NCBI GenBank assembly: GCA_021851525.1
Contig: JAJZDA010000008.1
Coordinates: 1 to 43,124, forward strand
Reading direction: 5' to 3'
From: Actinomycetes bacterium
GTDB lineage: Bacteria; Actinomycetota; Thermoleophilia; Solirubrobacterales; Solirubrobacteraceae
DNA length: 43,124 bases
Shown: in pieces, positions 1 through 43,124 of the stretch
How positions within the stretch are numbered: position 1 is the first letter of the stretch
How the letters are laid out: each line of letters starts with the position of its first letter
Notes under the pieces: generated by a model
The model's input: the letters and a program-made list of their open reading frames with translations, nothing else
What the model was told of the DNA's origin: nothing
The model's database searches: none
Translations under genes and position numbers: made by a program

Positions 1-65
1 CCCGGCGCCGCCGTGCGCCCCGGCGCCGCCGCGCCGCCGCGTACGGAGCCCCGCCGTGCGCCCGC

Positions 66-941
66 TCAGGAGGGCGGCGGATCCTCGCTGCGCTGGCGCA
101 GGAAGCGCTGCAGATCTCGGGCTATCGAGTCACCCGAGGGCAGCTCGAAGCTGTCGGGCGAGTCCTCGGTGGCCGCCGCCTCGAGCTTCTCCACAAACGC
201 CATGATGTCCGGGTCATGCTGGATCGCGGCGTTCACCTGGCGCTCGTAGTCAGCGCTGGCGCGCTCCAGCTCACCGGCGTCCACAGCCACGCCGACGAGT
301 CCCTCGAGCTTGCGGATCAGGGCCAGCGCGGCCTTCGGGTTGGGGGCTGCGGAGATGTAGTGCGGGACCGCCGCCCAGAGGCTGGCGGACGGCGTCCCGG
401 CGCGCATGCAGGCGTCGTGCAGCACGCCGATGATCCCGGTGGGCCCCTCGTAGGAGGATTGCGCCAGACCCAGCCGCGCGACCAGCGCCGGATCCGAGGC
501 GAAGCCGGTTACCGAGACGGGACGTGTGTGCGGTACGTCGGCGAGCAACGCGCCGAGCGTCACCACCAGGTGGACGCCGATCGCCTCCGCCAGCTCGACG
601 ATCAGCCCGGTGAACGTGCGCCAGCGGTAGGACGGTTCCGCGCCGGCCAGCAGCACGAGGTCGCGCGGTGCGCGCGGCACGCGCAGCTCATAGAGCTTGA
701 CCTCCGGCCATTCGATCGCGCGCGTCTGCCCCTCCACCATCCGGATCTGCGGGCGCACGGACTGGAAGTCGTAGAACTCCTCCGGGTCGATGCTCGCGAA
801 CTGGCGTGCGCCCAGCGCATCACCGACGAAGCTGACGGCCGCGGAGGCGGCGTCGCCGGCGTCGTTCCAGCCCTTGAACGCGCAGACCAGCGCGGGCGCC
901 CGCAGGCCGTCGGGTCGGTATTTCCATTGCAGCGGCTGCAT
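66..941 (-). CDS. PAC2 (proteasome assembly chaperone 2-like) family protein
   Basis: ORF 66..950; protein QPLQWKYRPDGLRAPALVCAFKGWNDAGDAAS...EGPTGIIGVLHDACMRAG is PAC2-like. ATG at 941 preferred over GTG at 950 because TACGGT lies 7 nt upstream. Confidence 0.85.
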   Translation of the reverse strand: MQPLQWKYRPDGLRAPALVCAFKGWNDAGDAASAAVSFVGDALGARQFASIDPEEFYDFQSVRPQIRMVEGQTRAIEWPEVKLYELRVPRAPRDLVLLAGAEPSYRWRTFTGLIVELAEAIGVHLVVTLGALLADVPHTRPVSVTGFASDPALVARLGLAQSSYEGPTGIIGVLHDACMRAGTPSASLWAAVPHYISAAPNPKAALALIRKLEGLVGVAVDAGELERASADYERQVNAAIQHDPDIMAFVEKLEAAATEDSPDSFELPSGDSIARDLQRFLRQRSEDPPPS

Positions 942-958
942 CCGGTTCACCGTACATC

Positions 959-1915
959 ATGAACTTCGTGTCCACCGGCAGCACGATCTCCGAGTTGCGG
1001 GCGGGGGACGAGGTCCGCGGCGTCTTCGCCTGCGCGCGCAAGGACCGCCTCCGCACCCGCACCGGCAGCCCCTATCTCGCGCTCGAGCTGCGCGACCGCA
1101 CCGGCAGCGTGCAGGCTCGCGCGTTTCGCGACGCGGATCAGCTCGCCGGTCTGTTCGAGAAGGGGGATGTCGTTGCGGTGATCGGTCGCGTGGAGCGTTT
1201 CCGCGACGAGCTGACCGTTGAGATCGTCGACATCAGGCGCGCGGAGCAGGCCACGGCCGGCGGGGCCGGCGCAGCCGCGCCGGACGCGCAGCTGCTCGAG
1301 CGCTTCCTGCCGGTCGCGTTCCGCGACATGGAGGAGCTCGACGGCTTTCTGGAGCACCTGGCGCGGGAGGTTTATGACCCGGGGTACCGGGCGCTGCTGG
1401 AGTCGGTGCTGAGCGACGCCCAGCTGCGTGAGGCGTTCCGGCGCACCCCGTGCACGCGCGCCGGGCATCACGCGTACCTCGGTGGTCTGCTGGAGCACAC
1501 CGTCGCGGTGGCGACGCTTGCGCGTGAGCTGTGTGACCTGCACCGCCGCCTGAACAGCGACCTGCTGCTGACCGCCGCGCTGCTGCACGACCTGGGGCGC
1601 ATGCGTGAGTTCACCTACGGCGCTGAGATCGGGCTCACCGAGCAGGGCCGCCTGCTGGGGCATCTGGCGCTCGGCCAGCAGATGCTGCTCGAGCGCTTCG
1701 CGCTGCTGCAGGGCGAAGCCGCCGCCCAACTGGATGAACCACGGCGGCTGGCGCTGCTCCACTGCGTGCAGGCGCATCACGGTGCCTCCGGACTGCCGGG
1801 CGGGCGCTTCGCCTCACCGGAGGCGCTGGCGCTCTACCGTGTGAACGCGCTGGACGCGGGGGTCAAGGGCGCGCTGGAGCACGGCATCGGAACTGCTGAG
1901 GAGGGACGCGGATGA
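959..1915 (+). CDS. OB-fold/HD-domain protein, 3'-5' exoribonuclease YhaM-like
   Basis: N-terminal OB-like region (GDEVRGVFACARKDRLRTRTGSPYLALELRDRTGSVQARAF) followed by an HD domain (HHAYLGGLLEHTVAVA...LLHDLGRM). Confidence 0.85.
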   Translation: MNFVSTGSTISELRAGDEVRGVFACARKDRLRTRTGSPYLALELRDRTGSVQARAFRDADQLAGLFEKGDVVAVIGRVERFRDELTVEIVDIRRAEQATAGGAGAAAPDAQLLERFLPVAFRDMEELDGFLEHLAREVYDPGYRALLESVLSDAQLREAFRRTPCTRAGHHAYLGGLLEHTVAVATLARELCDLHRRLNSDLLLTAALLHDLGRMREFTYGAEIGLTEQGRLLGHLALGQQMLLERFALLQGEAAAQLDEPRRLALLHCVQAHHGASGLPGGRFASPEALALYRVNALDAGVKGALEHGIGTAEEGRG

Positions 1916-2415
1916 CGTCGATTGATGAGCTTGTCGGCAACAACGATGGCTACGCCAACGGCTTCGAGCCGCAGCACCTGGACGTGCGGCCCAGCCGCCG
2001 GCTGGCGATTGTCACCTGCATGGACTCACGGCTTGACGTGTTCGCCGCGCTCGGCCTGGGTGACGGTGAGGCGCACATCCTGCGCAATGCCGGCGGCGTG
2101 ATCACCGACGATGTGATCCGCTCGCTGGCGATCTCCCAGCGCAAGCTGGGGACGCGGGAGATCATGCTGATCCATCACACCGACTGTGGGATGCAGAAGC
2201 TCACAGACGACGGCTTCCGTGCCGAGTTGCAGGCCGCCACGGGGGTCGCGCCGGCGTTTGCGATCGAGTCGTTCACCGATCCCGACACGGATGTGCGCCA
2301 GTCGATCCTGCGCGTGCGCCGCTCCGAGTTCATCCCCCATCGTGAGGTGGTGCGCGGCTTCGTGTATGACGTCGACACGCACCGTCTGCACGAGGTCAGT
2401 GTCGATCAGCGGTGA
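1912..2415 (+). CDS. beta-class carbonic anhydrase
   Basis: CMDSRLD and HHTDCGM zinc/active-site motifs; start overlaps the upstream stop (ATGA). Confidence 0.85.
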   Translation: MTSIDELVGNNDGYANGFEPQHLDVRPSRRLAIVTCMDSRLDVFAALGLGDGEAHILRNAGGVITDDVIRSLAISQRKLGTREIMLIHHTDCGMQKLTDDGFRAELQAATGVAPAFAIESFTDPDTDVRQSILRVRRSEFIPHREVVRGFVYDVDTHRLHEVSVDQR

Positions 2416-2438
2416 GCCGTCGGCGCCGCGGCGCGCAC

Positions 2439-2456
2439 CGCCGCCGCAAGGCGGCG
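2439..2456. terminator. hairpin with GCAA loop after carbonic anhydrase
   Basis: CGCCGCC-GCAA-GGCGGCG perfect 7 bp stem, 24 nt after the stop codon. Confidence 0.5.
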
Positions 2457-2494
2457 TGTGCAGTGCGGCGTGCGGATAGCGGAATGGTGCGGGT

Positions 2495-2540
2495 GGCCGG
2501 TGGCGTGCGGCCCACGGCCGGTGGCGTGCGGCCCACGGCC
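2495..2540. repeat. 21-bp tandem duplication
   Basis: GGCCGGTGGCGTGCGGCCCAC at 2495-2515 and 2516-2536, plus a partial third copy. Confidence 0.9.
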
Positions 2541-2553
2541 CGCGGCCGTCAGC

Positions 2554-2578
2554 CCGCCACCGCAAGGCGCGGTGGCGG
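2554..2578. terminator. intergenic hairpin
   Basis: 10-bp stem CCGCCACCGC / GCGGTGGCGG with loop AAGGC. Confidence 0.45.
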
Positions 2579-2617
2579 CTTGCGCCTCGGCTGCCGGTCC
2601 GCGACACTGGCCCTGTG

Positions 2618-3043
2618 ATGAGCTCCCATCCCGGCTACCCGGTGCAGGGCGGCTGCCTGTGCGGCGCGGTGCGCTTCGAGCTGGCGGAACCTCCTCAGGG
2701 AGCCGGTTACTGCCATTGCGGACGCTGTCAGCGGCGCACCGGGACCGCCGCGTCGCCGTCCGCGTGGGCCGCCGCGAGCGCGCTGCGCTGGCTTTCCGGT
2801 GAGGAGCTGGTTCGGGGCTGGCGTCACCCGGAGGGCGGCGGCGAGAAATGCTTCTGCGTCAACTGCGGGGCGCACCTGATCTCACGCATGCCGGACGGTG
2901 AAACGCTCGCGATCCGCATGTCCGCGTTTGACGTCGCGCCGGACGTGCAGTTCAGCTACCGCCAGTACGTGGCGTTCGCGGCTCCCTGGGAGCCGATCCC
3001 CGACGACGGGCTGCCCCGGCATGAGCACGCTCGCTCGCGCTGA
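2618..3043 (+). CDS. GFA (glutathione-dependent formaldehyde-activating)/CENP-V family zinc protein
   Basis: GGCLCGAVRFE...CHCGRCQRRTG...CFCVNCGAHL Cys motifs. ORF begins 2615 (MM). Confidence 0.85.
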   Translation: MSSHPGYPVQGGCLCGAVRFELAEPPQGAGYCHCGRCQRRTGTAASPSAWAAASALRWLSGEELVRGWRHPEGGGEKCFCVNCGAHLISRMPDGETLAIRMSAFDVAPDVQFSYRQYVAFAAPWEPIPDDGLPRHEHARSR

Positions 3044-3100
3044 GCTGTCATCGGCGGCCACCTGGCCTGTGTGCCCCGATCATGCTCGCGGAAGCTGAGC

Positions 3101-3685
3101 ATGGACGCTGAGCTCGTAGCCCTGCTCGAGGCGCTGCACCGCGAAGGCCGCGAGTTCGACGCGGGCCAGCCGGACCGTCTGTCCCGCCGCCGCAACCTCG
3201 AGCCGGAGACCGCGGCGCTGCTCGCGCTGCTGGTCGAGGCGCTCGCGCCGCAGCACCTGCTGGAGCTCGGCACCTCCAACGGCTACTCGACGATCTGGCT
3301 GGCCGACGCGGCACGCCGGATCGGCGCGAGCCTGGTGTCGGTGGAGATCGAGCGCCAGCGTGTTGAGCAGGCCCGCGCCAACCTCGTGCGCGCCGGGCTC
3401 AGTGACCAGGTGCAGCTGCGCTGCGCCGACGCGGCTGAGGTGCTGGCGCAGTCCCAGGACGCGCAGTGGCAGTTCGTCTTCCTCGACGCCGAGCGTCCCG
3501 CCTACGTCGGTTACTGGCCGCAGTTGATGCGCGTGCTCGCACCTGGCGGTCTGCTGGTGGTGGACAACGTCATCTCCCACGCCGATGAGCTGCAGGGGTT
3601 CCGGGCGTTGGTGAGCGGCCAGGACGGCGTGCGTGAGGCGCTCGCGCCCACCGGCGCGGGCGCCCTGCTGGTCCTGAGGTCCTGA
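3101..3685 (+). CDS. O-methyltransferase family, class I SAM-dependent methyltransferase
   Basis: LLELGTSNGYSTIWLADAARRIGASLVSVEIE...FVFLDAERPAYVGYW...GGLLVVDNV. Start inferred at MDAELVALLEALHREG. Confidence 0.85.
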   Translation: MDAELVALLEALHREGREFDAGQPDRLSRRRNLEPETAALLALLVEALAPQHLLELGTSNGYSTIWLADAARRIGASLVSVEIERQRVEQARANLVRAGLSDQVQLRCADAAEVLAQSQDAQWQFVFLDAERPAYVGYWPQLMRVLAPGGLLVVDNVISHADELQGFRALVSGQDGVREALAPTGAGALLVLRS

Positions 3686-3755
3686 GGTCCTGTCCTGATG
3701 TCCTGATGTCCTGAGGACCGGAGGACCAGAGGTGCTGAGCCCCTGAGGTCCGGTG
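3671..3755. repeat. 8-bp tandem-repeat array (consensus GTCCTGAG)
   Basis: Read directly: GTCCTGAG x2, GTCCT, GTCCTGAT x2, GTCCTGAG, GACCGGAG, GACCAGAG, GTGCTGAG, CCCCTGAG, GTCCGGTG. Overlaps the methyltransferase 3' end. Confidence 0.9.
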
Positions 3756-3791
3756 GCGCCCAGCTGCTCGCCGGGGCGTAGAGTCGGGTCG

Positions 3792-4823
3792 ATGCATCCG
3801 CTGGGCTCACCGATCGTCCTGGCGCCGATGGCGGGTGAGATCTCGACCCCGCGGCTGGTGGCTGCCGCAACCGCGGGCGGCGCGCTGGGGTTCCTGCCGG
3901 CCGGATATCGCAGCGTGCCGGAGCTGGCCCATGACCTTGATGAGCTGCGCGCGCTCGGCGTCGAGCGCTTCGGCGTCAACGTCTTCACCCCCGGCGCGGA
4001 CGCCGGGGAGCCGGCGCAGCTGCAAGAGTATGCGCAGCGGATGCTCCCGGAGGCCCAGCGCCTCGGCGTCGCACCGGGGCGGCCGCGCGCCGATGATGAC
4101 GCGTACAGCGCCAAGCTGGAGCTGCTGCACGACCGGCACGGCGGCGTTGTCTCGTTCACCTTCGGCTGCCCCGCCGCCACTGAGGTGGCGCAGCTGCATG
4201 CCGCCGGCGCGGAGATCTGGGTGACCGTGACCACGCCTGAGGAGGCGCTGATCGCCCAGGCCGCAGGCGCGGATGCGCTGGTGGTGCAGGGCCTTGAGGC
4301 GGGCGGCCACCGGGGTTACTTCAATGAGCGCGCTGAGATCCCTGATTACGGGCTGCTCGCGCTGCTGGCGCTGGTGCGCGCGGCGTGTGCGCTGCCGCTG
4401 GTGGCGGCCGGTGGGATCGCGGACGGCGCTGGGGTGGCGGCAGCCCTGTGCGCGGGTGCGGTCGCGGCCCAGCTCGGCACCGCGTTCATGCTCACCCCCG
4501 AGGCCGCGACCGCACCCGCGCACCGTGAGCGGCTGCGCGCCACCGCACCGACGCGACTCACGCGCGCGTTCACGGGACGTCAGGCGCGCGGCGTGGTCAA
4601 TCGCTTCATGCTCGAGCACGAGCAGCATGTGCCCCACGCCTACCCCGCCGTGCACCAGATCACCGCTCCGATCCGGGCGGCGGCGAGAGCCGCCGCCGAC
4701 CCGGAGGCGATCAACCTCTGGGCCGGGCAGGCACACAGCCTGGCGCGGGAGGTCGGCGCCGAGCAGCTCGTGGGAGAGCTGCTCGCGCAGACGCGCGCGG
4801 CGCTTCACGCCGTCAGGGTTTGA
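3792..4823 (+). CDS. nitronate monooxygenase family (2-nitropropane dioxygenase-like) flavoprotein
   Basis: PIVLAPMAGEISTPRLVAAATAGGALGFLPAGY...ADALVVQGLEAGGHRGYF...GGIADGAGVAAAL. In-frame ATG 3792 preferred over 3753. Confidence 0.88.
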   Translation: MHPLGSPIVLAPMAGEISTPRLVAAATAGGALGFLPAGYRSVPELAHDLDELRALGVERFGVNVFTPGADAGEPAQLQEYAQRMLPEAQRLGVAPGRPRADDDAYSAKLELLHDRHGGVVSFTFGCPAATEVAQLHAAGAEIWVTVTTPEEALIAQAAGADALVVQGLEAGGHRGYFNERAEIPDYGLLALLALVRAACALPLVAAGGIADGAGVAAALCAGAVAAQLGTAFMLTPEAATAPAHRERLRATAPTRLTRAFTGRQARGVVNRFMLEHEQHVPHAYPAVHQITAPIRAAARAAADPEAINLWAGQAHSLAREVGAEQLVGELLAQTRAALHAVRV

Positions 4824-4825
4824 GA

Positions 4826-4910
4826 GCGCCGGCCCGTCCGCCGGGCTCAGCTGACCAGCGCGGCGCCGGCCCGTCCGCCGGGCTCAGCTGACCAGCGCGG
4901 CGCCGGCCCG
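4826..4910. repeat. 37-bp tandem duplication (2.3 copies) containing GC hairpins, between convergent genes
   Basis: GCGCCGGCCCGTCCGCCGGGCTCAGCTGACCAGCGCG at 4826-4862 and 4863-4899, partial at 4900-4910. Each unit has GCCCG-TCCGC-CGGGC. Confidence 0.92.
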
Positions 4911-5585
4911 GCTGATCAGCTGTGCGACCTGCTCCGGATGGGTCCTCGTCAGGCCGTGACGCGCGCCGCCGATCTCCACCAGCCGGGCATCACGGATCTG
5001 GTCAGCGAGCAGCCGACCGGCGTTTGGCGGGACGACCGTGTCAGCGGTGCCGATCATGATCGTGGTGGGGGCGGTGATGCGGTCGAGCTTCGCCTCGAGC
5101 GCCGGCAGCTCCTCGAGCATCGCGCGCTGCTCCACCAGCACGGCGCTGACCGCCCGGCGGGTGAGCAGCCGCGGGGAGCGCAGCGCGACACCCGCGCCGA
5201 GGATCATCGCGGTGCTCAGCACCGGCCCCAGCAGTGGCGCCGCCAGCAGCCGGTCGATGCGCTGCAACGCGGCGCGGTTGGCGGCGGGGGAGATCAGCAG
5301 CAGCGAGCTCACGCGCTGCGGATGCTCGGCCGCCAACCAGGCGGCCACGCCTCCGCCGAAGCTGAGGCCCGCGACGTGGGCGCGCGGCACCCCGGCGTTG
5401 TCCATCCAGTCGATCACCGCGCGGGCGCTGTGGGCGATCCCCCCGGGCCGGCTGACACCGTCGTATCCGGGGCGGTCGGGGGCCACGACCGGCAGCTGCG
5501 GCGGCAGCCGGCGCCGCACCCGATTCCAGTCACGCCCGCTGCCGGGCTGACCGTGCAGCAGCACAACTGGGTCGAGCTCTCCCAC
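4884..5585 (-). CDS. alpha/beta hydrolase
   Basis: VVLLHGQPGSGRDW...GLSFGGGVAAWLAAEHP...GTADTVVPP...GARHGLTRTHPEQ. GTG 5585 preferred; ORF extends to 5621. Confidence 0.85.
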   Translation of the reverse strand: MGELDPVVLLHGQPGSGRDWNRVRRRLPPQLPVVAPDRPGYDGVSRPGGIAHSARAVIDWMDNAGVPRAHVAGLSFGGGVAAWLAAEHPQRVSSLLLISPAANRAALQRIDRLLAAPLLGPVLSTAMILGAGVALRSPRLLTRRAVSAVLVEQRAMLEELPALEAKLDRITAPTTIMIGTADTVVPPNAGRLLADQIRDARLVEIGGARHGLTRTHPEQVAQLISRAGAALVS

Positions 5586-5604
5586 GACGCGCCATACTAA
5601 TACC

Positions 5605-6408
5605 GTGACGTCAGCGCTCATCCATGACGCGCTAGCGCCGCTTCGATCAGATCCAGCCGGGTCCGCAGTGCTGCTAGATGTCGACGGGACGCTCGCACCG
5701 ATCGTCGATAATGCCGCTGAGGCGGGCGTCCCGGAAGCGACCCGACAGTTGCTGATCGCGATCTCGCGGCGCTACGGACTGCTCGCCTGCGTGAGCGGGC
5801 GGCGCGCGTCGGATGCGCGTGCGATGGTCTCGATCGGCACGATCGCGTACATCGGCTCGCACGGCGCGGAGCTGCTGAAGGCAGGTTGGACGGAGGCGGT
5901 GCTCGACCCGGGGCTGCGCAGCTGGATGCCGCAGATCGCCGCCTTCCGCGAGGAGTACGACACCACCGACCTGCAGCGGCGCCGGATCCGGCTCGAGGAC
6001 AAGGGCGCGATCCTGGCCTTCCACTGGCGCGGAGCTCGCGACGAGGAGGCTGCCCGTGCGGCGATCGATGAGCTCGCCGGTCATGCCACCGCCGCCGGGC
6101 TGGAGGTCCAGTGGGGACGCAAGGTGATGGAGGTGCGCCCACCGGTCGCGATCGACAAGGGCCAGGGGATCGCCACGCTGCTGCACGGCCGGCAGGTCTC
6201 CACCGCGCTCTACGCGGGCGACGACATCACCGACCTGGACGCGTTTCGCAAGCTGCGCCAGCTTCAGGAGAGCGGGCAGGTGCAGCGGGCGCTCTGCATC
6301 GGCGTGCGTTCGGAGGACGGGCCGGTCGAGATCGAGCGCGAGGCTGATCTGGTGATCGACGGGACGGCGGGGATGCAGTCGGTGCTGGCCGCGCTGATCC
6401 CCGACTGA
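5605..6408 (+). CDS. otsB: trehalose-6-phosphate phosphatase
   Basis: HAD motif VLLDVDGTLAPI, CVSGRR, GSHGAELLKAGW, KGQGIATLL, YAGDDITDLDAF. Confidence 0.88.
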   Translation: MTSALIHDALAPLRSDPAGSAVLLDVDGTLAPIVDNAAEAGVPEATRQLLIAISRRYGLLACVSGRRASDARAMVSIGTIAYIGSHGAELLKAGWTEAVLDPGLRSWMPQIAAFREEYDTTDLQRRRIRLEDKGAILAFHWRGARDEEAARAAIDELAGHATAAGLEVQWGRKVMEVRPPVAIDKGQGIATLLHGRQVSTALYAGDDITDLDAFRKLRQLQESGQVQRALCIGVRSEDGPVEIEREADLVIDGTAGMQSVLAALIPD

Positions 6409-6413
6409 GCGCC

Positions 6414-6968
6414 ATGCGCTTCCCGGAGTTCCTGCGCACCGCGGTGCTGATGAGCACGGCCTCCGCGACGCTGCTGGGGCTGGAGACGCTGGCCGGCGCC
6501 AACGGCAACGGCGACACCACGCTCACGCTCGCGGGGCTCGGCTGGTGGGTGGTGGCCGCGGTGATCGGCCTCTGGCTGGGGCGAGGCCGCGCGACCTCCC
6601 GCTCAATCGCGAGCCTGCTGGCCAGCGCCCGCACGCAGCGCAGCCTGCCGGAGGTGAACCCGGCACGGACCCTGCTCAACCGGCTCTGGCCGCTGCTGAT
6701 CTGCACGCTGGCGGCCGCCGCTGTCGCTTTCAAGTACCCGCAGGTGGCGGCGATCGCAGCCGGCTTCGCGATCATCTGGGCGTTCGCCTGGCGCCACCAG
6801 TCATCCGCGGTGACGGCGATCGAGGAGCGTGACGGGGCGCGCTTCTACATCGACCGCACCTCACCCTGGCGTCCGATCAAGCTCGTGCGTACCCCCGGCT
6901 TTCGCGCCAACCTCATGGAGTTCGGCGCAGTGTCGCCACCCAGCCGGGTGGCGCGGCGGCGGGCATGA
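6414..6968 (+). CDS. hypothetical membrane protein
   Basis: ORF with several hydrophobic segments (GWWVVAAVIGLWLG; LWPLLICTLAAAAVAF; AAIAAGFAIIWAFAW), 5 nt after otsB. Confidence 0.65.
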   Translation: MRFPEFLRTAVLMSTASATLLGLETLAGANGNGDTTLTLAGLGWWVVAAVIGLWLGRGRATSRSIASLLASARTQRSLPEVNPARTLLNRLWPLLICTLAAAAVAFKYPQVAAIAAGFAIIWAFAWRHQSSAVTAIEERDGARFYIDRTSPWRPIKLVRTPGFRANLMEFGAVSPPSRVARRRA

Positions 6969-6972
6969 CAGC

Positions 6973-7842
6973 ATGACCGCGGTGAGCAGTCTCCTCGCAT
7001 ACATCCCGAGCCCGCCGAGCAACGGCTTCAACATCGGCCCGTTGTTCTTCCACGCGTACGGGATCGCATACGTGGTGGCGGTGGCTGTGGGGATCGTGAT
7101 CGTGCGCCGCCGCTGGCGGGCCGTGGGCGGTGACCCGGACCTCGTCTACGACGTGGCCAAGTGGGGCTTCCCGGCCGGGCTGGTGGGCGGCCGTATCTAC
7201 TTCCTGATCACAACCCCCAGCCAGATGCCCCAGCACTGGTGGGGGCCGTTCGCGATCTGGGACGGCGGCATGGGAATCTGGGGCGGGGTTGCGCTGGGCG
7301 TGGGCGTGGCCGTCTGGTACATGCGCAAGCGCCTCAGCTGGCCGCAGATCCTGCTGTTCATCAACGTCGCGACGCCGTCGCTGCTGGTCGGTCAGGCGAT
7401 CGGCAGGGTGGGCAACTACTTCAACCAGGAGCTCTTCGGCAAGCCCTCGACGCTGCCCTGGGCGCTCGAGATCTCACCCGCGCACCGTCCGCCCGGGTAT
7501 CAGCGCTACGCCACCTTCCAGCCGACCTTCCTCTACGAGATCATCTGGGATCTGGCGCTGGCCGGCGTGCTGATCTGGTTTGACAACCGGCGCAAGATCC
7601 GCCCGCCCGGCGTGTTCCCGCTGTACGTCGCCGGGTACTCGGCCTTCCGGATCTTCGAGGAGATGCTGCGCATCGACTACTCGCAGTACATCCTGGGGAT
7701 GCGCCTGAACTTCTGGGTGGCGCTGATCGGCACGATCGCCGGCCTGCTCTGGTTCCTCAGGACGCAGTTCCGTGGCGGACGCGACTCCGCAGCGGCGCAA
7801 GCTCAGGCCACGGCAGCGTATTCAGGACCTGACTCGGAGTGA
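6973..7842 (+). CDS. lgt: prolipoprotein diacylglyceryl transferase
   Basis: FFHAYGIAYVVAV...GGRIYFLI...IWDGGMGIWGGV...GQAIGRVGNYFNQELFG...PTFLYEIIWDL. Start 6973 is the in-frame ATG within ORF 6829. Confidence 0.93.
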   Translation: MTAVSSLLAYIPSPPSNGFNIGPLFFHAYGIAYVVAVAVGIVIVRRRWRAVGGDPDLVYDVAKWGFPAGLVGGRIYFLITTPSQMPQHWWGPFAIWDGGMGIWGGVALGVGVAVWYMRKRLSWPQILLFINVATPSLLVGQAIGRVGNYFNQELFGKPSTLPWALEISPAHRPPGYQRYATFQPTFLYEIIWDLALAGVLIWFDNRRKIRPPGVFPLYVAGYSAFRIFEEMLRIDYSQYILGMRLNFWVALIGTIAGLLWFLRTQFRGGRDSAAAQAQATAAYSGPDSE

Positions 7843-9508
7843 GCCAGGCGCGGCGCGCGGTCGCCACCCCGTAGCGCGCCACGGCGAAGCCGTCGACGCG
7901 GTGGGCGTCGCTGTTGATCACGATCCCCACGCCGGCTGCCGCGGCCGCCCGCGCGCGTGCCTCGTCGATGTCACGCCGCTGCGGGCTGGCGTTGATCTCG
8001 AGCATCGTGCCGGTCGCCACCGCCGCCTCCAGCACCGCCTCGAAGTCGAGCTCGTAGGCGGGGCGCTGCTCGATCTTGCGCCCGCTGAGATGGCCCACGC
8101 AATCCACGTACGGGTGCTCGATCGCGGCGACGATGCGCCTGGTCATGTCCGCCGCGGACATCCTGAAGGAGGTGTGCACGCTGGCCACCACCCAGTCGAG
8201 CTGGGCCAGCAGCTCATCCGGGTAGTCAAGTGAACCATCGGGCAGGATGTTGACCTCCGATCCGGCCAGCAGCCGCAGGCCATCCAGCTGCCCGTCGAGC
8301 TCGCGCACCCGCTCGATCTGGGCCAGCAGTTGCTGCTCTGAGACGTCGGCGCCGAAGCCCATCGACGCGGAGTGGTCGGTGATCGCCAGGTACTCATAGC
8401 CGGCGTCGGCCGCGGACCGGGCCATCGCCTCCATCGTCGCGGTGCCGTCGGAGGCGAGCGTGTGCGCGTGCAGGTCGCCGCGCAGGTCCGCAACGCTCAC
8501 CAGCGCCGGCAGCGTGCCGGCCAGCGCCGCCTCGATCTCGCCGCGGTTCTCGCGCAGCTCCGGCTCGATGTAGCTCATCCCCAGCAGCCGGTAGACCTCC
8601 GCCTCATCGGCGCAGCGGTGGGTGATGCCGGTGGCGTCGTCCAGGATGCCGTACTCCGAGACATGCAGGCCGCGGCGCACCGCGTGCTCGCGCAGCGCGA
8701 CGTTGTGCTGCTTGGAGCCGGTGAGGTGCTGCAGCACGTTGCCGAACTGGTCGGGCTCGACGATCCGCAAGTCCACGTCCACGCCGCTGTGGGTGCGCAG
8801 CCGCACAGCGTTCTCGCCGGGGTTGGAGGACGCCTCCACCTGTGGCAGCACGGCCGCCGCCCGGGCCAGCGCCGGTGGGTCGCTGGCGGTGGCGATGATG
8901 TCCAGATCCTTGACGCTCTCCGTCATGCGCCTGGCCGACCCGGCCAGCTCCGCACGCTCGGTGAACGGCAGTGCCCGGATCTCACGCAGCAGCTCCTCAC
9001 CGATCCCCAGCGCCCGGTCGAGCAGCAGACGGCGCTGCGGGCCGGCCGCGGCGTGCGCCTCGAGCGCCTGCAGCAGTTGCGCCTCGGCGCGCTCTCCGAA
9101 GCCCTTGAGCTCACGGATCCGCCCGCCCTGCGCGGCGTCGCGCAGGGCCGCCAGCGAGTCGACCTGCAGCTCCTCGAAGAGCCGCCGCGCGCGCTTGGGC
9201 CCCAGCCCGGGGAGTCGTGTCATCTCCACGAGCCCCGCCGGGAAGCGGGCGCGCAGCTTCGCGAGCGCCGGGATCTCACCGGTTTCAATCAGCGCCTGGA
9301 TCTTCTCCTGGAGGGTCGCGCCGATTCCGGGGAGCTCGGTGGCGCGCCCCTCACGCGCGAGTGCCGCCAGCGAGGCCGACGCCTCACGTGCCGTGCGCGC
9401 GGCGTTGCGGTAGGCGACCACACGGTGGATCACCGCCCCGTCGAGCTCGTAGAGGTCCGCGAGCTCATCGAACGCGGCGGCGATCTCAGTGTTCGTCGGG
9501 TCCGGCAA
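7757..9508 (-). CDS. polX: DNA polymerase/3'-5' exonuclease PolX (family X polymerase with PHP domain)
   Basis: N-terminal NTEIAAAFDELADLYELDGAVIHRVVAYRNAART, HhH LPGLGPKRARRLFEEL, C-terminal PHP DLRGDLHAHTLASDGTATMEAMARSAADAGYEYLAITDHS. Start uncertain (TTG 9508 suggested). Confidence 0.9.
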   Translation of the reverse strand: MPDPTNTEIAAAFDELADLYELDGAVIHRVVAYRNAARTAREASASLAALAREGRATELPGIGATLQEKIQALIETGEIPALAKLRARFPAGLVEMTRLPGLGPKRARRLFEELQVDSLAALRDAAQGGRIRELKGFGERAEAQLLQALEAHAAAGPQRRLLLDRALGIGEELLREIRALPFTERAELAGSARRMTESVKDLDIIATASDPPALARAAAVLPQVEASSNPGENAVRLRTHSGVDVDLRIVEPDQFGNVLQHLTGSKQHNVALREHAVRRGLHVSEYGILDDATGITHRCADEAEVYRLLGMSYIEPELRENRGEIEAALAGTLPALVSVADLRGDLHAHTLASDGTATMEAMARSAADAGYEYLAITDHSASMGFGADVSEQQLLAQIERVRELDGQLDGLRLLAGSEVNILPDGSLDYPDELLAQLDWVVASVHTSFRMSAADMTRRIVAAIEHPYVDCVGHLSGRKIEQRPAYELDFEAVLEAAVATGTMLEINASPQRRDIDEARARAAAAAGVGIVINSDAHRVDGFAVARYGVATARRAWLTPSQVLNTLPWPELAPLRSRVRHGTAS

Positions 9509-10970
9509 CCCGCTCGCTGCCTCGGTCGGCGGAGCTGGTCGGGTCGAGCCCGGCCAGCAGCTTGGTGATCGGTCCCGGGCGCATGTGCAGGTCCTCCGCC
9601 CGCTCCTTGCGGGCGATCGCCGCGCGCACCGCGCGGCCACCGAGGTAGCGCAGCGGCTCCGGCGGCAGCGGCGCGCTGGGCACGGTGCGCAGCGCCCGGG
9701 GCAGGTCGCCGTCGCCGAGCCCGGTCGCCATCTCTGCCAGCACCTCTCCAGCGAGCCTCGAGGGCCCGACGCCGTCGCCGGAGAAGCCGGCGCAGACCAG
9801 CACGCTGGGCGCGTCGCGCAGGCGCACAAAGAACGGCATTCCGCTCAGCGAGTAGTCGATCGGTCCGCTCCAGCTGTCGGCGATCGCCACGTCCCACAGC
9901 GACGGGTAGGTGCGCACCAGCTGGCTGCGGATCGCCGCTGCGCGGCGTCCCGGGTGGTCGAAGTTGCGGCCGATGGCGTTGGCGTATGCGAGCGTCCCGC
10001 CGCCCTTGCCGAACACCATCCGTCCATCGAGCGTGGGGCGGTAGTAGTTGACCAGGCGCCTGCTGTCGGAGACGCAGACACCACGGTTCATGCCGATCGC
10101 CGCCAGGCGCTCGGGCACCGGCACGGTCGCGATCACGTCACTGGCGACGACCACCAGGCCCGCGCCGATCTCAGGGATCTGCGCCGCCCAGGCGTTGGCC
10201 GCCAGGACCACCTGGTCGGCGTTGACGGAGCCGCGCGCCAGCACCACGCTGGTGTGCTGCCCGTGCTCGATCGAGGCCACCTGGCTGTGCTCGTGGATGC
10301 GCACGCCGGCGTTGTGAGCGGCCCGCGCCAGCGCCCGCGCCAGCCGCGCCGGCTGCACCGCCGCGGAGATCGGCTCAAACAGACCGTCGAGGTGCTGCGC
10401 GGAGCCGGCCAGCTCCGCGATCTGAGCGCGGCTGCGGGGCTCATACGGAGCGACGCCGAAGCGCTCCAGCAGCTTGACGGTCTGCTCCCAGTCGCCGACC
10501 TGCTGGGCGTTGGTGGCGGCCCACACCCAACCCTGCATCTGGAAGGCGTCGGCGATCTGGTGGCGCTCGCAGAACTCGCCGATCTGCTGCACAGCGCGCT
10601 GGGCCCGCTGGCCCAGCTTGACCGCCTCCTCAGGACCGCACAGCTCCACCAGGTGCTGGAAGTGCGCCCACCAGGTCAGCGCAAAGCCGCCGTTGCGCCC
10701 GCTGGCGCCGGCACCGCAGATGTCGGCCTCCAGCAGCGTGACGTCGGTCTCGGGCGCGATCCGCTTGATCTCGAGTGCGGTCCACAGGCCGGTGAAGCCG
10801 CCGCCGATGATGCACACGTCGGTCTTGGTTGCGCCCTCGAACTGCGGGTAGTCGTAGGAGTCGCCGCCGTCCAGCGCCTCGCGCAACCACAGTGAGCGCC
10901 CGCCGCTGGTCTGTACGCGTCGGCGTGAAAGCCGGATGATGCCGGTTGCTCCGCGGCTGATGCTTGCCAT
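9486..10970 (-). CDS. FAD-dependent oxidoreductase (DAO family, gamma-glutamylputrescine oxidase-like)
   Basis: DVCIIGGGFTGLWTALEIKRIAPETDVTLLEADICGAGASGRNGGF. In-frame ATG 10970. Confidence 0.85.
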   Translation of the reverse strand: MASISRGATGIIRLSRRRVQTSGGRSLWLREALDGGDSYDYPQFEGATKTDVCIIGGGFTGLWTALEIKRIAPETDVTLLEADICGAGASGRNGGFALTWWAHFQHLVELCGPEEAVKLGQRAQRAVQQIGEFCERHQIADAFQMQGWVWAATNAQQVGDWEQTVKLLERFGVAPYEPRSRAQIAELAGSAQHLDGLFEPISAAVQPARLARALARAAHNAGVRIHEHSQVASIEHGQHTSVVLARGSVNADQVVLAANAWAAQIPEIGAGLVVVASDVIATVPVPERLAAIGMNRGVCVSDSRRLVNYYRPTLDGRMVFGKGGGTLAYANAIGRNFDHPGRRAAAIRSQLVRTYPSLWDVAIADSWSGPIDYSLSGMPFFVRLRDAPSVLVCAGFSGDGVGPSRLAGEVLAEMATGLGDGDLPRALRTVPSAPLPPEPLRYLGGRAVRAAIARKERAEDLHMRPGPITKLLAGLDPTSSADRGSERVAGPDEH

Positions 10971-11028
10971 CGACGCACAGCATGACGCCTGCGGCTTTGC
11001 GCTGCAGGCGCAAGCAAGCGCTGGCCTT

Positions 11029-11080
11029 CCGCCGTTGAGGAGTGCCACGGCCGGCCGGCCGTGGCACTCCTCAACGGCGG
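11029..11080. repeat. perfect 52-bp palindrome without spacer
   Basis: CCGCCGTTGAGGAGTGCCACGGCCGG followed directly by its exact reverse complement CCGGCCGTGGCACTCCTCAACGGCGG. Confidence 0.95.
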
Positions 11081-11205
11081 GTCGGCGCTCGGCGCCCCGG
11101 CGCCCCGCGGGCCTGGCCGGCTGCCCCCGGCCGCTGGCTGACGGCCGGGCCTGCCACTAGGCTGGCGACAGGGCGCAGCCCCGCGACCCACGCGCAGGGT
11201 GGCGC

Positions 11206-11211
11206 TATACT
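11206..11211 (+). promoter_or_regulatory. candidate -10 box of trxA
   Basis: TATACT in GC-rich surroundings, 34 nt before ATG 11246; SD-like GAAGAGGAG just before the ATG. No clear -35. Confidence 0.5.
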
Positions 11212-11245
11212 TTTTGAAGCAAGCGAGTATTGAAGAGGAGCCCGA

Positions 11246-11575
11246 ATGGCCGGCATCGTTTCCGAAGTCACCGACAACAACTTCCAGGCGGAGGTGCTCG
11301 AGTCCGACGTTCCGGTGCTCGTGGACTTCTGGGCACCGTGGTGCGGTCCGTGCCGTCAGGTCGCCCCGGTAGTCGAGGAGATCGCCAACGAGAGATCCGG
11401 TCAGCTGAAGGTCTCGAAGCTCAACACCGACGAGAACCAGCAGACGGCGATCAAGTACAACGTGCTGTCGATCCCGACCCTGATCGTCTTCAAGGGCGGC
11501 CAGGAGGTCAAGCGCGTCGTCGGCGCCTACCCCAAGCGCCGGCTCGAGGCTGAGATCGAGCCCGCCATCGCCTGA
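11246..11575 (+). CDS. trxA: thioredoxin
   Basis: [24 protein letters not shown]; complete 109 aa thioredoxin fold. Confidence 0.96.
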
Positions 11576-11617
11576 GCGAGAGAGTCGCCCGCGGCCGGTT
11601 GCGGGCGCGTGGCTCGA

Positions 11618-11659
11618 GCGTGGGGGTCGGGCCGGTGTCCACCGGCCCGACCCCCACGC
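11618..11659. terminator. bidirectional terminator-like hairpin between trxA and pxpC
   Basis: 20-bp perfect stem GCGTGGGGGTCGGGCCGGTG / CACCGGCCCGACCCCCACGC with TC loop; between convergent genes. Confidence 0.75.
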
Positions 11660-11672
11660 CGTTGGCGCCCGC

Positions 11673-12647
11673 TCAGATCTCGAGCACCCGGAAGCGCACC
11701 GCATCGCCGGGGCGCAGCTGGGCCGCCGCCGGCAGGCTGGCGCGCAGCAGCGTCGCGATCACCGGATACCCGCCGGTGGTCGGATGGTCGGCCAGCAGCA
11801 CTATCGGATCGCCGTCGGCGGGAACCTGGATCGATCCTGGGACGAGCCCCTCGGAGGGCAGCTCGCGGTGATCGCGGCGCTCGAGCACCGCGCCCTGCAG
11901 CCTCACGCCGATGCGGTTGGACTGTGGGCTGACCCGGAACGCCTGCTCACGCAGACGCGCCAGCGCCCGCTCGGTGAACCAGCCGTCGCGCGGCCCCAGG
12001 GCCACATCCAGTGTCGTGGTGAGGCCGCGCCCGGGGCCTTCAGGGGGATGCCCGCTGAGCGCCACCTGGTGCGGGGGCGCCAACGCGGCTTGCGTCGTGG
12101 CCGGAGCGGGCGGATGCTCGGTGCCAGGATGGGGCGCCGCGGCACGCGTCTCAGCCCCGGCGCCTCCCCGCCCCAGCACCAGCACCTCACCGGCGCGCAG
12201 CGGCGCGGGTCCAAGCCCGCTGAGCAGGTCGCTGGCGGCGCTGCCGAGCGTGAGCGGCACGCGCAGTCCACCGGCAAACGCGATGTAGATCCGCGCTCCG
12301 CGCCGCGCGGTGCCGAAACTGACCAGCTCCCCGGCGGCGATGCTCACGGCCCGCTCCATCGGCAGCTCGCGCGCGCCCGCGCCGGGCGCCGCTGCCTGCC
12401 CGCGCGCCCTGACCTGCGCCCCGGTGATGGCGATCACGGTCTGCTGCGCGAAGCGCAGCCGCGGTCCGACCAGCGTCGCCTCCAGCGCGGCGGCGCCGTC
12501 GGCGTTGCCCACCAGCCGGTTGGCGCGTCGCAGCGCCGGCCGGTCGGCGGCCCCGCTGCGGGGCACGCCGATGTGCGCGAGGCCCGCTCTGCCGAGATCC
12601 TGGAAGGTCGTCAGCGGTCCGGGCTCAATGACCTCGATCGTGCTCAT
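11673..12647 (-). CDS. pxpC: 5-oxoprolinase subunit PxpC (biotin-dependent carboxyltransferase/KipA family)
   Basis: MSTIEVIEPGPLTTFQDLGRAGLAHIGVPRSGAADRPALRRANRLVGN is typical of KipA/PxpC; adjacent to pxpB and pxpA. Confidence 0.92.
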   Translation of the reverse strand: MSTIEVIEPGPLTTFQDLGRAGLAHIGVPRSGAADRPALRRANRLVGNADGAAALEATLVGPRLRFAQQTVIAITGAQVRARGQAAAPGAGARELPMERAVSIAAGELVSFGTARRGARIYIAFAGGLRVPLTLGSAASDLLSGLGPAPLRAGEVLVLGRGGAGAETRAAAPHPGTEHPPAPATTQAALAPPHQVALSGHPPEGPGRGLTTTLDVALGPRDGWFTERALARLREQAFRVSPQSNRIGVRLQGAVLERRDHRELPSEGLVPGSIQVPADGDPIVLLADHPTTGGYPVIATLLRASLPAAAQLRPGDAVRFRVLEI

Positions 12648-12669
12648 CGTGCTGATCACCGCCCCACGC

Positions 12670-13335
12670 TCACAGCGCCACGAAGCGCACGGGGGTGCCG
12701 GGCCCCAGCAGGGCCGGCGGCTCACGCGCCGGATCGAACAGCTCGAGCCGCGTGCGCCCCAGCAGGTTCCAGCCGCCGGGGGCCGCACGCGGGTAGATGC
12801 CGCAGTACCCGGCGGCCACCGCCACCGTGCCGGCCGGCACCATCGTGCGCGGCGTTCTCAGGCGCGGCAGCGCCAGCCGCGGATCGCCGCCGATCAGGTA
12901 CGGGAAGCCGGGCATGAAGCCGATGAACGCGACCGTGTAACTGGTCGCGCAGTGCAGCTCCACCACCTGCTCCGCCGTCATCCCCAGCGTGCGTGCGACC
13001 GCGTGCAGGTCATCTCCGTCGTAGCTGACGGGAACCGTCACCGGCTCCGGCGGCGGTCCTCCGATGCCCGCCTCGGCCGCCGTCGCCGTACCTGCCTGCG
13101 CGTGATCAGCGCAGTCGGCCCCGGCGCCGGCGCTGCGCGCGGCAAACGCGCGCACGGCCGCGGCGTCGCCCGGGGAGCGCTTCCACACCAGCAGCACGGT
13201 GCGGTCACCCGGGACCACCTCCATCAGGTGCTCGGCGAGCTGCGCCTGAACGCGCCGCGCAAGCAGCTGGGCGGCGGCGTTGTCGTGGAGCTCCACCAGC
13301 ACCCCGCTGTCGCCCACCGGCAGGACTTCTGTCAC
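12670..13335 (-). CDS. pxpB: 5-oxoprolinase subunit PxpB (KipI family)
   Basis: FIGFMPGFPYLIGGDPRLALPRLRTPRTMVPAGTVAVAAGYCGIYPRAAPGGWNLLGRT. GTG 13335 overlaps the pxpA stop (GTGA). Confidence 0.92.
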   Translation of the reverse strand: MTEVLPVGDSGVLVELHDNAAAQLLARRVQAQLAEHLMEVVPGDRTVLLVWKRSPGDAAAVRAFAARSAGAGADCADHAQAGTATAAEAGIGGPPPEPVTVPVSYDGDDLHAVARTLGMTAEQVVELHCATSYTVAFIGFMPGFPYLIGGDPRLALPRLRTPRTMVPAGTVAVAAGYCGIYPRAAPGGWNLLGRTRLELFDPAREPPALLGPGTPVRFVAL

Positions 13336-14093
13336 GTGAACGGCCGGATCTCGGCACCGGCGCCTATCAGGTGGTCGCGCAACCGCCGTGCCAGCTCGGC
13401 CGCCCCGGGGGTGTCGCTGTGCACGCACAGCGAGCGCACGCGCAGCGGCACCTCGCCGCCATCCAGCGCCGGCGCGCGCTGGGCGAAGGTGATCTCCCGC
13501 GCCTGTGCGAGGGCCGCCTCGACGCTCAGCAGCGCTCCCGCCCGGGTGCGCGGCGCGAGCGCGCCGCCGGCCAGGTAGGCACGGTCCGCGAAGCCCTCCG
13601 CCACGCCGCTGAGCCCGGCCGCGTCGGCGGCGCGCAGCAGCTCTGAGTCCGGCATGCCGAGCAGCGCCAGGCTGCGGTCGACGCTGGCCACGGCCTCGAC
13701 GATCGTCCTGGCGACGCTCGCATCGCCGCAGGCACGGTGGTAGAGCGCGCCGTGCGGCTTGACGTAGCGCACCTCACCACCGGCCACGCGTGCGGCCACG
13801 CGCAGTGCGCCGATCTGCGCGACCACGTGCTCCTGCAGCCGCGCTGCCGGGACCTCCAGCTCGCGCCGCCCGAAGCCCTCCGGGTCCAGATAGGAGACGT
13901 GTGCGCCGATGCGCTTGTGGAGCGCCACCGCCAGCGCGCAGACGGCCTGCATCGTGGCGCCGTCGCCGGCGTGGTAGCCGCAGGCGACGTTGGCGCTGGA
14001 GACGTAGCGCAGCAGCTCCGCGTCGGCGGCCAGACCGGCGTCCCCCGGCCGCTCGCCGAGGTCCGCGTTGAGGTCGATCAGGATCGCAGGCAC
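13332..14093 (-). CDS. pxpA: 5-oxoprolinase subunit PxpA (LamB/YcsF family)
   Basis: IDLNADLGERPGD...SSANVACGYHAGDGATM...HKRIGAHVSYLDPEGFGRRE...VKPHGALYHRA. GTG 14093 inferred within ORF to 14153. Confidence 0.93.
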   Translation of the reverse strand: MPAILIDLNADLGERPGDAGLAADAELLRYVSSANVACGYHAGDGATMQAVCALAVALHKRIGAHVSYLDPEGFGRRELEVPAARLQEHVVAQIGALRVAARVAGGEVRYVKPHGALYHRACGDASVARTIVEAVASVDRSLALLGMPDSELLRAADAAGLSGVAEGFADRAYLAGGALAPRTRAGALLSVEAALAQAREITFAQRAPALDGGEVPLRVRSLCVHSDTPGAAELARRLRDHLIGAGAEIRPFT

Positions 14094-14115
14094 CGGTGCA
14101 CTAAGTTTCGTATAC

Positions 14116-14841
14116 GTGAGCGTCGAGCACTGGCTTCCCGGCACCGAGATCACCTGGCGCTACGAGCATCATGACGGCCGCCACTGGGAGTACGGCGTGC
14201 GCGTGATCCGTGACGACGCGGCGGCGCTCGTCGTCTGGCAGCCGATGGGCGCTCCGATGCGCGACACGATCCGGGTCGACGGGCGCTCGTTGCGCGCCCA
14301 CAAGCCGACCATGTTCAGCGCCCCCACCCGGGTGGTGGACACGGTCTGGAAGCGCACCAGCATCCTGCGGATCGCGATGCCCGGCCGCGCCTGGTCTGTG
14401 TGGGTCTATTTCGACGGCGCCAGCGGTGCCTTTCAGGGGTGGTACGGCAACGTCGAGCTCCCCTACTGGCGTGAGGCGGATGCCGTCATCAGCCGTGACG
14501 AGGTGCTGGACGTGGTGATCGCGCCCGACCGCACGACGCGGCGCAAGGACGAGGATGAGCTCGAGCTCGCGGTCCAGCACGGCCTCTACAGCGAGGCGCA
14601 GGCACGGCAGATCATCGCCACCGCGCAGGAGATAGAGGCGGCGGTCAGCGCCTGGGAGTCGCCGTTCTGTGACGGCTGGGAGCGCTTCAGACCGGATCCC
14701 GGCTGGCCGATCCCGCGTCTGCGCGCAGGCGGCGCGCAGACACCTTCCGCGCCCTCCGCGCCCTCCGCGCCCTCGGCGCCTTCCGCGCCCTCCGCACCCT
14801 CGGCACCTTCCGCGCCCTCCGCACCTTCCGCGCCCTCCTGA
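14116..14841 (+). CDS. DUF402 domain protein with C-terminal (PSA)10 tail
   Basis: VWKRTSILRIAMPGRAWSVWVYFDGASGAFQGWYGNVELPYWREADAVISRDEVLDVVIAP; tail PSAPSAPSA... GTG 14116 inferred. Confidence 0.78.
   Translation: MSVEHWLPGTEITWRYEHHDGRHWEYGVRVIRDDAAALVVWQPMGAPMRDTIRVDGRSLRAHKPTMFSAPTRVVDTVWKRTSILRIAMPGRAWSVWVYFDGASGAFQGWYGNVELPYWREADAVISRDEVLDVVIAPDRTTRRKDEDELELAVQHGLYSEAQARQIIATAQEIEAAVSAWESPFCDGWERFRPDPGWPIPRLRAGGAQTPSAPSAPSAPSAPSAPSAPSAPSAPSAPSAPS
14743..14838. repeat. 9-bp coding microsatellite encoding (Pro-Ser-Ala)10-Pro-Ser
   Basis: 32 consecutive codons CCT/CCC-TCC/TCG-GCG/GCA/GCC up to the stop at 14839. Confidence 0.95.
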
Positions 14842-14856
14842 GCGCCCGCCCTGGCC

Positions 14857-17800
14857 CTACGCCCGCGTGACCGCGATCCGCAGCGGCAGCTCGTCGATCA
14901 TCGTGCTGTGCGTCACCGCTGCGTCCGCCAGCGGCTCGTAGGAGACGCCCAGCGCGAGTGTCTCGCCGGCCAGGTAGGCCTCGTGCGCACGCGCCGCGTC
15001 GAGCAGCTGAGGGGCGCCGTCAAGCACCAGCCGGATCCTGTCGGAGATGTCGAACTCCGCCTCACGCCGTGCGGCCTGCACCGCGTGCACAACCTCGCGC
15101 GCCCAGCCCTCGGCGCGCAGGGAGTCGTCGATCTCCAGCTCCAGCGCCACCGCGTGCTGGCCCTCACGCTCCAGCAGGTAGCCCTCCAGCGGCTTCATCG
15201 AGATCAGCAGGTCATCGGCTGTGAGCTCGTGCTCCACGCCGGCGACGTTGACGCCGACCGTGCGGCCCTCGCGCAGCGCGTGCGCGACGCTGCGCGCGTC
15301 CAGCCCGGCGATGGCGCTGGCCGCCATCGGCATGTCCTTGCCAAGGCGCGGGCCGAGCGTGCGGTAGTTGGCCTTGACCTCCACCTCGGCCAGCTCGTCC
15401 GCCTCTGAGACGAAGCGCAGCTCACGCACGTTGAGCTCGTCGCGCACGATCTCAGCCAGTTGCTCAATCGCCTCGCGTTCACCGCCGGTGGCCACCACGA
15501 TCGCCGCTCGCAGCGGCTGACGCAGCTTGATCTTGGAGTGCGCTCGCGCGGCCAGCCCCAGCCCGACGGTCTGGCGGGCAACCGCCATCGCCTGCTCCAG
15601 CGGGAACTCACGCGCACCCGCGCCGGGGAAGTCACAGAGATGCACGCTCGGCTCGCTGCCGTCGAGGTTGTCGTAGATCTCGTCGGCCACGAACGGCGTG
15701 AACGGCGCCAGCAGCTTGGCGAGCGTCACCAGGACGTGGTGCAGGGTCGCGAACGCCGCCGGATCACCGTCCCAGAAGCGCCGCCGCGAACGGCGCACGT
15801 ACCAGTTGGAGACGTCATCCACGAAACCCGCGATGGCGCGCGCCGGCAGCGTCGCGTCGAACGCGTCAAGTGACTCACTGACCACCGCGACTGTCGCCTC
15901 CAGCCGCGAGCGCACCCAGCGGTCAAGCTCCGTCAGCTGGATCTCCTGGCCGGCAGCCGCGAGGCTCTGGGCCTCGATCCCGTTGGCGTTGGCGTAGAGC
16001 ACGTAGAAGCTGTAGGTGTTCCACAGCGGCAGCATGAACTGGCGCACCGCCTCACCCAGCGCCTCCAGTGAGAAGCGGTACCCGTCCCACGGGTACTTGG
16101 ACGCGAACAGGTACCAGCGGAAGGCGTCAGCCCCGAACTGGTCGATCACGTCCCACGGCGCGATCACGTTGCCGCGGGACTTGCTCATCTTCTGCCCGTT
16201 CTCATCGAGGATCAGCCCCAGGCAGATCACGTTGCGATAGGAGCTCTGGCCAAACAGCAGCGTGGAGACCGCCAGCATCGAGTAGAACCAGCCGCGCGTC
16301 TGGTCAAGCGCCTCGCAGATGTAGTCGGCCGGGAAGTGCTCCTCGAACTCCCGCGTGCCGTGCTGCGGTGAGCCGTACTGGGCGAACGGCATTGAGCCGG
16401 AGTCAAACCAGACGTCGATCACCTCCGGCACGCGCTGCATCTCCACGCCACAGCCCTCGACCGTGCAGCTGAAGGTGACGTCGTCTACGAACGGGCGGTG
16501 CGGGTCCTCGAGCCTCACGCCGGCGCGCTGCTCGAGCTCCGCCAGTGAGCCGATCACGTGCTGGTGCCCGGCCGCGCAGCGCCAGACCGGCAGCGGCGTG
16601 CCCCAGTAGCGCTCACGGGAGAGCGCCCAGTCGACGTTGCCCTCCAGCCATTTGCCGAAGCGCCCGTGCTTGACGTGCGGCGGCTGCCAGTTGACGGTCT
16701 CGTTGGACGCCAGCAGCCGGTCCTTGATCTGGCTGGTGCCGATGTACCAGGACGGCTTGGCGTAGTAGAGCAGCGCGGTGTCGCAGCGCCAGCAGTGCGG
16801 GTAGGAGTGCTCGTAGGGGACCGCCTTCAGCAGCTTGCCGCGGGAGCGCAGATCCTCCACCAGATCCGCGTCGCACTCCTTGACCTTGCGGCCCTGATAG
16901 GGGCCGATGCGCTCGTCGTAGGTGCCGTCGAGGCGCACCGGGTTGATCGGCGCCAGGCCGTTCTCCTCACCCAGACGGAAGTCATCCTCGCCAAATGCGA
17001 TGGCCGTGTGCACCAGGCCTGTGCCGTCCTCGGCGGTGACGAAGTCGGCGCCCAGCACGGTGTGGCCGCGCTCTCCGTAGGCGGAGGCCGGGATGAAATC
17101 GAACGGCGGCTCGTAGGCAAGGCCGACCAGCTCACTTCCGGGGAACACCTCGTCGATCTGCACCTGCTCCCCGAAGACCCGTTGCGCCAGCGCCTGCGCG
17201 ACGATGTGGCCGTCGGCGGTGCGCACGTAGCTCAGCTGCGGGTCGACCGCCACCGCCGCGTTTGAGACCAGCGTCCACGGTGTCGTGGTCCACACCACCA
17301 GCTTGCCGCGCTCGCTGGGCAGGATCACGTACGCGGAGGTGTCGACCACGTCCTTGTAGGCACCGGGCTGACCCAGCTCATGGCTGGAGAGCGCCGTGCC
17401 GCAGCGCGGGCAGTAGGGCACCACCTTGAGCTTCTCGAACAGCAGCCCCTGCTCATGGATCGTCTTCAGCGCCCACCAGACCGACTCCACGTAGCTTGCG
17501 TCGAGCGTGCGGTAGGCGTTGTCGGTATCCACCCAGAAGCCGATCCGCTCGGTCAGCCGTGTCCAGTCGTCGATGTGGCTGAGCACCATCTCGCGGCAGC
17601 GTGCGTTGAACTCGGCAATCCCGTACTCCTCGATCTGCTGCTTGTTGCTGAGCCCGAGCTCCCGCTCGACCGCCAGCTCCACCGGCAGGCCGTGGCAATC
17701 CCAGCCGCCCTTGCGCTCCACCAGGTAGCCGCTCATCGCCCGGTAGCGCGTGAAGATGTCCTTGAACGAGCGCGAGAGCACGTGGTGTGAGCCGGGCGCG

Positions 17801-17976
17801 CCGTTGGCGGTCGGCGGCCCCTCGAAGAAGCCCCAGCGTGGACGGCCGCGGCGGCGCTCAATCGACTGCGCGAAGATGTCGCGCTCGCGCCAGCGCGCAA
17901 GCACCTGCTCCTCCAGCGCCGGGAACGAGGCCCGCGGATCGACCGGGCGGTGGGCTGGGCTGTCGGTTGTCGCCAT
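14857..17976 (-). CDS. ileS: isoleucyl-tRNA synthetase
   Basis: GPPTANGAPGSHHVLSRSFKDIFTRYR (HIGH-region), KMSKSRGN, WDCHGLPVELAVERELG, C-terminal anticodon-binding region. ATG 17976. Confidence 0.96.
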   Translation of the reverse strand: MATTDSPAHRPVDPRASFPALEEQVLARWRERDIFAQSIERRRGRPRWGFFEGPPTANGAPGSHHVLSRSFKDIFTRYRAMSGYLVERKGGWDCHGLPVELAVERELGLSNKQQIEEYGIAEFNARCREMVLSHIDDWTRLTERIGFWVDTDNAYRTLDASYVESVWWALKTIHEQGLLFEKLKVVPYCPRCGTALSSHELGQPGAYKDVVDTSAYVILPSERGKLVVWTTTPWTLVSNAAVAVDPQLSYVRTADGHIVAQALAQRVFGEQVQIDEVFPGSELVGLAYEPPFDFIPASAYGERGHTVLGADFVTAEDGTGLVHTAIAFGEDDFRLGEENGLAPINPVRLDGTYDERIGPYQGRKVKECDADLVEDLRSRGKLLKAVPYEHSYPHCWRCDTALLYYAKPSWYIGTSQIKDRLLASNETVNWQPPHVKHGRFGKWLEGNVDWALSRERYWGTPLPVWRCAAGHQHVIGSLAELEQRAGVRLEDPHRPFVDDVTFSCTVEGCGVEMQRVPEVIDVWFDSGSMPFAQYGSPQHGTREFEEHFPADYICEALDQTRGWFYSMLAVSTLLFGQSSYRNVICLGLILDENGQKMSKSRGNVIAPWDVIDQFGADAFRWYLFASKYPWDGYRFSLEALGEAVRQFMLPLWNTYSFYVLYANANGIEAQSLAAAGQEIQLTELDRWVRSRLEATVAVVSESLDAFDATLPARAIAGFVDDVSNWYVRRSRRRFWDGDPAAFATLHHVLVTLAKLLAPFTPFVADEIYDNLDGSEPSVHLCDFPGAGAREFPLEQAMAVARQTVGLGLAARAHSKIKLRQPLRAAIVVATGGEREAIEQLAEIVRDELNVRELRFVSEADELAEVEVKANYRTLGPRLGKDMPMAASAIAGLDARSVAHALREGRTVGVNVAGVEHELTADDLLISMKPLEGYLLEREGQHAVALELEIDDSLRAEGWAREVVHAVQAARREAEFDISDRIRLVLDGAPQLLDAARAHEAYLAGETLALGVSYEPLADAAVTHSTMIDELPLRIAVTRA

Positions 17977-18004
17977 CGGGCGTTCGATTCTAGGTGGCCG
18001 CGCC

Positions 18005-18036
18005 CGCTGCCGGTGGCCAGCGGGCCACCGGCAGCG
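18005..18036. repeat. hairpin in the ileS / hydrolase divergent intergenic region
   Basis: 14-bp stem CGCTGCCGGTGGCC / GGCCACCGGCAGCG, loop AGCG. Confidence 0.7.
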
Positions 18037-18121
18037 CTGCACCGCCTGCTTGTCCGTCATGGACCAAAGCGCCGGGCGTGCGGGCCAGTGCGGCAGCTGG
18101 CGCGGAGCGATACTGAGACGC

Positions 18122-18961
18122 ATGCGGTTGCGTCTCTACCACCACCAGGACGGCGCCCGCGTCGCCTACCGGGAGAGCGGCGCCGGCCCCGCGATCGTGC
18201 TGCTGCATTCGCTGGGGCTCACGCACCGCGAGTTTGAGCCGGTGGTGGAGGCGCTCAGCGCGCGCTTTCGCGTGATCCTGCCCGACCTGCCGCTGCACGG
18301 CGACTCCGAGGACCGGCCGCGTCACCCGTACACGCCGCAGTGGATGGTGGAGGTGCTGAGCGGCTTCTGCGCTGAGGTCGGAGGGCCGCGCGCCGCGTTG
18401 GTCGGTCATGACCTGGGCGCTGAGCTGGCGCTGGGTGCGGTGCTTGCGGGGACGCTTGCGCCCCGGCGTCTGGTGCTGCTGCCCAACCGCATGCACGGCC
18501 GCGATCAGCGGCCCGGGTTGCGCCTGGCGTGGGCCGGGGTCACCGGCCTGGGGACGGTTCCGGGGGTGGATCTGGCGCTCTCTCACGCGGTGCGCCTGGC
18601 CGCCAGGCCGCGCGTCGCCGACCGTCTCAGCCATCAGCGCAACCCGGCGGCACGTGACCTGATGCGCCACGCCTTCGGCGACCTGGCCGGCGACTCCAGC
18701 CGCATGCGGGCGTGGGCCAAGTTCGCACGCCATTGGCCGCGCGGCGCCCAGCGTGAGCTGCTGGGGCGCTACCCGTCGCTGCAGTTGCCGGTGTTGCTGC
18801 TGTGGGCTGAGGAGGATCCGCTCGCACCGCTGCAGGTGGCGCGTGAGGCGCTTGATCTGATCCCCGGCGCGCAGCTGCGCACGATCGCTGACGCCGGCTT
18901 CCTGGTCGCCTACGACGACCCCGTGGCGCTGGCGCGAGAATTGATCTGGTTCTGTGACTGA
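18122..18961 (+). CDS. alpha/beta hydrolase
   Basis: AIVLLHSLGLTHREFEPVVEALSARFRVILPDLPLHGDSE...LVGHDLGAELALGAV. In-frame ATG 18122 within ORF 17750. Confidence 0.85.
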   Translation: MRLRLYHHQDGARVAYRESGAGPAIVLLHSLGLTHREFEPVVEALSARFRVILPDLPLHGDSEDRPRHPYTPQWMVEVLSGFCAEVGGPRAALVGHDLGAELALGAVLAGTLAPRRLVLLPNRMHGRDQRPGLRLAWAGVTGLGTVPGVDLALSHAVRLAARPRVADRLSHQRNPAARDLMRHAFGDLAGDSSRMRAWAKFARHWPRGAQRELLGRYPSLQLPVLLLWAEEDPLAPLQVAREALDLIPGAQLRTIADAGFLVAYDDPVALARELIWFCD

Positions 18962-18974
18962 GCGCCGCTCTGAC

Positions 18975-19245
18975 CGCGTACCACCACCGAGCCTCACCGC
19001 CGAGCGAGCACCACCGAGCTGACCCCATCCTGATCGACCATCACCGCCGAGCACCACCGCGGAGGGCCACGCCGAGCGAGCACGCACGCCGAGCACCACC
19101 GAGCGCCGCCGAGCGAGCACCACGACCGAGCACCACGACCGAGCACCCACACCGAGCGCCGCCGAGCGAGCACCACGACCGAGCACCACGACCGAGCACC
19201 CACACCGAGCACCACCGAACACCCACACCGAGCGCCGCCGAGCGC
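18975..19245. repeat. CCGAG/CACC-rich degenerate repeat region with a 53-bp perfect tandem duplication
   Basis: GAGCGCCGCCGAGCGAGCACCACGACCGAGCACCACGACCGAGCACCCACACC at 19101-19153 and 19154-19206, flanked by degenerate ACCGAGCACC-type units. Confidence 0.9.
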
Positions 19246-19249
19246 CACC

Positions 19250-19290
19250 CTGGGGGAGAAACCGAGCGTGGGGATGGCTTTCTCCCCCAG
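19250..19290. terminator. inverted repeat / terminator-like hairpin downstream of the hydrolase
   Basis: CTGGGGGAGAAA ... TTTCTCCCCCAG, 12-bp perfect arms, 17-nt loop. Confidence 0.6.
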
Positions 19291-19420
19291 CGATCCGCGG
19301 GACGCCGGCCTGATCTGTGTGGTTGGGAGCGCCGCAGCGCACCGGATTCCTGGTGGACACGCTCGGGAGTTGTCTCCCAGAGTGGACCCGAGATTGAAAA
19401 TGGGACACCGGAACTGAGCC

Positions 19421-19644
19421 CCCGAGACGCGGAAGCCTCGACAACTCGACACCTCGAGACCCCGGCAACTCGACACCTCGACAACTCGAGACCCCGACAT
19501 CCCGACACCGCGAGATCCCGACACCGCGAGACCCCGACACCGCGAGACCCCGACACCGCGAGACCCCGACACCCTGAGACCCCGAGACCTCGATACGCCG
19601 AGACCGCGAAACCCTGAAAACCTGAAACCCTGAAACCCTGAAAC
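19421..19644. repeat. 28-unit octamer tandem array (consensus CCCGASAC) upstream of fumC
   Basis: Parsed by eye with no phase loss: CCCGAGAC GCGGAAGC CTCGACAA CTCGACAC ... CCCGACAC CGCGAGAC ... CCTGAAAC x3. Confidence 0.95.
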
Positions 19645-19675
19645 CCCAAACTGAAACCCGAGCAGGAAGGTTGAG

Positions 19676-21016
19676 ATGAGCGTGAGCGCAAACCAGCAGC
19701 TGTGGGGCGGCGAAACGACCAAGGCCGTCGCCAACTTCCCCATCTCCGGCGAGCCGATCCCGGCAGCGGTGATCCACTGGCTGGGGCGGATCAAGGGCGC
19801 TGCCGCGCGGGTCAACGCGGAGCTCGGCCTGCTCGACGCAGGCCTGGCGCAGCGGATCGCTGCCGCCGCCGACCGTGTCGCCGCCGGGGAGTTCGATGAT
19901 CAGTTCCCGATCGATGTCTTCCAGACCGGCTCCGGAACCTCCTCGAACATGAACGCCAACGAGGTTATTGCGGCGCTTGCCACGCAGGCCGACGCGGAGC
20001 ACCCGGCGCATCGCAATGATCACGTCAACATGGGACAGTCGTCCAACGACGTGTTTCCCTCGGCGGTGCACCTCGCGGCGCTCTCGGAGGCGACCACTGA
20101 GCTGCTGCCCGCGCTGGAAGCGCTCGAGGCGTCGTTTGCCGCCAAGGCGCTGGAGTTCCATGACGTCGTCAAGTCCGGGCGCACGCACCTGATGGACGCC
20201 GTGCCGGTGACCCTCGGACAGGAGTTCTCCGGTTACGCGGCCCAGGTCCGCCTGGCCGCCCGACGCGTGCGCGCGGCGCTGCCCCAGGTTGCGCAGATCC
20301 CGCTGGGGGGCACCGCCACCGGCACCGGGCTCAACACCCACCCGGAGTTCGCCGCCCGCGTGCGGGCACGGTTGAGCGCGGACAGCGGCCTGAGCATCTC
20401 CGCCCCCGAGGATCCCTTTGAGGCGCAGGGCAACCGTGACGCGCTGGTGGAGCTGTCCGGGGCGCTGAAGGTGATCGCCGTCTCATTCACGAAGATCGCC
20501 AATGACCTGGCGCTGATGGGCTCCGGTCCGCGCGCCGGGATCGGTGAGATCTTCCTGCCGGAGCTGCAGAAGGGCTCCTCGATCATGCCCGGCAAGGTCA
20601 ACCCGGTGATCCCGGAGGTGACCCTGCAGGTCGCCGCCCAGGTGATTGGCAACGACGGCGCGATCACGATCGCCGGCAGCCAGGGCAACTTCGAGCTCAA
20701 CGTGCGCGTGCCGCTGATCGCGCGCAACCTGCTGGAGTCGATCGCGCTGCTGGCGGCCACCGCCCGCGTGCTCAAGCAGAAGTGTGTCGACGGGATCGAG
20801 GCGAACCTGCCGGGTTGCGAGCGCAGCGCCGAGTCGACGCTCGCCGCGGCCACCGCGCTGAACCCCCATATCGGCTATGACAAGGCCGCGGAGATCGTCA
20901 AGGAGGCCGCGCACTCAGGACGCATGCTGCGCGAGGTCGCCTACGAGTACGGGGTTGACGAGCAGACCTACAACGCAGCGATGGATCTGCGCAGGATGGC
21001 GCAGGGCAACCTCTAG
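19676..21016 (+). CDS. fumC: class II fumarate hydratase
   Basis: QTGSGTSSNMNANEVIA, GRTHLMDAVPVTLGQEFSGYAAQ, GSSIMPGKVNPVIPE; SD-like AGGAAGG before the ATG. Confidence 0.96.
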   Translation: MSVSANQQLWGGETTKAVANFPISGEPIPAAVIHWLGRIKGAAARVNAELGLLDAGLAQRIAAAADRVAAGEFDDQFPIDVFQTGSGTSSNMNANEVIAALATQADAEHPAHRNDHVNMGQSSNDVFPSAVHLAALSEATTELLPALEALEASFAAKALEFHDVVKSGRTHLMDAVPVTLGQEFSGYAAQVRLAARRVRAALPQVAQIPLGGTATGTGLNTHPEFAARVRARLSADSGLSISAPEDPFEAQGNRDALVELSGALKVIAVSFTKIANDLALMGSGPRAGIGEIFLPELQKGSSIMPGKVNPVIPEVTLQVAAQVIGNDGAITIAGSQGNFELNVRVPLIARNLLESIALLAATARVLKQKCVDGIEANLPGCERSAESTLAAATALNPHIGYDKAAEIVKEAAHSGRMLREVAYEYGVDEQTYNAAMDLRRMAQGNL

Positions 21017-21074
21017 ACACTGAGTGCCACGCGGGACACCAGCCTCCCGCGGCTGCGCGCGCGGCACACGCGGC

Positions 21075-21113
21075 CGAGGAGCGCTCGTCCAGGACCTGAA
21101 CGAGCGCTCCTCG
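21075..21113. terminator. terminator-like hairpin after fumC
   Basis: 14-bp perfect stem CGAGGAGCGCTCGT / ACGAGCGCTCCTCG, 11-nt loop. Confidence 0.7.
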
Positions 21114-21314
21114 CGTTCTCAGCCTTGACCCGCGCGTGACCGCGGCGTCCCGGGCTGCGGGGGGTCGTGCGCCGGCGGTCCTGGCCGGGCACGACCCGGA
21201 GTCAGAGGACGGCCGCCTGCGCCGGTTGTGCGGTCCGGCGGCCAGCCGTGGCCTTCGTGCGCAGCGTCCCGCCCGGCAGCTCATGCGGTGCTCGCGCCGG
21301 CGGCGACCGTTCCC

Positions 21315-21422
21315 GAGGCCCGACCGATCCCGAGGCCCGACCGATCCCGAGGCCCCACCGATCCCGAGGCCCCACCGATCGCGAGGCCCGACCGATCCCG
21401 AGGCCACACCGATCCCGAGGCC
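21315..21422. repeat. 17-bp tandem array (6.3 copies) directly upstream of the nitrilase gene
   Basis: GAGGCCCGACCGATCCC x6 with minor variants (21315-21416) plus GAGGCC. Confidence 0.95.
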
Positions 21423-21435
21423 CTACAGTTCACGC

Positions 21436-22272
21436 ATGCGGATCGCGTGTCAACAGTTCGCCCCGGAGATCGCGGCCTTCGACGTGAACCGCGCCGCCTC
21501 GTCGCAGCGGATCCGGGCGGCTGTCGGGCAGGGTGCCGAGCTGGTGGTGCTGCCGGAGCTCACAACCTCCGGCTACGTGTTCAGCTCGCGTGAGGAGGCG
21601 GCGTCGGTGGCCATCCCGGTCGATCATCCACTGTTCGCCGAGTGGGCTGCCGAGATAGCCGAGGCTCCGGGCGGGCGCGGCCTGGTGATCGGCGGCTTCT
21701 GTGAGCTCGGCGCGAGCGGCGCCCTCTACAACAGCGCGGCGGTGGTCAGTGGCGAGGGACTCGTGGCGGTTTATCGCAAGACGCACCTGTGGGATCGCGA
21801 GAAGCTGTTCTTTGAGCCGGGGTCCGACCCGCCGCCGGTCATCGAGACGGTCGCGGGCCGGATTGGGGTCGCGATCTGTTATGACCTCGAGTTCCCGGAG
21901 CTGACGCGGAGCCTGGCGCTGCGCGGTGCTGAGCTGGTCGCGGTGCCGACAAACTGGCCGCTCGTGCCGCGCCCGGGCAACGAGCACCCGCCTGAGGTGG
22001 TGATCGCGATGGCCGCGGCCCGAACCAACCGCATGTTCATCGCCTGCTGCGACCGCAGCGGAACCGAGCGCGGTCAGCGCTGGACGCAGGGCACGGCGAT
22101 CATCGATTGCGACGGCTGGGTGATCGCACGAGCGGACGCCGGTGCTGCGGTTGCGGATGTCGAGCTGTCGCGGGCACGCGAGAAGCGGCTCACCGCGCTG
22201 GCCGACGCGCTGGGTGACCGTCGTCCCGAGCTCTACGGTGATCTCGTGCGAGAGATCCCGTGGGGCGGTTAG
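21436..22272 (+). CDS. carbon-nitrogen hydrolase (nitrilase superfamily)
   Basis: MRIACQQFAPEIAAFDVN...ELVVLPELTTSGYVF...YRKTHLWDREKLFFEPG...GVAICYDLEFPELTRSLALRGAELVAVPTNWP (Glu/Lys/Cys triad). Confidence 0.9.
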   Translation: MRIACQQFAPEIAAFDVNRAASSQRIRAAVGQGAELVVLPELTTSGYVFSSREEAASVAIPVDHPLFAEWAAEIAEAPGGRGLVIGGFCELGASGALYNSAAVVSGEGLVAVYRKTHLWDREKLFFEPGSDPPPVIETVAGRIGVAICYDLEFPELTRSLALRGAELVAVPTNWPLVPRPGNEHPPEVVIAMAAARTNRMFIACCDRSGTERGQRWTQGTAIIDCDGWVIARADAGAAVADVELSRAREKRLTALADALGDRRPELYGDLVREIPWGG

Positions 22273-22292
22273 CCGCCGCGCACTGAGGCCGG

Positions 22293-23408
22293 TCAGGCGC
22301 CCGTCGCCGGGGGAGCGAGGCTGCGACGCACGACCAGACGGGGCTCGAACACCATCTGTCGCGCCGCGTCGCTGTCGACGCGACCCTCGATTCGCTCGAT
22401 CAGCAACTCGACGGCAGCGCGAGCCATGGCCTCCATCGGCTGATGCACGGTGGTCAGGCCGAACACCTCCCACGCGGCCATCGGCAGGTCATCGAAGCCC
22501 ACCAGCGAGACGTCCCCGGGCACGCTCAGGCCGAGCGCCGCGGTCGCGTTGAAGGCACCGATGGCGACGATGTCGTTGGAGCACAGCACAACGGTGGGGC
22601 GCGGCCTCTGCGCCATCAGCTCGACCATCGCCTGATGGCCGGCCTCAAACGTGAAGTTGCCGTGACGGACGACCGCGTCCGGCAGCTCGAGTCCTGCGGC
22701 GGTGACGGCCGCGCGCACGCCTCGCTCGCGATCACGGCCCGTGCTCGTGTCCGGCGGGCCGAAGATCGCGCCGATCCGGACGTGACCGAGGCGCACGGCC
22801 TCTCCGGTGGCCAGTGAAGCGCCCAGCGAGTTGTCGACGACCGCGCTGTCAGCCGCCACTCCCTCAACAAAGCGGGTGAGGAAGACGAACGGCATCGAGC
22901 GGCGGGCCAGGACGCGCGGGAGCGTGCCATCCAGCCGGCTGGTGGTCAGCACCACTCCGTCGGTTGAGCGGTTGAGCAGACGATCCAGCAGCGGACTGAT
23001 CTCCTCCGCTCGGGCCTCGGCCTCGGCCGATCCCAGATCACCGTCGCCACCGAGCGGCTCGACAGTCTCGGTCAAGAGGACGGTCCGATAGTTCTGGACC
23101 GACGCCTCGTCGTGCAGGGGTGCGATCAGGTGTGGATAGAACGCGTTGCCAAGGTCCGTGACGACGATCGCGATCGTCCGCGTGCTGCGTGTCACCAGGC
23201 TGCGGCCAACCTCGCTCGGGACGTAGTGCAGCGCCGACGCGGCGCTCAGCACGCGCTCGCGGGTGGAAGCGGCAACGCGCCTGTCGTTGCGCAGGACGCG
23301 GGAGACCGTCGACTGCGAGACGCCGGCCGCCCTGGCGACGTCGTGGCTGGTCACGCTCTCCGGACGGCTGGCGCCGTCCACGTGGGCTGGTCGCTCCGGC
23401 GAGTTCAC
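22293..23408 (-). CDS. LacI family transcriptional regulator
   Basis: VTSHDVARAAGVSQSTVSRVLRNDRRVAASTRERVLSAASALHYVPSEVGRSLVTRSTRTIAIVVTDLGNAFYP; HTH plus periplasmic-binding-like sensor domain. Confidence 0.95.
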   Translation of the reverse strand: MNSPERPAHVDGASRPESVTSHDVARAAGVSQSTVSRVLRNDRRVAASTRERVLSAASALHYVPSEVGRSLVTRSTRTIAIVVTDLGNAFYPHLIAPLHDEASVQNYRTVLLTETVEPLGGDGDLGSAEAEARAEEISPLLDRLLNRSTDGVVLTTSRLDGTLPRVLARRSMPFVFLTRFVEGVAADSAVVDNSLGASLATGEAVRLGHVRIGAIFGPPDTSTGRDRERGVRAAVTAAGLELPDAVVRHGNFTFEAGHQAMVELMAQRPRPTVVLCSNDIVAIGAFNATAALGLSVPGDVSLVGFDDLPMAAWEVFGLTTVHQPMEAMARAAVELLIERIEGRVDSDAARQMVFEPRLVVRRSLAPPATGA

Positions 23409-23515
23409 GCTGATGAGGCTGAGCGGTGGTCTGAACGTTCCAAGGCGGACATCGGTCTCCGTGGTCTTGTCCCAACTGCTGTGCGAATCATGAGCATAAA
23501 TGTCATGGCGTGCAC

Positions 23516-23544
23516 TTGACTACGTATGCACGCTCCGTAATAAT
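23516..23544 (+). promoter_or_regulatory. sigma70-like promoter of the cupin/ABC operon
   Basis: TTGACT (23516-23521), 16-17 nt spacer, TAATAAT (23538-23544). Confidence 0.7.
23517..23530. promoter_or_regulatory. candidate LacI-family operator O1
   Basis: TGACTACGTATGCA fits TGNNTACGTANNCA; overlaps the -35/spacer of the promoter. Confidence 0.65.
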
Positions 23545-23622
23545 CCGCATCAGCCTGAGCGACGGACTCTGTGACGGAGAGAGGTGCCAGGCCTTCACGA
23601 CCAATCAGGAAGGTGGGAACGC

Positions 23623-24237
23623 ATGGCGGAGTCGCCGAACGGGGACCCCATGGCCGGGCGCATCTCGCGCTTTGCCGATCTCAAACGCAACGGAACCCCG
23701 GTGATGTTCATCGACAGCGTGCTGCCCGGTCACTACCGGATGAACTACGCCGTGATCGGTGACACGGCCTCCGAGAACCCCGATTTCAAGCCGATGATGA
23801 CCGCGCCCCACAAGTTTCAGGTGGGCATGTTCGAGGCTCCTCCCGGGAATGGGCCGGGCTGGCACACCCATGACTACGTGGAGATGTTCGTCCCGCTGAC
23901 CGGCACCTGGCGCTTCTGTTACGGGCTCAATCCCGATGATCCCGACGATCTGCTCGGCGAGGTCGTGCTGGAGCAGTGGGACGCCATCTCGTTCCCTCCA
24001 CACCTCTGGCGCCGCTTCGAAAACGCGTCGACCGAGAACGCCTGGGCGTTTGCGGTGCTGGATCCGCACGACCACTTCGACGGCCCTGACCCGCACTGGC
24101 CCGACTGGATGGTGCGTCTCGCAGAGGAGCACGGGTTGCGGGCGGACGAGCGCGGCCGGATGATCAAGCCGGCCAACTTTGCCGAGATTGAACGCGAGAT
24201 CACGGCGAAGATCTACGGCCACCCGGCGGAGCTCTGA
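23623..24237 (+). CDS. cupin-domain protein
   Basis: FEAPPGNGPGWHTHDYVEMFVPLTGTWRFCYG...LEQWDAISFPPHLWRRFENASTENAWAFAVLDPHDHFD; SD AGGAAGGTGGG before ATG 23623. Confidence 0.75.
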   Translation: MAESPNGDPMAGRISRFADLKRNGTPVMFIDSVLPGHYRMNYAVIGDTASENPDFKPMMTAPHKFQVGMFEAPPGNGPGWHTHDYVEMFVPLTGTWRFCYGLNPDDPDDLLGEVVLEQWDAISFPPHLWRRFENASTENAWAFAVLDPHDHFDGPDPHWPDWMVRLAEEHGLRADERGRMIKPANFAEIEREITAKIYGHPAEL

Positions 24238-24301
24238 GGTAGCCCTCTGATGACGGACTCTCGCGCAGGGCATCGAGGCTGGGATCGGCGAGCAACCTCC
24301 G

Positions 24302-24315
24302 TGGTTACGTATGCA
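24302..24315. promoter_or_regulatory. candidate LacI-family operator O2
   Basis: TGGTTACGTATGCA; shares TACGTATGCAC with O1 and fits TGNNTACGTANNCA; 50 nt before the ABC ATPase gene. Confidence 0.6.
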
Positions 24316-24365
24316 CACGGCGATGGACCGCTTTCAAGGGTTCTCGCGGGTCCGGGAGAGCAGTC

Positions 24366-25133
24366 GTGAGCGCCGTTCTGGAGGCTCGCGACATCACCAA
24401 GCGCTACGGCCACGTGCAGGCGCTGAGCGGCGCCTGCTTCGAGGCTCACAAGGGCGAGGTCACGGCTCTGATCGGTGACAACGGCGCCGGCAAGTCGACG
24501 CTCGTCAAGGTCCTGTCCGGTGTGATCGCTCCCGACGGCGGGGAGATCCTGCTGGACGGCGAGCCGACCCGCCTGGACTCACCCCAGCACGCCAAGCGCC
24601 TGGGCGTTGAGACCGTCTTTCAGGATCTGGCGCTGGCCCCCGACCTGGGACCGGCTGACAACGTCTTTGTCGGGCGAGAGCTGTTCAAGCCGGGCTGGCG
24701 CGGCCGGCTGCGGATCCTCGACAAGGCGGAGATGCGCCGCCAGGCGCTCGACGCGTTCGTCTCCATGGGGACCGACGTGAAGGACATGCACGCGCCGGTC
24801 GCGGCCCTGTCCGGCGGACAGCGGCAGAGCGTCGCCATCTGCCGCTCGGTCATGTGGGCGGACCGGGTGCTGTTCCTGGACGAGCCGACCGCAGCCCTCG
24901 GCGTGCGTCAGACGCGCAACGTCCTGAAGCTCGTTCGGCGCGTGGCCGAGCGCGGCGTCGCGGTGATCCTGATCAGCCACAACATGACAGAGGTGCTGGA
25001 GGTGGCCGACCGCATAGAGGTGCTGCGCCTGGGGCAGCGGGTCGCCCAGTACCGCGGCAAGGACACCAGCGTTGAGGAGCTCGTCGGTGCGATGACCGGC
25101 GCGCTGGACTTCCATGAGGAGGTGCGACCATGA
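24366..25133 (+). CDS. sugar ABC transporter ATP-binding protein (single-domain, FrcA/RbsA-like)
   Basis: Walker A GDNGAGKSTLVK, signature LSGGQRQSVAICRSV, Walker B VLFLDEPTAAL. Confidence 0.92.
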   Translation: MSAVLEARDITKRYGHVQALSGACFEAHKGEVTALIGDNGAGKSTLVKVLSGVIAPDGGEILLDGEPTRLDSPQHAKRLGVETVFQDLALAPDLGPADNVFVGRELFKPGWRGRLRILDKAEMRRQALDAFVSMGTDVKDMHAPVAALSGGQRQSVAICRSVMWADRVLFLDEPTAALGVRQTRNVLKLVRRVAERGVAVILISHNMTEVLEVADRIEVLRLGQRVAQYRGKDTSVEELVGAMTGALDFHEEVRP

Positions 25134-26191
25134 GCGCCTCCGGCGGCGCGACCCCGACCGCGCAGCGATCCGATCAGCCGGAAGCGGAGCAGGATGCGCG
25201 CGCGCAGGCCCGTGTGGAGCGCAGGCAGGCGCTCGCGCGCACGCTGAACACCTCTCCCGTCTACATGTTCGGCGTCCTGCTGTGCATCTTCGTGGCCTTC
25301 ACGGTGGTCAACGCGACGGCCTTCACGTCCGTCGCCAACGTGCAGAACATCACGCTGAGCGCGGCCCCGTATCTCGTCATGGCGGTGGCTACCACCTACC
25401 TGATGATCGCCTCCGGGCTCGATCTCTCGATCGGATCCGTGCTCGTCTTCGCCAACGTGATTGAGGCCAAGGTGATGGGTGCGGTCGGTGGTGACGGGAC
25501 CGCGCCCGTGCTGATCGGGCTGGTCGCCGGCATCGGCGTCGGTGCGGGCTGGGGCCTGTTCAACGGGATCTGCGTCACCAAGCTGCGCGTGCCGGCCCTG
25601 ATCACCACCCTCGGCACCCTGGGCGCGGTGCTGGGTGCCGCCGACCTGATCACCGCCGGGAACGACATCCGCACGGTGCCGATGTCACTTGTGAACTTCG
25701 GCGCCGACTCGTTCCTCGGCGTCAGTTACATCGTCTGGGTGGCGATCGTGGTCACCGTGGTGTTCGGACTGATCCTGCACCTGACCCGCTTCGGGCGTCA
25801 CACATACATCGTCGGCTCGAACATCGAGGCGGCGCGTCGCGCGGGAATCAACGTCGACCGCCACCTGCTCAAGCTCTACGCGCTCTCCGGCGCCTCGGCC
25901 GGACTCGCCGGCTTCCTGGCGCTGGCCCAGTTTGCTTCGACCACCATCTCCGGGCACAGCACCGACGTGATCACCGTGATCACAGGGGTCGTGCTCGGCG
26001 GCACGAGCCTCTTCGGCGGCTACGGCTGGATGGTCGGCACGGTGATCGGAATCCTCATTCCGATCACCCTCAACAACGGCCTGATCATCGCCAACGTTCA
26101 GCCGTTCTGGCAGCAGGTTGCGACCGGATTCATCCTGATCGCGGCTGTCTACCTTGACCAACTTAAGCGCCGCTCGCGTGAGCGGGCTTGA
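25130..26191 (+). CDS. sugar ABC transporter permease (RbsC/FrcC-like)
   Basis: ATTYLMIASGLDLSIGSVLVFANV...GLFNGICVTKLRVPALITTLGTL...GRHTYIVGSNIEAARRAGINV; ATGA overlap with the ATPase gene. Confidence 0.93.
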   Translation: MSASGGATPTAQRSDQPEAEQDARAQARVERRQALARTLNTSPVYMFGVLLCIFVAFTVVNATAFTSVANVQNITLSAAPYLVMAVATTYLMIASGLDLSIGSVLVFANVIEAKVMGAVGGDGTAPVLIGLVAGIGVGAGWGLFNGICVTKLRVPALITTLGTLGAVLGAADLITAGNDIRTVPMSLVNFGADSFLGVSYIVWVAIVVTVVFGLILHLTRFGRHTYIVGSNIEAARRAGINVDRHLLKLYALSGASAGLAGFLALAQFASTTISGHSTDVITVITGVVLGGTSLFGGYGWMVGTVIGILIPITLNNGLIIANVQPFWQQVATGFILIAAVYLDQLKRRSRERA

Positions 26192-26211
26192 CAACGAAGG
26201 AGGAGGAGCAG

Positions 26212-27213
26212 GTGTCTTACATACGTCGCCCAGGATTGGGCGCGCTCGCGATGGCAGCGATCGGTGTCACCGTGGCCGCTTCGTCGGCCTCGGCCGCGAA
26301 GGTGCCCAGCGCGAAGGCCGCAAAGAACATCAGTGTCGTCTACATCCCCGGCCTCACCGGCAACCCGTTCTATTCGACGGTCGCCTGTGGTGCCGCGGTC
26401 GAGGCGAAGAAGCTCCACGTGGGCTTCTCGGTGCAGGGCGCACCGACCTTCGCGGTCAACGCGCAGACGCCGGTGGTGCAGGCGGTGACAGCCCGTCATC
26501 CGAGCGCAATCATGATCTCCAACGATGATCCCAAGGCGATGATCCCGCCGCTGCTGCGGGCTCAGCAGGCAGGCATCAAGATCATCAACATCGACGGCGA
26601 CCTCGCTGAGAAGAGCGTCGGCGTGACGAACATCCAGTCAGACAACCTCATCGGTGGCGCGATGGCCGGCCAGGAGATGCAGAAGCTGACCAAGGGGCAC
26701 GCGGGCTCGGTCCTGATCGAGGACAACGCCCCGGGATACCCGATCAGTGAACAGCGTCGCCAGGGCCTGATCAACTACCTCAGGAAGCACGACCCGAAGG
26801 TGAAGATCCTTCCGATCGTCTACACCAACAACGAGGTGGCCACCGCCGCCTCAGACGTCCGCGCCGCGGCCGCGGCGCACCCGGACCTGATTGGCGTGTA
26901 CACCGTCGAGACCAACAACACGCAGGGCGCGTTGACCGGTCTGGAGGAGGCTCACCTGACCGGCAAGGTCAAGCTGATCGGCTACGACACCTCGGCCCCG
27001 ATCGTCGCGGGCATCCGTTCGGGCAAGGTCTCGGCGGACATCGTCCAGTACCCCTACGGTGAGGGCATGCTCGGCCTCAGGGACGCCGTCCTGGCGGTTC
27101 AGGGACACAAGATCCCGCGTGAGCAGTCGCAGCCGTTCGTGGTCGCCACCAAGGCGAACATCAACACGGCGAAGGTGCAGCAGTTCATCTACAAGACCTC
27201 GTGCAGCGCGTGA
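26212..27213 (+). CDS. sugar ABC transporter substrate-binding protein (RbsB-like)
   Basis: Signal peptide, then NISVVYIPGLTGNPFYSTVACGAAVEAKKLHV...LIGYDTSAPIVAGIRSGKVSADIVQYPYGEG. GTG 26212 behind AAGGAGGAGGAG. Confidence 0.9.
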   Translation: MSYIRRPGLGALAMAAIGVTVAASSASAAKVPSAKAAKNISVVYIPGLTGNPFYSTVACGAAVEAKKLHVGFSVQGAPTFAVNAQTPVVQAVTARHPSAIMISNDDPKAMIPPLLRAQQAGIKIINIDGDLAEKSVGVTNIQSDNLIGGAMAGQEMQKLTKGHAGSVLIEDNAPGYPISEQRRQGLINYLRKHDPKVKILPIVYTNNEVATAASDVRAAAAAHPDLIGVYTVETNNTQGALTGLEEAHLTGKVKLIGYDTSAPIVAGIRSGKVSADIVQYPYGEGMLGLRDAVLAVQGHKIPREQSQPFVVATKANINTAKVQQFIYKTSCSA

Positions 27214-28418
27214 GCGCATCACCGTCTGAACGGGGAAGCACGGAGACCACGGGGAGCGCGGCAACGCGCTCCCCGCAGGTCGCCACCGCTGCCGAGCCCG
27301 CCGGGACCGCTGCGCGCCTGCGCTTCACCCCGGCCCCCGACTTCTCCATCTCCGTCCGTGCCCGGCGCTCACGCAACCTGCGAACGGCCGAGCAGGGCGA
27401 GCGCGTCCAGCCGATGCGCGGTTACGAGGACACGTACGTCGACATCGTCGACTGGATCATCAGGATCACCGACAGGATCTGGGAGGACCAGGACGTCGGC
27501 TACATCTACGACACCTACCGGACCGGCTGTCGCCTCTACACGGATTCCGGGCCGGTCTATCACGTCGAGCCGATCGTCGAGGCAACGGTCCAGGCGATCA
27601 ACGCCTTCCCCGATGCACGCCACATCGCCGACGACGTGATCTGGGCTGGCAACGAGGACCAGGGCTTCGCCACATCGCATCGCGCCATCAACGTCGGCCA
27701 TCACCTCGGACCGTGGCGATGGGGTGAGCCCAGCGGCCGCAAGATCCAGATGTGGGTGATCGCCAACTGCGTCTCCGAGGAGAATGAGATCTTCGAGGAG
27801 TGGGTGCTCTACAACCAGGTGGCACGCCTGCGCCAGTGCGGCGTTGACGTGCTCGAGGCCGCGCGCCGCTACGGCAACGAGGGCTCGAGCCTGCCGCTCG
27901 CACAGCGTGAGATCACGGAGGTGGAGAGACTTGCCGGCGGCCGGATCCCGGTCCCGGCAGCCGAGCCCTCCGCCACCGGCGACGACATCGACGCGCTGGT
28001 GCGGGCCTTCTACCACAACCTCTACAACCGTCGTGACCTGAGCGCGATAGACCGCCTCTACGCGCCCAACGTGCGCTGGCACGGTGCCAGTGATCGCGAG
28101 GGCTACGGCCGCGCCGACGTGCGCGCCATGGCGCGTGGGCTGCTGGCGACCTTCCCGGACCTCGGCCTCCACGTCGACGAGGTGTACTGGATGGGCAACC
28201 CAGCTGAGGGGTTCGCCGTATCGGTGCGCTGGACTGCCCTTGGCACGCACCGTGGCCACGGGCTCTACGGTCAGCCGACCGGCCGCCGCGTGCACATCTG
28301 GGGCATGTCTCAGCTGTACATCGTCCAGGGGCGGATCGTCGAGGAGTGGGCGCTCTTCAATGAGTTCGACGTGCTTGCTCAGCTGCTCTCAGACGCGCCC
28401 GTACCGATCCTGCCTTGA
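27210..28418 (+). CDS. protein with two tandem SnoaL/NTF2-like domains
   Basis: Two similar halves: ...IWEDQDVGYIYDTYRTGCRLYTDSG... and ...FYHNLYNRRDLSAIDRLYAPNVRWHGASDREGYGRADVRAMARGLLATFPDLGLHVDEVYWMGNPAEGFAVSVRW. GTGA overlap with the SBP stop. Confidence 0.75.
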   Translation: MSASPSERGSTETTGSAATRSPQVATAAEPAGTAARLRFTPAPDFSISVRARRSRNLRTAEQGERVQPMRGYEDTYVDIVDWIIRITDRIWEDQDVGYIYDTYRTGCRLYTDSGPVYHVEPIVEATVQAINAFPDARHIADDVIWAGNEDQGFATSHRAINVGHHLGPWRWGEPSGRKIQMWVIANCVSEENEIFEEWVLYNQVARLRQCGVDVLEAARRYGNEGSSLPLAQREITEVERLAGGRIPVPAAEPSATGDDIDALVRAFYHNLYNRRDLSAIDRLYAPNVRWHGASDREGYGRADVRAMARGLLATFPDLGLHVDEVYWMGNPAEGFAVSVRWTALGTHRGHGLYGQPTGRRVHIWGMSQLYIVQGRIVEEWALFNEFDVLAQLLSDAPVPILP

Positions 28419-28429
28419 GGAGTTTTCAG

Positions 28430-29791
28430 ATGACAAGTAGATCCCAAACCTCGGCGATCCTGCCGGCCGGCGTGCCGGCGGACCTCGACCTCGTGCTGGT
28501 CAAGGCACCGGCTCAGGTCCCGGCAGCGGCGCACGACGAGTCGGTGGCGCAGCGGGTGTCAGAGATGCTGTTGCGCATCGACCGTGAGGGCATGGACGCG
28601 GTCCGGGCTTACTCGCGTGAGCTGGACGGCTGGGATCCGCCGTCATTCAGGGTCAGCGACGCCGATGTCGCAGCTGCACGCGAGGAGTGCAGCGAGCAGT
28701 TGCGCGCGGCCATCGCCTTCGCGCAGGACCAGATCCGGAACTTCTCGCGGCTGCAGCGCGCGACGCTGACCGACTTTGAGACGGAGACCCTTCCCGGCGT
28801 CTTCCTCGGGCAGCGCCAGGTGCCTGTCGCCCGGGTCGGTGCCTACATCCCCGCTGGTCGGGTGCCGATGCTCGCGACGCCGTTCATGACGGTGATCGTC
28901 GCCAAGGAGGCGGGTGTGGAGCAGGTGGTGGCCTGCTCGCCGCCGCGTCAGGGCAGGGGCATCCACGCCCCCGTGCTGCATTCGATCGCGACCTCCGGTG
29001 CCGACGCGATCTTCGCGCTGGGCGGCGTACAGGCGCTGGCGGCCATGGCCTTCGGCCTGCTCGAGGACGTCCCCGCGTCGGACATGATCGTCGGTCCCGG
29101 CAACGCCTTCGTGGCCGAGGCCAAGCGTCAGCTCTACGGCCGCGTCGGGATCGACCTGCTCGCCGGCCCGTCGGAGGTCACCGTGCTGGCCGACGAGAGC
29201 GCGGATCCGGAGCTGGTAGCCGCCGACCTGCTCGGGCAGGCGGAGCACGGCCCCACCTCGCCCGCGGTGCTGGTCTCCACCAGCAGGCAGTTCGCGGAAG
29301 CTGTAGTGGTTGAGATCGGCCGTCAGCTCGAGCGTCTCGCGTCGCTCGGCGGGGCCGATGAGATCCCGCGCCGCGCCTGGGAGGATCATGGTGCCGCGAT
29401 CGTCGTGGGCAGCCCCGAGGACGCCGTCCGGGTGGTGGACGGCCTCGCGCCCGAGCACCTCGAGATCCAGACCGACCGTGATCCGTGGTACTTCGAGCGG
29501 CTGCGCAACTACGGCTCGATCTTCATCGGTCAGCGCGCGACCGTGGCCTTCTCGGACAAGGCGATCGGCACCAACCACACGCTGCCGACGGGCTTGGCGG
29601 CGCGCTACACCGGCGGCCTCTCGGTGGCCAAGTTCCTCAAGACGCTGACCTTTCAGCGGATCGACACGGACGCCGGCGTCCGCGCGATCGCGCCGGTCGT
29701 GGCGGAGATCTCAAGGGCCGACCTGATGCCGGCACACGAGGCTACGGCGAACCTCCGGCTGCAGCGCTGGGCGGGCGAGTCCTTGTCGTGA
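28430..29791 (+). CDS. histidinol dehydrogenase-like protein, copy 1 (HpsN-type dehydrogenase family)
   Basis: GAYIPAGRVPMLATPFMTVIVAKEAGVEQVV...LGGVQALAAMAFG...LLAGPSEVTVLADESADPELVAADLLGQAEHG...GTNHTLPTGLAARYTGGLSVAKFLKTLTFQRI. Confidence 0.88.
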   Translation: MTSRSQTSAILPAGVPADLDLVLVKAPAQVPAAAHDESVAQRVSEMLLRIDREGMDAVRAYSRELDGWDPPSFRVSDADVAAAREECSEQLRAAIAFAQDQIRNFSRLQRATLTDFETETLPGVFLGQRQVPVARVGAYIPAGRVPMLATPFMTVIVAKEAGVEQVVACSPPRQGRGIHAPVLHSIATSGADAIFALGGVQALAAMAFGLLEDVPASDMIVGPGNAFVAEAKRQLYGRVGIDLLAGPSEVTVLADESADPELVAADLLGQAEHGPTSPAVLVSTSRQFAEAVVVEIGRQLERLASLGGADEIPRRAWEDHGAAIVVGSPEDAVRVVDGLAPEHLEIQTDRDPWYFERLRNYGSIFIGQRATVAFSDKAIGTNHTLPTGLAARYTGGLSVAKFLKTLTFQRIDTDAGVRAIAPVVAEISRADLMPAHEATANLRLQRWAGESLS

Positions 29792-31263
29792 GCCGGATCG
29801 CCGGAGGTCTGGCCGGTCGGCTGCGCGGCGGGGAGCAGCTGCGGCTGCTGTTCGTCAAGATGCCGTGTCAGGCCGAGGTCGAGCTGGCGGGGGAGCTCGG
29901 CTTCGACGCCGTGATCATCGACACGGAGCATGGCACGGCGGTCGGTCTGGAGGACCATCTGCGCGCAGCTGACGCCGCTGGTATCGCCGCGCTGGTGCGT
30001 GTTCCAAACGCCGAGCCGGCGCCGATCCTGCGGGCGCTCGATGCCGGGGCGGCCGGGATCGTGGTCGCGCATGTGACCGACGCCGCCACGGCCCGGGCGG
30101 CGGTCGCCGCTGCCCACTATCCGCCACGCGGGGATCGTGGGCTGGCGCTGAGCACCCGGGCCGGCCGTTACGGCACCAGCGCGCTGGGGCTGCATCTGGA
30201 GCGCGCTGCGCAGGAGACCGTCGTGATCATCCAGATAGAGGACGCGGACGCGGTGCAGCGGGCCCGGTCGATCCTCGCCGTGGACGCCCTTGACGGGGTT
30301 CTGATCGGAGAGACGGATCTGTCGATCTCGCTCGGGCATCCGGGCGACCCGCAGCATCCCAGCGTCGTTGCCGCCGGCGCCCGCATCGTGGCTGGCGCAC
30401 GTGAGCATGGTGTTCCCATCGCCACCGTGGTCGCCTCCCCCGCCGCCGCTCAGGCCGCCGCGCGCAACGGCATCCAGGTGGCGGTCTTCGTCTCCACGCT
30501 CTTGATCCGCGATGCCTTCCGGGCGGCGCTCGGCGAGCGTTCAGAGGGCAACCTTTACGGCGGCGGCGGCCGCGTGCCGCTGCTGCTGCTGCCGGGAATG
30601 CTCGCCACCGAGGCGCTCTGGGATGAGCTGGCGCCCGCCTTGCGTGAGCTCGTGCCGCTGCGCTTCGGGCGCATCGACCTCGACGCCTCGGTTGAGGAGA
30701 TCGCCGAGTCGGTGCTGGCCTCCGCGCCCGAGCGGTTCGCGCTCGCCGGTCATTCCCTGGGGGCGATCGTCGCGCTGGCGATCATCGCGCGCGCGCCTGA
30801 GCGCGTCGACCGCCTGGCGCTGCTGAACGCCAGTGCGCGGGCGCCCAGCGCGCAGCAGCTGGCCGCCTGGGCGGAGCTCGAGCGGGGCGCACGCGAAGGT
30901 GATTTTCTCGAGCTCACGGAACGGTTCGCGCGGGACAGCGTGCCCGCCTCGCCCGCTGGCGATGCGGGCACGCTGGCCGGCCAGGTCGCTGCCATGGCGC
31001 GGGCGTGCGGCCCGCGCGCGCTCCTGCGCCATCTGGCCGCGCAGCGCTCCCGCGTCGACCAGCGACCCGGTCTGACGGCAATCACCTGCCCGACGCTGAT
31101 CGTCTCCGGTGAGAACGACACGATCTGCGCCACCGATCGCCAGGACGAGCTGGTGGCAGCAATCGCGGGGTCGCGCCACCAGCGCCTGGAGCGTGTCGGC
31201 CACTACTCGCCGCTCGAGGCGCCTGAGCAGCTGATCGCGGCCTTCGCCGCGTGGCTCGGCTGA
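29788..31263 (+). CDS. fusion: HpcH/HpaI aldolase domain plus alpha/beta hydrolase domain
   Basis: N-terminal half LRLLFVKMPCQAEVELAGELGFDAVIIDTEHGTA...QIEDADAV...GVLIGETDLSISLG; C-terminal half VPLLLLPGMLATEALWDELAP...LAGHSLGAIVAL...GENDTICATDR...GHYSPLEAPE. One continuous frame from GTG 29788 (GTGA overlap). Confidence 0.88.
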   Translation: MSRIAGGLAGRLRGGEQLRLLFVKMPCQAEVELAGELGFDAVIIDTEHGTAVGLEDHLRAADAAGIAALVRVPNAEPAPILRALDAGAAGIVVAHVTDAATARAAVAAAHYPPRGDRGLALSTRAGRYGTSALGLHLERAAQETVVIIQIEDADAVQRARSILAVDALDGVLIGETDLSISLGHPGDPQHPSVVAAGARIVAGAREHGVPIATVVASPAAAQAAARNGIQVAVFVSTLLIRDAFRAALGERSEGNLYGGGGRVPLLLLPGMLATEALWDELAPALRELVPLRFGRIDLDASVEEIAESVLASAPERFALAGHSLGAIVALAIIARAPERVDRLALLNASARAPSAQQLAAWAELERGAREGDFLELTERFARDSVPASPAGDAGTLAGQVAAMARACGPRALLRHLAAQRSRVDQRPGLTAITCPTLIVSGENDTICATDRQDELVAAIAGSRHQRLERVGHYSPLEAPEQLIAAFAAWLG

Positions 31264-31303
31264 ACCCTTCCCAGCAGGATCAGAACTCAGAAAGGAACAA
31301 CGC

Positions 31304-32584
31304 ATGGCGACCCGCTACCTCAAGCATCCCAACCCACCCACCACCGAGGCGACCGAGGAGCTGAGGACCCGCGTCTCGGAGATCCTCAGGGACATCGAGT
31401 CCGGCGGACTCGATGCCGTCAGACGCTACTCCCGGGAGCTCGACAACTGGAGCCCCGATGACTTCGTGGTCTCCGATGCGGAGTTCGAGCGTGCCTCCGC
31501 GGGGCTGGACGACGGGATCAAGCAGCACATCGCGTTTGCGCAGAACCAGATCCGCACCTTTGCGACGGCGCAACGGGGCACCGTGCGGGAGCTTGAGGTG
31601 GAGGTCGGCGAGGGGGTGCTGCTGGGTCACCGGTTGATCCCGGTCAACGCCGTCGGTGCGTATGTGCCGGGTGGCCGCTACCCGATGCTGGCCTCCTCGT
31701 TCATGACGGTCCTCGTCGCCAAGGTCGCCGGGGTCAAGCAGGTTGTGGCCACCGCGCCGCCGCAGCGCGAGCGGGGGATCCACCCGACGATGCTGTACGC
31801 GATGCGGACCTCCGGAGCCGATGCCGTGCTGTGCCTGGGCGGGGTGCAGGCTTTGGCGGCCATGGCGTTCGGGTTGATCGACGGACTCGCTCCGGTCGAC
31901 ATGCTGGTCGGCGCCGGGAACGCCTTCGTCGCGGAGGCCAAGCGCCAGCTGTTCGGGCGCGTGGGAATTGACCTGCTCGCCGGACCCACCGAGGTGCTGG
32001 TGATCGCGGATGCCTGCGCCGACCCGCGCCTGGTCGCAACTGACCTGCTTGGGCAGGCGGAGCACGGGCCCAACTCCCCGGCCGGCTGCATCGCGATCGG
32101 CGAGGACGTGGCCCGCGCGGTGGCGGCGGCGGTGGAGGATCTGCTGGAAACGTTCCCGACGGCTGATGTTGCCGGACAGGCGTGGCGCAACCACGGCTGG
32201 ATCGCGATCGCCGAGGACGACGAGGAGGCGGTCGCGATCGCCGACGCCGCCGCCGACGAGCACCTCGAGGTGCAGGTGTCCGAGGACAAGCTCGACTGGT
32301 ATCTGCAGCGTCTCACCAACTACGGCTCGCTGTTCCTTGGGGACCAGGCGACGGTGGCATACGGGGACAAGGCGGTTGGTACCAACCACGTCCTGCCTAC
32401 CTCACGGGCGGCGCGGTACACCGGTGGCCTGTGGGTCGGGAAGTTCCTGAAGACCTGCACCTATCAGCGTCTGACGCCGCAGGGCACGCGACTCGTCGCG
32501 CCCGCAGTGGCGGCGATCAGCCATGAGGAGCACTTCGAGGGTCACGCGATGACCGCCGAGGTCCGACTGGCGAGCCTCGCGTAG
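31304..32584 (+). CDS. histidinol dehydrogenase-like protein, copy 2 (HpsN-type dehydrogenase family)
   Basis: MATRYLKHPNPPTTEATEELRTRVSEILRDIESGGLDAVRRYSRELDNWSPDDF...GTNHVLPTSRAARYTGGLWVGKFLKTCTYQRL; SD AGAAAGGA. Confidence 0.9.
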   Translation: MATRYLKHPNPPTTEATEELRTRVSEILRDIESGGLDAVRRYSRELDNWSPDDFVVSDAEFERASAGLDDGIKQHIAFAQNQIRTFATAQRGTVRELEVEVGEGVLLGHRLIPVNAVGAYVPGGRYPMLASSFMTVLVAKVAGVKQVVATAPPQRERGIHPTMLYAMRTSGADAVLCLGGVQALAAMAFGLIDGLAPVDMLVGAGNAFVAEAKRQLFGRVGIDLLAGPTEVLVIADACADPRLVATDLLGQAEHGPNSPAGCIAIGEDVARAVAAAVEDLLETFPTADVAGQAWRNHGWIAIAEDDEEAVAIADAAADEHLEVQVSEDKLDWYLQRLTNYGSLFLGDQATVAYGDKAVGTNHVLPTSRAARYTGGLWVGKFLKTCTYQRLTPQGTRLVAPAVAAISHEEHFEGHAMTAEVRLASLA

Positions 32585-32590
32585 CTGCAG

Positions 32591-33346
32591 ATGAGCGATC
32601 CCTGGCGGCTGGATGGGCGTGTGGCGCTGGTGATCGGCGCCGGCCGCGGCCTGGGTCGCGGCTGCGCGATCGAGCTCGCCCGTGCGGGCGCCAGGGTGGT
32701 CCTGGTCGCCCGCACCGAGGCGGAGCTCCAGGACGCCGCTGCAGAGGCCGGCGGTGAGGCGGTTGCGATCACCGCCGACGTCACCGAGCCGAGCGAGGTG
32801 CGCCGCGTGGTGGACGCCGCCGGGGAGCTGGGGGACCTGCGCGTGCTGGTCGCCGCGGCCGGCACCAACCGGCCCGGCCCCGCGCGGGATTACCCCGTTG
32901 CCGACTGGGACCTGCTCTTCAACCTCAACGTGCGCGCCACGTTCCTCGCCTGCCAGGCCTTCGGCGGTTCGCTGCTCACGCGCGGGGCGTCAGGCTCGAT
33001 CGTGACGATGTCCTCTCAGATGGGCTCGGTCGGCTACCCGGGTCGCGTCGCCTACTGCGCGAGCAAGCACGCGGTCGACGGCATGACCCGGGCGCTCGCG
33101 GTGGAGTGGGCGAGGGCGGCGATCCGGGTCAACGCGGTGGCGCCGACGTTCGTCGAGACACCCCTGACCCGCGAGTGGCTCGAGGATCCGCAGTTCCGAG
33201 CTGAGGTCGTGGAGCGGCGACTGCCGACGGGCGCGCTGGCCCAGGTTGAGGACGTGGCCCGCGCCGTTCGCTACCTCGCGTGTGACGCGTCCAGCAGCGT
33301 CACCGGACATGTCCTCAGGGTTGACGGTGGCTGGACCGCCTGGTGA
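32591..33346 (+). CDS. SDR family oxidoreductase
   Basis: VALVIGAGRGLGRGCAIELARAGARVVLVART...YCASKHAVDGMTRALAVEWA...VTGHVLRVDGGWTAW. Confidence 0.92.
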   Translation: MSDPWRLDGRVALVIGAGRGLGRGCAIELARAGARVVLVARTEAELQDAAAEAGGEAVAITADVTEPSEVRRVVDAAGELGDLRVLVAAAGTNRPGPARDYPVADWDLLFNLNVRATFLACQAFGGSLLTRGASGSIVTMSSQMGSVGYPGRVAYCASKHAVDGMTRALAVEWARAAIRVNAVAPTFVETPLTREWLEDPQFRAEVVERRLPTGALAQVEDVARAVRYLACDASSSVTGHVLRVDGGWTAW

Positions 33347-33353
33347 GCGCGAA

Positions 33354-33383
33354 CTGCCCGCGACGGCGCTGCCCGCGACGGCG
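33354..33383. repeat. 15-bp tandem duplication
   Basis: CTGCCCGCGACGGCG twice in tandem. Confidence 0.85.
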
Positions 33384-33393
33384 TGCGACGGTC

Positions 33394-33646
33394 TCCACGG
33401 CTGAGTTCAGCCGCAACCCTGGGGATCGGTCCCGAGACTGACCGGCCCCAGCGCCGGCTGCTTCTGGGCGCGGTGAACCGCTGGGCAGCCGCCGGTGGTG
33501 GCGTGCGCCCCGCCGCGGGCGCCCCTCGCTGCCACGCGGATGCACCGGCCACGGTGCGCAACCGCCGTTGCAACGGCGGGCGATAGCGCAGGGAATCTTG
33601 CAGGGTCAGCGAAACCGATCAGCGAGCGGAACTTGAGTCCGCTCGC
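33394..33646 (+). other. highly structured intergenic/leader region upstream of the SpoIID-like gene
   Basis: CGGCTGA-GT-TCAGCCG; CTGGGG-AT-CGGTC...GACCG-G-CCCCAG; CGGCTGC...GCAGCCG; palindrome CCGCCGTTGCAACGGCGG (33562-33579); GCGAGCGGA-ACTTGAG-TCCGCTCGC (33622-33646). Confidence 0.45.
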
Positions 33647-33662
33647 GACGTTTCAAGCTTCG

Positions 33663-35246
33663 ATGACTCTGAACGGCACATCACGGACGGTGTCCGCCAC
33701 GACGCGGTTGATCGGCGCGGCGCTGGCCGCCTGCCTGCTGCTGGCGCGACCAGCGACCAGCGCGGCGGCGCCACCCGCCAGCGCCACCCACTTCTACATC
33801 ACCGGCGCCGGCTTCGGCCACGGGATCGGCATGAGCCAGTACGGCGCCGCCGGCTACGCGCTGCACGGCTACACCTACCAGCAGATCCTCCAGCACTACT
33901 TCTCCTCGACCACGATCGGCGCCGTGAACCCCAACCGCAGCGTCACCGTGCTGCTGCGCGAGGGCGCCGCCAGCTTCCGCGGCGCCACCTTCGTGCGCGG
34001 TGTGCGGATCCGGCTCAACCCGCGTGTCAACTACGGGGTGCTGTCGAACGGCACGACCATCAGCGTGATCTCGCGCGGACGCACGATCGTCACGGTTCGC
34101 CCGCCGCTGGTGGTGCGCGCCGCCAGGGGCCTGCTGACGCTGCTGGGGGCGGGACGCTACCGCGGCGTGTTCATGTTCAGGCCCGGTGGTGGGGGTGTGC
34201 TGACAATCAACGCCGTGAGCCTCGAGAACTACGTGCGCGGCGTCGTCGCCGCCGAGATGCCTGCCACCTGGCCCGCGCCGGCGCTCGAGGCGCAGGCCGT
34301 GGCCGCCCGCAGCTACGCGGTCACCGCCGGTGCGGTGGCGGCCGACTTTGACGTCTACGGTGACACCCGCTCACAGATGTACGCGGGGGTTGCGGCGGAG
34401 ACCGCTGCCACCAACGCGGCCGTCGCCGCGACCCGCGGCCAGGTGGTGGAGTACAACGGCCAGCCGGTGGTCACCTACTACTTCGCCAGCTCCGGCGGCT
34501 ACACGGAGAGCGTGCAGAACGTGTGGGCCGGCGTCACGCCTGAGGCGTGGCTGGTGGGGGTGCCTGACCCATACGACGACTCCTTCAACAACCCCTACGC
34601 CCACTGGCTTGACCGCTTCACGGTTGGCGTCGCGGCACACCGGCTCCGCGGTCTGTATCAGGGCACCTTTGAGGGCGTCAACGTCGTCCAGACCGGCGTC
34701 TCGCCACGCGTGGTGCAGGCGCAGGTGGTCGGCACCGGCGGCTTCAGCACAATCTCCGGCACGCGCCTGCAGCAGCTCTTCGGCACGCTCAGCACGGACA
34801 TGCAGTTCGCGACGCTGACTGAGCAGGGGGAGCAGTCGCCCACGGAGGTGCAGGCCAGCACCGCGCCGCCACCGAGCACGCCGCCCGCCGCCACCACCAC
34901 CACCACCACGACCACCACCCCGACCGCTCCTCCCACCACCACGCCGAGCACGACCACAACGGCCACCACCACCACGCCGACGACCACCACGCCGGCAACT
35001 ACCGGCGGGCTGGGGTTGGCCAATGCTGCCAACGTCAGCTCGAGCTACTACTCGGTGCAGGGCACCGTCTATCCGGCGCAGCCGGGCGCGACTGTGGTGG
35101 CGCAGCTCAACCAGGCGGGTGTCTGGACCTCGGTCTCACAGGCGCAGGTGACAGCCTCCGGCTCGTTCGTGATCCCGGTGGCCACGCCGGGCACGTATCG
35201 CGTGCTGCTGGGCTCGATCAACGGCCCGAACATCACGGTTCCCTGA
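33663..35246 (+). CDS. secreted SpoIID/LytB domain protein with Pro/Thr linker
   Basis: Signal peptide; GAGFGHGIGMSQYGAAGYALHGYTYQQILQHYF; NYVRGVVAAEMPATWPAPALEAQAVAARSYAV; TSGGYTESVQNVW-like segment; low-complexity PPAATTTTTTTTPTAPPTTT linker. Confidence 0.9.
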   Translation: MTLNGTSRTVSATTRLIGAALAACLLLARPATSAAAPPASATHFYITGAGFGHGIGMSQYGAAGYALHGYTYQQILQHYFSSTTIGAVNPNRSVTVLLREGAASFRGATFVRGVRIRLNPRVNYGVLSNGTTISVISRGRTIVTVRPPLVVRAARGLLTLLGAGRYRGVFMFRPGGGGVLTINAVSLENYVRGVVAAEMPATWPAPALEAQAVAARSYAVTAGAVAADFDVYGDTRSQMYAGVAAETAATNAAVAATRGQVVEYNGQPVVTYYFASSGGYTESVQNVWAGVTPEAWLVGVPDPYDDSFNNPYAHWLDRFTVGVAAHRLRGLYQGTFEGVNVVQTGVSPRVVQAQVVGTGGFSTISGTRLQQLFGTLSTDMQFATLTEQGEQSPTEVQASTAPPPSTPPAATTTTTTTTTPTAPPTTTPSTTTTATTTTPTTTTPATTGGLGLANAANVSSSYYSVQGTVYPAQPGATVVAQLNQAGVWTSVSQAQVTASGSFVIPVATPGTYRVLLGSINGPNITVP

Positions 35247-35267
35247 GCGCACCCGGGCTTCGTCCCG

Positions 35268-35340
35268 CCGTCCGCTGTCCCGCCCAACCGTCCGCTGTCC
35301 CGCCCCGCCGTCCGCTGTCCCGCCCAGCCGTCCGCTGACC
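35268..35340. repeat. 20-bp tandem array (about 3.6 copies)
   Basis: CCGTCCGCTGTCCCGCCCAR at 35268, 35288, 35308 and partial at 35328. Confidence 0.93.
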
Positions 35341-35381
35341 CTCAGCCGCCCGCCGCGCGGGCGGTCCTCTAGGCTGCGGGC

Positions 35382-36257
35382 GTGTCCGGTCCGCTGCTGG
35401 TTGCCGACGTTCCCTTCCTGCTGTACCGCGGGTTCTTCGCGCTGCCCAGCTCAATCCGCGGCGCGCAGGGCAATCCGGTCAACGCGCTGCTCGGAAGCGT
35501 CAACAACCTCCTGCGCGTCGTGCAGGAGGTGGCGCCGCGGGCCACCGTCGCCTGTCTGGGCGCTGAGGATGCGCCCTACCGGGTGGCGCTCTACGGCGGC
35601 TATCACGCCGCCAGGCCGCCGATGCCGCCGGAGCTGCGCTGGCAGTTCGAGCGGGCGCCGGGGCTGCTCGCGGCGCTCGGCTGGCAGGTCGAGCAGTCCG
35701 CGGAGCTGGAGGCGGATGACCTGCTGGGTTCGCTGGCGGCGGTGGAGAGCGCAGCGGGTGGGCGGACGCTGATCCTGACCGGTGACCGGGACATGTACCA
35801 GTGCGTCAGCGCGAGCGTCAGCGTGCTCTACCTCAAGCAGGGCGCCTCCGGCTTTGAGAGCGTCGACGTCGCGGAGGTGCAGCGCCGCTACGGCGTCGCC
35901 CCGGAGCTGGTGCCCGACTTCATCGCGCTGCGCGGAGACCCCTCCGACGGCCTTCCGGGCGCGCCCGGCATCGGCGAGAAGACCGCCGCGCAGTTGCTCG
36001 CTCGGCATGGCTCGCTGGAGGCGGTGATTGCCGCCGGCGCGTCAGAGCGGCCGCGGGTCGCGGCCGCTCTCGCTGAGCACGCGCACGCGCTGCGCGCCTA
36101 CCGTGAGATCGCGCTGCTGCGAACGGTGGATCTCACCCGCCCCGCGGACAACGCGATCGACCACGCCGCGGGCGCCGCGGCAGCCGCCGCGCTGGGCATG
36201 GGCCAGCTCTCCGAGCGGCTGCGGGCCGCTGGCGCCGCGGCGCCGCTCAGGGGGTGA
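35382..36257 (+). CDS. stand-alone 5'-3' exonuclease (DNA polymerase I N-terminal domain family)
   Basis: LEADDLLGSLA...TLILTGDRDMYQCVS...VPDFIALRGDPSDGLPGAPGIGEKTAAQLLARHGSLEAV. Confidence 0.88.
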   Translation: MSGPLLVADVPFLLYRGFFALPSSIRGAQGNPVNALLGSVNNLLRVVQEVAPRATVACLGAEDAPYRVALYGGYHAARPPMPPELRWQFERAPGLLAALGWQVEQSAELEADDLLGSLAAVESAAGGRTLILTGDRDMYQCVSASVSVLYLKQGASGFESVDVAEVQRRYGVAPELVPDFIALRGDPSDGLPGAPGIGEKTAAQLLARHGSLEAVIAAGASERPRVAAALAEHAHALRAYREIALLRTVDLTRPADNAIDHAAGAAAAAALGMGQLSERLRAAGAAAPLRG

Positions 36258-37326
36258 ACTTGACGGTGATCACGTCACCGTCCTGGATCACGTAGTCACG
36301 ACCCTCGAGGCGCAGCGCGGCGTTCTCCCGCGCGCCGGCGTAACCGCCGAAGCGCACCAGCGCGTCCCAGGAGACGACCTCCGCGCGGACGAAGCCCCTC
36401 TGGATGTCGGAGTGGATCTGCCCGGCCGCGTGCCACGCGGACAGGCCGCGGCGCAGGTGCCACGTCTGCGCGGGCTTGGCCTCCCCGGCGGTGAAGAAGG
36501 CCACCAGGTCAAGCAGCTGGAAGGCGCCGCGCACCACCGTCTGCAGGCCGGACTCCGCCAGCCCGAGATCCGCGCGCATCTCCGCGGCCTCCTCCTCTGA
36601 GAGCGCGCCCAGCTCAGCCTCCAGGCGCGCCGAGACGGCCACCGCGCGCGCTCCCTGCGCCGCCGCGTACTCGGCGATCTGGGCCGGCACCTCACTGTCG
36701 CCCTCATCGACGTTGGCCACGAACAGCACCGGCTTGGAGGTCAGCGAGCCCAGCAGCGTCTGCGCGTCCGGCGCCTCCTCCGGCACCGGCACGGTGCGCA
36801 CCGGCATCCCGGCCTGCAGCGCGGCGACCACCTGCGTCAGCCAGGCGGCCTCGGCGACCGCGTGCTTGTCCCCGGTCTTGGCGGTCTTCGCCACGCGCTC
36901 CAGCCGCCGCTCGGCCTGCTCGAGGTCGGCGTAGATCAGCTCCGTCTCGATCGTCGCGATGTCACGCATCGGGTCCACGCTGCCCTCGGAGTGCACGATC
37001 CCGCTGTCCGTGTGGGCGCGCACGACGTGCAGCAGCGCGTCGGTCTCACGGATGTTGGCCAGGAACTGGTTGCCCAGCCCCTCACCCCTGTGGGCGCCGG
37101 CCACCAGGCCGGCGATGTCGTGGAAGGCGATCGTGTCCCACACGATCTTGGAGGCGCGCACCGTCTGCGCGACCTGCTCCATGCGCTGATCCTTGACCGG
37201 CACCACGGCGATGTTCGGCTCGATCGTGGTGAACGGGTAGTTGGCAGCCTCCGCGGCCACCCCGGTCAGCGCGCTGAACAGCGATGACTTGCCGGCGTTC
37301 GGCATCCCGACGATCCCGACCTTCAT
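36247..37326 (-). CDS. ychF: redox-regulated ATPase YchF (Obg-like GTPase family)
   Basis: [76 protein letters not shown]-terminal TGS-like [18 protein letters not shown]. Confidence 0.96.
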
Positions 37327-37820
37327 CGCGGCCACACCTTCGCCACGGCGCTGCCCAGCAGCGCGCCGGTGGCCACGTCACTGGGGTAGTGCACGCCCAG
37401 GTAGGGGCGGCTCACCGCAAAGCTCGCCGCGGCCGCGTAGAACAGCGGCGCGGCGGCCGGCAGCGCCCGCGCGTAGGTGCCGGCGGCGGCGAAGGAGGTG
37501 GTCGAGTGGGCGCTCGGGAAGGAGAGGTTGGAGACCACTGCGGAGAGCGCCGGCAGCCCCTCCAGCTGCGGGCGCGCCCGGCGCACGCTGCGCTTGATCA
37601 CGAAGTTCAGCCCGTAGGCGAAGGCGGTTGCCTGCAGACCGTGCCGCCACGCCCGGCGGCGCTCCGGGCGGCGTGAGAGCGCCAGCCCGCACGCGCCCAG
37701 CGCGAACCAGCAGGCGGCGTGCTCACCGGTGCGCGAGAACCCCGCGACCGCGCGCTCCAGGCGCGGGTCACCGTGCCCGCGGGTGCGCATCGCCAGCAGC
37801 AGGCGCCGGTCAAGCGCCAT
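37323..37820 (-). CDS. phosphatase PAP2 family protein
   Basis: KRSVRRARPQLEGLP...LSFPSAHSTTSFAAA...RPYLGVHYPSDVATGALLG; stop overlaps ychF start. Confidence 0.9.
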   Translation of the reverse strand: MALDRRLLLAMRTRGHGDPRLERAVAGFSRTGEHAACWFALGACGLALSRRPERRRAWRHGLQATAFAYGLNFVIKRSVRRARPQLEGLPALSAVVSNLSFPSAHSTTSFAAAGTYARALPAAAPLFYAAAASFAVSRPYLGVHYPSDVATGALLGSAVAKVWPR

Positions 37821-37843
37821 GAGCGTCTCTGACACGGAGGGTC

Positions 37844-38062
37844 TCAGAACCCGATGCGGTGTTCGTCGCTGTCGACCAGCAGGTAGTCCACGCGCTTGAC
37901 GTCCAGCACGATCGTGCCGTCCTCGGCGGCCAGCTCATGCCAGCCCTCGCCGCGGGTCAGGGCATCGCGCAGCCGCTGCAGCTCTGCGCCCGCCACGCGC
38001 GCCGCGAGCACCTGCCCGCCGTGAAAGCCGATGCTGATCTTCTGGGGCCTGTCACTGCTCAT
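37844..38062 (-). CDS. small hypothetical protein (72 aa)
   Basis: Compact ORF in a same-strand gene string; MSSDRPQKISIGFHGGQVLAARVAGAELQRLRDAL... Confidence 0.65.
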   Translation of the reverse strand: MSSDRPQKISIGFHGGQVLAARVAGAELQRLRDALTRGEGWHELAAEDGTIVLDVKRVDYLLVDSDEHRIGF

Positions 38063-38112
38063 CTGACACTCCGCTTCGCTGTTTTGCTCGGGTCGGTTGG
38101 TCTGCGTGGCGC

Positions 38113-38520
38113 TCAGTGGGGCGCCGGCTCAACGATCTCTGTCAACACCCCGCCGCAGGCGGAGGGGTGCAGAAAGGCTACGCGGGAGCCGCGAATCCCG
38201 GTGCGCGGGGTCGCGTCGATCAGCCGCACGCCGGCGGCGCTCAGCGACGCCAGCGCGGCGTCGATGTCCGCCACGCGGTAGGCCACGTGGTGCAGCCCGG
38301 GCCCGCGCTGCTCCAGAAAGCGCGCCACGCCGCCGCGCTCATCGAGCGGCGCGATCAGCTCGACGTGGGACTCACCGAGGTCAAACAGCGCCGCCTCCAC
38401 GCCCTGTGATTCGACGGTCTCACGGTGCACGAGCTGGAGGCCCAGCACGTCGCGGTAGAACGGGATCGCCTGCTCCAGGCTGGCCACCGCCACGCCGGTG
38501 TGATCGATCGCGCTGAGCAT
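38113..38520 (-). CDS. mce: methylmalonyl-CoA epimerase (VOC family)
   Basis: LSAIDHTGVAVASLEQAIPFYRDVLGLQLVHRETVESQGVEAALFDLGESHVELIAPL...GPGLHHVAYRVADIDAAL. Confidence 0.9.
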   Translation of the reverse strand: MLSAIDHTGVAVASLEQAIPFYRDVLGLQLVHRETVESQGVEAALFDLGESHVELIAPLDERGGVARFLEQRGPGLHHVAYRVADIDAALASLSAAGVRLIDATPRTGIRGSRVAFLHPSACGGVLTEIVEPAPH

Positions 38521-38537
38521 CGCTCGGTCCACCTTGC

Positions 38538-39632
38538 TCAGTCCACCAACTGCAGGCGCGGGTTGGGGATGAGGTGGCGCCCGACCTTCGCGCAGGGCTG
38601 CCCGTCGACCATCACCACGTCGGCCGTGAAGTCGTTCTGACCGCGGATCAGCGAGGAGCCCACGCCGTAGGCGTCGACCGGGACGCCGGCCGCCTCGAAC
38701 CGTTCGATCCGCCGCACGTCAAACCCGCCGCTGACGACGATCTTGACGTCGGGGTGGCCGGCTTCATCAAGCGCGCTGCGCACGTTGTGCACCAGCCGCG
38801 GGTTCACGCCGCGCGGGTCAAAGCCGCCCATCTGGTCCAGCAGCGAGCGGTCCACCAGCTGCTCGGAGGTGTCCAGGCGCACCCCCCAGAGGTCCTCGCC
38901 GAGCGCCTGCGCCACCTCCACGGAGGTGCGCGCGCAGTCATTCTCGAAGTCCACCAGCACCGTGATGTTCATCTCGTGACGGTAGCGCTGCGCGAACTTC
39001 CTGGCGGCGGTGACGGTGTCGCCTCCGTAGGCGGCGATCAGGCTGTGGGGCACCGTGCCGACGCCGCGCCCGCCCCACCACGAGGCCTGCGCGTCGGTTG
39101 AGACGCCGATTGCGCCGGCGACGTGGGCCGCCCAGCCGTCGCCGGTCTGCACGTGCCAGTGGTCGTGGCGCGCCGGGAAGTACAGGATCGGCTTGCCGCG
39201 CGCCGCGTGCACCACCGCGGCGACGTTGCGCATGATCAGTGAGCGCCGCGCCAGCGAGCCGAGGTAGACGGTCTCCAGGTGCGCGAACAGGCTGTAATCC
39301 CCGGTGATTGTCATGACCGTCTCAAACGGTGAGATCGCGTCACCCTCACGCAGGGCCCGCACCTCCAGCTGATCCCATCCGGAGACCCACTCGCCACGCT
39401 CGTCCAGGCGCCCGGCGGCGAGCTTCAGGATCGCTATCGCCTCGTCTATGCCGCCCAGCAGCGACTGCTGCTTCTGGAAGACCTGCATGACCACGTGCGG
39501 GTGGTGGCGCTCGGCCTCCAGCAGCTGCTTGGTGTAGACGAAGTACGCATCCGAGTAGTACCCCTCGCGCAGCCGCGCCACCGGCAGCCTGAAGGTCTCC
39601 GGCGCCAGGCGCTCACCGTTAGCTGCGGACAT
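38538..39632 (-). CDS. pncB: nicotinate phosphoribosyltransferase
   Basis: LREGYYSDAYFVYTKQLLE...GVNPRLVHNVRSALDEAGHPDVKIVVSGGFDVRRIERFEAAGVPVDAYGVGSSL. Confidence 0.9.
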   Translation of the reverse strand: MSAANGERLAPETFRLPVARLREGYYSDAYFVYTKQLLEAERHHPHVVMQVFQKQQSLLGGIDEAIAILKLAAGRLDERGEWVSGWDQLEVRALREGDAISPFETVMTITGDYSLFAHLETVYLGSLARRSLIMRNVAAVVHAARGKPILYFPARHDHWHVQTGDGWAAHVAGAIGVSTDAQASWWGGRGVGTVPHSLIAAYGGDTVTAARKFAQRYRHEMNITVLVDFENDCARTSVEVAQALGEDLWGVRLDTSEQLVDRSLLDQMGGFDPRGVNPRLVHNVRSALDEAGHPDVKIVVSGGFDVRRIERFEAAGVPVDAYGVGSSLIRGQNDFTADVVMVDGQPCAKVGRHLIPNPRLQLVD

Positions 39633-39683
39633 AGGGCGGCAGTCTAGGCAACGCCCCTGCAGCGCCTATAGTCGGATCTCCTG

Positions 39684-40940
39684 ATGACGCGCAGCGCAGC
39701 TCTGCGGGCTCTGCGTCACCGAGACTTCCGCCTCCTGTTCTTCGGTCAGACGGCCAGTGCGATCGGCAGCCAGGTGGTGGTGGTCGCGCTGGCGCTGTAC
39801 ATCTCACGCAGCACCGGATCGGCCACGGACCTCGGTGTCGTGCTGGCCGCCAACACGATTCCCTTCGTCGCACTGCTGCTGTTCGGCGGCGTGTGGGCCG
39901 ACCGGCTGCCGCGCCACCGCGTGATGATCGCCGCCGACATGATCCGCGGGCTGCTGCACCTGCTGCTGGCTGTGCTGATCTTCGACGGCGCCGCGCGGAT
40001 CTGGGAGATCGCGGTGATCGAGGCGCTGTTCGGCGCCGCCACCGCCTTCTTTCAGCCCGCCTACACCGGCGTGCTGCCGCAGACCGTGCCAGAGCATGAG
40101 ATCCAGGCCGCGCGGGCGCTCACCCAGGCGAGCTTCAACCTCTCGATGCTGCTCGGGCCGGCGCTGGCCACGGCGCTGGTGCTGGGCGTGGGGGCGGGGT
40201 ACGCGTTCCTCTTCGACGCCGCCAGCTTCGCGCTGGGCACGGCGCTGCTGGTGCCGATGCGGCTGCGCGAGCGCGGCGGCGGGCAGCCCACGCAGCCGCG
40301 CTCGAGCGTGCTCGGCGAGCTGCGCGAGGGTTGGCATGAGGTCGCCTCGCGCCCCTGGGTCTGGGCGACGATCCTGGCGTTCACCGGTGTGCTGATGTGC
40401 TGCTACGCGCCGCTGCTGACGCTCGGCCCGCTGCTCGCGCACGAGCTCTACCACTCGCTCTCACTGTTCGGCATCCTCGTGGCTGTCGACGGGCTCGGCT
40501 CGGTGATCGCGGCGATCGTGGGCGCCGCGTGGAAGCCCAGGCGCCAGCTGTGGATGGGGCTCGCGCTCACCGTGCTGTGGCCGCTGGCCAACGTCCTCTT
40601 CGCGCTGCACGCACCGGTCTGGCTGCTGTTGGCGGCGAACTTCGGCGCCGGTTTCAGCACCGGCCTGATGATGGTCGCCTGGGAGAGCTCGCTGGCACAC
40701 CACATCCCTCCGGGTGCGCTCTCACGCGTCAGCGCCTACGACTACATGGGCTCGCTGGCGCTGACCCCGGTGGGCTACGTGCTGGCCGGCCCGCTGGCCG
40801 GCCAGCTGGGACGCCGTGCCGTGGTGCTCTGGGGCAGCGTGATAGCGATGGCGCTGGTGGTGCTCTCGCTGCTGCCGCGCTCAACCTGGGAGCTTGCGCC
40901 GGGGCCGCCGCCGGTGGCCACGGATGGCGAGGGCGGCTGA
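39684..40940 (+). CDS. MFS transporter
   Basis: LRALRHRDFRLLFFGQTASAIGSQVVVVALALYI...GGVWADRLPRHRVMIAADMIRG; about 12 hydrophobic segments. Confidence 0.92.
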   Translation: MTRSAALRALRHRDFRLLFFGQTASAIGSQVVVVALALYISRSTGSATDLGVVLAANTIPFVALLLFGGVWADRLPRHRVMIAADMIRGLLHLLLAVLIFDGAARIWEIAVIEALFGAATAFFQPAYTGVLPQTVPEHEIQAARALTQASFNLSMLLGPALATALVLGVGAGYAFLFDAASFALGTALLVPMRLRERGGGQPTQPRSSVLGELREGWHEVASRPWVWATILAFTGVLMCCYAPLLTLGPLLAHELYHSLSLFGILVAVDGLGSVIAAIVGAAWKPRRQLWMGLALTVLWPLANVLFALHAPVWLLLAANFGAGFSTGLMMVAWESSLAHHIPPGALSRVSAYDYMGSLALTPVGYVLAGPLAGQLGRRAVVLWGSVIAMALVVLSLLPRSTWELAPGPPPVATDGEGG

Positions 40941-40997
40941 CGGCGGCGGCCTCCGGCGTCCGTTGTGCGCCGGCGCCCGGGCGCGCCCGGCCACCGC

Positions 40998-42302
40998 TCA
41001 GCCGAGCAGCTCGGCAGCCAGATCCGCGTAGAACTCCGCCGCGTAACCCAGGTCGCGCACGTCGATGCGCTCATCGGCGTTGTGCACCAGCGGCGCGGTC
41101 TGCGGGAGCGTCTGGTGGCGGTGGGGGAAGAACCCGTAGGCCACCACGTCGGGGAAGGCGGCACGGAAGTAACTGGAGTCCGAGTACCCGGCCAGCAGCG
41201 TCGGCACCGTCCGCGCGCCCGGATCGTGGCGCCCGATCCAGCCGCTGATCGCGTCCATCAGCGTTGAGCTGGCGGGGGAGGCGTAACCGTAGACCTGCTC
41301 GGTGAACTCGAGCTCTAGGCCGGCGGCGGCGTCACCCAGCAGCTCGCGCATGCGCGCCAGCGCCACGTCCGCGCCGAGCCCCGGCGGCACGCGCGTGTCG
41401 ACCTTCAGGTACGCCTGGGCCGGGATCACGTTGATCTTCTCCGACGCCTGAATCACGGTCGGGGTCATCGTCACGCCCAGCAGCGGTTCCACCAGCAGCC
41501 GCAGCAGCGGGTTGGCCTCGCTCAGCCGCGCGAGCGCACCGGCCGGGTCGCTGGGATCCTCGCCGAGCGCCGCGATCATCGCCAGCGGCACCTCGGTCGG
41601 GTCGTAGCCGGCCATGCCCGGCGCGAGCGCCGCCAGCGCCGGCGCGAGCTTCAGCAGCGCGTTGTCACCCAGGCGCGGCATTGAGGCGTGCCCCGCCACC
41701 CCGTGCGCGGTCAGCTTCAGCCGGAAGATCCCCTTCTCCCCGCAGCAGACCCCGTAATGGCGCACGCCGGCGTGCTCAAACGGTGCGCCGGCGCCCTCGT
41801 TGAGCAGCAGGTCACAGCGCACGCGGTCTGGCCGCTGCTCGGTCAGCCAGCGCGCCCCGACGTCCCCGCCGGTCTCCTCGTCGGCCACGAACACCAGCTT
41901 CAGTGCGCCGCGCGCCGGCCGCCAGCCGCCGCGCGCCAGCGAGACCGCGGCCACCGCCTCAGCCGCCACCTGGCTCTTCATGTCAAGGGCGCCGCGCCCC
42001 CACAGGAAGCCGTCGGCCAGCTCCCCGCCCCACGGGTCGTGGCTCCAGTCCGGCGCGTTGGCCAGCACCGTGTCCACGTGCCCGAGGTACACCATCGTCG
42101 GGCCCTCGCCCTCGCCGGCGAGCGTCGCCACGAGGTTCGGGCGCGCGTCATCCACGCCCAGCAGCTCAGTCTGGAAGCCGGCCTCACGCACGTACTGCTC
42201 GAGGTACTCAATCGCCGCTCGCTCGTTGCCCGGCGGGTTGACGGTGTTGAAGCGGATCAGGCGCTGGAGGACGGCCGTGGTCTCGGCCTGCAGATCGGGC
42301 AT
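40998..42302 (-). CDS. M20 family metallopeptidase / deacylase
   Basis: GPTMVYLGHVDTV...WGRGALDMKSQVAAEA...FVADEETGGDVGARWL. Confidence 0.93.
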   Translation of the reverse strand: MPDLQAETTAVLQRLIRFNTVNPPGNERAAIEYLEQYVREAGFQTELLGVDDARPNLVATLAGEGEGPTMVYLGHVDTVLANAPDWSHDPWGGELADGFLWGRGALDMKSQVAAEAVAAVSLARGGWRPARGALKLVFVADEETGGDVGARWLTEQRPDRVRCDLLLNEGAGAPFEHAGVRHYGVCCGEKGIFRLKLTAHGVAGHASMPRLGDNALLKLAPALAALAPGMAGYDPTEVPLAMIAALGEDPSDPAGALARLSEANPLLRLLVEPLLGVTMTPTVIQASEKINVIPAQAYLKVDTRVPPGLGADVALARMRELLGDAAAGLELEFTEQVYGYASPASSTLMDAISGWIGRHDPGARTVPTLLAGYSDSSYFRAAFPDVVAYGFFPHRHQTLPQTAPLVHNADERIDVRDLGYAAEFYADLAAELLG

Positions 42303-42329
42303 GGCGTGGAGCGTATATCGTCGCCGCCC

Positions 42330-43097
42330 ATGTACGAGCAGGATCTGGCGCTGGCGCTCGAGCTGGCGGACATCGCCGATGAGATCACCATGGCGCGCTA
42401 CCGCGCCGCTGACCTGCGGGTGGAGACCAAGCCGGACATGACCCCGGTCTCCGAGTCAGACCGGCGCGCGGAGACGGCCATCCGTGAGCGCCTTGCCCGG
42501 GAGCGCCCTGCGGACGCGATCGTGGGGGAGGAGTTCGGCGGCGCCCCGGGCCCCGGGCGCGCCTGGGTGATCGACCCCATCGACGGCACCAAGAGCTACG
42601 TGCGAGGCATGGACACGTGGTCAACGCTGATCGCGCTGATCGATGACGGCGTGGTGGTGGTGGGCGTGGTGGCGATGCCCTCGCTGGGCAAGCGCTGGTG
42701 GGCTACTCAGGGTGGGGGAGCCTTCGCCGACGGGCGCCGGATCCGCGTCTCGGCGGTGGCTGAGCTGGCCGACGCGCAGCTGGTCTGGAGCGGCATCCAG
42801 GAGTGGGACGCGGTCGGCGCCGCCGATGCGCTGCTGGCGCTGGCGCGCGGCTGCGCGCGCACCCGGGGCGTGGGCGACGCCTGGCAGTACATGCTCGTGG
42901 CGGAGGGCGCGGCGGAGATTGCCGTGGACCCGCAGGTGTCGCTCTGGGACCTGGCGGCGGTCTCAATCGTGGTGCAGGAGGCCGGTGGGCGTTTCACCGA
43001 CCTGCAGGGCCGGCCCGGTCCCGGCGGTGGCAGCGGCCTGGCCAGCAACGGGCTGCTGCACGAGCAGGCCCGCCTGCTGCTGGCAGCGGCGCCCTGA
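42330..43097 (+). CDS. inositol monophosphatase family, probable histidinol-phosphatase (HisN-like)
   Basis: DMTPVSESDRRAETAIRERL...AIVGEEFG...AWVIDPIDGTKSYVRGMDTWSTLIAL...WDLAAVSIVVQEAGG. ATG 42330 within ORF 41688. Confidence 0.88.
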   Translation: MYEQDLALALELADIADEITMARYRAADLRVETKPDMTPVSESDRRAETAIRERLARERPADAIVGEEFGGAPGPGRAWVIDPIDGTKSYVRGMDTWSTLIALIDDGVVVVGVVAMPSLGKRWWATQGGGAFADGRRIRVSAVAELADAQLVWSGIQEWDAVGAADALLALARGCARTRGVGDAWQYMLVAEGAAEIAVDPQVSLWDLAAVSIVVQEAGGRFTDLQGRPGPGGGSGLASNGLLHEQARLLLAAAP

Positions 43098-43124
43098 GCG
43101 GCGCTCGCCAGCAGCGGGCCGGGC

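Follow-up and report, generated by a model that had tools for sequence, protein, structure and literature searches.

A run of 28 octamers, kept in one phase and ending just ahead of the ribosome-binding site of a fumC-like gene, raises the question of whether such a repeat takes part in the expression of that gene or is simply a product of the way in which intergenic DNA grows in this lineage. Within the window, that is, the whole stretch of 43,124 nucleotides that was analyzed, the run has the following surroundings:

18122-18961, + strand: alpha/beta hydrolase gene, the upstream neighbour (PF00561, E=4.6e-21), in synteny with fumC in several congeners
19042-19244, no strand: first tandem array, irregular, CACCGAGC with 13-, 40- and 53-bp periods, its + strand T-free to within rounding (TRF; composition)
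19245-19295, + strand: dispersed hairpin with a 37-bp core at 19252-19288, GGGGGAGAAA-N17-TTTCTCCCCC, and a 7-nt loop CGTGGGG (exact-arm copies; covarying stem)
19289-19420, no strand: non-repetitive spacer of 132 bp; an undetected promoter lying between hairpin and array would have to be here (+ strand free of TANNNT; empty promoter scan)
19421-19644, + strand: octamer array, 28 x 8 bp, consensus CCCGACAC / CCCGAGAC
19645-19663, + strand: decayed, out-of-phase array remnants (CCCAAAC, TGAAAC, CCGAGC), read from the sequence
19664-19670, + strand: Shine-Dalgarno-like AGGAAGG, 5 nt 5' of the ATG, read from the sequence
19676-21016, + strand: fumC-like lyase of the fumarase/aspartase superfamily, 446 aa (fumC_II of NCBIfam; PF00206, PF10415)

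The downstream gene had been named fumC in an earlier note on this DNA, and the name does describe its best NCBIfam match, fumC_II, a class II fumarase model; the score of 507.9 bits, however, lies below the curated cut-off of 664.75, and the aspartate ammonia-lyase model gives a nearly equal one (496.5, cut-off 510). Judged by these models, the product would be a lyase of the fumarase/aspartase type, most like class II fumarase, whose substrate is not certain; its closest named relative, with 78% identity, comes from a Solirubrobacterales MAG. The spacer between the hydrolase gene and fumC measures 714 bp (18962-19675); no TANNNT hexamer occurs anywhere on its + strand, and promoter and terminator scans of it found nothing.

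The periodicity reported in the earlier note is real. Counted in octamers from 19421, the array keeps one constant phase through 28 units up to 19644, which leaves 31 nt to the fumC ATG at 19676. Its self-identity is 0.727 at lag 8, 0.808 at lag 16 and 0.730 at lag 24, as compared with a baseline of 0.317 +/- 0.034 obtained from 2000 dinucleotide shuffles (z 12-15), and the highest identity over lags 5 to 40 in 500 shuffles did not exceed 0.457. TRF returned periods of 8, 16 and 24, each with 0% indels and scores of 120-164. The absence of indels, which had also been pointed out, holds for 19421-19644 but not beyond, the out-of-phase remnants beginning at 19645 and a gapped alignment with the unit CCTGAAAC extending to 19659; the zero-indel status is therefore partly an artefact, because the end of the span was set where indels begin. 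At the 5' edge, unit 2 (GCGGAAGC) agrees with the consensus at only 4 of its 8 positions, thus the solid block of the array is 19437-19644. As for the consensus CCCGASAC, positions A5, A7 and C1 are nearly invariant across the array but only G4 is strict.

Contiguous head-to-tail units beyond chance make this array a minisatellite, or tandem repeat, and rule out a CRISPR array, in which unique spacers would separate the units. The view that the array is not coding, and that an antisense reading frame across it is a by-product, agrees with our results: neither of the two antisense ORFs tested over the array matched a Pfam or NCBIfam family, and an 8-bp unit breaks the frame. The search of the window against Rfam gave no match and the tRNA search none. 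The sense strand of the array contains 43% C, 21% G and 7% T (C/G about 2), and the folding predicted over 260 nt of array RNA amounts to -46 kcal/mol for the sense strand, which is weakly structured, and to -105 for the antisense strand.

Comparison of the units with each other divides the array into segments:

19437-19500, + strand: 5' array block, a 32-bp block in two copies (units 3-6 and 7-10; 4/32 mismatches), from unit distances at spacing 4
19501-19572, + strand: central higher-order block, CCCGACAC-CGCGAGAC x4.5 (units 11-19 alternating), one mismatch, from unit distances at spacing 2
19613-19644, + strand: 3' array block, CCTGAAAC x4 (units 25-28), one mismatch, from unit comparison (TRF 19608-19646)

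Mean mismatches between units were 2.19 at spacing 1, 1.54 at spacing 2, 2.16 at spacing 3 and 1.75 at spacing 4. The higher-order 16-mers noticed before are thus present at 19501-19572 and confined to it, with 32-bp and 8-bp blocks elsewhere. Whole units were duplicated inside the array in blocks of 32, 16 and 8 bp, each in a separate segment, and these varied step sizes, together with the decayed edges, fit a history of slippage or unequal exchange; the proposal of a slippage-prone element, taken as a statement about origin, is in keeping with the nested duplications. In a neutral simulation of duplication and mutation, matched to the mean diversity of the array, 6% of runs produced columns that were equally uneven, and 19% had no fewer conserved columns. 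Column conservation is therefore compatible with neutral growth and selection on the unit is not required, with the reservation that the test is weak and its P of 0.06 borderline; selection on an octamer core was considered, and the neutral simulation was not rejected.

The regions upstream of fumC were compared in 19 congeners (the contig of genome G041 ends inside fumC). None of these 19 leaders carries an array like the octamer one. Repeats do occur in G043 (2.8 copies, 18 bp) and in G015 (degenerate, ~19 bp), the latter unrelated in sequence to the octamer. Of the 19, 14 carry a TAGNNT element, in most cases GTAGCGTT, at 37-55 nt 5' of the fumC ATG, a position at which it is likely to serve as a -10 element with a short leader; in G015 it is found at -113, followed by the degenerate repeat. 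No TAGNNT-like element was found in the 714-bp spacer of the window, and since the element of the congeners is missing here, the array may have replaced part of the leader and could affect expression. Moreover, the hydrolase-fumC distance is 12-110 bp in nine congeners versus 714 bp in the window, where the gap contains two arrays and one dispersed hairpin, indicating that the spacer was lengthened in this lineage.

Tandem arrays were counted across the source genome (a Solirubrobacterales MAG; 3.44 Mb, 267 contigs) in a sample of 552 kb, about 16%, made up of the window and 509 kb of further stretches. With a minimum of 2.5 copies, TRF gave 39 intergenic arrays, or 51 with looser merging of its rows, a density of 7-9 per 100 kb that extrapolates to about 240-320 arrays genome-wide. 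Their periods range from 7 to 60 bp with mostly unrelated units (CGCTGTC x16.6, GGGCGGTCCG x5.9 and CGACCGATCCCGAGGCC x7.1 are examples), and 31 of the 51 are free of indels. The last-named example belongs to the window:

21304-21423, no strand: intergenic array of the 17-mer CGACCGATCCCGAGGCC x7.1, indel-free, ending 13 bp before a nitrilase-like gene at 21436-22272 (TRF)

Other intergenic arrays of the window are GGTCCTGA x10.6 at 3670-3751, a perfect 37-mer x2.3 at 4826-4910 and a 20-mer x3.8 at 35264-35341; TCCGCGCCC x10 (period 9, 14746-14849), at the 3' end of a predicted gene (14116-14841), probably represents coding repeats.

By the orientation of their flanking genes, 16 sampled arrays are codirectional, 6 divergent and 6 convergent, versus about 30, 15 and 15 kb of intergenic DNA available; among 21 codirectional arrays, 8 are closer to the gene start than to the stop and 12 have a positive sense-strand C skew, with no consistent sign. 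Hence arrays in the sampled genome favour neither gene starts nor any gene orientation or strand, with single distances being approximate as gene boundaries came from a simple codon-usage caller. Contigs of MAGs often stop in arrays, so that these are undercounted, and runs of identical copies may come out too short in a short-read assembly. A scan of the 3.44-Mb genome found no octamer cluster beyond the fumC locus, which is single-copy. Densities per 100 kb in congeners, obtained by an identical procedure, were only 0.5 in G011, 2.3 in G006, 3.5 in G015 and, with looser merging and in stretches selected around its hairpins rather than sampled at random, 0.6 in G041; array abundance is thus a trait of this lineage. 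Among the papers searched, none was relevant to intergenic tandem repeats in Solirubrobacter or to the heptamer arrays (STRR) of cyanobacteria.

Mismatch repair may offer a partial background for this abundance. A NucS domain is present in the source genome, so that the many arrays cannot be put down to its loss, and no MutS domain was detected in that genome. NucS repair corrects transitions and not indels (PMC8228993), so that slippage intermediates would escape it. Repair by NucS only cannot alone explain the abundance, because array-poor G011 and G041 also lack MutS, and for the same reason absence of MutS fails to divide array-rich from array-poor congeners. In the genus, MutS-domain genes, mostly in adjacent pairs, were seen in G001, G004, G005, G006, G013 and G020, all six of which have NucS too, while none was seen in the remaining 22 of the 28 genomes.

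The hairpin that separates the two arrays belongs to an unannotated family with about 35 copies in the source genome, also found in congeners G015 and G041. Exact-arm copies number 30 in the source genome, and in every one the interior measures 17 nt, the search having admitted 8-24; when up to 3 mismatches are tolerated, the pattern occurs 34 times there, 14 times in G015 and once, as a weak match, in G018, and about two dozen further copies were recovered in G041 by a covariance model. The 33 copies examined in the source genome G000 (L218-L227, L236-L254 and that of the window) all lie between predicted genes. When these copies are aligned with those of G015, covariation supports a stem of up to 22 bp: 82.9% of cells are paired, versus 44-53% in slid registers, and 48 cells changed on both sides, versus 26 in shuffles (0/500). 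The family loop, CGTGGGA, is conserved. This hairpin was seen in no other fumC spacer examined, therefore this copy probably came into the lineage. In several copies (L220, L236, L251, L252 and the window at about 19350-19360) a CACCGGATTC-like block recurs about 60 nt 3' of the hairpin, which suggests an element longer than the 37-bp core.

As an intergenic palindrome of 37 bp, within the 20-40 bp of REP elements, with tens of copies and a conserved loop, this hairpin resembles the REP and the CGTC- and GTAG-tagged palindromes (PMC3733652, whose main text does not contain the word Actinobacteria). It differs from them in that no RAYT-type Y1 transposase gene (PF01797), the companion of the GTAG type, was found in the source genome, which is 90% complete, and a RAYT was accordingly discarded as its mobiliser. 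In alignment A1, AG[CG]GTCG follows the hairpin arm and those bases are mostly paired with the opposite side; since pairing runs through the outer bases, an unpaired GTAG or CGTC tag at one end is not clearly recognisable. The hairpin of the window matched no Rfam family, and no copy was present in IMG/VR viral contigs.

Taken together, these observations make it probable, in our judgment, that the octamer array is a neutral, lineage-specific intergenic minisatellite without a dedicated function; we infer slippage as its motor, with NucS-only repair helping, as well as its neutrality. An octamer in the hydrolase-fumC spacer would have been duplicated in steps of 8, 16 and 32 bp by replication slippage or unequal recombination while point substitutions built up, the central 16-mer run being presumably the youngest block and both edges the more decayed. 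Together with the second array and the hairpin, the octamer array would have stretched the spacer from roughly 10-110 bp to 714 bp, and if fumC is affected at all, this would be incidental to the length and weak structure of its leader. The hairpin itself could have started the process, if a replication stall or break there seeded tandem duplications next to it, a rival for the origin of the arrays and not for their function. Two arrays flank the hairpin at fumC, and an array lies within 300 bp of 25 of the 33 copies in the source genome, versus a fraction of 0.31 when positions were drawn at random from spacers of 300-1200 bp that lack the element; yet at least six of the 33 (L224, L226, L239, L240, L246 and L249) are not independent, having near-identical flanks of >100 bp that include a 19-bp array, and in congeners with the family the count falls to 0 of 15 copies (G041, despite a similar family) and 3 of 14 (G015, near background). 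The link with arrays thus does not hold for the hairpin in general, and we regard this origin as quite unlikely.

Turning to function, the array may have an effect on fumC as a leader, and the reading that gives this effect a purpose is that a C-rich, unstructured and evenly spaced tract in the fumC mRNA loads Rho or another RNA-binding protein, lowering expression or making it conditional, with copy number as the tuning. The place of the array directly 5' of the ribosome-binding site, the C-rich, T-poor sense strand with its weakly structured RNA and the loss of the likely promoter motif of the congeners, which makes a longer leader plausible, all speak for it, as does G015, whose leader also grew by a repeat placed after its TAGNNT; but no upstream promoter was found in the scans, so that transcription of the array is a supposition, and the other codirectional arrays neither share a C skew nor sit closer to gene starts. 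We consider this functional leader unlikely. The earlier note also proposed a transcription/translation spacer, which stays a candidate. In a stronger version of the leader reading, tandem arrays growing by themselves took over the leader in this lineage, its ancestral promoter-proximal segment disappeared, and fumC expression would now be governed by the C-rich octamer tract, which either loads Rho or acts by spacing, with copy number tuning a gene of central metabolism. This seems very doubtful to us; if it were true, G015, where an unrelated repeat lengthened the fumC leader, would be an independent case. The protein-binding array suggested in the earlier note, here a cluster of sites at which a DNA-binding regulator of fumC would sit, could draw on four nearly invariant columns out of eight (C1, G4, A5, A7) and on a phase held constant over 224 bp. 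Neutral growth accounts for those columns, however, 8 bp is not a helical turn, a regulatory site would be expected at other genes or kept in relatives whereas the cluster is found neither elsewhere in the genome nor in the 19 congener leaders, and the array is one of dozens sampled with unrelated units; the suggestion is thus highly improbable. Equally hard to credit is a contingency locus switching fumC on and off by copy number. A repeat between an upstream gene and a start codon is at a classical site of spacing variation, but the array lies at the ribosome-binding site instead of separating a recognisable -35 from a -10 element, a fumarase would be an odd choice of target, and neighbouring units differ by a mean of 2.2 positions in 8 (1.5 at spacing two), a degeneracy that should slow slippage and sets them apart from the near-identical units of phase-variable repeats; neither a coding frame (ORF families) nor flanking promoter elements (promoter scan) were found for the array.

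The neutral minisatellite that we favour has parallels among known repeats. Cyanobacterial heptamer arrays (STRR) likewise consist of very short in-phase units in intergenic DNA. STRR units recur at many loci in one genome, whereas the octamer is arrayed at a single one. Bacterial minisatellites or VNTR loci, too, have short head-to-tail units scattered in one genome. A survey of satellites in prokaryotes (PMC6749651) ascribes them to local errors made when DNA is duplicated, and they are very uneven between species; the density found here, about 70-90 per Mb by TRF, is above the values of about 2-23 per Mb given for bacteria in that study, but the two figures rest on different criteria and are not comparable.

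The earlier observation of the array is accordingly accurate, while its functional reading is unsupported beyond a slippage-derived origin. It does not follow from a phase-perfect array in front of a housekeeping gene that the array is regulatory, since in this genome such arrays are common, diverse in their units and unplaced relative to genes. The hairpin family is a more useful lead than the array and may merit a separate study. Because array densities of close relatives differ more than 10-fold, this genome could serve the study of how minisatellites originate under NucS repair that is blind to indels.
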